Source: Phycisphaerales bacterium (lineage in GTDB: Bacteria; Planctomycetota; Phycisphaerae; UBA1845; Fen-1342). Taken from it: DNA of 59,207 nucleotides. This document shows, one piece after another, positions 1 to 59,207 of this stretch. Location: assembly GCA_003162245.1 (NCBI GenBank), contig PMMM01000252.1, forward strand, positions 1 to 59,207, in the 5' to 3' direction. Positions within the stretch are counted from its first letter, which is position 1; every line of letters starts with the position of its first letter. The notes beneath the pieces are model-generated. The model worked only from the letters and a program-made list of their open reading frames with translations. It had not been told where the DNA came from and did not search any database. The position numbers and the translations under genes are program-made.

Positions 1-1
1 G

Positions 2-1099
2 GCGCTGGCGGCACCCGCGGAGCCGGCGCGCGAGGAGGAGGCCCGCAGCGCGGCGTCGCTGAGCTTCGACCTGCCGCTGGATCGGGCGGCGGTGCTGGAA
101 GCCCGGTTGTCGCGCGACGATGCGCTGTCTGTGGACAATTCGGCGTCGGCGATCGTGCCGCCGCCGCGGAAACTGCGCGTGCTGGTGGTGACGGAGAAAA
201 ATTCGCTGCTGGACAGCGTTTTGGCGGGGCTGCCATTGCTGGAGTACCCGTTCATCAAGCCGGCACAGTGGGAGGCGAACGCGGAGAAGAAGTACGAGGT
301 GGAGGGGCAGACCACGTTCGACGTGGTGATCTTCGACAAGTACCAGCCGAAGCGGCTGCCGGCCGGTAATTACATGTTTCTGGGGGTGACGCCGGCGTGG
401 AAGGAGTTTCAGGTCGGGGAGCCGTTGAAGAACCACGCGCTGATCTGGTGGGACGAGACGCACCCGATCCTGCGGCACGTGGCGCTGGAGTACGTGTACG
501 TGGGGCAGAGCGTGACGATGAAGGTGCCCGAGGAGGCAGAGGTGCTGGTGGAGGGGCCGAAGGGGCCGGTGCTGGCGCGGTATGCCAAGGAGGGCCGCGA
601 TTGCCTGGTGCTGGGGTTCCCGGTCGAGGACAGCACGTGGTGGACCAAGCAGAGCTTCGCGATCTTCATGTATAACGCGATCCGGTACATGGGCGGCGGC
701 GGGTCGGAGGCGGAACGGGGGCCGCTGCGGCCGGGGGAGACGCTGCGGATTCCGGCGCCGGCGGGGGCGGAGCGGGTGACGCTGCTGCGGCCGGACGGGA
801 CGCGGGTGGTGCTGCGACCGGATGCGACGGGGGTGGCGTACTACGCCGGGACGGAGCGGGCGGGAGTGTACCGGGTCGAGGAGGGCGTGAGCGGTCGCGA
901 CCGGTTCGCGGTGAACCTGGAGGACGAGTGGGAGAGCGACATCGCCCCGGCGAAGACGGTGAGGACGGCGGACCGGGTGGTGCAGGAGGTGGCGCCGATA
1001 AAGACCGCGACGCCGGAGGTCTGGCGGTGGTTCGTGGGGATCGCGCTGGGGTTGGTGTTGCTGGAATGGTGGATCTACAATCGGCGGGTGATGATTTAG
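2..1099 (+). CDS. C-terminal part of a BatA/vWA-type membrane protein, 5' end outside the window
   Basis: The frame is open to the left edge, so the start and the N-terminal half are missing; 365 codons are visible. The part seen resembles planctomycete proteins annotated as BatA-like or vWA-domain proteins. A segment with DDALSVDNSA is followed by PPPRKLRVLVVT, then a long beta-rich portion, and one C-terminal membrane helix (WFVGIALGLVLLEWWIY) ending in a short basic tail. Family members usually have two N-terminal membrane helices and a vWA fold, and lie beside a MoxR ATPase and a DUF58 protein. Those partners would be upstream of the window; the only MoxR gene here lies alone at 45060-46058. 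The family assignment is by motif memory and the exact role is unknown. Confidence 0.7.
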   Translation, partial: ALAAPAEPAREEEARSAASLSFDLPLDRAAVLEARLSRDDALSVDNSASAIVPPPRKLRVLVVTEKNSLLDSVLAGLPLLEYPFIKPAQWEANAEKKYEVEGQTTFDVVIFDKYQPKRLPAGNYMFLGVTPAWKEFQVGEPLKNHALIWWDETHPILRHVALEYVYVGQSVTMKVPEEAEVLVEGPKGPVLARYAKEGRDCLVLGFPVEDSTWWTKQSFAIFMYNAIRYMGGGGSEAERGPLRPGETLRIPAPAGAERVTLLRPDGTRVVLRPDATGVAYYAGTERAGVYRVEEGVSGRDRFAVNLEDEWESDIAPAKTVRTADRVVQEVAPIKTATPEVWRWFVGIALGLVLLEWWIYNRRVMI

Positions 1100-1138
1100 G
1101 CGTCGCGACGGGCCGCGAGAGCGCTGGAGGGACGACCG

Positions 1139-1438
1139 ATGACGATCGACGAGTGCCGGCCGGGGCAGCGCGTCCGGGTGGTGCAGACGATTGAACGCCG
1201 GGAGGGCGACTGGCACGACACGGTCGTCGGGGTGATCCAGGCGGTCACGTTGGAGAAGACGGGCAGTTGGTATGCCCACAGCAAGGACGACAAGCTCTGG
1301 CTGCGGCGCGTTCGGCTGGTCAAGGACGACGGGGAGGTCAGCGTGTTGATCGTGGACGTGCTGACGGAGATCGAGCTGCTCGATCCGTCGAACGCGGAGC
1401 AAGCGGCGACGGCCGAGGGCGCCGCGGGCCGGCGCTAA
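1139..1438 (+). CDS. Small hypothetical protein, possible SH3-like barrel
   Basis: This 99-residue protein starts at an ATG preceded by GGAGGG at about 1126-1131. I do not recognise the family. It is rich in alternating hydrophobic and charged residues (GQRVRVVQTIERR, VVGVIQAV, LWLRRVRLVKDDG, VSVLIVDVLTEIELL), which suggests a small all-beta barrel, followed by a disordered Ala/Glu-rich tail of about 15 residues. There is no signal peptide or membrane helix, so it is probably cytoplasmic. It sits 39 bases after the BatA-like gene and ahead of a PilZ gene on the same strand, so it may be co-transcribed with either. Confidence 0.6.
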   Translation: MTIDECRPGQRVRVVQTIERREGDWHDTVVGVIQAVTLEKTGSWYAHSKDDKLWLRRVRLVKDDGEVSVLIVDVLTEIELLDPSNAEQAATAEGAAGRR

Positions 1439-1556
1439 TCCTCCCCCCACATCCGACCCGATATGACCAATGAGCTGTCCGCGCTACGCGACCGTGGACC
1501 GGGGACACGGCGGCCGCAGGGCGCTCGAGCCGGCCGGGCCGGGTTGGAGAACGAAC

Positions 1557-1928
1557 ATGCTATCGAGCTTCGCGGCCGCCCAACCGGCTCATCAGTCCGC
1601 CAAGTCCGTCGCCGCGGAGGCCAAGCCGCAAGAGCGGAACGACCCGCGCGTGCCGTACCGGGTGCCCTGCCGCGTACGGCTGGTTGACCCGTCGACCGGG
1701 GAGATTCGCACGGTGGTGGGCGAGACGGTCAACCTCTCGGCGGGCGGGGTCGCGATTCACGTCAGCCTGGCCGTGCCGGTCGGCACCTGGGTGGAGACGC
1801 TGGTGCCGCACGCCAGCGGCGATCCGCTGTTCCTGTGCGGCACGGTCGTGCACTGCCGGCGGACGCTGGCGGCGAACTACGAGCTGGGCATCTCCGTTTC
1901 GCGCGACGCCCCGTCGGCTCTTTCGTAG
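1557..1928 (+). CDS. PilZ domain protein, probable cyclic di-GMP receptor
   Basis: A 123-residue single-domain protein. Both PilZ signature elements are present: an RxxxR motif in DPRVPYR (second Arg of the pair in VPYR) and an N-x-S-x-x-G motif in VNLSAGGVAI, followed by the usual beta strands. PilZ domains bind cyclic di-GMP between these motifs and commonly control motility, surface polysaccharide or secretion. An ATG at 1470 is also in frame, but the start at 1557 has GGAGA at 1546-1550 with a 6-base spacer and removes a low-complexity Arg/Gly extension, so I prefer it. The first 25 residues or so are Ala/Gln-rich and probably disordered. No output domain is attached. Confidence 0.8.
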   Translation: MLSSFAAAQPAHQSAKSVAAEAKPQERNDPRVPYRVPCRVRLVDPSTGEIRTVVGETVNLSAGGVAIHVSLAVPVGTWVETLVPHASGDPLFLCGTVVHCRRTLAANYELGISVSRDAPSALS

Positions 1929-1959
1929 GCTGACGAGGGGTTGGGCGGGCGGCGGCGCG

Positions 1960-1988
1960 TTTTCAAGGGGGCGGTTTCCTGCTAGACT
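1960..1988 (+). promoter_or_regulatory. Candidate sigma-70-type promoter for efp
   Basis: TTTTCA (1960-1965) and TAGACT (1983-1988) each match the consensus hexamers at four of six positions and are separated by 17 bases. They lie about 100 bases upstream of the EF-P start, in the only gap between the PilZ gene and efp. This is a pattern match only. Confidence 0.3.
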
Positions 1989-2085
1989 TAGTGGTTCGAT
2001 GTGGTCCCCGGACGAACCGTGGACAGGAACTGCGGCGGTGCCGCGGGCCCGCCGCGGCGGGTTAACCCCGGCAGGAGCGTACCTT

Positions 2086-2652
2086 ATGGCCGTCAAGGCG
2101 AGCGAACTCAAGAAGGGGCAGGTCATCCAGTATGAGGGTAGCCTGTATTCACTCAGCGACATCACGCGCGTGTCCAAAGGCAACTGGCGCAGCTACTTGC
2201 AGATCAAGCTCAAGTCGCTGAAGGACGGCCGGATCACCGACGCCCGGTTTTCCGTGGACGACAAGGTCGAGACGGCGTACGTGGACACGAAGCCGTATCA
2301 GTATTTGTATCGCGACGGGAACGACTTCGTGTTGATGGAACAGGTGAGCTTCGACCAGATCAACGTGCCGGCGGAGGTCATGGGCGACGCGAAGCTGTAC
2401 CTGCGGGGCGACGAGATCGTCACGGTGTCGTTCATCGAAGGGAACATCGTGGCCGTGGAGCTGCCGAACGTGGTCGAGTTGACCGTGACCGACACGATGC
2501 CGGTAGCTCGAGGGGCGACGGCGACGAATCAGACGAAGGAAGCGCTGCTGGAGACGGGGCTGCGGGTGCGGGTGCCGCCGTTCATCGGGAACGGCGAGGT
2601 GTTGCGGATCGACACGCGGACGGGCGAGTACCTGGAACGGGCGAAAGCGTGA
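2086..2652 (+). CDS. efp: Translation elongation factor P with a non-standard tip loop
   Basis: EF-P binds between the ribosomal P and E sites and relieves stalling at proline runs. The 188-residue length and three-domain layout are normal: an N-terminal KOW-like domain (AVKASELKKGQVIQYEG), a middle OB domain and a C-terminal OB domain with the conserved block NVVELTVTDTMP and the end GEVLRIDTRTGEYLERA. The start is set by AGGAG at 2073-2077, 8 bases before ATG. The domain I tip loop, normally PGKG or PGRG with a modified Lys or Arg, here reads VSKGNWRSYLQIKL. Aligned back from the conserved KL/G positions, Asn falls where the modified residue usually is, and the Pro-Gly is absent. No modification enzyme gene (EpmA/B, EarP, YmfI) is seen nearby. 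secA follows on the same strand. Confidence 0.95.
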   Translation: MAVKASELKKGQVIQYEGSLYSLSDITRVSKGNWRSYLQIKLKSLKDGRITDARFSVDDKVETAYVDTKPYQYLYRDGNDFVLMEQVSFDQINVPAEVMGDAKLYLRGDEIVTVSFIEGNIVAVELPNVVELTVTDTMPVARGATATNQTKEALLETGLRVRVPPFIGNGEVLRIDTRTGEYLERAKA

Positions 2653-2669
2653 CAAGGTAGCACGGTCAT

Positions 2670-2733
2670 AAGGTAACAAAGGGAGCATCGCCGGCTGACC
2701 CGCGGGATCGAGAGGGGCGTGCTTTGTTACCCT
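2670..2733. repeat. AT-rich inverted repeat between efp and secA
   Basis: AAGGTAACAAAG (2670-2681) is mirrored by CTTTGTTACCCT (2722-2733), with 11 of 12 positions pairing and a 40-base loop. Related GTTAC/GTAAC words flank it (CAAGGTAGCAC before, GTTACGTTGTTAACTTG after). Its base composition is unlike the GC-rich neighbours. It could be a dispersed repeat or an RNA hairpin in the secA leader; there is no U-tract typical of an intrinsic terminator. Confidence 0.55.
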
Positions 2734-2779
2734 GTTACGTTGTTAACTTGTTGCTCGGCGAGCGAACGAGGCGCGGCGG

Positions 2780-6856
<4,077 letters not shown>

Positions 6857-6883
6857 GAATCTCCAGCGTGGTGCGGTGCGCGC

Positions 6884-8146
6884 TTACGGCGCATCCGGCG
6901 ATGGGGGGGCCGGGCGGGTTGTCTCGTGCGTATCGAGGGCCGCGTCCACCGCGCGCAGGGCACGTTTGACCATCGGGCGGGTCTCATCGGTCAGGCGCTG
7001 CGCGACAAACGCCCGCAGGGGCGCGGACGCACGGTCCCGCAGCGACCCCACCGCCTCGGCCCAGAGTTGCCACAGGCGGATGCTGGTGAGCTTGTTCGCC
7101 TCGGCCAGCTTCAGCAGGCGTGCGTCGAGCTGCGCTACGACCTCCGGCTCGGCCCGGCCGGCGCGCAGGACACGCTTGCACGCAACGAGCAGCCTGCGCA
7201 GCGCTTCGTCCTGCGCGCGGGCGTCGGTCAAGTCGGTCAGCGCGAGCACCCAGGCTTGGTCGACGTCCGACGGGTGCCACGCAGACCGGCGCAGCAACTC
7301 GTCGAGGGCCGGGGGCAGAGCCGGCGCCCCGGCCGGCGGCGGGCTCGCATCCTCGCCGCCATCCAACTCCAGGCATACGCCCCGTGCTTCGAGGGTCCTC
7401 CGGACCTGGCCCGCCCACTTGACGTAGATTGAAGGACGCTGGAGTTCCTCAATCCAGCTCGTGGCGTCCGCGTAGAGTTGTGCGGCGAGGTCCGCGGCCA
7501 GCGGGTCGCCTTTTGGGGCACACAGCACGAGCAGCTTGGCGCCCGAAAGCTCGTCGAAGGGACTGCCCGCGAGGCCACCCAGGGACGCGTACTCCGCGAG
7601 GCCGTCGCGGAGAATCAGGCGTGCATCTTCCGGCGTTGGGGCCGCGGCGCCGAGCGAGAGTTCGAGGCGGCCCAGAACAGCGGTCTGCAAGGCCGAGTTC
7701 AGGGCCGGCACGCCCAGGTCGACGTATAGCTCGTCGATCACCATCCGCGCCCCGTCTTTATTCACGGGCAGGGGCTCGCCGGTCAACGGGTCGGCCAGAA
7801 TCAGGTCCAACACGCGGGTCCGCTGGAGCAAGGTGTCGCGGAACTGCCAGTAGGCCGGGGCCTTTTCGACGCCGAACGCGCTCAATTCGGCCTCGCGTCG
7901 CGTGAGGTCGCGTCCCAGGGCAACCGTATCGGCGCCGGTCTGGCGCTGTCGCTCGATTTCGGCCGCGAGGCGCGCGATGGCACCGGTCAGTTCGCTGCGT
8001 TTGGCGAGCCAGGCGTCCCACTCGGAGGCTGTGAGGACGCTCGGCGGCTCCAGCGGCGGTACGGCGCGCGGCGGGGGCGCCGCGGCCGCGAAGGGCGCGA
8101 CTAGCAGACAGACGCACCCAACAGTCAGTATAATCCAGGGGCTCAT
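6884..8146 (-). CDS. Secreted hypothetical protein, 420 residues
   Basis: I do not recognise this family. The N-terminus is a clear signal peptide (hydrophobic LTVGCVCLLVAPFAAAA, cleavage probably after an Ala in AAAAPPP), followed by a Pro-rich stretch, a helical segment rich in Arg/Glu/Gln (about residues 45-90), and a mostly helical body. A Pro/Ala linker at roughly residue 270-285 separates two halves, and the C-terminus is Pro/Thr-rich. The start is supported by GAGGAGG a few bases upstream on the minus strand. The gene converges on secA with a 27-base gap and no visible terminator. It is the last of three minus-strand genes for exported or membrane proteins (with 8259-8546 and 8844-9062). 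Confidence 0.75.
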   Translation of the reverse strand: MSPWIILTVGCVCLLVAPFAAAAPPPRAVPPLEPPSVLTASEWDAWLAKRSELTGAIARLAAEIERQRQTGADTVALGRDLTRREAELSAFGVEKAPAYWQFRDTLLQRTRVLDLILADPLTGEPLPVNKDGARMVIDELYVDLGVPALNSALQTAVLGRLELSLGAAAPTPEDARLILRDGLAEYASLGGLAGSPFDELSGAKLLVLCAPKGDPLAADLAAQLYADATSWIEELQRPSIYVKWAGQVRRTLEARGVCLELDGGEDASPPPAGAPALPPALDELLRRSAWHPSDVDQAWVLALTDLTDARAQDEALRRLLVACKRVLRAGRAEPEVVAQLDARLLKLAEANKLTSIRLWQLWAEAVGSLRDRASAPLRAFVAQRLTDETRPMVKRALRAVDAALDTHETTRPAPPSPDAP

Positions 8147-8258
8147 CGAGATGCCTCCTCACAGAGGATCCGGCCGGAGCAGACGACGGCCCCGGCATGC
8201 GGCTTTACGGGCGGCGCGGATGTGCGCGCCCCGTACGGCGCGGCGACTACCGCGATGG

Positions 8259-8546
8259 CTACCGCACAGCGTCCGGAAGCATCGAGTCTCCGCAACCAGT
8301 CCTGCAGTACTCATAGCTCTCCGGCCCCCAACCCAGTTCCTTTCCGCGCATACAGCAGGCGCCACACCAACTCGAGTCGGGGCAGTACGCACCGCAGTCG
8401 TCGGCGTTCGTGGGCGCGAGGCACTTGCGGTTGATCGCAGGCGGGGGCTTCTTGTCCCCGTTGTCACAGCTTGCACTTGGATCGCTCACCACCGGTGCCA
8501 GCGCGAGCACGATCACTCCGGTCTTCAGCCACACGTTCGTTAGCAT
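8259..8546 (-). CDS. Small secreted cysteine-rich protein
   Basis: The product is 95 residues: a signal peptide (VWLKTGVIVLALAPVVSDPSA) then a mature part of about 69 residues with nine cysteines (positions 27, 42, 51, 55, 61, 64, 65, 81, 85), arranged as C-x14-C-x8-C-x3-C-x5-C-x2-CC-x15-C-x3-C. The start ATG at 8546 is preferred over an upstream in-frame start at 8810 because it begins a signal peptide and has GAGAGG about 8 bases upstream. A periplasmic or extracellular disulfide-rich protein is likely. It resembles no family I can name; toxin, inhibitor and metal-binding roles are all open. An odd cysteine count leaves one free thiol or an intermolecular bond. Confidence 0.65.
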   Translation of the reverse strand: MLTNVWLKTGVIVLALAPVVSDPSASCDNGDKKPPPAINRKCLAPTNADDCGAYCPDSSWCGACCMRGKELGWGPESYEYCRTGCGDSMLPDAVR

Positions 8547-8843
8547 GACCCAACCTCTCTTTCTCCGCCACCGGCGGCAGAACTGAAGCCGTGGTCTAAA
8601 CGGTGGCCCCGGGCCCCGACACCGCGCCGGCCCCGGCGGCCCCCACAAGAAGCACGTACGCAAAAGCCTGGCGACAGGCGGAAGAGAAAAACGCGATGAA
8701 GGCGAGAATCCCCGGCCGATGGCCGCGGCGGTCCGGCGCAGGCGCAAGCCCACGCGGATCGCGGCGCCTCGTCCCACCGCGTGTCCGCGGGCAGGTACAG
8801 GCCATGTCATGGACGGGGGCGGCGAGGACGAGAGGGGACGGCG
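8547..8843. other. 297-base gap without a recognised gene
   Basis: Between the cysteine-rich protein gene and the small membrane protein gene, both on the minus strand. Open frames cross it on both strands, but they are Arg/Pro/Gly-rich, lack a convincing ribosome binding site and look like high-GC noise. I see no strong hairpin with a U-tract. It probably holds the promoter of the cysteine-rich gene. Confidence 0.5.
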
Positions 8844-9062
8844 CTACGCGCCCTTGACCTCCGGCGGCTCTGCGTCCGGCGAGTCGGCGGCCCGGTGTTG
8901 CTGTCCCGCCTTTCTGGCGCGCTCGGCGCGCGCTTGGGTCAGCAGGTCGCGGTAGGTATCCAGCATCCCCTCGCTGACGTGCTTGGTCCGGCTGACCATG
9001 TTCCAGACGAGGAGCGCCCCCCCCGCCGCAGTCGCCGCCATCATGAGCGCCCACATCGACAT
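8844..9062 (-). CDS. Small single-pass membrane protein
   Basis: A 72-residue product with one N-terminal membrane helix (WALMMAATAAGGALLVWNMV), then a basic helical segment (DTYRDLLTQARAERARKAGQQ) and an acidic tail. Family and role are unknown. Two starts are possible, ATG at 9062 or two codons later, and neither has a strong Shine-Dalgarno sequence. Support comes from the clean amphipathic and membrane pattern and from its placement divergent to apt. It could be a membrane anchor or accessory subunit of a larger complex. Confidence 0.5.
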   Translation of the reverse strand: MSMWALMMAATAAGGALLVWNMVSRTKHVSEGMLDTYRDLLTQARAERARKAGQQHRAADSPDAEPPEVKGA

Positions 9063-9311
9063 CTCGTCTGGTACCGTCTGGCCAGCGGGGCGCGCGTCTC
9101 CGGCGTGCCGGCGTCGGGCGCGTACGCGCGGGGGCCGTTTTTGTTATCGGCAACTTCCTCGCCAGCGGTTCAAATTCCGGGCATGGACGTTGCGACGCCG
9201 CGGACGCTGCACTAGTATTCGGCCCTTGGACGGGCACGTGCGCTTTGGCGGCGTGCGCTCGCGGACCGGCGATGGGCCGGGCCGGATCGGCGTGAAGCCC
9301 CCACCCGCTGC

Positions 9312-9332
9312 GGCCGGGACCTGGTCCCGGCC
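9312..9332 (+). promoter_or_regulatory. Perfect 9-bp hairpin in the apt leader
   Basis: GGCCGGGAC and GTCCCGGCC pair perfectly around a 3-base loop, ending 29 bases before the apt start codon. There is no U-tract, so it is more likely a leader structure than a terminator. It could affect translation initiation. Confidence 0.4.
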
Positions 9333-9361
9333 GGGAACGTGTTGCGAGGCGCGGCAGCAGC

Positions 9362-9913
9362 ATGAAACCATCCGAAACCTGGTTGCGGGTCTCCAAGGCA
9401 GCCGACCTGCGGCGGCTCATCCGCGATGTGCCGGACTTCCCGAAGCCGGGGGTCCTGTTTCGAGACATCACGCCGCTGCTGGCCGACCCCGCGGGCCTGG
9501 CACTGGCGGTTGAGCTGATGGCCCAGCCCTTCCGCAGCAACCAAGTGGACGTAGTCGTTGGGGCGGAGTCGCGGGGCTTCATCTTCGGGACCGCGGTGGC
9601 CAAGGCGCTATCGACGGGGTTCGTGCCGATCCGCAAACCCGGCAGGCTGCCCGCGGCGACGCGGCATCGCCAGTACGCGTTGGAGTATGGGACGGACGCG
9701 CTCGAGATTCACGAGGATGCGGTTCGGCCGGGGCAGCGGGTGCTGATCGTCGACGACCTGCTGGCGACCGGGGGGACGCTGGCGGCGTGCTGCAGCCTGG
9801 TGCAGGACCTGGGCGCAAAGATCGAGGCGGTCGCCGTCCTGATCGAGCTGGTGGAGTTGGGCGGGCGGGCTCGGCTTGGAGACTATCCGGTATTCAGCGT
9901 GATTTCCTATTGA
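9362..9913 (+). CDS. apt: Adenine phosphoribosyltransferase
   Basis: The enzyme salvages adenine to AMP using PRPP in the cytoplasm. The 183-residue length matches the family. Diagnostic elements are DVPDFPKPGVLFRDITPLL near residue 25, GAESRGFIFG, RKPGRLP, the LEYGTD loop, and the PRPP-binding motif VLIVDDLLATGGT. No Shine-Dalgarno sequence sits at ideal distance (GAGG is about 12 bases upstream), but no better in-frame start exists. The gene is alone, divergent from a small membrane protein and followed by a 269-base leader region of the next lipoprotein gene. Confidence 0.96.
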   Translation: MKPSETWLRVSKAADLRRLIRDVPDFPKPGVLFRDITPLLADPAGLALAVELMAQPFRSNQVDVVVGAESRGFIFGTAVAKALSTGFVPIRKPGRLPAATRHRQYALEYGTDALEIHEDAVRPGQRVLIVDDLLATGGTLAACCSLVQDLGAKIEAVAVLIELVELGGRARLGDYPVFSVISY

Positions 9914-10126
9914 GGATGGCCCGCAGCCCGTCTGTATCGTGCGTTTCGACAAGGAGTTGCCGACACGGCCCGAATGAGCGGCGCGACGTGAGAGTGAGAC
10001 ACCCTGGGATTTGGCGCAGCGGCGACAATTTGGAATGAAAGCGGCACGCCCGTGCTGATTTCCAGCCGGCGACTTGCTGGATACCCGGTTTCGGGGTACA
10101 TCGCCGGTCGCGGCCGGGCGCCGGTC

Positions 10127-10159
10127 CCCGAGGCGGGACGAGCCCCCCGCCCGCTCGGG
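10127..10159 (+). promoter_or_regulatory. GC-rich hairpin in the leader of the first lipoprotein gene
   Basis: CCCGAG+GCGGG pairs with CCCGC+CTCGGG (11 base pairs, a 3-base bulge and an 8-base loop), ending 23 bases before the start codon at 10183. It may be a leader structure. The rest of the 9914-10182 gap shows no recognisable riboswitch. Confidence 0.35.
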
Positions 10160-10182
10160 AGCGACGTGCCCGGAGGCAAGCG

Positions 10183-10743
10183 ATGACGTGCAGCCGTGCT
10201 GGAGTCTGGCGGTGTCTGGTCGGTAGCGTGGCGCTGCTGCCGCTGATGGGCTGTGCGCTGGCCAGCGACCTGCTGAACCTCGATTTCATCAAGCAGCTCG
10301 GGATCGACCCGGCAACGATCAGCCCGTCCCAAGGCACCGTGGTGGTTGCCTTTGTCAACAAAACGACGGCATCGTCCGTGTCCTTCAACGCCTATTCGGT
10401 CGCGAACGTCGCCGACCTGCGGCAGGGGGCGCGGAACTTCAGCGCGACGGTCACGGGCGCGGGGGTCGAGAACCAAATCGTCGATTGTCCGGTTGAGGCG
10501 CTCGGCCCGGGATCTCTGACGGCGAGCTTTGGGGTGAGCTCGCTGGCAGCGACCGTCACCACCACGACGGGCGTTTCGCAGGTGCAGTACACCGGGCTGC
10601 CGCTGCGCCTGGGGGAGTCGTTCCACTGCGGCGACCTGGTGGAGATTGCCTTGTCCACCGCGGCGGAAACGGCTACGACCCAGCCAAGCGTTGGGGCACA
10701 GGGCTATGTGTTGACGATTCGGCGCGTTCCCCCCAGCCAGTAG
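10183..10743 (+). CDS. Lipoprotein, tandem paralogue 1
   Basis: A 186-residue predicted lipoprotein: basic N-terminus, hydrophobic core LVGSVALLPLMGC with the lipobox LMGC. The mature part is Ser/Thr/Val-rich and probably beta-sandwich. It aligns with the next gene: FVNKTTASSVSFNAYS against VENRTEHLASVAISYR, a shared Cys-Pro-Val block in the middle, a Cys-Gly-Asp near the end (FHCGD / YECGD) and an ending LTIRRVPPSQ / VLIRRSGVQSQ. Two conserved cysteines may form a disulfide. I know no function. It is 20 bases upstream of its paralogue and starts a run of five exported-protein genes. Confidence 0.75.
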   Translation: MTCSRAGVWRCLVGSVALLPLMGCALASDLLNLDFIKQLGIDPATISPSQGTVVVAFVNKTTASSVSFNAYSVANVADLRQGARNFSATVTGAGVENQIVDCPVEALGPGSLTASFGVSSLAATVTTTTGVSQVQYTGLPLRLGESFHCGDLVEIALSTAAETATTQPSVGAQGYVLTIRRVPPSQ

Positions 10744-10763
10744 CCGCGGAAAGGAGTGCTGGA

Positions 10764-11333
10764 GTGCTGTGGATGTCGATACGGGGCCGGCTGACGCTCG
10801 GGGTCGTGTGCGGCGTGGTGATGGCCGCGTGTATCTCTTGTACGGAGTTTGTCAATTCCGAACTGCTGACGGCGCTGGCCGGGCAGGCCGTACGGACGCT
10901 GCCAAGCGAAGCGCCCGGGCTGCTGGTATCGGTGGAGAACCGCACGGAGCACCTGGCGTCGGTCGCGATCTCGTACCGCGGCAGCGGACAGGACGTGAAG
11001 AGCTACACGCTGACGCTCGAGGCGCAGCAGCACAGCGCGCAGCTCCTGGTGTGCCCGGTGACTGAAATCACGTTGGGAAACGTGACGAACCTGGCCCAGT
11101 CGGGGGCGTGGGTTGTGCTGCAGGACGTCCAGACCGTCCCTCTGTTGGACCAGGCCGGGGCCCCCGTGGGCGTACCGTTTATCGATGTGGAGCCGTTCGG
11201 CGTGTTACTGCGGGAGAGTGTGAACTACGAGTGCGGGGATGAGCTGCAGTTTCTCGTCGAGCCATCCGGGGCCACGCGTTCCGGGTTCGGCACGGAGGTC
11301 CTGATCCGGCGCTCGGGCGTACAAAGCCAGTAG
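10764..11333 (+). CDS. Lipoprotein, tandem paralogue 2
   Basis: A 189-residue predicted lipoprotein with hydrophobic core LGVVCGVVMAAC; the lipobox Cys is either that one or the one in CISC a few residues on. It is a paralogue of the preceding gene, sharing the N-R/K-T loop, central CPV, the CGD near the C-terminus and the LIRR...SQ end. GTG at 10764 (AAGGAG at 10751, spacer 7) and ATG at 10773 (GGAG at 10761, spacer 8) are equally good starts. The paralogues have diverged strongly in sequence, suggesting an old duplication. Function is unknown. Confidence 0.75.
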   Translation: MLWMSIRGRLTLGVVCGVVMAACISCTEFVNSELLTALAGQAVRTLPSEAPGLLVSVENRTEHLASVAISYRGSGQDVKSYTLTLEAQQHSAQLLVCPVTEITLGNVTNLAQSGAWVVLQDVQTVPLLDQAGAPVGVPFIDVEPFGVLLRESVNYECGDELQFLVEPSGATRSGFGTEVLIRRSGVQSQ

Positions 11334-11343
11334 CGGCGGCAGC

Positions 11344-11363
11344 GCCTGCGCGGCAGCGCAGGC
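11344..11363 (+). promoter_or_regulatory. Perfect 8-bp hairpin upstream of the FG-GAP gene
   Basis: GCCTGCGC and GCGCAGGC pair around a GGCA loop in the 45-base gap between two plus-strand lipoprotein genes. There is no T-tract, so it is probably an intercistronic RNA structure and not a terminator. Confidence 0.4.
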
Positions 11364-11378
11364 TCGTGGGAGTCAGTC

Positions 11379-14234
11379 ATGCACGGTGCAGTTCGGCCGG
11401 TGTGGATGAGCGTGATCGGCGCAGTCCTCGTGGGCACGCTGGGGGGCTGCCCGACGCAGCCGACGGCGGAGTTCATCTCCGGCGGGACCGGGTCGACCTC
11501 GCTGATCCGCACGACGGCCGAGGTCACGGTGCTTACGCCGGCCGGCAACCTGTCGATCATCGGGGGCACGCAGGTGGAGGTGAACTGGCAGGCGTTCGCC
11601 AAGTCGAGCTTCGCGACGCTGGACGTGGTCATCGACCCCGATCTCGACCCGAACGACGGTAACGAGACCGCGCAGTTCTCCGGCCTGGCGTTGACCGACT
11701 CAAAGGTGCTCCTGGATACGACGTTCCTGCTGCAGGGCACCTACTACATCGGCGTGGTCGAGCGCGAGCTCGGGACCATCGTGGCCTTCGGCTATGCGCC
11801 CGGCACGATCACGATCGACCAGGCGCCGACCCTGTTCTTCGTGGAGACCGATGCGTCCCGCGTGTCCCGCGACATCTACTCGGCCCGGGACAACGTGACG
11901 GCGGACCGGTCGGCCCACATCAACCTCACGTTCGACATCGCCTGGAACCTCATCGACCCCGACTCACAGAACACGGTGGAGATCCTGCTCGATCCGGACA
12001 CGGTCCCCAACGGGAACGAGGTTGCGCTCTACCAGACCAGCTCGCAGGAGCAGGCCGCGGCCCAGGCGCAGGCGCCGCCGGTCAACAAGTACCAGTTCCG
12101 CTTCGACCTGCCCACGAAGCAGTTCGCGGCCGGTACCTACCATATTCTGGCGGTGGTTTCCGACGGGGTGCACACGAGCAACGTGTACGCCCCGGGCAGC
12201 ATCCGTTTGCGCGAGCGTTTGGCCGGCCCGATCGATCTGCGCGACCTGGACGTGCAGGGCAGCGGCGTAACTGGAGCGGTGTTCGAGGGCTTCAACCCGC
12301 GCGACAACGCCGGCAGCTTCGTCAGTTCCGCGAGCGACATCGACGGGGATGGGTTCGGCGACATTCTGACCATGGCGCAGTTCGGAAAGCCCAGTTACTA
12401 CGTTGATCTCCAGCGCGTCGGCATCGGGGAGGCGTACCTGATATACGGCCGGCAAAAGCGGTTCAACGGTGTTAACAACCTGAACTCGACCGGCGTGCTG
12501 TTTCGCGGGGAGGTTTACACCGGCGCCCTAGAGGTCGCCGATCCCATCCGCCCCACGCGCGGCATTACCAGCTTCGCCGTGCTGTCAGACTGGGACGGCA
12601 ACGGCGTGCGCGAGTTCGCCTTCGGCCTGCCGTTCACCGATTCGGTCGGCGAAGCGGACAACGGCATGGACAACGACGGAGCTTTCCGTACCGGCGGCGT
12701 GGTGATCGCGTCCGGCGGGTCGCTCCGACCCAGCCTCGGGTTCCCGGGTGGCCACGTGTACCACCTGGCGCAGTTCGGACAATTAAAGCGCGGGCCGGGC
12801 AGCGTCCCGCCGCCGTGCCCGGAGAGCTTCGTCGGTCCAAACTCCCCGGGGGCGTCCGGCGGGACGACGTCCATGTTCCGGCACCAGTTGCCCTCAGAAC
12901 CCGACGACACGGAGACGAGGCAACCGGGCTGTCGGATTCACACGAATGAGTTCGGCGACCAGTGTGGCGAGACGGTATCGGCCTACTCGGACAACGGGCT
13001 GATCATCTCGGTGCCGAATCGGGACCCGGTGTTCAACACCCGTATCGGCCAAAGCGTGCCCGGCGCGGGCGTCGTCAGCCTGTACTTCGGCGGAGATGCG
13101 TGGAACTTGGGCGACAATTTCCTCCCGCATAACGGTCCGTACCGGTACATTCTCGACGACAACCGGATCTTCCCGACCGCAGTGTACGGCTCTTGGTTCG
13201 CGAGTCCGGGCTATTACGTGGACATTGACGACTCGCCCAACCCGTGCGACCAGTGGGACGGCAGCTCCCGACCCACGGCCATCACGCCACAGCAGAATGA
13301 CACCGTGCGGATCTACGGCGGGTTTCCTGGCGGGCGGATCGCCGGGGGGCTTCAAATCGGCGACTTCAACGCCGACGGTCTGAACGACTTTCTGGTGGGC
13401 AGCCCGCTCAGCAACGAGGGCGCCGGGGGGTGCTTCATCATCCTCGGGCGTCTGAGAGCTCTGGTTCAGGGCAACGACTTCGCACTGGAGGAACTCGGGC
13501 TGCCGATGAACTCGTCGAACTTGCTGCAACAGCGCGTGTTCGACGGGATTCGCATCGTGGGTGCCCCCGGGGACCGCCTGGGCCAGTCGCAGGCCGCGGC
13601 CGGGGACTTCAACAACGACGGCATCGCGGACGTGCTCATCGGCTCCCCGCAGATCAACAGCCGCAAGGGCGGGGCCGCCGTCTTCTTCGGCTCGCGGGAC
13701 GTGATCAACCTGACGCAGGTGGACATCCCGTTCAACGAGATTCCCACGCGCGGGCTCGGCGTGATCTTCGAGGGCGAGGAGGACGGGGACTTGGCTGGCG
13801 CCCGCGTCGCCAGCGCCGGCGACATCGACGGCGACGGGAACACCGACATCCTCATCGCAGCGCCGAACCGCTCGGTCCACCTCGACCTCGACCAGGACGG
13901 GTACCCGGAGATCGACCGGGTACATTGCGGCGTCGTGTACCTCATCTACGGCTCGCCGGACTTCCTCCGTTCCAACGGGGACGGCACGTTCTCGGGGACG
14001 TACAGCCTCGCGGACGTCGGGACGACGAAGCTGCCCGGCGCGGTCTTCATTGGGCGCGAAAGCGAGCACTACCTCGGGGCCGGGCTCAGCGAGCAGGGCG
14101 ACACCAGCTTTGGAATCGCGTCGGCGGGTGACGTCGACGGCGACGGAAAGGGCGACATTCTGCTAAGCTCGGTCAAGGCGTCGCCGCGGGACCGGACGGC
14201 GGCGGGCGAAGTGTATCTGCTGTACGGCAACTAG
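11379..14234 (+). CDS. FG-GAP (integrin-alpha-like) repeat lipoprotein
   Basis: A 951-residue predicted outer-surface or periplasmic lipoprotein with lipobox TLGGC (Cys 24). After two beta-rich regions of roughly 130 residues each, the protein contains about six FG-GAP-type blades with calcium-loop motifs: SDIDGDGFGD (about 317), SDWDGNGVRE (402), GDFNADGLND (660), GDFNNDGIAD (739), GDIDGDGNTD (811) and GDVDGDGKGD (915), each followed by a hydrophobic strand ending in ProTyr/LIYG-type words. Such blades form a seven-fold propeller that binds calcium. A Cys-containing insert (about 470-600) interrupts the propeller. It was probably built for cell-surface or matrix binding; the ligand is unknown. 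It follows the two lipoprotein paralogues. Confidence 0.85.
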   Translation: MHGAVRPVWMSVIGAVLVGTLGGCPTQPTAEFISGGTGSTSLIRTTAEVTVLTPAGNLSIIGGTQVEVNWQAFAKSSFATLDVVIDPDLDPNDGNETAQFSGLALTDSKVLLDTTFLLQGTYYIGVVERELGTIVAFGYAPGTITIDQAPTLFFVETDASRVSRDIYSARDNVTADRSAHINLTFDIAWNLIDPDSQNTVEILLDPDTVPNGNEVALYQTSSQEQAAAQAQAPPVNKYQFRFDLPTKQFAAGTYHILAVVSDGVHTSNVYAPGSIRLRERLAGPIDLRDLDVQGSGVTGAVFEGFNPRDNAGSFVSSASDIDGDGFGDILTMAQFGKPSYYVDLQRVGIGEAYLIYGRQKRFNGVNNLNSTGVLFRGEVYTGALEVADPIRPTRGITSFAVLSDWDGNGVREFAFGLPFTDSVGEADNGMDNDGAFRTGGVVIASGGSLRPSLGFPGGHVYHLAQFGQLKRGPGSVPPPCPESFVGPNSPGASGGTTSMFRHQLPSEPDDTETRQPGCRIHTNEFGDQCGETVSAYSDNGLIISVPNRDPVFNTRIGQSVPGAGVVSLYFGGDAWNLGDNFLPHNGPYRYILDDNRIFPTAVYGSWFASPGYYVDIDDSPNPCDQWDGSSRPTAITPQQNDTVRIYGGFPGGRIAGGLQIGDFNADGLNDFLVGSPLSNEGAGGCFIILGRLRALVQGNDFALEELGLPMNSSNLLQQRVFDGIRIVGAPGDRLGQSQAAAGDFNNDGIADVLIGSPQINSRKGGAAVFFGSRDVINLTQVDIPFNEIPTRGLGVIFEGEEDGDLAGARVASAGDIDGDGNTDILIAAPNRSVHLDLDQDGYPEIDRVHCGVVYLIYGSPDFLRSNGDGTFSGTYSLADVGTTKLPGAVFIGRESEHYLGAGLSEQGDTSFGIASAGDVDGDGKGDILLSSVKASPRDRTAAGEVYLLYGN

Positions 14235-14266
14235 GGCCGTCCAGCGTAAAGAAAGGGATGCCAGGC

Positions 14267-15127
14267 ATGTGGCTGGTGCGACTGGTGGCGATCTGCGGCT
14301 TCCTGACGGCGTGCGGCGGCTGTCCGACCTCGACCTCGACGTCGACGGAACGCAATCCGTTCCTGACGTATGTCGAGACCTACGGGGCGGCGCTCTCGGC
14401 CACGACGAGCACGACGGGCAGCGGGGCGTCAGCCGTGGTCGGCGCAGCCCAGGCCTTCCGACGGCCGCTTACGTTGACTTTTGCCAACACCCATCCCAGC
14501 GGGGTGGTGGACACGAGCTTCATCGCGTGGGTGGAGGTGAGCAGTCTGCGGACGGCCAACCAGCAGGATTCCTTGCTGGCGGGCGGGTACACGCAGTTAA
14601 CGCACTCCGTGGACATCGGCACGGCCTACACGCTGTCGCTGGGGACGTTCGTGTTCAATGGCCCCGGGACGGCGGGCGCCACTCCGGTCACGATCCGGCC
14701 CGCGACAGCGCCGACGACTGGCACACAGGCGACGCCGACCACCATCTCGTTCACGTTGCCCACGCCGGACAAGATCCTGGTCTTCTCCCAGCCACCGGTC
14801 TCGTGCGACAGCGTGGCGTTTGCATTCTCTGACCCGCTGACCGGCGAGGTCCTGCCCTGCAGCACACCCGGCGCGGAGGGCGGAGGCGAGCAGTTCGCGG
14901 ACTTCTCCGCTTGCGGTTACAAGACGTTGGCCCAGGTCGACGTTTACCAGTGCGACCCGTTCCAGCCGGGGCTGTCTTTCAATAGCGTAGGCGGCCAATT
15001 CAAGGCAAATGAGTACGACGAAGGCGACACGATTACGTTCACCTTCCTGCCCGCGGCGACGCAGGGGGCCTTCGCCACCGTGGTCCGGGGCACAGCCGGG
15101 ACCCAGGCGGCGACCAGCAGCCCCTAG
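14267..15127 (+). CDS. Lipoprotein of unknown function
   Basis: A 286-residue predicted lipoprotein: WLVRLVAICGFLTAC, with the lipobox LTAC followed by GGC and a Ser/Thr spacer (TSTSTST). The mature part is Thr/Ser-rich and beta-type, with four or more cysteines in the second half (VSCDSVAFAF, EVLPCS, SACGYK, YQCDPFQPG). I prefer ATG 14267 to ATG 14258, because AAAGGG at 14252-14257 then has a 9-base spacer; the earlier ATG overlaps it. No family is recognised. Its size and cysteine pattern are compatible with a distant relation to the two smaller lipoproteins upstream, but I cannot align them with confidence. Confidence 0.75.
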   Translation: MWLVRLVAICGFLTACGGCPTSTSTSTERNPFLTYVETYGAALSATTSTTGSGASAVVGAAQAFRRPLTLTFANTHPSGVVDTSFIAWVEVSSLRTANQQDSLLAGGYTQLTHSVDIGTAYTLSLGTFVFNGPGTAGATPVTIRPATAPTTGTQATPTTISFTLPTPDKILVFSQPPVSCDSVAFAFSDPLTGEVLPCSTPGAEGGGEQFADFSACGYKTLAQVDVYQCDPFQPGLSFNSVGGQFKANEYDEGDTITFTFLPAATQGAFATVVRGTAGTQAATSSP

Positions 15128-15205
15128 TCGGATATTTTGGGGCGAGCGCGCCGCGGCGGAGTAGAATGATGGGTGCGGCTGGCATCGTAACGTGGAGTTT
15201 GTGAC

Positions 15206-16681
15206 ATGACCGGATGGCACCTCAGATTGGGCATCGTGATCGGGGGCCTGGGGCTATGGAGCGGCGCGACAGTTCCCGTTGCAGCGCAGGGCACCAACGA
15301 GAGCCCCCCGGACATCCTCAGCCTGGGGCTGTCGACGACGCGCTGCAGCGCACCGACGGCCTGGGTTTACGGCACGAGTCCATGCGTGAAGGAGGGAGAT
15401 TCGCTGTACGTTTGTCTGCAGGTGACCGACTTCGACTGGCGAGACATCACCCAGAACACCAACCTCGACAGCCAGGGCCTCATCGTGACCATGAGGTCCA
15501 CCTGGAATGCCTACTTCGCGAACGGAATCCAGTATGGCCCCGAACCCCCGCCCGTTTCCAGCGACGGCGTTTCGGGTCCATACCCGGCGGCCGGGGTGAC
15601 GTTGAACTTCGTCCGCGACGTGCAGTTGGTATTCGATGTGCCACGGTTCGTGGGTTCCAACCAAGCCCGTTTGCGCGGCGACATCGACTTCGACGCGCGC
15701 TGGTTCGTCGAGGTCACCGTGAACAACGGCGCGACGACTGGCGAGGCCGACCCAAACAAGGCAGTGCGGACGTTTTTTGAAGTGTGCGCCATCTCGAACC
15801 CGGCGCTGGCCCCCGGCAACCCGCCGCCGAGCGCCGACGCCGGCCCCGACCAGACCGTGGGGCTCGATCCGCGGACCAACGAGGTCGTGGTGCACCTGGA
15901 CGGCAGCCGGACCACTGACAACTCGAATGTCGGGTTCAACCCGGCGTTACCCGGGGTCTTTGACAAGGACACGCTGCAGTACACCTGGGAGTGGATTTCG
16001 GGGCCGGTGCGAGCGGATCCGGGGCCAGACATCAGCGGCGACCCGGCGAAGGCGCAGGTCACGCTCGACCAGCCCACGCCGGACAACAATCCTTACGTCT
16101 TTCGTCTGCTCGTGGAAGACGGCACGAATGCCTTGCCGTCCGCCGACGAGATGCGCGTCTTTGTGCGGACCACCCTACCGGTTAACCACGCCCCGCGGGC
16201 GAGAATCGCCGGTCCGAGCGGGCCGGTGCCGGTCGGCGGCATCATCACCCTCGACGGCTCCGTTTCGCAGGACACGGACGGCGATCAGCTCACGTACCTC
16301 TGGACGCAGACGAACGAGGTTGGCGGTGCGCTCACCGCCGACCAGGTACAGACCGGGTTCCAGCCGCTCTCCGGGCTAACCGCGGCGGTCAGCAAATGGC
16401 AGGCCGTGATGGAGGGCACTTACTACTTCCGGCTGCTCGTCACCGATCAACCGGCGCTCCGCGATCCCGTGGTGCTCGCCGGCGACGAGCAGACCTCAGC
16501 CGCGATGGTAGCCGTGCAGGTATCGAATACCGCGGCGTCCGGCGCGCAGATGGCGACGGTGCGCGACGCGCAGACGGACCCCGGTGCGTCCGCACCGGGG
16601 CCAGCGGGGTGCGGCACCGGTCTGTCCGCGTTGGGCCTGGTACCCCCGGGGCTGTGGCTGATGCGCGGGCGGCGGCGGTAG
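15206..16681 (+). CDS. Secreted PKD/REJ-like protein with C-terminal sorting-like tail
   Basis: A 491-residue exported protein: signal peptide ending near VPVAAQG, an N-terminal Cys-containing beta domain, then two Ig-like PKD-type domains starting at PPSADAGPDQTVGLD (about residue 206) and PRARIAGPSGPVPVGG (about 330), each with the D-G-S strand and the YTWEW / YLWTQ core. The end is tripartite: a Cys-Gly motif (GCGTG), a short hydrophobic stretch (LSALGLVPPGLWLM) and an Arg cluster (RGRRR). That is the layout of MYXO-CTERM or PEP-CTERM-type sorting signals, although the exact family is not one I can name. GGAG sits 8 bases before the ATG. It is the last gene of the exported-protein run. Confidence 0.8.
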   Translation: MTGWHLRLGIVIGGLGLWSGATVPVAAQGTNESPPDILSLGLSTTRCSAPTAWVYGTSPCVKEGDSLYVCLQVTDFDWRDITQNTNLDSQGLIVTMRSTWNAYFANGIQYGPEPPPVSSDGVSGPYPAAGVTLNFVRDVQLVFDVPRFVGSNQARLRGDIDFDARWFVEVTVNNGATTGEADPNKAVRTFFEVCAISNPALAPGNPPPSADAGPDQTVGLDPRTNEVVVHLDGSRTTDNSNVGFNPALPGVFDKDTLQYTWEWISGPVRADPGPDISGDPAKAQVTLDQPTPDNNPYVFRLLVEDGTNALPSADEMRVFVRTTLPVNHAPRARIAGPSGPVPVGGIITLDGSVSQDTDGDQLTYLWTQTNEVGGALTADQVQTGFQPLSGLTAAVSKWQAVMEGTYYFRLLVTDQPALRDPVVLAGDEQTSAAMVAVQVSNTAASGAQMATVRDAQTDPGASAPGPAGCGTGLSALGLVPPGLWLMRGRRR

Positions 16682-16720
16682 ACCGCCTGAGCCCAGATTC
16701 AATAAAAGTGCGTTGCCGGT

Positions 16721-16798
16721 GGAGGGCAAGCCTCCTGGCGAGCCGCGGCTCGGCAGGAGCCTTGCTCTCCCGGCTATCGCCGGGATTCTCTTGAATCC
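16721..16798. terminator. Cluster of three hairpins between convergent genes
   Basis: Two 24-base arms (16721-16744 and 16747-16770) pair at 21 of 24 positions around a 2-base centre. They are followed by CCCGGC-TATC-GCCGGG (16769-16784) and GGATTC-TCTT-GAATCC (16783-16798), both perfect. It lies between two converging genes, so a bidirectional terminator or a REP-like element are both reasonable. There is no long T-tract on either strand. Confidence 0.5.
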
Positions 16799-16812
16799 GC
16801 TGAAAGTCCGAA

Positions 16813-17793
16813 TCACGCCGGATTCGCCGCGAGTTGTTCGTCCTTCGGCCGGTGCTTCCAGCGCCGGTGCACCCACAGATACTGCTCCGGCCAGCGGCGG
16901 ATCGCGGCTTCGAGGGCGTGCGAGAAGGTCTGCGTCACCCAGCGCAGGGGGTCCGACTGCGATTCCCATTCCTCCGGCTGAATGATGCGTTCGACCGCCA
17001 GGCGGTAGTGGAACCCGCGCTGGACGCGGACCGCGTAACCGACGACGATGGGCACGCGTTTCTGCATCGCCAACAGTCCGATCGACTTGTACGTCGACGC
17101 CCGGCGCCCGAAGAAATCGACGAACAGCCCCTTCCGGCCGGCGTCCTGGTCGGCAATGAAACAGAGCGCTCCGCCGCGGTCGATGACCTCGGGCGCGACG
17201 GCGGTCACACCCTTCTTGTACAGCAGCGACAGACCGCCGGCCTCCCGCGCCGCGACCAGGTAGCGGTTGATCAGCGGATTGTCGACCGGGCGCATGACGG
17301 CGGTCAGCGGCAGGCCGAGCCGGCAGATCGTGTAGCCGAGCAGCTCGTAGTTCCCGAAGTGGCCGGTAAGCATGATGAGGCCGCGCCCGTCAAGCAGCTC
17401 GCGCAGGGCCGGCCCGAGCTCGTGCAATTCCACGTAGCGCGCCCACGACCACTCGGTGATCAGGCGCGGGCTCATCACCGCCTCGACCAGGTAGAGCTGG
17501 GCGAAGTGCTCGAACGACCGGCGGGCGATCCGGCGGAGCTGCGGTTCGTCATAGCGGTCGCCGAGGGCAGCCCGCAGGTTGTCGAGCGCGCGGTCGCGAT
17601 GCCGGCGCATCGTGGCCCACCAGATGCGCCCCATCAGCCGGGCGGTGGACAGATTCGAGTCAATCGGGAAACAGTTGATGATGAGGGCCCAGGCGCGGAG
17701 GGCGGCGTACTCGGCGAGACGGCGCAGCGCCACCGGCAGGCTGGGCGCTTCGGTCCACTCCAGCAGGCGTTGGCGGAGCGCGGGCACCATCAT
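16813..17793 (-). CDS. LpxL/HtrB-type lysophospholipid acyltransferase
   Basis: The 326-residue protein matches the bacterial lipid A acyltransferase family, which transfers secondary acyl chains to lipid A at the inner membrane. The catalytic H-x4-D/E motif is in TGHFGNYELLGY. Further family blocks are LNPL-type YEEPQLRRIARRSFEHFAQ near residue 90, FIADQDAGRKGLFVDFFGR and LWVHRRWKHRP at the end. The start is ATG at 17793, whose bases overlap the stop of the upstream glycosyltransferase gene (ATGA), so translation is probably coupled; an ATG one codon later is also possible. It implies a lipid-A-containing outer membrane or a related glycolipid. Substrate and acyl donor cannot be read from sequence. 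Confidence 0.88.
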   Translation of the reverse strand: MMVPALRQRLLEWTEAPSLPVALRRLAEYAALRAWALIINCFPIDSNLSTARLMGRIWWATMRRHRDRALDNLRAALGDRYDEPQLRRIARRSFEHFAQLYLVEAVMSPRLITEWSWARYVELHELGPALRELLDGRGLIMLTGHFGNYELLGYTICRLGLPLTAVMRPVDNPLINRYLVAAREAGGLSLLYKKGVTAVAPEVIDRGGALCFIADQDAGRKGLFVDFFGRRASTYKSIGLLAMQKRVPIVVGYAVRVQRGFHYRLAVERIIQPEEWESQSDPLRWVTQTFSHALEAAIRRWPEQYLWVHRRWKHRPKDEQLAANPA

Positions 17794-19733
17794 TCGCGGT
17801 CCGTAGACTGAGCATCGTTTGGCCGCAAGGCCGCGGCCGTCGCCAGCCTGGCCCGCCACTTCGCGGGGATCCGCAACTCGGGGGCGGGGAACCGCGGCGG
17901 CTTGTTGCCGAAGACCACGAAATGCATGTCCTCGCGGCCGTAGCGCGATTGGAGCCATAAGTACTGCGGCGGCATCTGGCGACCCGTCTTCGCGAGCTCG
18001 CGCGGCGCGTCGCGGAGAAACAGGTAGTAGTCCCCCAGGGAGGCGACGAACAGAACCGGCTCGTCGTCCCCCAGCCGGGCGACGATCTCCTTACCGTAGC
18101 GGCGGATTTCGTAATCGAGACTGCGGCGGCCCTGCTGCTCGCGCAGCAAGGCAAGCTGGTCGATGAGGCGGGGGAAGCGGAGATCGCTGTACCAGATGAT
18201 GCGCGAGTCCTGGGTGCCGATCTGCCGGAGGAGATGGTGCTGGCCGGGCGGGACAATGCGCGTGTCAGCGAGCTGCTGGGCAAAGTCGATGAACGGCCGT
18301 TGCGACATGACCAACGGCATGAACCGGGGCCAGACCCACAGCCACAGCACCCACATCGTCGCGACCACCAGACCGAACGACCCGTGCCGGCGCTGACGCA
18401 GGTGCAGCCAGGCTGCCGTGCCGAACCCGGCCGCGATGATCGCCACGGCGACGATGTACTGCCGGATGATGTCGGTCCAGTCGTAGGCCCCATCGAGCTC
18501 GGCTTGTCCGCGCCAGGCATACCAAGCCCGCAAGCCAAAGCCGCCGGCCACGAGCGTGATCGGCAGCGCGCTCCATAAGACGATTCCCAGGGTCCAGGCC
18601 AATCTCGGACGCACAGCCCGCGCCGGGTCGAAAAAGACCGCCAGCTCGATGCCCAGCAGCACGAACAACGGCGGCAGCGCGGGCAGGAAATACCGCCACT
18701 CCTTCCCGGCCGACGCCGTGAAGAACGCCAGCAGGCTGAGGAACCAGATGACCATGAAGAGCGTGCCGTTGCGGTTGACGCCGGGCTGCCGGCGGAATGC
18801 GCGGACGAACGCCGCGGGGAGCGACAGGGTGAACGGCAGGCAGTAGAGCACCATCGGACCGAGATAGGTGAAATGGAACCACCACTTCTGTTGGCCCGCC
18901 ACGTTAGGCAAGGCGCCCGTGAAGCGGTCGACGAACTCGACCTTCCACTTCGCCAGCGCCGCCCCCTCGGCGTGGGAGACCGCGAGCGCCCACGGCAGCC
19001 AGGGGAGCAGAAAGAGGAGCAGGCCGAGCAGGTGCCAGCGGTTGGCCAGGACCGACCAGCGGTTGCGCAGCAGGAGGTAGAAGAATGCCGGCGCGCCGAC
19101 GATGACAAGCGGCATCGGCATTTTCCACAACATGCCGAGGCCCGCCGCGAGATAGCCGACCAGCAGCAAGCCGTTGCGCCGGGTGCCAGGCGGTTCGGTT
19201 TCCACCGCGATCCACAACGCGGCCAGCGAGAGCGTTGTGAAGGTGGTAAGCCCGAGGTCGCTGGCGCCGCGGTGCGACCACCAGAGGATGAGGACGCTGG
19301 AGGAGGCGGCGAAGCCGGCGAACACCGCGGCGCGGTCGCCGGCGACGCGGCGCGTCAGCCAGAAGATGATCGCCACCAGTCCGATCGCCGCCAGGGCGTT
19401 GGGAATCCGGGCGCTGACCTCATCCACCGGCGTGCCGCGAATCTCGCTCACGAGCATGACCGCCCAGTACGGCCCGGGCGACTTTTGCATGCGCGTCTCG
19501 CCCGAGAAACGCGGGACGAGCCAGTCGTTGGCGTCCAGCATCTCGCGGGCCGTCTGCGCCACCCAACAGTCGATGGGTTCGAAGCCTGCGCCACCCCCGA
19601 GATCGTAGAAACACAGCAGCGCCGTCCAGCCCAGCAAGGCGATGAGCCACGCCCGTGTCGCGGCGGACATCGGCGGACACGCGTGACCGAGCGTGGGGCG
19701 CGTGGCGTTCTCCGCAACCGGGCCGTCGCTCAC
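17790..19733 (-). CDS. PMT/ArnT-like membrane glycosyltransferase
   Basis: A 647-residue polytopic protein with about 11-12 membrane helices in the first 450 residues and a soluble C-terminal domain. The first loop carries the acidic family motif region (GFEPIDCWVAQTAREML) and the RFSGETRMQKSPGPYW block, as in ArnT and other GT83/PMT enzymes that move a sugar from a polyprenyl-phosphate donor outside the inner membrane. The sugar and acceptor are unknown. The start is a GTG overlapping the upstream YlbF-like gene stop (GTGA), and its own stop overlaps the acyltransferase start. The three genes form a tightly coupled operon, suggesting a glycolipid modified by both sugar and fatty acid. Confidence 0.85.
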   Translation of the reverse strand: MSDGPVAENATRPTLGHACPPMSAATRAWLIALLGWTALLCFYDLGGGAGFEPIDCWVAQTAREMLDANDWLVPRFSGETRMQKSPGPYWAVMLVSEIRGTPVDEVSARIPNALAAIGLVAIIFWLTRRVAGDRAAVFAGFAASSSVLILWWSHRGASDLGLTTFTTLSLAALWIAVETEPPGTRRNGLLLVGYLAAGLGMLWKMPMPLVIVGAPAFFYLLLRNRWSVLANRWHLLGLLLFLLPWLPWALAVSHAEGAALAKWKVEFVDRFTGALPNVAGQQKWWFHFTYLGPMVLYCLPFTLSLPAAFVRAFRRQPGVNRNGTLFMVIWFLSLLAFFTASAGKEWRYFLPALPPLFVLLGIELAVFFDPARAVRPRLAWTLGIVLWSALPITLVAGGFGLRAWYAWRGQAELDGAYDWTDIIRQYIVAVAIIAAGFGTAAWLHLRQRRHGSFGLVVATMWVLWLWVWPRFMPLVMSQRPFIDFAQQLADTRIVPPGQHHLLRQIGTQDSRIIWYSDLRFPRLIDQLALLREQQGRRSLDYEIRRYGKEIVARLGDDEPVLFVASLGDYYLFLRDAPRELAKTGRQMPPQYLWLQSRYGREDMHFVVFGNKPPRFPAPELRIPAKWRARLATAAALRPNDAQSTDRE

Positions 19734-20092
19734 GCGGGCTTCTCCGGCTGAAACAGGTTCGTCAGCGGCGCGTCCATCGCCTGGTTCACCCGGTTCATCA
19801 CGTCGATGTAGTCCGCCTGCGCCCGCATCAGCGCCTTGAGGGCGGCGTTGCCCGCCATCTGCGCCTCGAGCTCGCGGAGCTTCTGCTTGTCGGCCACCTC
19901 CACCGGCTGGCGGCCGGCCTCGAGCTCATGCATACGGGCCGCGTGCGTCTGGTAGGCCTGGAGCAGCCCCTGGGCCACCTGGTCCGCGCGCACCGCACGC
20001 TGAGTCGCATAGTACCCTTGCACGCTGGGATGAGCCGCAAGCGCCTCGCCGAGCGTCCGCGCCTTGGCCAGCAAGTCCTCGATCTCGGGCAT
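19730..20092 (-). CDS. YlbF/YmcA-family protein
   Basis: A 120-residue, all-helical cytoplasmic protein. The layout (EDLLAKARTLGEALAAHPSVQGYYATQRAVRAD, a middle helix with VEVADKQKLRELEAQMAGNAAL and LKALMRAQADYIDVMNRVNQAM) matches the Com_YlbF family. In Bacillus, YlbF, YmcA and YaaT form a complex that modulates RNase Y; the family also occurs in other phyla with unknown roles. I chose ATG 20092 because GGTGG precedes it closely; the longer in-frame extension is Arg-rich noise. It is the first gene of the operon with the PMT-type transferase and LpxL homologue, overlapping the next gene by four bases. Confidence 0.75.
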   Translation of the reverse strand: MPEIEDLLAKARTLGEALAAHPSVQGYYATQRAVRADQVAQGLLQAYQTHAARMHELEAGRQPVEVADKQKLRELEAQMAGNAALKALMRAQADYIDVMNRVNQAMDAPLTNLFQPEKPA

Positions 20093-20186
20093 AGTCCACC
20101 TTTCCTGCTCAGGATTCGCGTTTGGCTGCCGATTGTAACGCGGGTGCCGGGCTGGTGCAGCGACCCCGCCGCGAGAAACGCACGGG

Positions 20187-20561
20187 CTATACGCGCCGCA
20201 AGACGAGCGCCGCGCCTGCCGCGCGGACCAGCTCGAAGCGCCCGCGCAGTAGCCGCCCATCCAACCGCACGATGGCCTCGTCGCCGGCGATCCGCTCGAT
20301 GGTGGCCGGGCCGCGGTCGAGACACTGCACGACCCCCCGCCCGCCGCTCAACTCGCCACCGAAATCGAGGTACATGCGGCGGTGGTCCTTAATGCGCTCG
20401 GCGGGCACGTCGCCGTCGGCCTCGAGCGGGTCGTGAGCCAGGCGCCACGTGGGGAGCCGCTCCTGGTCGGCCGCCTCGATCAGCAGGTCCCAGTGCCGGC
20501 CGCGCTCCGCTTCCGGAACGCTGGTCGCCGCCGTGGTATCGTGCTCCAGAAGCGCGAACAT
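20187..20561 (-). CDS. Stand-alone LigD-type 3'-phosphoesterase domain protein
   Basis: The 124-residue protein matches the LigD N-terminal phosphoesterase domain (LigD_N), which trims 3' ribonucleotide or phosphate ends during non-homologous end joining. Counterparts of the metal-site residues of Pseudomonas LigD are visible: His7 (LLEHD), His23 and Asp25 (GRHWDLLIE), and His60 (KDHRRMYLDF). The strand SGGRGVVQCLDRG and the ending GRLLRGRFELVR also match. The first His to second His spacing is 16 instead of about 6, a 10-residue insertion. No ligase, polymerase or Ku gene is in the window. The start ATG 20561 has AGG 6 bases upstream. It is divergent from a membrane protein gene. Confidence 0.8.
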   Translation of the reverse strand: MFALLEHDTTAATSVPEAERGRHWDLLIEAADQERLPTWRLAHDPLEADGDVPAERIKDHRRMYLDFGGELSGGRGVVQCLDRGPATIERIAGDEAIVRLDGRLLRGRFELVRAAGAALVLRRV

Positions 20562-20629
20562 CGTGACCTGCCCACTCGGGCGCCGGGCCGCCTCTGTACC
20601 GCTCCGTCGCCGTCCGCTACGCTGACCGC

Positions 20630-21328
20630 ATGGACGCGGTTTCGACGCCGAAAGCGCCCATGACGGACCGCTTGCGGCGGACATTCTATCGCGCACGGCG
20701 CATCCTGCTCATCGCGGCGTGCGTCGCGCCGGTGCTGCTGCTGGCGAGCGTCTGGTGGGTCGTGACGCAGATCGTGCTGGTGCCGCGCCTGCCGGGGGCG
20801 ACCACGCCGGCGGAGCGGGTCGTGCAGTTCATCGAGCATCCCAAGGGGCTGCCGCGGCTGGACGGCGCCCGCGGCGAGGCGTTCCTCGAGCAGCAGGTCG
20901 GTCGGCTCGTCGCGGACACCGCCTTCCGCGACCGTTTTCTGGCCGAGGTCCGCAGTTCCAGCCCGGACGAGCAGTCGGCGTTTCGCGCGCACCTGTTCGA
21001 CACGTTCAAGCCCGTGTTCATGCGCGACGTGCGTCGTTTCCATCAACTCGACCCAGACGCCCGCCGCGCGTACCTCGACGAGCGCATCGTGGCCTACAAC
21101 CGGCTGTCGGCATACGCGGGGAAGACGGCGATCAGCCCCGATGCGGTGCGCGGTCTGGCCCCCACGCCGCAGCAGTTGCTCCAGTTGCTCACGGAGCGGA
21201 CAACGGAAGAGGAGCGGCAGCTCGGCGGGGCCTACTACGCGGCGCTCCAGGCCCGCGTGGGCGAGATTCTGGCCGACCCGGAGCTGAAGGCGGATTTCGA
21301 GGCGCGGATCGCCCGGGTCCAGCGCTGA
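20630..21328 (+). CDS. Single-pass membrane protein of unknown function
   Basis: A 232-residue protein with a basic N-terminus (DRLRRTFYRARR), one membrane helix (ILLIAACVAPVLLLASVWWVV) and a periplasmic helical domain of about 180 residues rich in Arg, Asp, Glu and Leu. Segments such as AYLDERIVAYNRLSAY and LLTERTTEEERQLGGAYYAALQARVGEIL suggest long helices. No family is recognised. The start is uncertain; neither the ATG at 20630 nor that at 20660 has a good Shine-Dalgarno sequence. It is transcribed away from the LigD_N-like gene across a 68-base gap and followed by the cupin lipoprotein gene. Confidence 0.65.
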   Translation: MDAVSTPKAPMTDRLRRTFYRARRILLIAACVAPVLLLASVWWVVTQIVLVPRLPGATTPAERVVQFIEHPKGLPRLDGARGEAFLEQQVGRLVADTAFRDRFLAEVRSSSPDEQSAFRAHLFDTFKPVFMRDVRRFHQLDPDARRAYLDERIVAYNRLSAYAGKTAISPDAVRGLAPTPQQLLQLLTERTTEEERQLGGAYYAALQARVGEILADPELKADFEARIARVQR

Positions 21329-21415
21329 GCGAACGCGACCGGACCCGGGCCCGATGGCGCGCGGCGAGTCCAGCCGTCTCTCGGCTGTGTTGTCCCAGCA
21401 GATGGAGACGCGTGA

Positions 21416-21853
21416 ATGAGTAGAACGAAGTGGCTGTTGCGCGTGGCCGCCATGCTGCCGCTAGCGGCGGCGGGCTGTGCGGCGAAAGGACCTACGATGA
21501 GCCAGGCTCCGCAACGACAAGGCTTTGTGCGGTCTTTGCCGCACACACAGGAATACGCCCGCCTGCTGAGCAAGGACGACAGCGTTGGGATGCGCTCCGG
21601 GCTCATGGTCTTGCAGCCGGGTAAGGACTGCGGCTGGCATAGCACGGAGAACTACGAGGAGCTGGTCATCTGTCTGGATGGGGCCGGCGAGGTGGCGTCC
21701 GAAGGTGGCCCGCGGCTCACCCTGGCCGCCGGGCAGTATGCCTACAATCCACCGCAGACGCGGCACAACGTGTTCAATACCGGCACCGCGGTCATGCGCT
21801 ACATCTATGTGGTTGCTCCGGCCCGCGCGGCGGATGAGGACCATGAGCACTGA
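21416..21853 (+). CDS. Cupin-domain lipoprotein
   Basis: A 145-residue protein with a lipoprotein signal (AAMLPLAAAGC, lipobox AAGC) and one cupin domain. The first cupin motif is GWHSTENYEELVICLDG (His and Glu metal-ligand positions) and the second is YNPPQTRHNVFNTG (second His), so three of the usual ligands are present. GGAG is about 8 bases before the ATG. Single-domain cupins bind a metal and act as small dioxygenases, isomerases or binding proteins; the substrate is unknown. Extracytoplasmic location on a lipid anchor is unusual for the family. The gene converges on the PMT-type gene, with the two stops almost touching. Confidence 0.85.
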   Translation: MSRTKWLLRVAAMLPLAAAGCAAKGPTMSQAPQRQGFVRSLPHTQEYARLLSKDDSVGMRSGLMVLQPGKDCGWHSTENYEELVICLDGAGEVASEGGPRLTLAAGQYAYNPPQTRHNVFNTGTAVMRYIYVVAPARAADEDHEH

Positions 21854-23521
21854 TTAGCGGTCTGCGGGCGCGCGGAACCCCGCGAACGCATCACAGGCGA
21901 ATATGGTCCAAAGCTGCACGACCTCCCCGCGAATCCGGTACTCGATCGTACGGACCGGCCGCAGACCGGGGAGGGCCGCGGCCTCGCCGTTGGTGCCGCC
22001 CGTCAGCTCCGGGTGTAGCGAGCCCACGTAGAGGCATGGCCGTCCAACGAAGGCCGCCGGGTCGCGAATCGGGTTGGGCCAGATGTCGTACTGCGTGGGC
22101 CGCTTCCCCAAGGCCGATTGCACCGCGTACACCACCGGCTCGCCGGGGCAGTAGAACGCGACCTCGCTCGCCAACTGGTAATCCTCGGCCAGGATGAACG
22201 GCTGCCGACCCGCCGCCCGCTCCTCCTGCAATACCCCCCCCACCGCCGTCCCCAGCTCGCGCCAGCCGCGCATGCGCACCGTGGGGTCGTACTTGGCGAC
22301 CGGCGTGAGGTCCCACGGCGCGGCCGCCTGCGTAAGCCTCAGCGGGGGCGACCCGCGTGCGAGCCACGTAAACACCGGCATCAGCCAGTCCGTGCGGTGC
22401 ACGAAGATCACCGCGCCAGCCCCCAGCAGCGCCCCTGCTGCGGCGAAGATCCGCACGCGCCGTCGGTGAGCCGGCAGACGTCCGTGCCGCGCGAGCCACG
22501 CCGCCAGGAGGATCGTGCCGCCGATCAAGGCGAGTGCCGGCCAGTTGGGCTGCGTCTTGGTGATCAGGCTGAAGGCCAGGAACACGAGCCACGGTACCGC
22601 AGTCGCGAGCACCAGCAGCCGGATGGCCCACGGCTCATACGGCTCGTCGGCGCCCATCGTTGGTCGCCGGCACAGCTCGATCGCCGCCCAGACCATGCCC
22701 ACGAACCAGATCGGCCCGACGACCATCGCCTGGCCCGCGAGGTAGACCAGAGGCCCGTCCACGTCGATAGCGAACCCCGACGCGATGCCGGCCTGCTTCG
22801 TCACCTGGCGGAAACTCACCCAATCGTGCCCGGCGTTCCAGATCAGGATCGGCAACAACCCGCACAACCCCACGACGGTGGCGAGGTACGGTCCCGGCCG
22901 GAGCAGCAGCCGTCGCAGGCGCGGCTCCACCAGCAGCAGCACGCCCACGACGGGAAAGAGCAGCACCATGTTGTACTTCGCCAGGATGCCCACGGCGATC
23001 AGCAGTCCGGTCACCAGCCACGCCGCCAGCGTGTCGCGCTCCAGAGCACGCCGCACACTCACGAGCGCCCACGTCCACGCGCACGCCAGCGGGGCGTCGA
23101 TCGTCATCAGGGCGGCACCCGTCACGAGGATCGGAATCGTGAATGTGATGGCGACGGCGGCGAGCGCCATGGCTGGCCGCCGTAGCACGCCCGCTGCGAG
23201 CACGTAGATGCCCACGCCGGTCAGCACGCACAGCGCCACGGCCGGCAGGCGGACGGCGAGGACCTCGCTGCCTTTGAGGCGCACGGACCAGTCCGCGAGC
23301 AGAGCCCGCGAGCCCGCGATGATGTACGCCGTCAGGGGTCCGTTGGTGTCGGCGTAGCTCAGGTCCAGCCGCCGCGACCACTGCCAGTAGTAAGCTTCGT
23401 CCGCCGTGAGATCGAAGGGGCAATCGGCGATAAAATACCAGATGCGCGCCACCGCCCCGAGCACGAGCAGCAGGACCATCGCCCGCCGACAAGCCGCCGG
23501 CGTACCTAATATCGCGTGCAT
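21854..23521 (-). CDS. PMT-family (ArnT-like) glycosyltransferase
   Basis: A 555-residue polytopic protein with about 10-12 membrane helices. The first periplasmic loop has the classical acidic motif TADEAYYWQWSRRLDLSY (Asp-Glu before the aromatic run) followed by DTNGPLTAYII, typical of PMT_2/ArnT enzymes using lipid-linked sugars. A soluble C-terminal domain of roughly 170 residues follows. The start at 23521 is uncertain because neither it nor the Met 14 codons later has a clear ribosome binding site. It lies 45 bases downstream of the LtaS-like gene, same strand. It is the second PMT-type gene in the window and differs clearly from the one at 17790-19733. Confidence 0.85.
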   Translation of the reverse strand: MHAILGTPAACRRAMVLLLVLGAVARIWYFIADCPFDLTADEAYYWQWSRRLDLSYADTNGPLTAYIIAGSRALLADWSVRLKGSEVLAVRLPAVALCVLTGVGIYVLAAGVLRRPAMALAAVAITFTIPILVTGAALMTIDAPLACAWTWALVSVRRALERDTLAAWLVTGLLIAVGILAKYNMVLLFPVVGVLLLVEPRLRRLLLRPGPYLATVVGLCGLLPILIWNAGHDWVSFRQVTKQAGIASGFAIDVDGPLVYLAGQAMVVGPIWFVGMVWAAIELCRRPTMGADEPYEPWAIRLLVLATAVPWLVFLAFSLITKTQPNWPALALIGGTILLAAWLARHGRLPAHRRRVRIFAAAGALLGAGAVIFVHRTDWLMPVFTWLARGSPPLRLTQAAAPWDLTPVAKYDPTVRMRGWRELGTAVGGVLQEERAAGRQPFILAEDYQLASEVAFYCPGEPVVYAVQSALGKRPTQYDIWPNPIRDPAAFVGRPCLYVGSLHPELTGGTNGEAAALPGLRPVRTIEYRIRGEVVQLWTIFACDAFAGFRAPADR

Positions 23522-23566
23522 CGCAGCAGCGTGCGGACCGTGCCGGGCTCTGTCAAGGCGGCGGGA

Positions 23567-25558
23567 TTAGTTCTCCGCAGCCACGCGATAACTGCCGCGC
23601 TCGAAGAGCAACGTTGCACTTTGGAGCAGGGCCGCGGCCTGGCGGCGCAGCTCCTCGCAGCGTGCGGTCGCCGCCGGATCGTTCGCGGCCACCGGCACGG
23701 CCTGGTCCGGCGGGGTGTACTGCCAGAGCCGCGCGGGCGCGCCGAAGGGTATCTGCACCACGGCGCCGTCCGCCGCCATCAGCCAGGCCACGTCGCTGCC
23801 GTCCTGCATGAGCGCGAAACCGGTCTCCGGCGGGCGGTCGAGCACGTTGGACCCGAAGAAGCAGTGCTCGTAGCTGCCGCCCAACAGCGACATGATCGTC
23901 GGCGCGACGTCGGTCTGGCTGCACACGGTGCTGACGCGCCGGCCGGACGTTCCCAGGATGCCCGGGGCGTAGATCAGGAACGGCACGCGGTAGCCCGCCG
24001 GCGACGCGTCGCGTCCCAGGAATTCGCCGCGGTGGTCGGCGACGAACACGAAGATCGTGCGGTCAAAGTAGTCCGCCTGCCGGGCTTTTTCGAAGAACTT
24101 GCCGATCGTCCAGTCTACATAGCGCGCGCAAGTGAACTCCGGGATGTGCGGCCCGTTCGGCTCGACTGTGGCGATTCGCTCGGGTGGAATCTCGAACGGC
24201 CGGTGGAAGCTCAGCGTCAGGAGCAGCGCGAAGAACGGACGGTCGCCCTTTGCGACGAACTGCCGATGCGCCTGCTCGAACAGGTCCTCGTCGCACCAGC
24301 CGAGGACGGTGCGGAAGGTGCGGGCCCCGAAGTCGCTTTCGAAGGTCGTGCGGGCGAAGCCGTTGCTGCGAAGGAAGGCCTGCAAGTGGTCCCAGGTGGG
24401 CTGGCCGCCGTAAATGAACATCGTCTCATAGCCGCGCTGTCCCAGGATGCGCCCTAGCGTAAGGAAGTTGCCTTCCGCGTCGGCCCGCGTCGTGACGCTC
24501 GGGCCCGGGAGGTCCGGAAAGCCGCTGACAATCCCCGCCATCGCCCGCGACGTGCGACAGCCGACCGCGAAGCAGCGGTCCATGAGCACGCTTTCCTGCG
24601 CGAGCGCGTTGAGGTGCGGCGTCAGGTCCGGCTCGCCGCCGAGCGCGCCGATGTACCGCCAACTCAGGCTTTCGAGCATCACCAGCACGACGTTGTAGCT
24701 CTGCGGCGGCTGGCCGGTGTCGGTGATGCGGCGCAGAGGGTTGTCCGCCTGACCGAGAAACCGGTCCTGCGGCTGGGCGAGCAGGCTCGTTGTTAGCGCG
24801 AACGCCTCATCATCGGGGAGAAGCGCGATGCACTTCCCAAGCGCCTTCACGCCGACAGTGCGAGAGAGCCACGCCTCGCGGAGCGTGAACGGGCCGTCGA
24901 GCGTCCACTGGCTCAGGGTCAGGGACGGCGTGAAGTACGCCGGCGCGGTGTTGATCGACATCGGAGCCACGCCGCCGCGCACGCCGATGACCAGCAGCGG
25001 GACCGCCACGATCAGCCAAACGATCAGGCGGCGCAACGAGGCACCGTCGAAGCCGCGTGGGAAGCCCAGCCGCCGAAATCCCCAGCCGAGCAACGCGAGG
25101 ACGGCCGCGACGGCCAGCAGCACGCGGATCACCGGGTAGTCGCGCCAGATGAGGCCGTACGTCGCCGGGTAGGCGAGGTAATCGAGCGCTTTGTGGTTGA
25201 GCCGCTCGGTGTACTCCTCGAAGAAGTAATAGTCGGCGATGCTCAGGAAGACGAGCAAGGCGCCGAACGCGGCACAATACGCCGCGACGATGATCTGGTA
25301 GGCCCGCCGCGCCAGCAGCTTCGGCCATGCCGCGGCCAGCAGGACGACGAGCGGCAGGGCAAGCGTGCACGCGATGGAGAAGTCGAAACGCAGGCCGATG
25401 AGGAAACCGCGCGCGAACTCGCCCACGGCAACGCCGGCGAAACGGTCGTGCAGAAGCAGCAGAACGAGCGCACGCTGCACCGACAGCACCGCCATGCTCA
25501 GCAGCAGGAACAGCAGCGGCGTGCGGATGCGCGGGTCGCGCAGGACCGCGGTTTTCAT
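23567..25558 (-). CDS. LTA-synthase-like sulfatase-fold membrane enzyme
   Basis: A 663-residue protein: five or so membrane helices in the first 230 residues, then an extracytoplasmic sulfatase/alkaline-phosphatase-fold domain. Visible active-site blocks are VMLESLSW (metal-binding Glu), GCRTSRAMAGI (catalytic Thr, the equivalent of Thr300 in LtaS), LSFHRPFEIP, and VADHRGEF (metal-binding Asp-His). The family transfers phosphoglycerol or phosphoethanolamine to membrane-associated glycans (LtaS, OpgB, EptA relatives). I chose ATG 25558, with GAGAGG about 7 bases upstream, over the longer start at 25630. A hairpin precedes it. The donor and acceptor are unknown; in a Gram-negative cell a periplasmic glycan or lipid A core is more likely than teichoic acid. 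Confidence 0.85.
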   Translation of the reverse strand: MKTAVLRDPRIRTPLLFLLLSMAVLSVQRALVLLLLHDRFAGVAVGEFARGFLIGLRFDFSIACTLALPLVVLLAAAWPKLLARRAYQIIVAAYCAAFGALLVFLSIADYYFFEEYTERLNHKALDYLAYPATYGLIWRDYPVIRVLLAVAAVLALLGWGFRRLGFPRGFDGASLRRLIVWLIVAVPLLVIGVRGGVAPMSINTAPAYFTPSLTLSQWTLDGPFTLREAWLSRTVGVKALGKCIALLPDDEAFALTTSLLAQPQDRFLGQADNPLRRITDTGQPPQSYNVVLVMLESLSWRYIGALGGEPDLTPHLNALAQESVLMDRCFAVGCRTSRAMAGIVSGFPDLPGPSVTTRADAEGNFLTLGRILGQRGYETMFIYGGQPTWDHLQAFLRSNGFARTTFESDFGARTFRTVLGWCDEDLFEQAHRQFVAKGDRPFFALLLTLSFHRPFEIPPERIATVEPNGPHIPEFTCARYVDWTIGKFFEKARQADYFDRTIFVFVADHRGEFLGRDASPAGYRVPFLIYAPGILGTSGRRVSTVCSQTDVAPTIMSLLGGSYEHCFFGSNVLDRPPETGFALMQDGSDVAWLMAADGAVVQIPFGAPARLWQYTPPDQAVPVAANDPAATARCEELRRQAAALLQSATLLFERGSYRVAAEN

Positions 25559-25892
25559 CGACGCGCCTCTCAACGCGGCAATCAGCCGGACCGGCAGACC
25601 GCCCGGGCGGGGCCGCGTTGCGGAGATCATAGCACGGCGGCGGTCCGCGGCGCGAGGCGCCGGAAGGACTGCACGTCGCGGGCGAGCTCGTGCGTAGCCT
25701 GGACGGCCGGCTCAAGGCGGGCGCCTTCCAAGGTTGCCAGCCCTGCGCACGCTCGCCGCCTGTCCGAACCCACGCCACAGGCCCGCCGCCCGAAGATTGC
25801 CAAAGGGGGGGTAGCGCGCACCGCAATCCTGACAAGCTCGACGACCTTTGCCCCCTGGCTCCACAGCGGCGGCCCGGATCGGGCACGTGCGC
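25559..25892. other. 334-base gap with a leader hairpin for the LtaS-like gene
   Basis: Next to the LtaS-like start, CAACGCGGC (25571-25579) and GCCGCGTTG (25612-25620) form a perfect 9-bp inverted repeat enclosing smaller palindromes (GCCGG-A-CCGGC, GCCCGGGC). On the minus strand it lies in the mRNA leader and includes sequence immediately before the ribosome binding site. The rest of the gap, downstream of ribBA, shows no convincing gene; open frames here are shadows. Confidence 0.45.
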
Positions 25893-27161
25893 TCACACGT
25901 TGCGTAGCTGGTGCCCCAGCTTCCGCTTCTTCGCCTCGAGATACCGCCGGTTGTGCTCCGTCGGCGGAATCTCCAGCGGCAACTGCTCGACGACGTCCAG
26001 CCCGTACACCTCCAGCCGGCTGACTTTCTTCGGGTTGTTCGTCAGGATGCGAATCCGCTGCACGCCGAGGTCGCGGAGAATCTGGGCCCCGATGCCGTAG
26101 TCGCGGCGGTCCGGCGGAAACCCGAGCGCCTCGTTGGCCTCCACCGTGTCCAGGCCGCCGTCCTGTAGCCGATACGCGTGGAGCTTGTTCTCCAGCCCGA
26201 TCCCGCGCCCCTCCTGCCGCAGGTACACGAGCACGCCGTAGTTCTCCTGCGCGATCATCTCCATCGCCGCGTGTAGTTGGAGTCCGCACTCGCAGCGCAT
26301 CGACCCGAACGCATCGCCGGTCAGACATTCGGAGTGGACGCGCACGAGCACCGGCTTGTCGGCGGGGCTGCTGCCGGGCGCGTTCTGCTCGCCGATCCCG
26401 CCGCGGCACAGGGCCACGTGCGTATTCGGGTCGGTGCGGGCGCGGTAGGCGATGAGCAGCCAGTCGCCATAGTCGTTCTTGAGCGGGATGCTCTCGACGC
26501 GTTCGACCAGCCGCTCGCGTTTCATGCGGTGCTCGATCAGGTCGGCGATGCTGCACATCTTCAGGCCGTGGCGGCGGCAGAATTCGACCAGTTGCGGCAC
26601 GCGGGCCATGGTCCCGTCGTCGTTGAGCACCTCGATGAGGGCCGCCCCGGGCAACAGGCCGGCCAAGCGGCACAGGTCCACGGAGCCCTCCGTCTGACCC
26701 CCGCGGACGAGCACTCCTCCGTCGCGGGCGGTCAGCGGGTTGACGTGCCCCGGCCGCACGAAGTCCTCAGGGATGGCCTCCTCGGCGACCAAGTGGCGAA
26801 TCGTCGTCGCCCGGTCGAACGTCGAGACGCCGGTGGTCGTTCCCAATTGCGGCCCCGCATCGACCGTCACGGTGAAATTCGTTCCGAAGCGTGTGGTATT
26901 GAGCGGCACCTGCGGCGACAAGTGCAGCTTCTGGCAGCGGGTCTGGGTGAGGGCCACGCAGAGCGTCCCGCGGCCGTACTTCAGCATGAAGTTGACCTTC
27001 TCCGGCGTGACGGATTGGGCCGGGCAGACGAGATCGCCTTCGTTCTCGCGGTCCTCGCCGTCTACCAGGACGACCATGTGCCCGCGGCGGAGGTCGTCGA
27101 GGACCTCGTCGATCGGGCTGAATGGGCGGTCGGCATCGGGGATGCTGCGGCCTGTGGACAT
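25893..27161 (-). CDS. ribBA: Bifunctional DHBP synthase / GTP cyclohydrolase II
   Basis: The 422-residue protein carries both entry enzymes of riboflavin synthesis. The N-terminal RibB half (3,4-dihydroxy-2-butanone 4-phosphate synthase) has VLVDGEDRENEGDL, FGTNFTVTVDA, the RPGHVNPLTARDGGVL block and TEGSVDLCRLAG. The C-terminal RibA half has the zinc site in HSECLTGDAFGSMRCECG, then YLRQEGRGIGLENKLHAYRLQD and the ending RILTNNPKKV. The start ATG 27161 has AGGAAG about 7 bases upstream; the frame is open far upstream but that is noise. It is divergent from clpS. I searched the 85-base leader for the FMN riboswitch core and do not see it. Confidence 0.96.
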   Translation of the reverse strand: MSTGRSIPDADRPFSPIDEVLDDLRRGHMVVLVDGEDRENEGDLVCPAQSVTPEKVNFMLKYGRGTLCVALTQTRCQKLHLSPQVPLNTTRFGTNFTVTVDAGPQLGTTTGVSTFDRATTIRHLVAEEAIPEDFVRPGHVNPLTARDGGVLVRGGQTEGSVDLCRLAGLLPGAALIEVLNDDGTMARVPQLVEFCRRHGLKMCSIADLIEHRMKRERLVERVESIPLKNDYGDWLLIAYRARTDPNTHVALCRGGIGEQNAPGSSPADKPVLVRVHSECLTGDAFGSMRCECGLQLHAAMEMIAQENYGVLVYLRQEGRGIGLENKLHAYRLQDGGLDTVEANEALGFPPDRRDYGIGAQILRDLGVQRIRILTNNPKKVSRLEVYGLDVVEQLPLEIPPTEHNRRYLEAKKRKLGHQLRNV

Positions 27162-27245
27162 CGGATGCTTCCTACGTTTGCGCGGCGGCCGACCCCCCGG
27201 GATTCCCCGCCGGTCGTCCGGCGGCGGCAGCACGCTTGACATCAC

Positions 27246-27274
27246 ATTGTACCGCGATTCAGTCGTGCTCGCAG
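27246..27274 (-). promoter_or_regulatory. Candidate promoter for ribBA
   Basis: On the minus strand TACAAT (27251-27246) matches the -10 consensus at five of six positions, with CTGCGA 17 bases upstream as a weak -35. It would give a leader of about 80 bases. On the opposite strand a perfect TTGACA (27236-27241) is present but has no good -10 partner for clpS. Confidence 0.35.
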
Positions 27275-27341
27275 GAGGTTTTGGATTCACTCCGCCTTCG
27301 CCGGATGCTATCGTAGAAGGTGTTGGCAGGAGGCCGGAGCT

Positions 27342-27668
27342 ATGAATCCGGGACAGCAGACCGGTGCGGCGGTTCAAGAGGCCGCCGCCAAGCCGCGGAC
27401 GGCCCCTCTGTGGCACGTCGTGCTCCTGGACGACGACGACCACACCTACGCCTACGTGATCGAGATGCTCGGCAAACTCTTCGGACATAGCCCGGAGAAG
27501 GCGTACCGCCTGGCTTGCGAGGTGGATTCCGCCGGGCGGGTGGTCGTGGACACTACCACTTTTGAGCGGGCCGAGTTCAAGCAGCAGCAGATCCACGCGT
27601 ACGGTCCTGACTGGCGGCTGGAGCGTTGCGCGGGCTCCATGTCCGCCGTGCTCGAACGGGCCGAATAG
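27342..27668 (+). CDS. clpS: ATP-dependent Clp protease adaptor ClpS
   Basis: ClpS delivers N-degron proteins to ClpAP. The 108-residue protein has the family core WHVVLLDDDDHTYAYVIEML, which contains the N-end residue binding pocket, followed by KLFGHSPEKAYRLACEVDSAGRVVVDT and a final strand with the Ala/Glu-rich helix. The first 22 residues are flexible, as usual. GGAG lies a few bases upstream of ATG. No clpA gene is adjacent. It is divergent from ribBA and followed at 150 bases by the TPR/HEAT protein gene. Confidence 0.93.
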   Translation: MNPGQQTGAAVQEAAAKPRTAPLWHVVLLDDDDHTYAYVIEMLGKLFGHSPEKAYRLACEVDSAGRVVVDTTTFERAEFKQQQIHAYGPDWRLERCAGSMSAVLERAE

Positions 27669-27705
27669 GGCCACCGACGGGTATGGATGGACGGGGTTTC
27701 GCCCT

Positions 27706-27733
27706 CCGTGTTAATCCGTGCTAATCTGTGGCC
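27706..27733. repeat. Short tandem C(C/T)GTG-(T/C)TAAT repeat
   Basis: Two and a half 10-base units read CCGTG-TTAAT, CCGTG-CTAAT, CTGTG-GCC between clpS and the next gene. I recall closely similar words scattered in many unrelated genomes as short dispersed repeats; that is memory, not a search. Confidence 0.45.
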
Positions 27734-27806
27734 TCTTGCACCGGAATTGCCGATACTGTGGCACCGCTTCCCGGACCGGCGTCCGGGGTACCCGGAGGCG
27801 AGCGTC

Positions 27807-30290
27807 GTGCGACGAATGAGATTGCGTTTGTGGCCGCTGGCGTGCGTGGTGGCGGTGACCCTGGCCCAACCGGCAAGCGGCGGCGAGCCGCTAAACACGG
27901 CCCAACTCCTGGTGGATCTCGCGCGCGATTACGCGCTGAATCAGCGCGGCAAACAGACGCCCGCGGACGTGCAGCAGGTTCGCGTTCTGCTGCAAGCGGC
28001 CGTGCGGCTCGATCCGAAACTGGCCGAGGCCCACGCCTGGCTGTGCGAGTTGGCGCTGCTGGACGACGACCAGGCTGAGGCGGGGCGGATGCTGGGCGCG
28101 CTGCTGGCGGCCGATCCGGCGCAGGAGAGTGCGTTCGGCCGCTGGCTGGTCGCCGGGCTGCGCACGCAGCAGACCAGCGAGAAGCGCAAGGAATGGCTGG
28201 AGGCGGTCGCCGCCGTCCCGCGACCGCCGGTCCAGCGGGCCGAGGTTTGCGTCGCCCAGGCGCACCTGGCGTTGGAGGGGCTGGACAACGCCGAAGCGCG
28301 GCGGCAACTGATGCGTGCCCTCGTTTTTGAGCCCGCGTGCCTCGATGCCGCGACGCTCCTCCTCCAAACGCTCGAGCGCGGCGCCCCGGCGGCCGAGCGT
28401 CTGCGGGCCACGCTGCGCGTGCTGCAGCTCAGCCCGCTATCCGAGTTGATGGCGTGGCAGGCCGCGTCGATCCTGGATGAATACGGTTTCGCGGACGACG
28501 CGGGGCGTTTTTTTGAATACGCATCGGCGCTTCACTGGAAAGCGAACCCGCAGGAATCCGTATCGGCGAGCTTCTTACTGGGGTGGGCCAAAAACCTCGA
28601 GGCGCGGGGGCGGACAGACGAGGCACTCGAGCGCGCCCGGAACGCCGCCGCCGCGGATCCGCTGGTGGCGGCGGAGGCCGGGATCTTCATGTATCACGTC
28701 CTGGAGCGGAAGCAGCGCGGGCTGGGAGACGGCGTGCGCGCGGACCTCGTCAAGCGGTTCGCCGCGCTACGCGACCCCGCCGACTACCCGGTCAACGAGG
28801 TCGCGCAGGCCGCATGGTTCTACGCCGCCATTGAGCGACAGCCCGACCGCGCCCTGATGCTCGCCCAGGCGGCCAGCCAGCGGGCCCCCACCGACCCATT
28901 CATGCGGCGTGCGCTGGGTTGGGCCTTGGTGGCCAACGAACGGATTCCGGAAGCCCGGGAGACGTTCAGGCCGATCGCGGACCACGACCCGTACGCGGCC
29001 TACATGCTGGCCAGGCTCCTGCGCGACGGCGGAGACGCGGCCAGCGCCCGCGAGGTCGTTGCGCAGCTCGAGCCCAAGCCAAGAACCGGTCCGGTCGCCG
29101 AGCTGCTCCGCCAACTCGAAGAGGGGGCCTCAGCCTCGCAGCCGGTCGCGGAATCGCAACCCGCAGCGGAATCGCAGCCCGTGGCGGAATCGCAACCCGC
29201 GGAGATCTCGGAGTCGAGCAGCACCAGCCAAGCCGCGGCCCATCCGCAGCCAATTGCCGCGTCCTCGCCGGCGGTCGCCGCGCCTTCGCAGCCGACCGCC
29301 GCCTCTCAGCCCGTCAGCCAGCGTTATCCGGAGGTCGCGGTTGCGCTCGCCGAGTTCGATCCGCGTGTGCTGGAGTTCTTCCGTCAGCCCGACAAGTTCC
29401 TGGCCGCCAGCGTAACGCTGGCCGAGCGCAGCTTCGCGCCGGGCGACCCCTGGTGGGCGGTATTCGCGTTGACAAACCGCGGTCCGTTTCCGATCGTCCT
29501 CGGTCCGGACGCGGCGGTTAATCCGGTTTTCCTGCTCTCGTTCTCGGTCGAAGGAGATCAGAAGCGTGAATACCCCGCGCTGCTGACGATCGCTGTCGAC
29601 CAACTCCGCGTGCTTCACCCCGGGCAGACCGTCTCGGTACGCCGCACGCTCGACATCGGGCCGCTCAGTCGGGTGGCGCGGGGGTCTCCGCAGCAGGCGC
29701 AGCGCATCACGTTGCGAGTCTTGCTCGACGGGGTAGCGGCGGAGGACGGGCAGTGGCGGGTCGCCGCCGGCGGCCAGCCGTTGCCGACCGTGTATTTCAC
29801 GCGGCTGCCGGCCAGCGCCGGCGTGAGCGCGATCAACGCTCTGTTCAGCGCGCTGGCCAGCGACCCCGGCGCACAGTTCAAGGCGCTGGAAATCATGGCC
29901 CAGTTGGTCGGCGAGCGGCAACGCGCCGACGCGGGCCGGCTGGAATATCGGCCGGAGCCCGTGCCGAGCGACCGGATGCAGGCGGCCCTGTTGAACTTGC
30001 TCGATAGCGATTCGTGGGAATCGCGGGTGCGGGCGCTCAACGCCCTGCAACTCGTGGGGCTGGATCGCCGCGCGATCGGCAAGGCTGAGGCGAATCTCGC
30101 TCATTCGCACTGGCTCGTGCGGCTGATGGCTGTGCGCCTGCTGGCTCGGCAGGGGGCCGCGTTCCGCGAGCGGGCCGAGACGCTCTCGCACGACGACGCC
30201 GACGAGCTGGTGCGCTCGCTCGCGGAGAGCTACGTCAAGAAATGGGCGGAGCCGGAAAACCCCAAGCCAGACGCGGGAAACATCCGATAA
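27807..30290 (+). CDS. Secreted TPR-like protein with Ser-Gln-Pro linker and HEAT-like C-terminus
   Basis: An 827-residue exported protein. The N-terminus is a signal peptide (MRLRLWPLACVVAVTLAQPASGG). Residues of about 30-440 are helical repeats of TPR type (LLQAAVRLDPKLAEAHAWLCELALL and similar pairs). Residues about 441-505 are a low-complexity linker built on repeated SQP(V/A)AE words. Then comes a beta-rich domain (about 510-700), and near 724-797 two HEAT-like pairs (LLDSDSWESRVRALNALQLV, LVRLMAVRLLARQG). I chose GTG 27807 because GGAGG at 27794-27798 gives an 8-base spacer; the ATG at 27816 would have 17. No catalytic motif is seen; it is probably a scaffold. The next gene is also a TPR protein. 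Confidence 0.75.
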   Translation: MRRMRLRLWPLACVVAVTLAQPASGGEPLNTAQLLVDLARDYALNQRGKQTPADVQQVRVLLQAAVRLDPKLAEAHAWLCELALLDDDQAEAGRMLGALLAADPAQESAFGRWLVAGLRTQQTSEKRKEWLEAVAAVPRPPVQRAEVCVAQAHLALEGLDNAEARRQLMRALVFEPACLDAATLLLQTLERGAPAAERLRATLRVLQLSPLSELMAWQAASILDEYGFADDAGRFFEYASALHWKANPQESVSASFLLGWAKNLEARGRTDEALERARNAAAADPLVAAEAGIFMYHVLERKQRGLGDGVRADLVKRFAALRDPADYPVNEVAQAAWFYAAIERQPDRALMLAQAASQRAPTDPFMRRALGWALVANERIPEARETFRPIADHDPYAAYMLARLLRDGGDAASAREVVAQLEPKPRTGPVAELLRQLEEGASASQPVAESQPAAESQPVAESQPAEISESSSTSQAAAHPQPIAASSPAVAAPSQPTAASQPVSQRYPEVAVALAEFDPRVLEFFRQPDKFLAASVTLAERSFAPGDPWWAVFALTNRGPFPIVLGPDAAVNPVFLLSFSVEGDQKREYPALLTIAVDQLRVLHPGQTVSVRRTLDIGPLSRVARGSPQQAQRITLRVLLDGVAAEDGQWRVAAGGQPLPTVYFTRLPASAGVSAINALFSALASDPGAQFKALEIMAQLVGERQRADAGRLEYRPEPVPSDRMQAALLNLLDSDSWESRVRALNALQLVGLDRRAIGKAEANLAHSHWLVRLMAVRLLARQGAAFRERAETLSHDDADELVRSLAESYVKKWAEPENPKPDAGNIR

Positions 30291-30428
30291 CACATGGTGC
30301 CTAGCGAGCGCCTCGTGACCGTGCCGCGTTGACGCCCCCCGGGCAGGCACGGTAAAAAGGCGCCGGAGTGCGGCGCGGTCCGAGTGTGGACGGCTCCATC
30401 GGTAACGCGGCGGGCTTGGCAGGAGTCT

Positions 30429-31436
30429 ATGGGGTCACGACGCCCGTTCTTCTCGACAGGCGCAGTCTTGGGGGTCACGCTGCTTTGCGCCGGCTGCGGG
30501 TTTACGCCTTTCGGCCGCACCATCGCCGACATTCGCCTCTGGCGCGGCGATCAGGCCCTCCATGAGCGGAAGCTCGATGCCGCGCTAGTCGAGTTCCGGG
30601 AAGCGGTGAAGTTCGACCCGCAGTACTACGACGCCCAGTACAAGCTCGGGATGGTGTACAAGGAAAGCGGCGATCTGGAGCAGGCGGCCACCTCGCTGCA
30701 GGCCGCCGTCCGTCTCGACCCGACGCAGATCAAGTCCCTCTTTGAGTTGGGCGAAGTCTATCGGCTGCTCGACAAGATGACGCAGGCCATCCGGGCGTAC
30801 GCGATGGCCCGCGACCTGGACCCGCATAACTTCGACCTGCATTACCGCTTGGCCACCTGCTACCACCAGACCGGCGATCTTGAGCAGGCCGTGGAGGCGT
30901 ATCGCGAGGCGATCAAGCTCGAGCCGCAGAACGCTTACGTTCGCAGCAACCTGGGGGCGGCCCTGGCCGCCCAAGGCAAGCCCTACGAAGCGATCAAGGC
31001 CTACAAGGAATCGCTCGAGTGCAATGACGCCCAGCCGATCGTGCTCGTCAACCTCGCGACCGTCTACCTGAACCAGGAGCGCTGGGAAACCGCGCACCTG
31101 GCCCTTAGAAAGGCCATCGAGCTCGGTCCCGAGCTTTCGTCGGCGCACGAGCGCCTCGGCTACTGCCTGTGGCGCGAGGGGGCCTACGAGGCAGCGGCCG
31201 GGAGCTACCGGCGCGCCATCGAGCTGGATGCGAAGAACGCCGTCGCGTACGCCGGTCACGGGGTCGTGCTGATGACGCAGTACCTCGACGCGCCGGAGAA
31301 GGTGGAGCTGCGCGACCAGGCCGTGGAGGCGTGGCACAGCAGCCTGGAGGTCAATCCCAACCAGCCCAAGCTGCGCGAGTTGGTCGAGAAGTACCGCTCG
31401 AAGCATGAGAGGCCGACCCTGACGCTGGACGAGTAG
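30429..31436 (+). CDS. TPR-repeat lipoprotein
   Basis: A 335-residue predicted lipoprotein with lipobox LLCAGC (Cys 23), then about eight consecutive tetratricopeptide repeats from residue 45 to near the end. Typical units are ALVEFREAVKFDPQYYDAQYKLG, AVEAYREAIKLEPQNAYVRSNLGAAL and AAAGSYRRAIELDAKNAVAYAGHG; the A/G/Y/P positions are all as expected. AGGAG lies only 3 bases from the ATG, closer than usual, but no better start exists. TPR lipoproteins act as periplasmic scaffolds (compare PilF or BamD). Partner proteins are not evident; the TPR protein upstream is the natural candidate. Confidence 0.88.
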   Translation: MGSRRPFFSTGAVLGVTLLCAGCGFTPFGRTIADIRLWRGDQALHERKLDAALVEFREAVKFDPQYYDAQYKLGMVYKESGDLEQAATSLQAAVRLDPTQIKSLFELGEVYRLLDKMTQAIRAYAMARDLDPHNFDLHYRLATCYHQTGDLEQAVEAYREAIKLEPQNAYVRSNLGAALAAQGKPYEAIKAYKESLECNDAQPIVLVNLATVYLNQERWETAHLALRKAIELGPELSSAHERLGYCLWREGAYEAAAGSYRRAIELDAKNAVAYAGHGVVLMTQYLDAPEKVELRDQAVEAWHSSLEVNPNQPKLRELVEKYRSKHERPTLTLDE

Positions 31437-31596
31437 CCGTACAGCGGCACCGCGACTTTGCCTCCGCGGCCGTCCGGGCGGACCCGGGAGGGACTCCCCC
31501 GCTATTAATCCACGTTTTCGCTTCACGAATCTCCGCGGTATCCGTCTAATAGAGTGCGGCCCCGTGGGGCCAATCGTCGGACGGGCGGAGCCGGAC

Positions 31597-32079
31597 ATGC
31601 AAGAACTGCGGCAGGTGGCATATAACCTGGCGGTGCGAATCGTGTCGCGGGAGGACGCCGAGGACGTGGCCCAGGAGGCCGTGCTGCGGGTGCTGAAGGC
31701 CACGCGCAACGGCACGCCGATCCGGGCCCGGCGGGCGTTCATCGGCCGGGCCGCGCTCTTTCTCGCTCTTGATCGGCTGCGGGCGGAACACACCCGGCAT
31801 GAGAAGACGGGGCCGGCGGCGGAGATGCGTCCAACGACGGCGGCGTCCGGGCCGCCGCCCGAGGTGGAGCGGCTGTATGCCGCGATCGCCGCCCTGCCCC
31901 CGCGTCAGGCCGCGGTGGTCACGCTGCGGAAGTTGTTGGAACTGGACTACGAGGAAGTGGCCGAGCTGCTGGGCATCTCGGTCGAAAATTGCCGGAGCCA
32001 TTGCCGGCTGGCGCTGCAGCGGCTGCGAGCGGAGCTGGTGGCGCGCGACAGTAGTCCCAGCTCGGGAGGAATGTCATGA
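31597..32079 (+). CDS. ECF-type RNA polymerase sigma factor
   Basis: A 160-residue sigma-70 family protein with only regions 2 and 4. Region 2 includes SREDAEDVAQEAVLRVLKA (core binding and -10 recognition); region 4 includes LPPRQAAVVTLRKLLELDYEEVAELLGIS followed by the recognition helix ENCRSHCRLALQRLR. A Pro/Ala linker of about 25 residues joins them. GGCGGAG stands 6 bases before ATG 31597, so I use it and not the GTG at 31564. Its stop overlaps the start of the next gene by four bases (ATGA), the usual arrangement of ECF sigma factor and its membrane regulator. No target promoter in the window can be assigned with confidence. Confidence 0.93.
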   Translation: MQELRQVAYNLAVRIVSREDAEDVAQEAVLRVLKATRNGTPIRARRAFIGRAALFLALDRLRAEHTRHEKTGPAAEMRPTTAASGPPPEVERLYAAIAALPPRQAAVVTLRKLLELDYEEVAELLGISVENCRSHCRLALQRLRAELVARDSSPSSGGMS

Positions 32080-33773
32080 AAGCGAAGATCGTCAATTCGG
32101 CGCGCGGGGGTCCGGGGTCGGGCGACGACGCCGGCGTGGGGCTGAAGGCGCTGTTCGCCCGGGCGCGGGAGCATCCGCCGACGGCAGAGCAATTGACGGC
32201 GATGTTGCGCGGGGTGCCGCGGCGCATGCCGAGGCGGCGGTGGATTTGGCGGGTCGGCGGGGCGACGCTGGCGGTGGCGGCGGCGATCGCGGGCGGGCTA
32301 GTGCTGCTGGTGCCGCTACACCCGCAGCCGGCGTTCGCGTTTTCGCGCGTCGTCGAGGAGTTGCGGCGCATGCCGGTGGTCGAGCAGCGGTCGTACAATG
32401 GCCTCACGACGTGGGAGGGCCGCGGACGGTTCTGGGCCATACACAACGTGGCGAATGGGTCATACGAGTACCGCGATTTCGTGCGGGAGACGGTGGCCAC
32501 GTATACGGAGAAGCGCGGCAGCGTCATCATTTCGACGTGCGACACGCTGCCATGGCCGGTGGGCGTCAGCGGGCCGGTGAGCATCGACGACTTGATCCAA
32601 GAGGCGGAGGCGTGGGGGCGGGCGCTGGATATTCGGCAGAAGATCGTGGACGGCCGGCACGTGATCGAAGTGCGGTCCACAAGAAGAGGGGACGAGCAAG
32701 AAGTGGTCACGATTGACGGCGATTCGGGCCGCATCATCAAGATTCAGCGTGGGTCGGTGTCCACCGACTACGCGTATGAGGCCGAGGCGCCGCGGGATCT
32801 GTTCGATATCGGTGTGCCGCGGGGCGCGGCGGTGCTCGATTACACGGCGCCGCCGGAGGTGATGGCGTTGCGGGACGCGTTCCGGGTGTACGCGCGTGGG
32901 TTTGGGGCGTACCGGCTGGTGGTGCCCGCGGAGCGCGGCGGCGGTGGCATTTTGCGCGTCATCACGGACGGCCGGCGGATTCGCTGCGAGATGTTCGCGC
33001 TCGACGACGAGGAACGGACGTATACGGTCGATGAACTGCACGAGCTGGCGTGGCCCTATGACAACATGGAGGACCTTGCCGCGCGGGCGACGGAGATCGG
33101 CATCTTTGACGGCGAAACGGAGCAGTCCGTCCACTACGATCCGGATCGGAGTATTCGCTGGCGGCACGTCCGGCCGAAGGTGAACGCGGTGATGACGCGC
33201 AGCCGGACACTGCTGGCGTTTTCCGCATGGACTTTCGACGAGGACGCCTTCTTCGGCACGTGGCCGGACCAGAAGTACGAGTACGTGCGGCGCGAGGATC
33301 GCGGGTGGGTGGGTTATCGCGAGCTCGGCCAAGCGAACAACTGCTCGCGGCCGTATGGCGCGGAGTGTTTCTTGGATCCGCGGCACGGGTACGCACCGTG
33401 CTTCTTTGGTCACGACGAGGATCCGCAGGCGGAATGGCAGCTCACGCCGGGGTGGCAGAAGGTGTATGAGGCGGGAAGGGAGCGCAGCATAATCGTCAGA
33501 CCGCCGGCCGACGCGCCGGCGGGTGGCTGGGAATGGGAGGTGATTGAGTGGGCGGAGTTGCGGCCGGGGCAGTGGTATCCGGCGGTGGCGCGTTCGGGCG
33601 ACGCGGAGCGAGCGGCGGATGGGACGTGGCATATCGCAGAGCCGGCGGAGGGCGAAGGGGGGCACGCAGGGAAGTACCAGGTGCTGGTGGCGACGCCGCT
33701 GGAGACGGTTGACGGGCGGTGGTTCGAGGTTCCGGCGGAGTGGGCGCAGGTAAGTCCGACGACGTTTCCGTAG
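32076..33773 (+). CDS. Membrane protein coupled to the ECF sigma gene, probable anti-sigma-type regulator
   Basis: A 565-residue protein with about 55 cytoplasmic residues (basic, including RRMPRRRWIWR just before the membrane), one membrane helix (VGGATLAVAAAIAGGLVLLVPL) and about 480 extracytoplasmic residues. The topology and the 4-base overlap with the sigma gene are those of an anti-sigma factor. However, the cytoplasmic part has no Cys or His zinc motif of the ZAS type, and the large outer part is beta-rich and otherwise unlike known anti-sigma sensors. It resembles outer-membrane LolA-like domains only loosely (VEELRRMPVVEQRSYNG, IEVRSTRRGDEQEVVTID). Function as a sensor is inferred from context. 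Confidence 0.75.
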   Translation: MKAKIVNSARGGPGSGDDAGVGLKALFARAREHPPTAEQLTAMLRGVPRRMPRRRWIWRVGGATLAVAAAIAGGLVLLVPLHPQPAFAFSRVVEELRRMPVVEQRSYNGLTTWEGRGRFWAIHNVANGSYEYRDFVRETVATYTEKRGSVIISTCDTLPWPVGVSGPVSIDDLIQEAEAWGRALDIRQKIVDGRHVIEVRSTRRGDEQEVVTIDGDSGRIIKIQRGSVSTDYAYEAEAPRDLFDIGVPRGAAVLDYTAPPEVMALRDAFRVYARGFGAYRLVVPAERGGGGILRVITDGRRIRCEMFALDDEERTYTVDELHELAWPYDNMEDLAARATEIGIFDGETEQSVHYDPDRSIRWRHVRPKVNAVMTRSRTLLAFSAWTFDEDAFFGTWPDQKYEYVRREDRGWVGYRELGQANNCSRPYGAECFLDPRHGYAPCFFGHDEDPQAEWQLTPGWQKVYEAGRERSIIVRPPADAPAGGWEWEVIEWAELRPGQWYPAVARSGDAERAADGTWHIAEPAEGEGGHAGKYQVLVATPLETVDGRWFEVPAEWAQVSPTTFP

Positions 33774-33789
33774 AGCGGCGACCGGGAGC

Positions 33790-36099
33790 TTACGTGGGCG
33801 TGGAGGGGATGGTCTGGGTTTCGCCGGGCGTGAGCGTGCAGGGCTTTCCGAAAACCTGCGCCGCCAACGGGCGACCGCCGCGGTGCTCAATTGTCACGCG
33901 GCCGGGCTCAATCGCGACGTACAACGGCTGGCCATCCCAGACCAGCGGAAAGCGCAAGGCCGTCCACGCTTGGGGCAGACGCGGACTGAGCTGCAGGATT
34001 TCGGATTGCATGCGCGTCCGCAGCCCGGCAAAGCCGAGAATCGCGACTTGCCAGTTTGCGCCGGCGCAGGCGGCGTGAACGCCCTCGGCCGCCTCGTCCG
34101 GCTCGAGATCGAGACCGACGGATTCGCTCCACAGCCACCAGGCTTCGTCGTCCTTGCCGATCCAGCTTGCGACGAGGGCGTGCACGGCCCGGCTGAGGCT
34201 GGAGTCGTGGGACGTGAGCGGCGTGTACGTCTCGTACGCGGTCCGCATCTGCTCCGCGTCGAATTCCTGCGGAAACAGCGCCATGAGTTGCAGCACGTCG
34301 GCTTGTTTGAGCACCTGGCTGCGGTAGAGGCGCTCCTGACTCACGCACGCGCCGAGCCGCTTCGATCGGTCCGGCCACCAGCGCTCGAAATCAAACGGCT
34401 CTCGCGTAAAGAAGTCGTCGGATTGCAGCACCAGGCGTCGCGACTCGTCGTACGGCATCCGCAGCTTCCCCGCCACCTCGGCAAACCGCGCCAGCTCGTG
34501 CTCGTCGAGTTGAAGCTCCGCCCGCAAGGCCGCGGCGGCCTCGGGATCGACGCGCTCCAGCTTGCGCCACGCAAACGCCGTCACCTGCAACGAAAACGCA
34601 GCCAGGCGGTTCGTGTATGCGTTGTTCCGGCAGAAGGGCGTGTACTCGTCCGGGCCTGTGACCATCAGGAGGTCATGGCGGCCGGCCGCGGCGTTGTGCG
34701 TCACGCGCTCGCACCAATACCGCGCCGTCTCGAGCAGCACCGCGGCCACGTCGCGCAGAAACGGAGCGTCGTCCGGGTTGGCCAGATGCGCGTGCCACAA
34801 GCCGTAGGCCACGTCCGCCGTCACGTGCACCTCGTGGTCGGCGTACTGCCAATTCGGGCAGCTTTCATCTCCGCTGGGCGAGCTTTCCCAGGCGTACCGC
34901 GCACCGGCGTAGCCGTACCGCCGCGCGTTCCGCCGGGCCCCATCCAGGGACGCGACGCGAAAATGGGCCAGCGTCTGGCCGACGGCGGGCCGCGTGTACA
35001 GGAACAGCGGCAGCGTGAAGATCTCCGTGTCCCAGAAGTACCGCCCGCAATACGCTTCGCCGGCGGCGCCTTTCGGGTCGATTGCGCAGCGGGGGTCGTC
35101 CTCCACGACGGCCCGCAACAGGTGGTAGAGTGCGGTCCGCAACGCAAGCTGGCTGCGCGGATCGCCCTCGATCACCACGTCGGTCTTCGCCCAGCGCTCC
35201 TGCCAAACCGCGTCCGACTCCGCCGCCAGCCGATCGAACCCGGCCGCCGCCGCATCCCACGTCAGCCTTCGCGCGGCGTCCAGCGGTGAGCTGGTCACGT
35301 GCCGCGACGAGGTCAGCGACACGAACTTGTGAACGCGGATCGTGTCTCCTGGGTCGAGGGTCCACGCGCCCGCCAGAGCGGTCCAGCGCGCCTCCGTCTC
35401 GACGTTCCACGCGATCGGCTGATCGGCGGTGACGATCGCAGCCGCGGCGACGGCGATGTCCGAGTTGGTGCGCACCGTAAGCGTGATCGGCCCGTGCTCG
35501 CCCGTAATGTCCACCGCCGCGAAGTGATTGAAGCCGTTGGTCCGCACTTCGGCGCTGAGCGCGCCGATGAAACGCAGCTCGGCGGGCGGGCCGCCGACGT
35601 GCTGGACCAAGCACCGCAGCGCCATGACGTGCCGGCGCGCGGCGCTGATGAACCGCTCGAACGCGACGCGCAGGACCGCCCCGGCCCGCGTGTGCCAGGT
35701 AAATGAGCGCGTCAGCCGTCCCGTCCGCAGGTCCAGCCGCCGCACGTAGTTGCAGACCTGGCCGTGCTCCATGTCCAGCCGTTCGCCGGCCGAGAAGAGC
35801 GTCAGCCCGTGGATCGCCGGCAGGTTGATGAGCTCGTCGCCGCACGTCGGATGCGGGCCGGTCACGCCCGGCAGGTAGGTCCCGACGCGGCTTTTGCCGG
35901 GCGGGGGCCGCTCGACGGTGACGTTGCCCATCACGCGGAGGTACTCGCGGTCCTGCGGGTCGTCGCTGAGCCCCTCTTCGAGCGCCGCCCGCTGCTGCAG
36001 GGTGCCGCTCCCGATCGCGAAGAGTCCCTCGTAATGCCGGTTGTGGCGCACGTCGAACGCCGGCTCGACGAGCGACCACGTGTCGGGTGTGGGCGTCAA
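33790..36099 (-). CDS. GH65 family glycoside phosphorylase or hydrolase
   Basis: GH65 enzymes cleave alpha-glucosidic disaccharides (maltose, trehalose, kojibiose, nigerose), mostly by phosphorolysis. The 769-residue protein has family layout: N-terminal beta-sandwich (RHYEGLFAIGSGTLQQRAALEE), linker, (alpha/alpha)6 barrel with RYFWDTEIFTLPLFLY, the general-acid Glu in TGPDEYT, LKQADVLQL and LTSHDSSLSRAVHA near the phosphate site, and a C-terminal beta domain. The start is TTG 36099: GGGGAGG precedes it by 8 bases, its TTGA overlaps the decarboxylase stop, and the next in-frame Met would remove the conserved N-terminus. Product specificity cannot be assigned. The gene is coupled to a PLP decarboxylase, with no sugar transporter nearby. 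Confidence 0.9.
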   Translation of the reverse strand: MTPTPDTWSLVEPAFDVRHNRHYEGLFAIGSGTLQQRAALEEGLSDDPQDREYLRVMGNVTVERPPPGKSRVGTYLPGVTGPHPTCGDELINLPAIHGLTLFSAGERLDMEHGQVCNYVRRLDLRTGRLTRSFTWHTRAGAVLRVAFERFISAARRHVMALRCLVQHVGGPPAELRFIGALSAEVRTNGFNHFAAVDITGEHGPITLTVRTNSDIAVAAAAIVTADQPIAWNVETEARWTALAGAWTLDPGDTIRVHKFVSLTSSRHVTSSPLDAARRLTWDAAAAGFDRLAAESDAVWQERWAKTDVVIEGDPRSQLALRTALYHLLRAVVEDDPRCAIDPKGAAGEAYCGRYFWDTEIFTLPLFLYTRPAVGQTLAHFRVASLDGARRNARRYGYAGARYAWESSPSGDESCPNWQYADHEVHVTADVAYGLWHAHLANPDDAPFLRDVAAVLLETARYWCERVTHNAAAGRHDLLMVTGPDEYTPFCRNNAYTNRLAAFSLQVTAFAWRKLERVDPEAAAALRAELQLDEHELARFAEVAGKLRMPYDESRRLVLQSDDFFTREPFDFERWWPDRSKRLGACVSQERLYRSQVLKQADVLQLMALFPQEFDAEQMRTAYETYTPLTSHDSSLSRAVHALVASWIGKDDEAWWLWSESVGLDLEPDEAAEGVHAACAGANWQVAILGFAGLRTRMQSEILQLSPRLPQAWTALRFPLVWDGQPLYVAIEPGRVTIEHRGGRPLAAQVFGKPCTLTPGETQTIPSTPT

Positions 36100-37634
36100 A
36101 CGCGCTTCCTCCCCAGCCGCTTCTTCACCGCGTACTCCCGCCGCAGACGTTCGTGCGTGCTGCGGATCAGCTCCTGCGCCTGCCCCACGTGCTCGGCCGT
36201 CGTCCGCAGGTTGCCGATCGCCAGCCGCAGCACATACCGCCCGCGCAGCTTTGTGTGCGACAGAAACACCGGCCCGGCCGCGTTGATTTCCGCCAGCAGA
36301 CGCTCGTTGAACCGGTCCTGCTCCTCGGGCGACAGGTCCGGCACCGCGCGAAAACAGACCGTGCTGAACGGAACCGGCGCCACCAACTCCAACCCCGCCT
36401 GCGTTTCAATCCACGCGGCGAACTGCCGCGCCAGCTCGCAATGGTAGCGAATGCGTTCCTGGAGCCCCCGCACGCCGAAGGCCCGGATCACCATCCACAG
36501 CTTCAGGGCGCGGAATCGTCGCCCGAGCTGTACGCCGTAGTCCATGAGGTTGGTGACGCCGGTTTCGGTGGTGGTCAGATAGTCGGGAATGACTGAGAAC
36601 GCGCGGCGCAGCACTTCCGGCTCGCGCACGAACAACACCGAGCAATCCATCGGCACGAACAGCCACTTGTGCGGGTTGGTGACGATGGAGTCGGCCAACT
36701 CCAGTCCTGCCATCTGGCCGCGAAACTCGGGGCAGATGGCGGCGGCGAGTGCGTAGGCGCCGTCGACGTGGAGCCAGAGGTTCTCGCGGCGGGCGATCAC
36801 GGCGATTTCGCGCACGGGGTCGACGGAGGTCGTGGAGGTTGTGCCGACGGTAGCGACGATCGCGACGGGGCGCCGGCCGGCGGCATTGTCCGCCGCGAGC
36901 GCGGCTTCGAGCGCGTCCACCTTCATGCGGTATTGGGCGTCCGATTCGATGCGGCGCAAGTTCTCCAGACCGAATCCGAGGGTGATCGCGGCCTTATCGA
37001 CCGACGAGTGCGCCTGATCGCTGCAATACACCGTCAGCGGCGGCAGGTCGGGGCGCCCGGCCATCCCGCGCCGGCGAATGTCGAGGCCGGTGGCCCGCTC
37101 GCGTGCCGCTGCGATAGCAAGCAGCGTACTCATCGACGCCGTGTCGTTGATGTGCCCGCGGAATGCCAGCGGCAGGCCCAGCATCTGCCGGTACCAATCG
37201 CAGACGTGCTCTTCCAGCTCGGTCTGCGCGGGGCCGGTTCGCCACAGCATCGCGTTGACGTTGAGAGCTGCGGCCAGCGCCTCCCCGAGAATCCCAGGTC
37301 CGGAACCGGTCACGGCGAAGTACGCCATGAACCCGGGGTGATTCCAGTGCGTGGTGTGCGGCTCGATGAGTCGCCGGTAGTCATCGAGGACGCGTTCCAC
37401 CGGCTCGCCCACGTCAGGCGGCGCTGCGGGGAGCTGCCGGCGAAGGTCGCCTGGACGCACCTTCGGCGTCACCGGGTATTGTTGCACGTTCTCGACGTAG
37501 TCTGCGACGAGATCCGCAACCCGGTGCATCGCGGGCCGGAATTCTGCGGCAGGCATGTCGCCGGGGGTGGCCGCGGCCGGTTTCGCACGCGACTTGCTGC
37601 CGACCCGGGACTGAGTTTTGCGTTTGGGGGGCAT
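36096..37634 (-). CDS. Group II pyridoxal-phosphate decarboxylase (aromatic/glutamate type)
   Basis: The 512-residue protein belongs to the PLP-dependent decarboxylases of aromatic amino acids and glutamate. Blocks include THWNHPGFMAYFAVTGS near residue 100 (family HPxFxGY-type), the PLP Asp in LHVDGAYALAAAI, and the PLP-binding Lys in TNPHKWLFVPMDCSVLF. The PIDYLTT-type segment is SVIPDYLTTTET. The N-terminal 30 residues are Lys/Arg-rich (PPKRKTQSRVGSKSRAKP) and absent in most relatives. ATG 37634 has no clear Shine-Dalgarno; longer in-frame starts up to 37730 are possible. The stop overlaps the TTG start of the GH65 gene. Substrate is unclear: tyrosine, tryptophan, DOPA and glutamate are all possible. 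Confidence 0.88.
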   Translation of the reverse strand: MPPKRKTQSRVGSKSRAKPAAATPGDMPAAEFRPAMHRVADLVADYVENVQQYPVTPKVRPGDLRRQLPAAPPDVGEPVERVLDDYRRLIEPHTTHWNHPGFMAYFAVTGSGPGILGEALAAALNVNAMLWRTGPAQTELEEHVCDWYRQMLGLPLAFRGHINDTASMSTLLAIAAARERATGLDIRRRGMAGRPDLPPLTVYCSDQAHSSVDKAAITLGFGLENLRRIESDAQYRMKVDALEAALAADNAAGRRPVAIVATVGTTSTTSVDPVREIAVIARRENLWLHVDGAYALAAAICPEFRGQMAGLELADSIVTNPHKWLFVPMDCSVLFVREPEVLRRAFSVIPDYLTTTETGVTNLMDYGVQLGRRFRALKLWMVIRAFGVRGLQERIRYHCELARQFAAWIETQAGLELVAPVPFSTVCFRAVPDLSPEEQDRFNERLLAEINAAGPVFLSHTKLRGRYVLRLAIGNLRTTAEHVGQAQELIRSTHERLRREYAVKKRLGRKRV

Positions 37635-37801
37635 TGCTCGGTTTCGCTGTCGAATCGCGGTTGCCACGACCGGCGTCCACCGGGGACGCGCAGGTGCGTA
37701 ATTATCGCGCCCGCTGGAGCTTGCGTCCACCGGGTGCGGCGGCGCGGCGGTTCGAGAGAGCTGCCGGCAATGCCGATAAAGGATGATGAGCAGAATGTGT
37801 A

Positions 37802-39451
37802 ATGAGTGATCAGCTCAAGCCAGAGGCACCGCCGGCGGCTGATCCCGCTGCGGCGCAGTCCGGCCCCGGGCTCAGGGAGGCATTCTCCGCCCGGCTGTCG
37901 GCCATCTCGGGGCGCGCGGAGGAAATCTGCGCCGAATTGGAGCAGCTTCGGAGCGCAGTCGAGGCCGAGGCCGACACGCTGCACCGCCGCCAGACCGACC
38001 TCGCTCAGCTCGCGGCCCAGACGGCCGAGCGCGAAGGCACGCTCCACGAGCAGACCGCTGCGTTTGACCGGCTCGAAAGCCAACTCGCCGAGCGCGAGGA
38101 GAAGCTGAAGGCCCGGACGCACGCGTTGAAGCAGCGACGGGCGGAATTCGACCGGGACGAAAAGGAGTTGAAGGACCAGGAAGGCCGGCTCAAGAAACGG
38201 CAGGAAGAGCAGGAAAAGTGGACAAAGACCCTCGGGGACCAGGAGGTAGAGCTGGAGCGCCGCCGGGCGACGCTGGAGGCCAGGGGCGGCGAGGTGCAGC
38301 AACACGGGGCGGCTCTGGCGCGCGATGAGCAGAAGCTGCACGAGCGCGAGGGCCCGTTCGCTGCGCGGGCACAGGAGTTTGAGCAGAGTCGCGAGGCGCT
38401 CGCTCGGGAGCAGGCGGACCTCGACGAGCGGGAGGCGGGCCTCGCCACGCGTTCGCAGGCGCTCGAGCAGCGACGTGCCGCGTTGGCGGAGGAGGACAAG
38501 CAGCTTCAGGAGCGCGAGGCCGCACTCGCCGGACGAGCCCGCAGCCTGCAGCAACGCCGGGAGGAGCTGGTGCGGGGCGAGGCGGAGGCCGCGAGCGTGG
38601 AAACTCTGGGCGACAAGCCGGCGGCCCAGACCGAGCGACGCGGCAGCACTCTCGATCACGACGGACGCGTGCTGCACGAGCGGGAGAACGCGCTGGAGCA
38701 GCGGACGCGGCGACTTGAGGAATCGGCCGCCGCGCTCGAGGCCCGCCAGAAAGAGCTGGACGAGCGCCGTGCGGCCCTCGAGACCGGCGACCACGAGCTG
38801 CACGAGCGCGAGGCCAAACTCACCGCCACGGCTGAGGTCGTGACCCAGCGGGCGGCGCAGATTGGCGGCCAGGAGGAGGAACTGCGCCAACGGCAGGCGT
38901 CGCTTGGGGAGTTGCAACAAGAGTTAGACCGGCAGCGGCACGCGCTGGATGGCTTGGCGGCGGAACTTCTCGCCCGGCGGGGCCAGTTGGAAGCCGAGGC
39001 GGTACACGCCTCCCAGCCGCTGGTGGCTGAGCCGCCACGGGCGCCAGCGCCGGAGCGCCCGTCAGCCTCGAACGGTCAGCCGCCCACCACGGACCTCACT
39101 GAGAGTGGGACCGCTAACGGTGCGGCCACTCGGTCGCCGGGCGCGGTCACGGGCGGACCTGGCGCGACCGCAGCGGACACGCCCGACGTATCGCCGGAGG
39201 TCAGTCCGGGGCCGGCTGAGGCCGAGGGTCCCGGCGACGAGGGCAACGTGCCGCGAACGCGGGCGCCTGGGGCCGTTGACGAGTCGGCACTCACGCCTGA
39301 GCAGCGCCAGAAGCTGCGGGTGCTGCGTCGGATTACCGGCGGGAAGGTCAGTGACGCGGAGTTGCTCGCCCGCTTGGAGGGGGACGGCAGCGCCGCGCTT
39401 CGCAGCCCTGCCAGCGACAAGAAGAGAAAGAGTCGCTGGTGGCGGGGCTAG
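37802..39451 (+). CDS. Long coiled-coil protein with C-terminal helical domain
   Basis: A 549-residue cytoplasmic protein. Residues of about 40-400 are nearly continuous heptads dominated by Glu, Arg, Gln, Ala and Leu, with a recurring pattern of the type L-x2-R-E-x2-L-x2-R-x3-L-E-Q-R (for example LDEREAGLATRSQALEQRRA). There are no breaks except a short VETLGDKPAAQTERRGSTLD segment near 265-285. A disordered Pro/Ala/Gly/Thr linker (about 405-490) follows, then a small helical unit (LTPEQRQKLRVLRRITGG, KVSDAELLARLEGD) and a basic aromatic tail (KKRKSRWWRG). There is no signal peptide. A filament, spacer or nucleoid-associated role is possible. No known family is recognised. The gene is followed by a membrane-anchored PKD-like protein. 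Confidence 0.8.
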   Translation: MSDQLKPEAPPAADPAAAQSGPGLREAFSARLSAISGRAEEICAELEQLRSAVEAEADTLHRRQTDLAQLAAQTAEREGTLHEQTAAFDRLESQLAEREEKLKARTHALKQRRAEFDRDEKELKDQEGRLKKRQEEQEKWTKTLGDQEVELERRRATLEARGGEVQQHGAALARDEQKLHEREGPFAARAQEFEQSREALAREQADLDEREAGLATRSQALEQRRAALAEEDKQLQEREAALAGRARSLQQRREELVRGEAEAASVETLGDKPAAQTERRGSTLDHDGRVLHERENALEQRTRRLEESAAALEARQKELDERRAALETGDHELHEREAKLTATAEVVTQRAAQIGGQEEELRQRQASLGELQQELDRQRHALDGLAAELLARRGQLEAEAVHASQPLVAEPPRAPAPERPSASNGQPPTTDLTESGTANGAATRSPGAVTGGPGATAADTPDVSPEVSPGPAEAEGPGDEGNVPRTRAPGAVDESALTPEQRQKLRVLRRITGGKVSDAELLARLEGDGSAALRSPASDKKRKSRWWRG

Positions 39452-39549
39452 CGGATCTTATGGGTCGCCGAAAAATGCGCGGGTTTCCTCCTGTCGCGAG
39501 CGCAGCTTAACGATCTGTATTAGGGAGTCTCTTTCGGCCGCTCGTCGCC

Positions 39550-39568
39550 GGCAGGCGTGCCGCCTGCC
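39550..39568 (+). promoter_or_regulatory. Hairpin in the leader of the anchored PKD-like gene
   Basis: GGCAGGC and GCCTGCC pair perfectly around GTGCC, extended by one C-G pair outside, 26 bases before the GTG start at 39594. It could affect translation. Confidence 0.35.
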
Positions 39569-39593
39569 GTGCCTCGGCCCGGCGAGGACGTCC

Positions 39594-40610
39594 GTGCGCC
39601 CCGTGCTGTTCGTCGTGTGCTTCAGTGTCGGCATCACGCTGATGGTTTTCAGCGGGTACGTGCCCAGAACGGCGAGCGCGCGCACAGACTCCGCCACGAC
39701 CTTCGGAACGCCTCCCTCCGCGTCGCCGAACGCGGCCGTCAGTCGCTTCGTAAACCCGGACCGCACACAGTGGAGCGGTGCCAGCCGCAAGTCCGCGGCC
39801 GAGTACCCAGCACCGGCCGTTGACCCCGCCCAGAGTGCGGACGTAAGCGGTGAAGACCAGCGGTCAGCCGAAGCTTCGCCGGCTGCGGCGAAGGCCGCGG
39901 AGGCAGAGGAAATCCGCCAGAACGTCGCGACCGCTCTGGCGGGGTTGGACGCGCCGGCCGCGGACACGGCTGACACTTCCGAAGCGACGGCGCCGGAGCC
40001 GGCAGCGAACGCTGGTGCCGACCGTGTCGCGTGGAGCGGATGGGATGACATCGCGCTGGACGGCAGCCGCAGCACCGGCGAGGGGCTATCGTATTCATGG
40101 AGGCAGTTGAGCGGTCCGGCGGAACTCAAGATCAGCCGACCCAATCGGACGGTCGCGCGGGCCAGCGGTTTTCCGCTGGGTCCGGACATGACCTGGTCCC
40201 CGGCGCTATACGAGTTTGAACTGACGGTCACGGACAAATACGGACGACAGTCCGTCGGCACGCTGGGCTACGTGGTGCTGGCCGGGCCAGAGCTGACCGT
40301 TCGGCCCCCCGCACAACGCCGCTTCCAGTTGCGCGACAGCTACTTGCTCGGGCACTACGAGTCGTGGGCGACGGTCCCCGAAGGCGGGGTGGCGACATTC
40401 AAGGTGACCTCCCCCACCGGCCTGACCTTCACGAGAATCACCGGCGGACCCGCCGACATTACCGGCAACCTGGCGCGCAGGCACTACGAATATGAGATTG
40501 TGGTCCACCAGGAGCCCGGCGTCGCGCAGGCCTGGCTCGAGTTCCTCGTCGATACGGACGAGAAGATCCCCGGCGTCCTACAGCTCGGCGTTAATTGGGA
40601 AGGGCGGTAG
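39594..40610 (+). CDS. Membrane-anchored PKD-like protein
   Basis: A 338-residue protein starting at GTG 39594, supported by GAGG at 39584-39587 with a 6-base spacer. Residues 1-25 contain a membrane helix (VLFVVCFSVGITLMVFSGYV) that may act as anchor or uncleaved signal. About 100 residues of Ala/Glu/Pro/Ser-rich linker follow, then an Ig-like PKD domain (from VAWSGWDDIALDGSRSTG, with YSWRQLSG) and a second beta domain of about 120 residues. The gene ends 33 bases before a 47-codon membrane-protein gene. It may be displayed outside the cytoplasmic membrane. The preceding coiled-coil gene is in the same orientation, but nothing links them functionally beyond adjacency. Confidence 0.7.
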   Translation: MRPVLFVVCFSVGITLMVFSGYVPRTASARTDSATTFGTPPSASPNAAVSRFVNPDRTQWSGASRKSAAEYPAPAVDPAQSADVSGEDQRSAEASPAAAKAAEAEEIRQNVATALAGLDAPAADTADTSEATAPEPAANAGADRVAWSGWDDIALDGSRSTGEGLSYSWRQLSGPAELKISRPNRTVARASGFPLGPDMTWSPALYEFELTVTDKYGRQSVGTLGYVVLAGPELTVRPPAQRRFQLRDSYLLGHYESWATVPEGGVATFKVTSPTGLTFTRITGGPADITGNLARRHYEYEIVVHQEPGVAQAWLEFLVDTDEKIPGVLQLGVNWEGR

Positions 40611-40643
40611 CCGCGCCCCCCGCATCGTACAGGATACGACATC

Positions 40644-40787
40644 GTGAGCACGCTGCTTTGGTTTCTCGGCTTCGCCCTGATGATGGCGAGCTTCACGTTC
40701 CTGTTCGGCCGCAGCGAGGAACGCACGACTACTCCCCGCATCAGCATCGACCGCCGCTCGCCCGGGGCCCGCCGCGACCGGCGTTAG
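40644..40787 (+). CDS. 47-residue small membrane protein
   Basis: A short open frame from GTG 40644 to TAG 40787 with AGGAT 8 bases upstream. It encodes one membrane helix (TLLWFLGFALMMASFTFLF) and a basic, Thr/Arg-rich tail (RSEERTTTPRISIDRRSPG). Codon use matches the neighbours (strong G/C at third positions). Its position directly after the anchored PKD-like gene suggests co-transcription. Family and role are unknown. A short gene of this kind has a fair chance of being spurious, but the hydrophobic pattern and ribosome binding site support it. Confidence 0.5.
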   Translation: MSTLLWFLGFALMMASFTFLFGRSEERTTTPRISIDRRSPGARRDRR

Positions 40788-40807
40788 CCTCCCAAGTCCC
40801 GACCAAC

Positions 40808-40900
40808 CACAAAAACGCCAAGACACGAAGAGGAAGAAACAGCCGGTCAGTCAGACCGCCGCGCTTCTTCGGGTTTTCTTCGTGTTTTCTGGTTTTTGTG
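40808..40900. repeat. AT-rich imperfect inverted repeat (93 bases)
   Basis: CACAAAAACGCCAAGACACG...(40808-40831) is mirrored by the sequence at 40877-40900, 20 of 24 positions pairing, with a 45-base centre. The A-rich words (CACAAAAAC, ACACGAAGA) are unlike the surrounding GC-rich DNA, and similar words are familiar to me as dispersed repeats of many bacterial genomes. It lies between the small membrane protein and the stop of the M16 gene, so it could also terminate transcription. Confidence 0.55.
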
Positions 40901-40914
40901 CTGAAAGCTCCGGA

Positions 40915-43776
40915 TCAAGGTTTCGCGGGCGCGGGGGCTTTTGCATCGGCGCTGGGGGCTTCTTCCTTTGCCTCTGTTTTCGTAGGTGTTGCCAGGATGC
41001 GGAACACGCGCGCCGGGACGTTGTACTTCGCGAAGGTCTTCTGTACTTGCTCCGCCGTCAGCGCCTCGTATGCCTCCCGGATGTTCTTCAGGTCCGCCAG
41101 CTTCAGCTTGTGCAGATCGAGATGCTGGAGCCGGTCGAACCAGAACTGCGGCTCCTTCAACTGCACGTCCAGGTGGTTGGCGATCTGCTTCTTCGCGTTC
41201 TCCAGTTCCTCCGCGCTCGGCCCCGAGTCGGCCAGCGCCTTGAAGATGCCCTCCACCTCCTTGACGACGTCGTCGGCCCGCTCCGGCGCGCACGGCGCCC
41301 CGGTAATCAGCAGGCCCGAGTCGTCGTACACCTCGGCCGGCACGTTGTTGGCGCCGATCCCGTACACCAGGCCCAGTTCCTCGCGCACGCGCTTGACCAA
41401 TCGGCTGTCGAGCGTCATCGCCGCCGCATTCATCGCCCGCACGTCCGCGACGTCGCGAGCCTGCACGCTAATGAACCCGGTCAAGATCATGGCCTGCGGC
41501 GTCACGGTCTCGACGCCCACGCGACGCTCCAGCGGGCCGGCCTGGCGGTGCAGCTTGCGTAGCGGATCGAGATGCGACGCCTGACGCTCGCGCTTCGGCA
41601 ACGACCCGACGTACTTCGCGATCAGCGGCAGGGCGTCGTCGAGCTTGATCTCGCCCACCACCGCGACCTCGATCGGGGCCTTGCCGCGCAGCCGCTCCAG
41701 CCAGGCCTGCGCCCGCTCCCGCGACTGGGCCTCGATCTTCTTCGGGTTCATTACGGTCCGCCGCGGATCGCCCCCGCCGATCGCGTCGAGCAGCGACTCC
41801 ACGGCCTTGAACCGGGGCTCCTTGTCGTTCGTCTCGTAGCTTTCAAGCGACTGCTCGCGCCACTTCTTGAACGCCGTCTCCTCGATCTTGCCGTCGGTCA
41901 GCAGGGCGTAGGCGAGCTGCAAGCCGATCTCCAGATCGATGGGCGAGCCCTCAACCGTCACGGCAAACGCGTCGCCCTGGGCCGAGGCACCGACGCTGAT
42001 GTTCTTGCCCGTCATGATGTCCTGAACGTCGGTGGACCTCAGGCGGCTGGTCGCAGGCTGCGAGAACGCGAGCGACGCGACGATGCTGACGCCGGCGTTC
42101 TCCGCGGTCTCTTCGATCTCTCCGCCGGCGAGCGTGATGCTGACGAGGACCGTGTCCTTCTTGTAGTCCATGAAGCGGTGGTGCACGCGCACGCCGTTAT
42201 CGAGCCAAGCGCTGGTGATCCCGAGGTCGGCGTCGGTTTCCGACTCGACGACCTTGCCGGGCGCGGGTTCCTTCTCGAGCAGCGTCGTCGGGCGCTCCTC
42301 CCACGTCAGCGGCTCGGTCTTGCGGGCCTGCGCCGCTTTCGCGGCCGCCAGCACGTCGTCCTCGCTCGGCAGCTTCACGTCTTCCTTCTGCGGCATGGTC
42401 AGGACGTACGCGAACGTGCCGGGCTTGAAGTTGGCGGCGAAGGCGGTGTTGACCTCGGCGAGCGTGATCGTCGGCAGCACTTTGTTCAGTAGGTCGAACT
42501 CCTGCTGCGCCGACATGATCGGCTCCCGCTCGTTCACCTTCCCGCCCATCTCCAGAATCATGCCCTCGGCTTCCCGCGTGGGCTCCGTGCGGACGGCGCG
42601 CTCGGCATCGGCGAGCAACTCCTTGCGGGCGAGCTCCAACTCCTGCGGCAGCAGCCCGTGCTCGCGTGCGCGGTTCACCTCGACGACCACCTCCGCGAGC
42701 ATCTTCTCCCAGTCCTTGGGCTCGCCGAGCGCCGAAGTGTCGATCAGGAGTCCCTGGTTGAACAGGCCGATGGTGGCCGTGGCGGCCTGCCGGTAGCTCG
42801 CCTCGCCCTTCTTCACGCGCTCGGCGAAGCGGCGGGCCATGATCCAGTTCCCGACGTGTTCGACCAGGTCCACCCGGGCCTGTTCCAGGGTCGTCGTCGG
42901 CGGACGGCCTGGGAGCAGGTTGTACACGTCGACGTCGCCGGTCGCGTAATCCGGGTCGGACAGGACGATCGCCCGCTCCGCCGTGAACGGCTTGAACTCC
43001 GGGCCCTTGTCCGGCTGGGCCTCGGTGGCCGGCTTGTACTGGCTGAACCACTTCTCGATCACCGGCAGGTAGTCGTCGAGCGCCCCGTCGCCGACGACCA
43101 TCAATGTGACGCGGTCCGGGCGGTACCAGGTGCGGTAGTAACTTTCGAACTCCGCGCGCGGCGCCTTCTCGATCACCTCGCGGGTGCCGATCGGAATACG
43201 CTTGCTGAGGCGCATTCCCGCGAACAAGCGCTCGAACAGCTTGTCCCGAATACGCTGCTGGGCGCTCATGCCAGCCCGTAGCTCCGCCGCGATTACGCCG
43301 CGCTCCTTGTCGAGCTCATCGGTGAGGAGCAATTGGCGGAAGGCGTAGTCGCTCAAGACCTTCAGCCCGCTCTCCACGGTCTCGACCTTGGGGTTGGGCA
43401 GGAACAGCATGTAGACCGTCTGGTCGAAGCTCGTGAACGCGTTCAGGTCCGGCCCGAACTCCATCCCGATGCTCTCGAAATACGGAATCAGCTCGCCGGG
43501 CTTGAAGTTTTCCGTGCCATTGAAGGCCATGTGCTCGAGAAAGTGCGCCAGCCCGCGCTGCTCCTCCGTCTCGTTCAGCGAGCCGGTCGAGACGTGGACC
43601 AGCAGCGCCATCTTCTGCGGCGGGTTTTCGTGATGGCGGAACATCCACTTCACGCCGTTGGCCAGTGTCCCGGTTTTGATGCGTTCGTCGGTGGGCAGCT
43701 TCTCGGCCGCGGGCGTTGGGACTGCGAGTGCGACGAGTGCCAGGAGCGGGATCGTTCTGAGGGCGAGCTTTTTCAT
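40915..43776 (-). CDS. M16-family zinc metallopeptidase (pitrilysin/insulinase type)
   Basis: A 953-residue secreted peptidase with signal peptide (LALRTIPLLALVALAVPTPAA). The zinc motif HxxEH is H78-F-L-E-H82 (AHFLEHMAFNGTENF), and the downstream third ligand lies in LDKERGVIAAELR. The two M16 halves of about 420 residues are present: an active N-terminal half and a C-terminal half with GLVYGIGANN and the LxxLR-type core but no zinc motif, as in the family. The active and inactive domains together enclose unfolded peptides. Ala/Pro/Lys-rich sequence ends the protein. I prefer ATG 43776 (AGGA about 9 bases upstream) to the start at 43803. It probably degrades peptides in the periplasm. Confidence 0.9.
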   Translation of the reverse strand: MKKLALRTIPLLALVALAVPTPAAEKLPTDERIKTGTLANGVKWMFRHHENPPQKMALLVHVSTGSLNETEEQRGLAHFLEHMAFNGTENFKPGELIPYFESIGMEFGPDLNAFTSFDQTVYMLFLPNPKVETVESGLKVLSDYAFRQLLLTDELDKERGVIAAELRAGMSAQQRIRDKLFERLFAGMRLSKRIPIGTREVIEKAPRAEFESYYRTWYRPDRVTLMVVGDGALDDYLPVIEKWFSQYKPATEAQPDKGPEFKPFTAERAIVLSDPDYATGDVDVYNLLPGRPPTTTLEQARVDLVEHVGNWIMARRFAERVKKGEASYRQAATATIGLFNQGLLIDTSALGEPKDWEKMLAEVVVEVNRAREHGLLPQELELARKELLADAERAVRTEPTREAEGMILEMGGKVNEREPIMSAQQEFDLLNKVLPTITLAEVNTAFAANFKPGTFAYVLTMPQKEDVKLPSEDDVLAAAKAAQARKTEPLTWEERPTTLLEKEPAPGKVVESETDADLGITSAWLDNGVRVHHRFMDYKKDTVLVSITLAGGEIEETAENAGVSIVASLAFSQPATSRLRSTDVQDIMTGKNISVGASAQGDAFAVTVEGSPIDLEIGLQLAYALLTDGKIEETAFKKWREQSLESYETNDKEPRFKAVESLLDAIGGGDPRRTVMNPKKIEAQSRERAQAWLERLRGKAPIEVAVVGEIKLDDALPLIAKYVGSLPKRERQASHLDPLRKLHRQAGPLERRVGVETVTPQAMILTGFISVQARDVADVRAMNAAAMTLDSRLVKRVREELGLVYGIGANNVPAEVYDDSGLLITGAPCAPERADDVVKEVEGIFKALADSGPSAEELENAKKQIANHLDVQLKEPQFWFDRLQHLDLHKLKLADLKNIREAYEALTAEQVQKTFAKYNVPARVFRILATPTKTEAKEEAPSADAKAPAPAKP

Positions 43777-44042
43777 GGTGTCATTCCTGTTTGGCTGTAG
43801 CACGGAGGACGGCCCTACGCCGGGAAAGCGTGGAAGTATATCGCGGCGGATGTCCGTCGAGTGGGTCCGCCGTCACAAATCGCGGTCGGGCGCCCGAGGC
43901 ACGCCAGCGACCCGGTTACGGTCGGCGTCGGCACACGCGCGTGGCGGCCGCCGCTAACGCACAGAGCAAGTTTGGTGGCACGAACGACGAGTCAGGCGCG
44001 GCCGGCCCGCAGGGCGCTTGCTCAGATTATCGGACTGCCAAT

Positions 44043-44165
44043 TTAGCCGTCGCAGCGCAGGCAAACTTCTTCTTCCGGGCTCAGCGCCATAAAGCCTTTG
44101 TTCGCCGCCAGTAACTTCTCGCGTGTGCCACCAGGCGTTCCGTCGTCACATGCCGGCAACGACAT
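44043..44165 (-). CDS. Possible 40-residue protein with CxxC
   Basis: From ATG 44165 to TAA 44043 on the minus strand: 40 codons with a plausible sequence (TREKLLAANKGFMALSPEEEV followed by CLRCDG). The composition looks protein-like, but there is no Shine-Dalgarno and the frame stays open further upstream, so it may be chance or the remnant of a gene. Confidence 0.22.
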   Translation of the reverse strand: MSLPACDDGTPGGTREKLLAANKGFMALSPEEEVCLRCDG

Positions 44166-44214
44166 TTTTCTGGACCGGCACGCATACCGCGTCCTATGCT
44201 TAGTCGTGGTCCAG

Positions 44215-44306
44215 ACTTCACGGCCTCTTATAGGGAGCCAAGGGGCGCGACCGAAGTAAGGGACACACGGGTGTTGAGGGCCGACGACGGTCGGCCCTCT
44301 CTTTTT
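44215..44306 (+). ncRNA. Candidate small RNA 1, ending in a perfect intrinsic terminator
   Basis: A plus-strand transcript is implied by the terminator at 44276-44306, since no plus-strand gene lies upstream. The segment before it holds a small hairpin (ACAC-ACGG-GTGT, near 44263-44274) and the word AGGGACAC also found in candidate RNA 2. A 7-bp inverted repeat (CTGGACC 44170-44176, GGTCCAG 44208-44214) lies just upstream. The 5' end is a guess. Confidence 0.4.
44276..44306 (+). terminator. Intrinsic terminator 1
   Basis: GAGGGCCGAC and GTCGGCCCTC pair perfectly (10 bp) around GACG, followed by TCTTTTT. The T-tract is only on the plus-strand side. Confidence 0.85.
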
Positions 44307-44410
44307 GCGCCTCAAAGCTCTGCCACGTCTGGCGCCGCGCCGCCCCCAGTAACGCGCCTCAAAGTTCTGCGCCTCAGAGTTTCGCTGCCCCTGGCGCCGC
44401 GCAGCCCCCC
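44307..44410. repeat. Degenerate tandem repeat, two units
   Basis: GCGCCTCAAAG(C/T)TCTG occurs at 44307 and again at 44355, each followed by CTGGCGCCGCGC and a C-run (44329 and 44391). A third partial copy (GCGCCTCAGAGTTTC) lies inside the second unit. Confidence 0.5.
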
Positions 44411-44482
44411 GAAACGCCCTCCAGCCCCGTGTTTCCGCAATTAAATGCCGATGCGCCGATTTATGCGGTTTTTTTGTGGACC

Positions 44483-44512
44483 CGAGTGGAAATCGGCTCG
44501 ACATGGAGCCTA
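44483..44512 (+). promoter_or_regulatory. Promoter-like box pair before candidate RNA 2
   Basis: CGAGTGGAAATC (44483-44494), 13 bases, then GCCTA (44508-44512). The same pair at the same spacing stands before candidate RNA 3. Read as GGAAA-N16-CCTA it has the geometry of an ECF-sigma promoter and predicts a start near 44519-44521. Confidence 0.4.
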
Positions 44513-44518
44513 GAAATT

Positions 44519-44616
44519 AATACCTCCTCCTCCTAATGAGGGACACGCCAAGAGCCCTCAAGAAGCAAAACTCCTCCTCCTGTAGAGGGCCCGCTGATCA
44601 CGGGCCTTCTTTTTTG
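44519..44616 (+). ncRNA. Candidate small RNA 2 with two anti-Shine-Dalgarno CU tracts
   Basis: The predicted RNA of about 98 bases has CCTCCTCCTCCT (44523-44534) at its 5' end, a hairpin TGAGGG/CCCTCA (44537-44542 with 44555-44560), a second tract CTCCTCCTCCT (44571-44581), then the terminator hairpin (44586-44608) and T-tract. Both tracts lie outside the stems, as in small RNAs that use C-rich loops to pair with ribosome binding sites. Confidence 0.55.
44586..44616 (+). terminator. Intrinsic terminator 2
   Basis: An 8-bp stem (six G-C or A-T-free GGCCCG/CGGGCC pairs plus a G-T and an A-T pair) around a 7-base loop (CTGATCA) is followed by CTTTTTTTG-type sequence on the plus strand. Confidence 0.8.
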
Positions 44617-44677
44617 CGCGCACCGCGTCCGGCCCCCGGCGCGGCGGCGCGCACCGTCCGCCTCAAAAAAGTTGCCA

Positions 44678-44707
44678 CGAGTGGAAATCCCGCGACACGC
44701 GGGCCTA
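44678..44707 (+). promoter_or_regulatory. Promoter-like box pair before candidate RNA 3
   Basis: Second copy of CGAGTGGAAATC (44678-44689), 13 bases, GCCTA (44703-44707). A start near 44714-44716 is predicted. The 13-base spacers of the two copies share only CGACA, so the boxes themselves appear to be conserved. Confidence 0.4.
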
Positions 44708-44713
44708 ACCTTT

Positions 44714-44909
44714 TGTAGGGAGACGGCTTGTCGCTTGCACCGCCGGTCGCAACCGGCACGGCCAGCCGTGAGAGCATGGCATGAAAAAGGCGAGGTCGCA
44801 CCCGGAGGTGAACCTCGCCCCTTTGGTACACCACCTGGCTCCCCAAGCGGTGGTGTTACGCGCGGCGGATGGGCGCTCACATCTGTGGGCTGCCCTCCGC
44901 CGTCTTTTC
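44714..44909 (+). ncRNA. Candidate structured RNA 3: five consecutive hairpins and a terminator
   Basis: The stems are all exact. P1 ACGGCT/AGCCGT (44723, 44764) encloses P2 GCCGGT-CGCA-ACCGGC (44742-44757). P3 is GGCGAGGT/ACCTCGCC (44789, 44812) with an inner CACC-CGGA-GGTG. P4 is ACACCACC/GGTGGTGT (44828, 44849). P5 is the terminator hairpin, about 16 pairs with two single-base bulges. It does not match the tmRNA, 6S, RNase P or SRP cores I looked for. Confidence 0.55.
44864..44909 (+). terminator. Intrinsic terminator 3
   Basis: GGCGGA-(T)-GGGC-GCTCAC, loop ATCT, GTGGGC-(T)-GCCC-TCCGCC: 16 pairs with two bulged bases, followed by GTCTTTTCT on the plus strand. Confidence 0.75.
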
Positions 44910-44919
44910 TGTATGCAGA

Positions 44920-44943
44920 GTTCACCCGGAACCCCGGGTGAAC
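44920..44943. other. Perfect 10-bp hairpin
   Basis: GTTCACCCGG and CCGGGTGAAC pair perfectly around AACC. The 3' side continues GGTGAACCTCGC, a word also present in P3 of candidate RNA 3 (44807-44818), so the two hairpins share sequence. There is no T-tract. Confidence 0.5.
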
Positions 44944-45059
44944 CTCGCGCGAAACACGACACCTACTCTACGCGATTCGGGAGCGGTTTCCAAAGAGATT
45001 TCGTGCGCACGGAAAGATGCCGCCGGTGGTTCCCATAACTCGGCGTCACGCGGGGCCGG

Positions 45060-46058
45060 TCAGGGTACGGGGATGTGATCGAGGACGTGACGCACGACGT
45101 CCTCGGCCGTTTTCTCTTCCGCCTCGGCCTCGTAGCTCACGATCACGCGGTGACGCAGCACGTCCGGGGCGATGTCCTTGACGTCCTGCGGCGTGACGTA
45201 GCCGCGCCCGGCCAGGAACGCCATCGCCCGGGCGCCGCGCGTGAGGTAGATGCTCGCCCGCGGCGAGGCGCCGTACTCGATCCAGTCGCCGATGTTCAGG
45301 CCGAAGTCGGCGGGGGTGCGCGTCGCGTGGACCAGCGTGACGACGTAGTCTTTGACCTTGTCGTCCATGTAAATCTCGTCGAGCACCTGGCGGGCGGCGA
45401 GCACCTGCTGCGGATCGAGCACCTCGGAGACCTGCGGCAGGTTCCGCTGGGGCGACATGCGGTCGAGAATCTGCCGCTCCTCCGCCCGCGACGGGTAATC
45501 GACCAGCAGCTTCAGCATGAAGCGGTCGACCTGGGCCTCCGGGAGCGGGTACGTGCCCTCGTGCTCGATCGGGTTCTGCGTCGCCAGCACCATGAACGGC
45601 TCGTCTAGACGGAACGTCTGGTCGCTGATTGTCACCTGCCGCTCTTGCATGGCTTCAAGCAGGGCGCTTTGCACCTTGGCCGGAGCGCGGTTGATTTCGT
45701 CGGCCAGCACGAGGTTCGCAAAGATCGGCCCCTTCTTGACGACGAAGGTGCCGTCTTTCGGCTGAAACACAAGCGTGCCGATGATGTCCGCCGGCAGCAG
45801 GTCGGGCGTGAACTGAATCCGCTGAAAGCGGGTGCGGATGGCGCGGGCCAGGCAGGCGACCGCGGTCGTCTTGGCCAGTCCGGGCACGCCCTCCAGCAGA
45901 ACATGCCCGTCGGCAAGCAACCCCACGAGCATTTTCTTCAGCAGGTTGTCTTGCCCGACGATGACGCGGCGGATCTCGGTCAGCAGGCGGTCGAAGTGCT
46001 CGTAATGGCTGCGAACAAGCTGTCCGATCTGCTGGACTTCGCTGTGCGTGACGGTCAT
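45060..46058 (-). CDS. MoxR-family AAA+ ATPase
   Basis: MoxR ATPases act as chaperone-like factors on vWA-domain proteins. The 332-residue length is normal. Walker A is EGVPGLAKTTAV (GxxGxxKT form), Walker B is VLADEINRAPAKVQSALLEAMQE, sensor 1 is VLATQNPIEHEGTYPLPEAQVDRF, and the C-terminal lid has YGASPRASIYLTRGARAMA. All are intact. The usual DUF58 and vWA partner genes are not adjacent; the only vWA-type protein in the window is the partial gene at its left end. It lies downstream of the 1.3-kb noncoding region and 163 bases after the SpoVR gene, same strand. Confidence 0.92.
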   Translation of the reverse strand: MTVTHSEVQQIGQLVRSHYEHFDRLLTEIRRVIVGQDNLLKKMLVGLLADGHVLLEGVPGLAKTTAVACLARAIRTRFQRIQFTPDLLPADIIGTLVFQPKDGTFVVKKGPIFANLVLADEINRAPAKVQSALLEAMQERQVTISDQTFRLDEPFMVLATQNPIEHEGTYPLPEAQVDRFMLKLLVDYPSRAEERQILDRMSPQRNLPQVSEVLDPQQVLAARQVLDEIYMDDKVKDYVVTLVHATRTPADFGLNIGDWIEYGASPRASIYLTRGARAMAFLAGRGYVTPQDVKDIAPDVLRHRVIVSYEAEAEEKTAEDVVRHVLDHIPVP

Positions 46059-46221
46059 GGACGGCGGCCTCCGGTGCCAATGTACCTGTAGGACTCGTGA
46101 AGGTACCGCCCGCCGTCACAAAATCAACGTGCGCGGGCCACATCGGCAGGCGGGCGCATGGCCGCTGACGGAGGGCGGGATAGACGGGCCACGGGTGGCA
46201 CGGACGGGGAGCGATGCCGCC

Positions 46222-47757
46222 CTACGCAATGGTCGCGTGCGCGGGCTTCGGCTGGTCGTCCTTTATCTTCTGCTGTTTGACGCTTTCCCCGTCGCACGTC
46301 AGCAGCACCATGTCGTCCTTGATGCGGGCCTGAATGTGCACCGGCCGTCGCCAGAGGATGTGGAGGTTCCGTAGGCACTCGGCGGCGTACTTCAAGTCCA
46401 GGTCCATGCCGATGTGCTTGTGGGCTAGGTACAGCTCCCCCCGATTCACGTAGTTCCCGTCCACCACGTAGATGTACGGGTCGCCGTGGTTCGTGAGCAT
46501 GAACAGCATCGTCTGCTTGATCGTCTGGAAGTTGTGGTCGACGACCACCATGCGCCCGGTCGCCGGGTCGAAGCGGTAATGATAGAGCCGGAAGCGGTCG
46601 ACGAACTCCGGCGTGAGGAACTCGTCGATGAAGGTCACGTCGTTGTGCACCCGCCGGACCTCGAAGATCTTCTCTTTGCCGCCATTGAGCTTCCGGTCCC
46701 ACATGCGCCGCTGCTCGATGGACCGGCATTCATCGTATTCCTTGCCGAACCGGCCGCGGTTCCAGCGGTCCTCGATGTCGCGGAACAGCTCGACGCCCAT
46801 CTTGTAGGGGTTGAGCTGCCCGGGCGCGCTGGCCAGCGTGCCGGAGTGGTGGTCAGCGTACGTAATCAACTCGTCGTCGTGCAGGTGGTAGCGCGTCATC
46901 ATGCGCGAGTGCCAGTACGTCGCCCAGCCCTCGTTCATGATCTTGGTCTGCGCTTGCGGGGCGAAGTAGTACGCTTCATCCCGGACGATGTCGAGCAGGT
47001 CCGCCTGCCATTCCTCCAGCGGCGCGTGGTGCAGGAGGAACAGCAGCACGTCGCGCTCCGGCGTCGCCGGAAACGCCCGCTTCCTGACCTCCGCGGCTTT
47101 GTCTTCCCGTTCGCGCTCCGCCCGCAGGGCGGCCGGCGGGTTGATGTAACGCTCCATGTACGGCTTGGCCGGGTAGCGCACGACCTGTCGCGCGGTCCGC
47201 TCGCGCGGCACCGACCCGCGTGGCTTGCGGTCGTCGTCCGCCCGCTTCATGAACGGCAGGTACGGGTCGATCAGGTTTTCGAGGCTCAGGCACACGTCGA
47301 TGAAGTGCTCCACCGCCTCAAAGCCCTCGCGGTCGACGTGGCGCTGCACGCGCGTGGCGTGGTTCGCCATCCCGTCCATCATCTTGCGGTTGGTCTTGCT
47401 GAACCAGACGTTGTTCTTGAAGAAGTCGCAGTGCCCGTAGACGTGGGCCATTACCGTCTTCTGGTCCACGAACTCGTTGTCCGCCAGCAGATACGCGTAG
47501 CACGGGTCGTTGTTGATGACCATCTCGTAAATGCGGCTCAGCCCGTACGAGTGCTGTTTGCGCAGCTTCTCATACTGCATGCCGAAGCGCCAGTGCGGAT
47601 AACGCTGCGGAAACCCGCCGTACGCCGCCACTTGGTTGAGCTGGTCAAAGTCGAGCAGCTCGAACATCGTCTCGAAGAAATCGAGGCCTTCCCGGCGGGC
47701 GACCTCCTCGATCACCCGCCGCTCCTTCTCGAGGGCCACGGACAATGTTCGCTGCAC
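46222..47757 (-). CDS. SpoVR-family protein
   Basis: SpoVR proteins are widespread (B. subtilis SpoVR, E. coli YcgB); their biochemical role is unsettled, with links to stress and spore cortex. The 511-residue protein matches: AAYGGFPQRYPHWRFGMQYE, HSYGLSRIYEMVINNDPCYAYLL, MAHVYGHCDFFKNNVWFSKT, MNEGWATYWHSRMM and NPYKMGVELFRDIEDRWN. A GTG start at 47757 has AGGAG 6 bases upstream. In many genomes spoVR follows yeaG (PrkA kinase) and yeaH; neither is adjacent here. The gene is divergent from a membrane thioredoxin-like gene. Confidence 0.92.
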   Translation of the reverse strand: MQRTLSVALEKERRVIEEVARREGLDFFETMFELLDFDQLNQVAAYGGFPQRYPHWRFGMQYEKLRKQHSYGLSRIYEMVINNDPCYAYLLADNEFVDQKTVMAHVYGHCDFFKNNVWFSKTNRKMMDGMANHATRVQRHVDREGFEAVEHFIDVCLSLENLIDPYLPFMKRADDDRKPRGSVPRERTARQVVRYPAKPYMERYINPPAALRAEREREDKAAEVRKRAFPATPERDVLLFLLHHAPLEEWQADLLDIVRDEAYYFAPQAQTKIMNEGWATYWHSRMMTRYHLHDDELITYADHHSGTLASAPGQLNPYKMGVELFRDIEDRWNRGRFGKEYDECRSIEQRRMWDRKLNGGKEKIFEVRRVHNDVTFIDEFLTPEFVDRFRLYHYRFDPATGRMVVVDHNFQTIKQTMLFMLTNHGDPYIYVVDGNYVNRGELYLAHKHIGMDLDLKYAAECLRNLHILWRRPVHIQARIKDDMVLLTCDGESVKQQKIKDDQPKPAHATIA

Positions 47758-47937
47758 GGCCGGCTCCTGTGCGCTGCCCGACTCATTCTATCGGCCGCCG
47801 TGCAGGGCGTCTTGTGCCGCCCAGTGGCGGCGTGGGGCGCCGTGTTTACGCCGCCCGCCGCGCGGGGTACATTGGTCGGCGATGACCGCGCGCGGCCGTG
47901 CCGCTGCAGGCCGCCCGGCACGCGGTCGGAGCAGGTC

Positions 47938-48450
47938 ATGAACGGCGAGTCAGCCACGGAAACCGGCCCGAGCGCGCCGAATCAGCCACCGCGACGCAGA
48001 AGCTCCTCCGCGTGGGTCGCGGCCGGGTTTCTGGTGCTGTTGGGCGCCCTGATCGTAGTGAACCAGGTGACATCGACCAGCGGACCGCCCATCAAGTGGA
48101 TCGACAACGACCTCGATGGCGCGCTGCGACGGCTCACCAGCCCAAAGCAGCGGCTCTTCCTATACCTGTACGATCCGAACGACCCGACCTACGAGCGCAA
48201 CGAGCGTGAGGTGTTCGCGCAACGGTGGGCACGCGAGCCGCTGGCGAACGTCGTGTGCTGCCGCGTGGCGCTGCGCTCCGACGCCGCGTCCGCGAAGCTC
48301 GGGCAGGAGTTCGCGTACAACGGCAAGCCGCTGTTCCTGGTGATCACGAAGAACCGCACGCCGATGAGCCGGACCGAGGGAGCGGTGACGGAGTTGGAGT
48401 TCTACACCTACATCACGCTGCCCGTCACGCGGGCGCCCACGTCCGAGTGA
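47938..48450 (+). CDS. Membrane-anchored thioredoxin-like protein without CxxC
   Basis: A 170-residue protein: Pro/Ser-rich N-terminus, one membrane helix (AWVAAGFLVLLGALIVVNQV) and a domain of about 110 residues with alternating strands and helices (RLFLYLYDPNDPTYERNEREVF, ANVVCCRVALRSD, KPLFLVITKN). The order fits a thioredoxin fold, but the CxxC active site is absent; only an adjacent Cys pair (VVCCRV) in the second strand remains. GGAG lies 6 bases before ATG 47938. The upstream extension of the frame runs antisense to spoVR and is not coding. It converges on lgt. Confidence 0.6.
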   Translation: MNGESATETGPSAPNQPPRRRSSSAWVAAGFLVLLGALIVVNQVTSTSGPPIKWIDNDLDGALRRLTSPKQRLFLYLYDPNDPTYERNEREVFAQRWAREPLANVVCCRVALRSDAASAKLGQEFAYNGKPLFLVITKNRTPMSRTEGAVTELEFYTYITLPVTRAPTSE

Positions 48451-48489
48451 CGCAGCCATCTCCCGCCCGGACGCGCAGCGCCACGTCCC

Positions 48490-49701
48490 CTACCGGCACT
48501 CTTCCTTCTTCCGGGCGGGCTGCTCCTCGGGCGGCGGCTCCCAGACGGCGGCGCGCGGCGAACGCGCCGGCAGTCGCCGCAGCCAGAACAGGCCCAGCAG
48601 TCCCACCGCACTGAGACACAGCGACAGAAACTGCGAGACCGTGAAGCCGGCCGTGTCAATCGGGTTGTCGGCCCGCAGCAACTCCAACACGAACCGCGTC
48701 GGCGGCTCGATGAACAGCAGCGTGCAGATCACCTGCCCGTCGAACCTGCGCCGCCAATAGAGCGTGCCCAGGAGCCACGCCAGCAGGCCCAATGCGCCGA
48801 CCGAATAGAGCTGCGTCGGGTGCACCGGCAACGAGAGATGCTGCCGGGCGAGCTGCCGCAGGTCCGCCGCGCTGAGGTTGTACTTGCTCATCAGCGGCGC
48901 CGCGTACTCCAGGTAGTGCGACGACGGCGGGATCGCCGCGCGTGTCGCCGCGTCGATCTGCTTCAGAATGCGCTGGCGCTCCTCCGGATCGGTGGTCTGG
49001 TCGAGCCGGACCTGCTGTTCCTTGGCCTTCGCCAGGATCCCGTCGTACGCTTTGCGGGCTGCATCCAGCTCGCGATCGGTCGCCCACAGCGTCTCCCGCG
49101 GCAGGGGGACTGCCGTCGAGCCGTCGGGCCACTGCCCGAACGCGAGCAACTGCTGCGGCAACTCAGCCCCCGGCACGCGGTCCGTCCATTGCTGCGCCAT
49201 CGCGGGGCTGCCGTAGGGGTACTGGACGGCCCAGGGCACCTGGTTCGTCACGACACCCCAGCAGCAGCCGTTGAGAAAGCAGCCCACACGCCCCAGGGCC
49301 ATGCCAAGCGCGGCGGACGGCGCTGCGATGTCCAGATACCAGCGGATCGAATGCTTGCCCAGCCACAGGTACAGCAGAACCAGGACGACGACGCAGATAA
49401 AGCCGCCGTAGACCTCGAGCCCGCCGCGGCGGACGTCGACGATCGCCCAAATGATCTCGATGGTGTTGCCGCGGTAGGCAAACTGGTCCCAGTAGTGCGC
49501 GACGTACATGGCGCGGGCGCCGATGACCCCCCCGATGAGCGCGATGAAGCCGCAGTTGAGGATCACGTCCGGGTCGGCGCCGGAGCGCAGCGCCCGCCGG
49601 GCGGCCCACATGATCGACAGCAGAAAGCCGATCATCATGGCCACGCCGTAGCCCGGCAGGTCGTAATTGATGCCGGGGATGTGGAAAAGTACCGGGAACA
49701 T
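48490..49701 (-). CDS. lgt: Prolipoprotein diacylglyceryl transferase with a large insert
   Basis: Lgt transfers diacylglycerol from phosphatidylglycerol to the Cys of lipoprotein precursors, so it serves the many lipoproteins encoded here. The 403-residue protein has about seven membrane helices. The signature GRVGCFLNGCCWG is at residues 137-149 and HPTQLYS at 294-300; the family normally separates these by about 40 residues, so about 105 are inserted (150-293), mostly helical and charged (AAPLMSKYNLSAADLRQLARQ at its end). The C-terminal tail is Pro/Arg-rich. AGGA is about 11 bases before ATG 49701. panC lies 57 bases upstream on the same strand. Confidence 0.95.
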   Translation of the reverse strand: MFPVLFHIPGINYDLPGYGVAMMIGFLLSIMWAARRALRSGADPDVILNCGFIALIGGVIGARAMYVAHYWDQFAYRGNTIEIIWAIVDVRRGGLEVYGGFICVVVLVLLYLWLGKHSIRWYLDIAAPSAALGMALGRVGCFLNGCCWGVVTNQVPWAVQYPYGSPAMAQQWTDRVPGAELPQQLLAFGQWPDGSTAVPLPRETLWATDRELDAARKAYDGILAKAKEQQVRLDQTTDPEERQRILKQIDAATRAAIPPSSHYLEYAAPLMSKYNLSAADLRQLARQHLSLPVHPTQLYSVGALGLLAWLLGTLYWRRRFDGQVICTLLFIEPPTRFVLELLRADNPIDTAGFTVSQFLSLCLSAVGLLGLFWLRRLPARSPRAAVWEPPPEEQPARKKEECR

Positions 49702-49757
49702 GGCTCGTTTGTTTCCTTTGGCCGGTGCGGACCGCGGAGCACCGCCGCTCAGGCATC

Positions 49758-50618
49758 CTACGGGGTCGGACGGCCTGGGTCCACCAACAGGTTGTCGATC
49801 AGGCGCGTCGGGCCAATGCGCACTGCCAGCGCGACGAGCACCGCGCGCTCGATCCGGTCCACCGGCTGCATGGAATCCGGGTCCACGACGCTGACGTACT
49901 CGATCCGCGCGGGACCTGCCTGGTCGATGATAGCGCGCATGGCGTTGAGTACTACTTGGGGATCGCGCTCGCCGCCGCAGATGCGCTCGCGCGCCGCGCA
50001 CAGCGCGCGATACAGCGCCGTCGCCCGCCGCCGCTCGTCCGGCGCGAGCATCTGGTTGCGACTGCTCAGCGCCAGACCGTCCGGTTCGCGCACCGTCGGG
50101 CAGCCGACGATCTCGACCGGCAGGTCCAGGTCGCGCGCCATTCGCCGGATGACCGCGAGTTGCTGGGCGTCCTTCTGCCCGAAGTAGGCGCGGTCCGGCT
50201 GCACGATGTTGAGGAGCTTGAGGACGACAGTCGCGACGCCGTCGAAATGTCCTGGGCGGCACGGCCCGCAAAGCGTGTCGGTCAGCCGGGCCACGTGCAC
50301 AGTCGTGACGGCGTCGGGCCGGTACATCTCATCGACCAGCGGCATGAACACCAGCTCGACGCCCGCCTGCTCGCATTGCCGCAGGTCGCTGGCCTCGTCG
50401 CGCGGGTAGCGGGCGTAGTCCTCGTTCGGGCCGAACTGGGTCGGGTTTACGAAGATACTGACGACGACGTACGTGCCGTCGTGTCGGGCCGCCTCGATCA
50501 GCGCGACGTGCCCGCGGTGCAACGCGCCCATCGTCGGCACGAAACCGATCGTGCGGCCGGCGCGGCGCCCGGCGGCTACTGCGGCACGCGTCGCCGCAAT
50601 GGTCCTCGCGACAATCAT
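49758..50618 (-). CDS. panC: Pantothenate synthetase
   Basis: PanC joins pantoate and beta-alanine with ATP, the last step of pantothenate synthesis. The 286-residue protein has FVPTMGALHRGHVALI (HxGH nucleotide motif), VSIFVNPTQFGPNEDY, LKLLNIVQPDRAYFGQKDAQQL, and LALSSRNQML (KMSKS-like site, here SSRN). I take ATG 50618 (IVARTIAATRAAVAAGRR) because it gives the family's usual N-terminus; the frame extends 19 codons further upstream. No panB or panD is adjacent. It sits between pncA and lgt. Confidence 0.95.
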   Translation of the reverse strand: MIVARTIAATRAAVAAGRRAGRTIGFVPTMGALHRGHVALIEAARHDGTYVVVSIFVNPTQFGPNEDYARYPRDEASDLRQCEQAGVELVFMPLVDEMYRPDAVTTVHVARLTDTLCGPCRPGHFDGVATVVLKLLNIVQPDRAYFGQKDAQQLAVIRRMARDLDLPVEIVGCPTVREPDGLALSSRNQMLAPDERRRATALYRALCAARERICGGERDPQVVLNAMRAIIDQAGPARIEYVSVVDPDSMQPVDRIERAVLVALAVRIGPTRLIDNLLVDPGRPTP

Positions 50619-50671
50619 GAGCACATTGGAGCCGCCCGCCCGCGCGTTGTCACGCTGGGACCCGGGCACGA

Positions 50672-51319
50672 TCAAATTCTGCGCGCCGTGGCCCCTGCGG
50701 CGCGCGGCAACAAGTCAGTGCTCGTGAAAACGCAAACGCCCCTGGCGGCCATCTCTTCGACTGCGCGCCGAGTGTCGCCCGGCATGATGTCGACGCCGCG
50801 GCAGCCGTCGACCACAAGATAGGTCGTGAAACCGAGGTCGATGGCATCGAGCGCGGTCGCCTTGACGCAGTAATCGGTGGCCAGCCCCAGCACGTACACG
50901 TCCGACACACCGCGCTCGCGCAGGAATTCGGCCAGTCCCGTCGAATGCCGACGGTCGCCGTCGAAAAACCCGCTGTAGCTGTCCACGTCGTCATCGGTGC
51001 CCTTGCGAAACACGCGCGCTAGCCGGGCCGTGTCGAGCTCCGCGACAAACGCCGCCCCCGCCGTGCCGCGCACGCAGTGGTCCGGCCAGAGCACCTGCGG
51101 GACGCCGTGCAGGTCGATGCACTCGCCGACCGACTTCCCCGGGTGCGCGCTGGCGAAAGAGGCGTGTTGCGGGCCGTGCCAATCCTGCGTCGCCACGATC
51201 AAGTCAAACGCCGGGACCAGCCGGTTGGCCACGGCGACCACTTCGCGGCCGTGCGGCACCGGCAGCGCTCCCCCGGGGACGAAGTCACTCTGGATGTCCA
51301 CGAAAATCAGTGCGTCCAT
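50672..51319 (-). CDS. pncA: Nicotinamidase
   Basis: PncA deamidates nicotinamide to nicotinate. The 215-residue protein has the catalytic triad: Asp8 (FVDIQSDFVPGG), a Lys in RVFRKGTDDDVDSYSGF, and Cys in LGLATDYCVKATALDAIDLG. The metal site is in TQDWHGPQHASFA. It directly follows pncB on the same strand, so nicotinamide would be deamidated and then converted to nicotinate mononucleotide. The start is ATG 51319. Confidence 0.95.
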   Translation of the reverse strand: MDALIFVDIQSDFVPGGALPVPHGREVVAVANRLVPAFDLIVATQDWHGPQHASFASAHPGKSVGECIDLHGVPQVLWPDHCVRGTAGAAFVAELDTARLARVFRKGTDDDVDSYSGFFDGDRRHSTGLAEFLRERGVSDVYVLGLATDYCVKATALDAIDLGFTTYLVVDGCRGVDIMPGDTRRAVEEMAARGVCVFTSTDLLPRAAGATARRI

Positions 51320-51383
51320 GCGCGGACTCCTGGCTCACCGCGACCGGGGCGGGCCGGCGACCCAGGCACCGCCACAGATGACA

Positions 51384-52853
51384 CTAGGAGCGCCGGGCAC
51401 GAGCCGCCACGATGAGTTGCGTTTTGAGCTCGTGCAGATTGGGCGCGAGGCCGGCCGGATACTCGTGCGGGTTCGTCAACCGTCGAATGGCCGGGTGGAG
51501 CGCCGCAACCTGCGCTTGCGTACGGGCGCGGACGGCGCCGAGCGGCGGAACTTCATAGACCAGCTTGCCGCCACGGAAGATCGGAACCAACAGGTCCGCG
51601 TGGCCGGCGTCCGGAGGGATCGGTCGCCGCCGCGTCGGGTCGAGCGGGTCGACAATCTCACTCTCGGCGGGCAAACCGAGCGTCTGGTCCCAGAGCATGT
51701 CGGCGACGAACTGGCCCTCGTGCGTGAAACGCCGCACTTGCAGGATGCCCGGCGTCGTGCTTTTAACTGCGTGCTCGGAGAGCTTGATGCGGGGCTGCCA
51801 CGTGTCGCCGTTGCGGATCGCGGTCAGCTTGTAGACGCCGGTCAGCGCAGCGTCCTCGCCGCCCGTCACGAGCCGCGTGCCGACCGCCCAGACCGCGATC
51901 TGGCCGCCCTGGTGCTTGATGGACTCGATGAGATGCTCGTCGAGCTCGTTGCCGCCCACGATGCGGGCGTTCGGAAACCCCGCTTCATCGAGCATCCGGC
52001 GGGCTTCGCGACTCAAGTACGTCAGATCGCCGCTATCCAGCCGGATGCCCAGCAGCTCGTGGCCGCGCTCGCGGAGTCGGCGCCCCACGGCGACGGCGTG
52101 CCGCACGCCCGCGAGCGAGTCGTACGTATCGACGAGGAAAATGCAGTTATTCGGCATGCAGCGCGCGTAGGCGTCAAACGCCTCGAGATCGTCGTCGAAC
52201 AACATGACCCAACTGTGCGCGTGCGTACCCACGACGGGTATGCCGAACAGCTTGCCCGCCAGCAGGTTGCTCGTGCCGGCGCAGCCGCCGACGTACGCCG
52301 CCCGGCTGGCCGACACGCCGCCGTCGATGCCCTGGGCGCGTCGCAGCCCAAATTCCAGCACGGACTCGCCCTCGGCAGCTTGGCAGATGCGCGCCGCCTT
52401 CGTCGCGATCAGCGTCTGGAAATTGACGCAGTTCAGCAGCGGCGTCTCGAGCAACTGGCACTGCAAGATCGGCCCGGTCACGCGTACGAGCGGCTCGTGC
52501 GGAAAAACGGCGGTGCCCTCCGGCACGGCGTCGATGTCGACGGTCCATTCGAGCCGACCCAGGTGGTCCAGAAACGCGGCCTCGAAGAGCGGCTGGCCGT
52601 CGGTACCGCGGATGGTCGCCAGGTAGGCCAGGTCTTCCGCTTCGAAGTGCACCGCGCGCAGGTACTCGACAAATGGCCCCAGGCCGCACGCGATGGTGAA
52701 GCCGCCGCCGAACGGCGGCCGCCGGAAGAACAGGTGAAAGGCCGCCAACTCGTCGGCCCGGCCGAGCTTCCAGTACCCGTAGGACATGGTCAACTGGTAT
52801 AGATCGGTGAGCAGGGCCAGCGAGTGGCGATAGAGCGCGAGCGAGCCATCCAT
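51384..52853 (-). CDS. pncB: Nicotinate phosphoribosyltransferase
   Basis: The enzyme forms nicotinate mononucleotide from nicotinate, PRPP and ATP in NAD salvage. The 489-residue protein belongs to the longer family form. Blocks include [16 protein letters not shown] at the N-terminus, [34 protein letters not shown] with the phosphorylated His equivalent, [12 protein letters not shown], and [24 protein letters not shown] 52853 is preceded by AGGTG at about 6 bases; the longer frame upstream is noise. It is followed by pncA and preceded by pilT, all minus strand. Confidence 0.95.
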
Positions 52854-52903
52854 CCGAGCACCTGCCTCCGTATTCGCGAACCGGTGGGCCGTGCGAGACG
52901 GCT

Positions 52904-54040
52904 CTAGCTCGTGCCGGTGCGCTTGACGCGGTGGACGAGCGTCTGCGCGCTGGTCTTGATGCCCTGCATCAGGCCCTTCAGCGCGTCGCGATTCGGGGCG
53001 TACTCCATCGCGATGTCCATGAACACCAGCCCCTGCTCGATCAGCTCCGCCAGCGACACCGTGAAGTTCCGCATGCCGGCTTCCCGGCCACCGGCGATGA
53101 TCTCCGGCAAGTCCGTGTCCGCCCCTTCGCGGATCTTCTCCTTGACGATGCCCTCCCCAAGCAACACCTCCGTCGCCGGCACGCGCGAGATCTTCTCGTC
53201 GATCGCCGGCACCAGCCGCTGCGCGCAAATCGCCTTCAGGCTATTCGCCAGCGAGCTGCGGATGAACGCGTGCTGGTCCGGCGGGAAGAACTCGAGCATC
53301 CGGCTCAGCGCCTGCATCGCATCCGCCGTGTGCAGCGTGCAGAACACCAGGTGGCCGGTCTCGGCCGCCTGCAGCGCCGCCAGCAGCGTCTCCCGGTCGC
53401 GCATCTCGCCGATGAAGATCACGTCCGGGTCCTGGCGCACCGCCCCGCGCAACGCGTCCGCGAACGTCTGCACGTCGAGGCCGATCTCGCGCTGGCTGAC
53501 GAAGGCCTTCTTCGGAAAGAACGCAAACTCGATCGGGTCCTCGATGCTGACGATGTTCACCGCCTGCGTCTCGTTGATCCGGTCGATCATCGCCGCTTGC
53601 GTCGTGCTCTTCCCGCAGCCCGTCACGCCGCACACGATGATCAGCCCTTCGAACGTCTCCTCCGCCAGCTTGCGGTAGATCGGCGGCAGGCGCAGCTCCT
53701 CGAAACCCGGGATCTGGGCTTTGACGCGTCGAATGGAAGCGTGCATCTGATCGCACGACCGCATGATGTTGATGCGGAAACGATCGCCGTTCGGCAGCAG
53801 ATACGCGAAATCCAGCCCGCCCTTCTCCTCGAAGATGTGCTTGCGGCCCGGCGGGATGAGCGGCTCCATCAGGTTCTCGATCAGGCGCGAGTTGAACGGG
53901 ATCACCGGCAGCGTCGTCCGCCGCAGGTCCCCCGCGATGCGGTACGCCGGCGGCACGCCGGTCTTGAGGTGCAGATCGCTCGCACCCAGGGCCTCCATGT
54001 TCTCCAGCAGCGGGACGATCGATTGCGGCATTTCGCTCAT
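52904..54040 (-). CDS. pilT: PilT-type retraction ATPase
   Basis: PilT is a hexameric AAA-type ATPase that disassembles type IV pili. The 378-residue protein has the N-terminal PAS-like domain ([22 protein letters not shown]), Walker [10 protein letters not shown], the Asp box at SIEDPIEF, Walker [10 protein letters not shown], and the His box [15 protein letters not shown]. The usual GPTGSGKST is altered at two positions (Val, Cys) without touching the P-loop Lys or Ser. The C-terminus shows a PilT/PilU-like helical end rather than the AIRNLIRE motif. No other pilus genes are in the window; it stands between ftsW and pncB. Confidence 0.93.
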
Positions 54041-54141
54041 CTGTGCACCTTGTCGAATGCGGCTGTTGCGGCGGTCCGCCGAGCCGGCCGTTGGGGTCGC
54101 AGCTTAGCACGGCCCCGCTAAGAGTGTAGCGCCTCGCCGTG

Positions 54142-55350
54142 TTACGGCGTGCTCGCAGCGCGAGTTCGTCCGGTGGCCGCCAGCAACCCCGCCGCCAGAC
54201 CCAGGAAGATCACGCCCGACCCACCCGCCGAGACGAACGGCAGCGAGATGCCCTTCGTCGGCACGCTGTTGGTCACCACGGCGATGTTGAAAGCCGCCTG
54301 GAACACGACCAGCAGCGTCAGGCCCAACGCGAGCAGTTGGCCGAAGCGATCCGGCGCCCGGGCGGCCACCCGCCAGCCCCGCCAGAGCAACCCGAGGAAC
54401 AGCAGCGCCACCGCGATCCCGCCCACGACCCCGAGTTCCTCGCAGATCACCGCCAGAATGAAGTCGTTGTTGTCCTTTGGCAGGTAGCCGTACTTCTGGA
54501 CGCCGGCCCCGAGCCCGCGCCCGAGCCACCCGCCCGAACCGATCGCCAAGAGCGACTGGTGCACCTGATACCCCGGACCCATCACGTCCGGCGTGTCCGA
54601 AAAGAACGTCGCGAGCCGGGCCATGCGATGCGGCTTGATCCAGACCAGCAGGGCGCCCGCCGCAGCTCCCATGAGGACTGTGAGCCCGAGGTGCGTCCAC
54701 CGCGCCCCGGCGACGAGCAACAGCGCGAACATCACCGCGCCCATCAGGGCCGCGGTCCCGAAATCCTCGATCGCCGTCAGCCCGATCAGTACCGCGGAAC
54801 TGAGCAGCGCCGGCACGAAACCGGTCGTGAGGTGGCGTATGTCGCCGCGCGCCACAAGGCCCGATGGTCCTGTGGCGTGCGGACGCGACAGGAGCGCCGC
54901 CAGCCAGACGACGAGCAGAACCTTGGCCAGCTCCGATGGCTGAAAGCCGAAGCCCACGCCGGGCACCACGATCGCCCGGCGGGCACCGAGCGCCTTGTGT
55001 CCGATGCCGGGGAGCAGCACGGCGACGAGCAAGCCGAGGGTCAGGAAGAGCAGCAAACCGGCGCGCCAGCCGTCGCGTTTCCGTTCCCACGCCAGCACGC
55101 GATAGTCCACGTGCGCCGCGACAATCATGACCAAGAAGCCGGCGAAGGCGAAGACGCCCTGCTTCAGCGGCGAGTTCCACCATTGCCGCCAGTTGAATCC
55201 CGCGCCCTGCACGGTGACGCTGGCCGAGTACACCATGACGACGCCGAGCGTCATCAGCACGCCGACGATGAAGACAATGCCGGGGTCGTAGAGGCGGCCG
55301 GCGAAGGCGGGGGTTCCGGGCTGGCATTCCTCGTTGGTCATGCTGGTCAT
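54142..55350 (-). CDS. ftsW: FtsW/RodA-family lipid II polymerase
   Basis: SEDS-family glycosyltransferase for septal or elongation peptidoglycan. The 402-residue protein has about ten membrane helices, LGVVMVYSAS near the N-terminus, the GIGHKALGARRAIVVPGVGFGFQPSE block (position of the catalytic region), GSGGWLGRGLGAGVQKYGYLP and the ending NSVPTKGISLPFVSAGGSG. Placement directly after mraY in a mur cluster favours FtsW over RodA. ATG 55350 overlaps the mraY stop by four bases (ATGA); the next Met three codons later is an alternative. No murD gene lies between mraY and ftsW. Confidence 0.95.
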   Translation of the reverse strand: MTSMTNEECQPGTPAFAGRLYDPGIVFIVGVLMTLGVVMVYSASVTVQGAGFNWRQWWNSPLKQGVFAFAGFLVMIVAAHVDYRVLAWERKRDGWRAGLLLFLTLGLLVAVLLPGIGHKALGARRAIVVPGVGFGFQPSELAKVLLVVWLAALLSRPHATGPSGLVARGDIRHLTTGFVPALLSSAVLIGLTAIEDFGTAALMGAVMFALLLVAGARWTHLGLTVLMGAAAGALLVWIKPHRMARLATFFSDTPDVMGPGYQVHQSLLAIGSGGWLGRGLGAGVQKYGYLPKDNNDFILAVICEELGVVGGIAVALLFLGLLWRGWRVAARAPDRFGQLLALGLTLLVVFQAAFNIAVVTNSVPTKGISLPFVSAGGSGVIFLGLAAGLLAATGRTRAASTP

Positions 55351-56495
55351 CTCAGCTTGATGGTCGCGAGCGCGAAGGCGGCGAAGACGGTCGCGAGCAG
55401 CCAGAACCGCATGACGACCTGTGTCTCGCTCAGGCCGCCCAGGTGGTAGTGGTGGTGTAACGGTGCGCAACGAAACAGACGGCGCCCGGTGGTCTTGTAG
55501 TGAAAGATCTGGAGCAGGACCGACACCGCCTCGATGACGAATACGCCGCCGACGATCAGCAGCCATAGCTCGAGGCGCGTGACGATCGCGATGTACCCCA
55601 TTAGCCCGCCGAGCGGGAGCGCGCCGGTGTCGCCCATGAACACCTGGGCTGGGTACGCGTTGAACCACAGAAAGCCGAGGCACGCCCCGAGTACAGCCCC
55701 GCAAAACACCCCCAGCTCCCCGGCCCCCTCGATATCGCGAAAATCGAGCTGCCGGGCCCACTTCTCGTTGCCGATCACGATCGTCAAGACCATGAACGCG
55801 AACGAGGTCAGCACCATGCAGCCGCTGGCCAGCCCGTCCATACCGTCCGTCAAGTTGACTGCGTTTGAGGTGCCCGCGATCACGACCACGGCGATGAGCG
55901 CGAAAACAGGCACGCTGAGCGTGGTGACGGGGTGCTTATAAAAGGGGATGTTGAGGACGTTGTAGTTCGGGCGATACTGCGCCGCGGCGTCCAGCCAGCG
56001 CGCCTTCTCGGCGTTCAGCTCCCCGAAGCGGTAGATGAACAACGCCAGCATGACCCCGAGGGCCACCTGAAAGATCAGCTTCTCCCACATGCGCAGGCCG
56101 TCGCGTGTGCCGGCCCGCCGATTGGCCGTCAGCTTCAGCCAGTCGTCGACCCCGCCCAGAATCGCCAGCCAGACCAGGCAAAACAACCCCAACGTGACGT
56201 AGAAGTCCTTCAGGTTCGCCAACAGCAGCACGGTGACGGCCACGGCGACGACGATCAGGATACCGCCCATCGTCGGCGTGTTCTCCTTGCCCTGCATCAT
56301 GCGGTTCAAGGTCGCGTGGTCAAACTCGGGCCGGTCGCCGATCTTAAGTCGCACGAGCTTGCGGATGACGCGCGGCCCCAGCGCCCACACGATGGCGAAG
56401 GCCACCAGCACTGCTGCAATCGCCCGCCACCACTCGTCGCCGTAGAAGTAGTTCCTGTTCCCCTTGAATAGCCAATCGCATAAGTGGTAGAGCAT
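55347..56495 (-). CDS. mraY: Phospho-N-acetylmuramoyl-pentapeptide transferase
   Basis: MraY attaches the muramoyl-pentapeptide to undecaprenyl phosphate, making lipid I. The 382-residue protein has ten or so membrane helices and family motifs: KENTPTMGGIL, LGGVDDWLKL (Asp pair), SNAVNLTDGMDGLASG, FMGDTGALPLGG, and FRCAPLHHHYHLGG (His cluster of the cytoplasmic loop). It starts 2 bases after the murF stop and overlaps ftsW by four bases. Confidence 0.97.
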   Translation of the reverse strand: MLYHLCDWLFKGNRNYFYGDEWWRAIAAVLVAFAIVWALGPRVIRKLVRLKIGDRPEFDHATLNRMMQGKENTPTMGGILIVVAVAVTVLLLANLKDFYVTLGLFCLVWLAILGGVDDWLKLTANRRAGTRDGLRMWEKLIFQVALGVMLALFIYRFGELNAEKARWLDAAAQYRPNYNVLNIPFYKHPVTTLSVPVFALIAVVVIAGTSNAVNLTDGMDGLASGCMVLTSFAFMVLTIVIGNEKWARQLDFRDIEGAGELGVFCGAVLGACLGFLWFNAYPAQVFMGDTGALPLGGLMGYIAIVTRLELWLLIVGGVFVIEAVSVLLQIFHYKTTGRRLFRCAPLHHHYHLGGLSETQVVMRFWLLATVFAAFALATIKLR

Positions 56496-56497
56496 AT

Positions 56498-57922
56498 TCA
56501 GTTAACCACGGCCGCGCCGAGCCGCTCGCGCAGGGGCTCGACCAGCCGATCCAATTCCACGGCCCGCGAGGCCTTGAGCAGCACGACGTCGCCGGCCTGC
56601 ACGCTGCCAGCCAAGCGCTCCAGGCACGCCGGCACGTCAGCGCAGTGTTCCACGCTGGGGCCGAACAGCTCGCCGCCCGCCAGCGCTTCGTACATCGGCC
56701 CCGTCGCCTCGCCGACGAGGATGACGCGCTGCACGTTCCCCTCGCGCAGCCGCCGGGCAACCTTGCGGTGCAGCTCGGCCGAATGCTGTCCCAGCTCGCG
56801 CATCTCGCCGAATACCGCAATCCGCCGGCCGCGGCAGGGCATCTGCTCCAGCGTCTCGATTGCCGCCGCGGCACTCTGCGGATTCGCGTTGTACGCGTCG
56901 TTGACGATCGTCACCCCGCCGATCTCCAGCACCTCGTTCCGCATCGGCGGTGCCACGAACGATTCGAGCCGCACCGCCGCCTCGCCATAGTCGAAGCCGA
57001 ACCGGCGCGCAATCGTCACCGCGCCCGCCGCGTTCACCGCGTTGTGCGGGCCGATCAGTCGCAGCCGGAACGGAAACCGCTCGTTCAGCTTGAAACGCAA
57101 CCACGGCTGCTCGTAGCTCGGCTCGGTCAGGCGCACGTCGGCGTCCGCGTTGCGACCGAAGGTCGCCACGTGCACTCCGTCGGGGCGCAGAAAGCGGCGC
57201 ACGAGCGCGCTCTCGATGTTGATCGCAGCAAACCCTTTGCCATGCAGGTGCTCAAGAATGGAGCACTCCTCCGCGGCGACCCCGTCCAGGCTGCCGAGAC
57301 CCTCCAGGTGCTCCTCGCCCAGGCACGTCAGCACCGCCAGGTCCGGCTGCGCGATCTTCGACAGGGCTGCAACCTCGCCGGGCGCGTTCGTTCCGATCTC
57401 CACCACCAGATACTCATCCGCTTGCTCGACCGACAGCAGCGTGAGCGGCACGCCGACGTTGTTGTTGAAGCTCTTCGGCGAGCAGCGCCCCTTGAGCCGG
57501 CCGCTCAGGATGTGGTGAATCATGGCCTTCGTCGTCGTCTTCCCGTTGCTGCCCACCACGGCCACAACCTGGGCCGCCGCCTGCTTGCGGTGGTAGGCGG
57601 CCAGCCGCCCCAGCGCGGCGATCGTGTCCTCCACCTCGATCAGCAGCGCGCCGGCAGAGCGCGGCACGCCGGCCGCTTCCAGCTCCCGCTCGAGCGCAGC
57701 GGCGCGCGGCGTTTCGACCACGGCGGCGATCGCCCCGCGCTTCAAGGCAGCGGCGACGAACTCGTGTCCGTCGAAGTGCGGGCCGCGGAGCGCGAAGAAC
57801 AGGTCGCTGGCCGCCGCCGTACGCGAGTCCGTCGACACCCCGCCCACGCTAACGGCGCACACGTCGCCCCGCGCGCGTCCGCCCATCCCCTGCACCACTT
57901 CGCTGAGCGTCAACTTGATCAC
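56498..57922 (-). CDS. murF: UDP-MurNAc-tripeptide--D-Ala-D-Ala ligase
   Basis: MurF adds D-Ala-D-Ala to UDP-MurNAc-tripeptide. The 474-residue protein has the Mur ligase ATP motif VAVVGSNGKTTTKAMI, the SFNNNVGVPLTLL block of MurF, the EIGTNAPGEV segment, the GPHNAVNAAGA motif and the C-terminal IVNDAYNANPQS, specific for MurF. It lies 3 bases after the murE stop and 2 before mraY, in an operon order murE-murF-mraY-ftsW. Confidence 0.96.
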   Translation of the reverse strand: MIKLTLSEVVQGMGGRARGDVCAVSVGGVSTDSRTAAASDLFFALRGPHFDGHEFVAAALKRGAIAAVVETPRAAALERELEAAGVPRSAGALLIEVEDTIAALGRLAAYHRKQAAAQVVAVVGSNGKTTTKAMIHHILSGRLKGRCSPKSFNNNVGVPLTLLSVEQADEYLVVEIGTNAPGEVAALSKIAQPDLAVLTCLGEEHLEGLGSLDGVAAEECSILEHLHGKGFAAINIESALVRRFLRPDGVHVATFGRNADADVRLTEPSYEQPWLRFKLNERFPFRLRLIGPHNAVNAAGAVTIARRFGFDYGEAAVRLESFVAPPMRNEVLEIGGVTIVNDAYNANPQSAAAAIETLEQMPCRGRRIAVFGEMRELGQHSAELHRKVARRLREGNVQRVILVGEATGPMYEALAGGELFGPSVEHCADVPACLERLAGSVQAGDVVLLKASRAVELDRLVEPLRERLGAAVVN

Positions 57923-57925
57923 GGG

Positions 57926-59206
57926 TCACTTCTCTCCCGGCCAGAAACGGTGAATCTCCGCCGCCGCCTGAATCGCCACTTCCACGTCGTCGAAGTGAAG
58001 CCGGCGACTGCCGATCACCTGGTAATTCTCGTGTCCTTTGCCGGCGATGAGCACAACGTCGCCTTCCTCGGCCGCCGCCAACGCCCCGTTGATCGCCCGC
58101 GCCCGGTCGGACTCGATCACCACCCGCCGCTGTGCGTCGCTGTCGAAGCCACGCATCACTTCCTCGATGATGGCCCGCGGGTCTTCGCCGCGCGGATTGT
58201 CGTTGGTCACGAAGATCATGTCCGCCGATTCAGCGGCGACGCGCGCCATCCGCGGCCGCTTCGTCCGGTCACGGTCTCCGCCGCAACCGAACACGACGAT
58301 CAGCCGCCGGCGCGTCAGCGGGCGGAGGACGCTTAGCACGTTCCGCAACGAGTCGTCCGAATGGGCGTAATCCACGAACACCTCGGCTGGGCTGTCGCAC
58401 GGCACACGCTGGAGCCGTCCCGGAACCGACCGCAGCGACCGCAGCCCCTCCGCAACCGCATCCAGGCTCGCCCCCAGCGCCCGCGCCAACCCCGCCGCCG
58501 CGAGCGCGTTGTACACATTGTGCTTCCCGACCAGCGCGTTCTCGAGCGTCAGCTCCCGCCCCTCGAGCACCATCCGGTACGTCGTCCCCTGACTGGTGCT
58601 CCCCGAAATCGTCGCCCGGATGTCCGCGTCCTGATCCAGCGCGTAGGTCACGATGCGCGCCCGACACTCGCGCACCATCTGCTCGTGGTTGGGATCGTCC
58701 CGGTTGACGATCGCGACGGCCGTTGGCTCCAGGCCGCGGAACAACCGGGCCTTCGCCGCCCGGTAGCTGTCGAACGTGCCGTGGTAATCCAGATGGTCGC
58801 CCGTCAGGTTCGTGAACGCCGCCGCCGTGAAGTGCAGGCCCTCTGTCCGTCTCTGATCGAGCGCGTGGCTCGACGCCTCCAGCACCACGGCGTGCGCCCG
58901 GGCGTCCACACATTCTCGCAGGTATCCCGCCAACTCCAGGGCCCCCGGCGTTGTCATGCGTGCCATGACCTTCCGCGCGCACAGATCGTGGTAGACAGTC
59001 CCCAGCAACCCGCACTGCAGCCCGGCCGCCTCCATGATCGCCTGCGCCATGAATGCGGTCGTGCTCTTGCCGTTCGTCCCGGTCACCCCCGCCAACTTCA
59101 GACCGCCGCAGCCGTCCGCCGCCAGACCGTGCCACCGCAGCGCCAGCTTGGCGAGCGCGCCCCGCACGTCCGCGACCTCGACCGCGAGCACGCCGCTGAC
59201 CGCCGG
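57926..59206 (-). CDS. murE: UDP-MurNAc-L-Ala-D-Glu ligase adding the third residue, 5' end outside the window
   Basis: The frame is open to the right edge, so the N-terminal domain start is missing; about 426 codons are visible. The Mur ligase ATP motif is GVTGTNGKSTT, followed by TTPGALEL, EASSHALDQRR and TNLTGDHLDYHG. The substrate motif is DNPR (TNDNPRGEDP), which in E. coli MurE binds meso-diaminopimelate, so the peptidoglycan is probably of the meso-DAP type. Lysine-type enzymes have a different motif. It is the first visible gene of the cell-wall operon. Confidence 0.96.
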   Translation of the reverse strand, partial: PAVSGVLAVEVADVRGALAKLALRWHGLAADGCGGLKLAGVTGTNGKSTTAFMAQAIMEAAGLQCGLLGTVYHDLCARKVMARMTTPGALELAGYLRECVDARAHAVVLEASSHALDQRRTEGLHFTAAAFTNLTGDHLDYHGTFDSYRAAKARLFRGLEPTAVAIVNRDDPNHEQMVRECRARIVTYALDQDADIRATISGSTSQGTTYRMVLEGRELTLENALVGKHNVYNALAAAGLARALGASLDAVAEGLRSLRSVPGRLQRVPCDSPAEVFVDYAHSDDSLRNVLSVLRPLTRRRLIVVFGCGGDRDRTKRPRMARVAAESADMIFVTNDNPRGEDPRAIIEEVMRGFDSDAQRRVVIESDRARAINGALAAAEEGDVVLIAGKGHENYQVIGSRRLHFDDVEVAIQAAAEIHRFWPGEK

Positions 59207-59207
59207 G

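Follow-up and report, generated by a model that had tools for sequence, protein, structure and literature searches.

An intergenic region of an uncultured Phycisphaerae bacterium contains what looks like a real and strongly conserved small-RNA gene, RNA B, at positions 44513–44616 on the plus strand of the window (the whole stretch of DNA analyzed, 59,207 nt). RNA B is the middle one of three plus-strand RNA units, A, B, and C, which form a conserved cluster in which A and C are likewise new to description. Its two tracts of CCUCC repeats mirror the 16S rRNA end, which makes occlusion of ribosome-binding sites, and thereby silencing of mRNAs, its probable role. Our analysis points to trans-acting translational repression by Shine-Dalgarno (SD) pairing as the most likely function of this RNA.

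Organization of the RNA B unit

The unit resides in a 1.26-kb gap between an M16 peptidase gene (40915–43803) and a MoxR-type AAA ATPase gene (45060–46058). Because both flanking genes lie on the minus strand, a plus-strand RNA B cannot be part of their untranslated regions. A promoter-like block, GTGGAAATC-N14-CCTA (44486–44512, plus strand), precedes the unit; its spacing is fixed across family members and its identity with a same-genus genome is 95%. Upstream of the block is a UP-element-like T-run (44469–44475, plus strand), and most members are A/T-rich at a similar position. We infer a 5′ end at ~44516–44520, corresponding to an RNA of ~97–104 nt that would have a promoter of its own and stop at the intrinsic terminator.

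Folding of RNA B begun at the likely 5′ end left both tracts proposed by the first-pass annotation mostly unpaired: the 12-nt first tract (CCUCCUCCUCCU; CCTCCTCCTCCT in DNA; 44523–44534) with a probability of 0.88 and the second (CUCCUCCUCCU; CTCCTCCTCCT in DNA; 44571–44581) with a probability of 0.93. The hairpin noted between them (44537–44560) was recovered as UGAGGG/CCCUCA (TGAGGG/CCCTCA in DNA), comprising 6 bp if the outer U-A pair is counted. The terminator, AGAGGGCCCGCTGATCACGGGCCTTCT followed by T6 (44584–44616), forms a 10-bp stem (44584–44610) with covarying pairs in relatives. A strong terminator behind mostly unpaired tracts was predicted in each member that we folded. The first-pass annotation mentions neither the promoter-like block nor the second genomic copy, nor the sister RNA units on each side of RNA B.

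The first-pass annotation had favored a plus-strand RNA from the terminator direction and had seen no protein gene on that strand. Both points were supported: the promoter block faces the same way as the terminator, and no Pfam protein was matched at RNA B on either strand. The opposite reading, a minus-strand RNA repeating GGAGG or else a short protein-coding gene, could draw on the long open frames present on either strand, a usual feature of GC-rich DNA, and on a weak minus-strand terminator-like match inside RNA B. However, the promoter and the T-run terminator faced the plus strand in the members inspected, and no reading frame is kept across units that vary in length and in some cases measure just ~50 nt; together with the Pfam result, this makes the opposite reading very improbable.

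Conservation and copies of RNA B

The tract by itself is merely mildly unusual, with CCTCCTCC occurring 8 times in the window versus 2.45 expected, and the evidence for a gene comes from the conservation of the whole unit, which rules out a chance origin of RNA B. A paralogue with 83% identity is present elsewhere in the 4.76-Mb genome. The two-tract form, in which both tracts, the hairpin, and the terminator are retained together, was found in seven genomes of the family (this one and six others), so that RNA B passed the test of joint conservation by which the first-pass annotation proposed to refute it. The covariance search suggested there was also productive: relatives were detected by blastn and an RNA model in 14 of the 27 family genomes and 15 of the 114 genomes of the order, although the matches of the RNA model R1 rest mostly on sequence because automatic alignment had shifted the register and so produced a spurious consensus helix (tract 1 plus a GAGG arm). 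After the hairpin was re-registered by hand, positions 1–5 of the inter-tract stem formed standard pairs in 8 of 8 sequences, with A-U/G-C exchanges in relatives, and one terminator pair was A-U in four sequences and G-C in four.

The CUCCUCCU tracts are nearly invariant across members and constitute their most invariant part, and nearly every member retains the CCU period, whereas the promoter-tract interval and the stems vary. In the same-genus genome, RNA B showed 97% identity, compared to 51% and 60% for two nearby spacers; the corresponding values were 98% for RNA A, 93% for RNA C, 90% for the short B–C spacer, and 83% for the stretch 3′ of RNA C. Additional family genomes and one genome of another family carry one-tract relatives, in which a single tract, often in tandem arrangement, lies just 5′ of the terminator.

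These one-tract copies are scattered beside unrelated genes, and GC-rich DNA often contains CCTCCTCC by itself, as would be expected if the locus were CCT repeats that happen to lie near a terminator, or a scattered mobile element, without any RNA function. This explanation is already contradicted by the conservation results, since conservation extends jointly over the promoter, the tracts, the hairpin, and the terminator while the two neighboring spacers diverge, and the stems carry compensating base changes. A pattern search of 397 genomes of the class gave matches in 11 genomes of the family and in a single genome outside it, and the reversed-pattern control produced merely stray single matches. 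We therefore regard a functionless repeat as hardly credible.

A GTDB-wide pattern search returned 79 stretches, and among the GTDB representatives the combination of promoter, tract, and terminator occurred in Phycisphaerae only. Outside Phycisphaerae, the matching tracts were not followed by a terminator and are apparently chance matches. The hosts included the Phycisphaerae bacteria PL23b_bin.19, DeMMO2_9, CSMAG_2420, and Zod_Metabat.846, as well as a Phycisphaerales member from Alinen lake sediment and a groundwater Planctomycetota member.

In a second family, G030:C244:133262-133914 holds three tandem relatives adjoining a GH31 gene, with the variant CCUCCUACUCCC replacing the regular tract. 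Another family, distant but within the class, has a CCUCCUCCUCCUU tract with a strong terminator behind it on the minus strand between prephenate dehydrogenase and MFS genes (G168:C1:554659-554716), and this locus is either a distant member or a chance match. The counterpart of this genome's second (C14) copy at G001:C192:3087-3191 is missing the hairpin and one tract, apparently through a deletion between CCUCC repeats.

Proposed Shine-Dalgarno pairing and functionally similar small RNAs

The 16S rRNA tail of the host genome, CACCUCCUU (also given as GGATCACCTCCTT), was confirmed as 16S and ends in CCUCC as the first-pass annotation had assumed, and the exact anti-SD letters ACCUCCU occur within the tract in several members. 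With genes picked by length and codon-position GC, so that start sites are approximate, GGAG preceded 35% of start codons versus 5.5% of internal ATGs, and GGAGG preceded 12% versus 0.6%. The 16S tail and this SD usage make pairing of the tracts with SD sequences plausible, lending substance to the earlier proposal of ribosome-site blocking; the multi-target repression proposed with it is still conjecture. The accompanying idea of ribosome-directed mimicry was misleading: an RNA bearing CCUCC is a copy of the ribosome's own anti-SD and would thus pair with mRNA rather than with 16S rRNA.

We consider it fairly probable that RNA B is an sRNA of ~100 nt whose redundant anti-SD tracts block 30S binding and repress a set of mRNAs. 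The two single-stranded CCUCCUCCU tracts would serve as redundant seeds copying the 16S anti-SD and would pair with GGAG or GGAGG of mRNAs, thereby preventing 30S binding and repressing translation of several targets. The hairpin and the terminator would keep the tracts open and protect RNA B, which would be one of a family of sibling sRNAs, and the presence of two tracts could provide either redundant action or the binding of two mRNAs at once.

Target prediction with the tract, recommended by the first-pass annotation, did not single out such mRNAs. Extended complements (GGAGGAGG-N2-10-ATG) were not enriched at starts genome-wide (16 versus 13 in the reversed control), and GGAGGAG preceded none of 117 sampled starts. 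At −12 kcal/mol, the tract was predicted to form duplexes with 13.7% of starts compared to 5.2% of internal ATGs; this excess is the SD signal itself, and of 20 shuffled tracts, the best one was predicted to pair at starts nearly to the same extent as the genuine sequence. No specific conserved target emerged from the genome-wide complements at starts or from the duplex energies. Few starts are preceded by such an extended complement; one of them, recognized by eye as a clear gene start, is an rplX-like (ribosomal protein L24) start with GGAGGAGG ~10 nt before the ATG (G000:C112:3069-3089, minus strand). Within the window, a predicted gene has a GGAGG start region (AGGAGGCATCTCGATG).

The lack of enrichment of extended complements at starts also bears on a different role, in which the two C-rich strands would titrate an RNA-binding protein (Rho, S1, cold-shock, or Hfq-like) and mRNA pairing would be secondary. 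The tracts are longer than the 5–7 nt needed for SD pairing and of low complexity, and their conserved CCU period would suit a protein ligand. However, the exact ACCUCCU in several members and the use of GGAG/GGAGG by the genome argue against a protein sponge, no protein partner was identified, and we consider this role unlikely.

Translational repression by SD pairing also has precedents. NfeR1 of the αr14 family in α-proteobacteria blocks the ntrB translation start (PMC10746234, PMC3927594), and its redundant CU-rich anti-SD seeds have been proven (PMC10746234). The αr14/NfeR1 RNAs (SmelA075-type) resemble RNA B in having redundant CCUCC-type anti-SD motifs, ultraconserved motifs set in a divergent scaffold, and related multi-hairpin variants (PMC10746234, PMC3927594). 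LhrC1-5 of Listeria have several redundant, proven CU-rich SD-binding sites per sRNA (PMC4132741), and NmsRA/NmsRB of Neisseria have two proven UC-rich anti-SD regions (PMC5362039). Like RNA B, LhrC1-5 are multicopy siblings with redundant CU-rich anti-SD sites; like RNA B relatives, NmsRA/NmsRB are tandem siblings with one anti-SD region in a single strand between stem-loops (PMC5362039).

NmsRA/NmsRB differ from RNA B in sequence, structure (three stem-loops), and taxon. In αr14, which belongs to another phylum and has another promoter, CCUCCUCCC occupies the loops of three hairpins, whereas the RNA B tracts are linear and flank one hairpin or precede the terminator. The CCUCCUCCC string, from which the name CcsR derives, is absent from the window copy; folding did not reveal the three-loop αr14 architecture, and similarity to αr14/NfeR1 in sequence or structure stayed below the Rfam gathering score. 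LhrC RNAs are LisRK-regulated RNAs of Listeria whose UCCC motifs are located in loops, including that of the terminator, and in a single-stranded segment; the RNA B family has Phycisphaerae hosts, CUCCUCC tracts, no Rfam match, and no UCCC in the window copy. Overall, Rfam 15 gave no match in the window at gathering scores and chance-level matches only in the region at a permissive threshold. With the architecture and sequence tests failing, naming RNA B αr14 or LhrC would be wrong. RNA B shares with anti-SD sRNAs an independent unit with a conserved promoter block and intrinsic terminator, and a conserved, mostly unpaired motif that is complementary to the SD and contains the letters of the 16S tail. 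Judged by sequence comparison, the RNA B family is new and its predicted mechanism belongs to a known class, with a functional likeness to αr14/NfeR1, LhrC, and NmsR that involves no sequence relationship.

The A-B-C cluster and its shared promoter block

TGGA[AC]-N17-CCTA with a fixed TGGA-to-CCTA spacing occurs in nearly all RNA B family members, one exception being a model match (G018) with GCATA for CCTA. The family consensus is TGGA[AC]W-tC-N13-GCCTAnnA, with a nearly invariant C at +7, a G 5′ of CCTA, an A 3′ of CCTA, and an A/T-rich block upstream. TGGA-N18-CCTA was found three times in the 59-kb window versus 0.38 expected, always on the plus strand and within 540 bp, and these three matches precede RNA A (CTGGACC..CCTA, 44170–44196), RNA B, and RNA C (GTGGAAATC..CCTA, 44681–44707). 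The stricter TGGAMWTY-N14-CCTA gave five matches in the whole genome, three of which belong to RNA B, its second copy, and RNA C. A simple scan gave no sigma-70 match for the block, which resembles an extracytoplasmic-function type promoter (GGAACTT-like −35) and may be of that type. Since all three units carry the same block, RNA B is probably co-expressed with RNA A and RNA C. The block also occurs at G000:C233:17252-17277, ~100 bp upstream of a start MCGIAGVLNY.. that resembles class-II glutamine amidotransferase/asparagine synthetase, a possible protein-gene member of the same regulon.

RNA A (44197–44308, plus strand) has a GGGAGCC core in a stem-loop and a terminator at 44276–44305. RNA C (44708–44910, plus strand) has the hairpin CACCACC-UGGCUCCCC-..GGUGGUG and a GC-rich terminal hairpin; across genomes, the invariant hairpin reads CACCACC-[U/C]GGCUCCC-..GGUGGUG and is accompanied by two more stems. 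The RNA C structure was supported by covariation, with 8 pairs changed on both sides, a result reached in 0 of 500 shuffles. Strong RNA C matches were confined to 8 of the 114 genomes of the order, all in the family: the seven two-tract genomes and G007, where the match begins 177 bases from a contig end. RNA A was found in the same eight (of 27 family genomes), but G011, G022, and G007 have it on a separate contig. The order A, B, C on one strand is kept in five genomes, and B plus C in two more, while the protein neighbors vary (M16, MoxR, CysS, Rce1/PKD, ABC-2). As raw counts across related genomes, these figures include any contribution of common ancestry. Neither RNA A nor RNA C matched an Rfam family. 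At G018:C77 ~1346-1660, G011:C141, and G014:C22, a C-like GGCUCCC hairpin comes immediately after an A-like RNA, giving a fused or shortened A+C. A comparable stress-linked cluster of homologous regulatory sRNAs, CcsR1-4 of Rhodobacter, arises by RNase E cleavage of a single co-transcript (PMC7866481), whereas A, B, and C each have their own promoter block and terminator.

The invariant GGGAGCC of RNA A is the exact complement of the invariant GGCUCCC loop of RNA C, and the base pair next to it differs among genomes (A-U, G-U, or G-C). This complementarity and the co-occurrence of the linked units could mean that RNA B acts mainly as a decoy, together with A and C, by capturing small RNAs or leaders that bear GGAGG. 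A GGAGG in the RNA C loop was considered as a partner of the RNA B tracts; it is limited to this genome and G001, leaving no conserved GGAGG partner in A or C, and B-like copies also exist in genomes without RNA A and RNA C. Such a decoy role is thus rather improbable. Repression of SD-bearing mRNAs by RNA B can instead be placed within a tentative three-RNA module of Planctomycetota, for which we see a modest chance: with a shared promoter type, B would repress these mRNAs while A would sponge or tune C, forming an RNA-only circuit kept despite changing protein neighbors.

In open papers, our text searches turned up no sRNA described for either Phycisphaerae or Planctomycetes. If our reading is true, SD-occluding sRNAs would have arisen separately in another phylum, as a multicopy family with exact anti-SD tracts that are kept while the surrounding DNA diverges. 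The A-B-C cluster and the shared promoter block would then offer an entry to RNA regulation and to a sigma-factor regulon in these bacteria.
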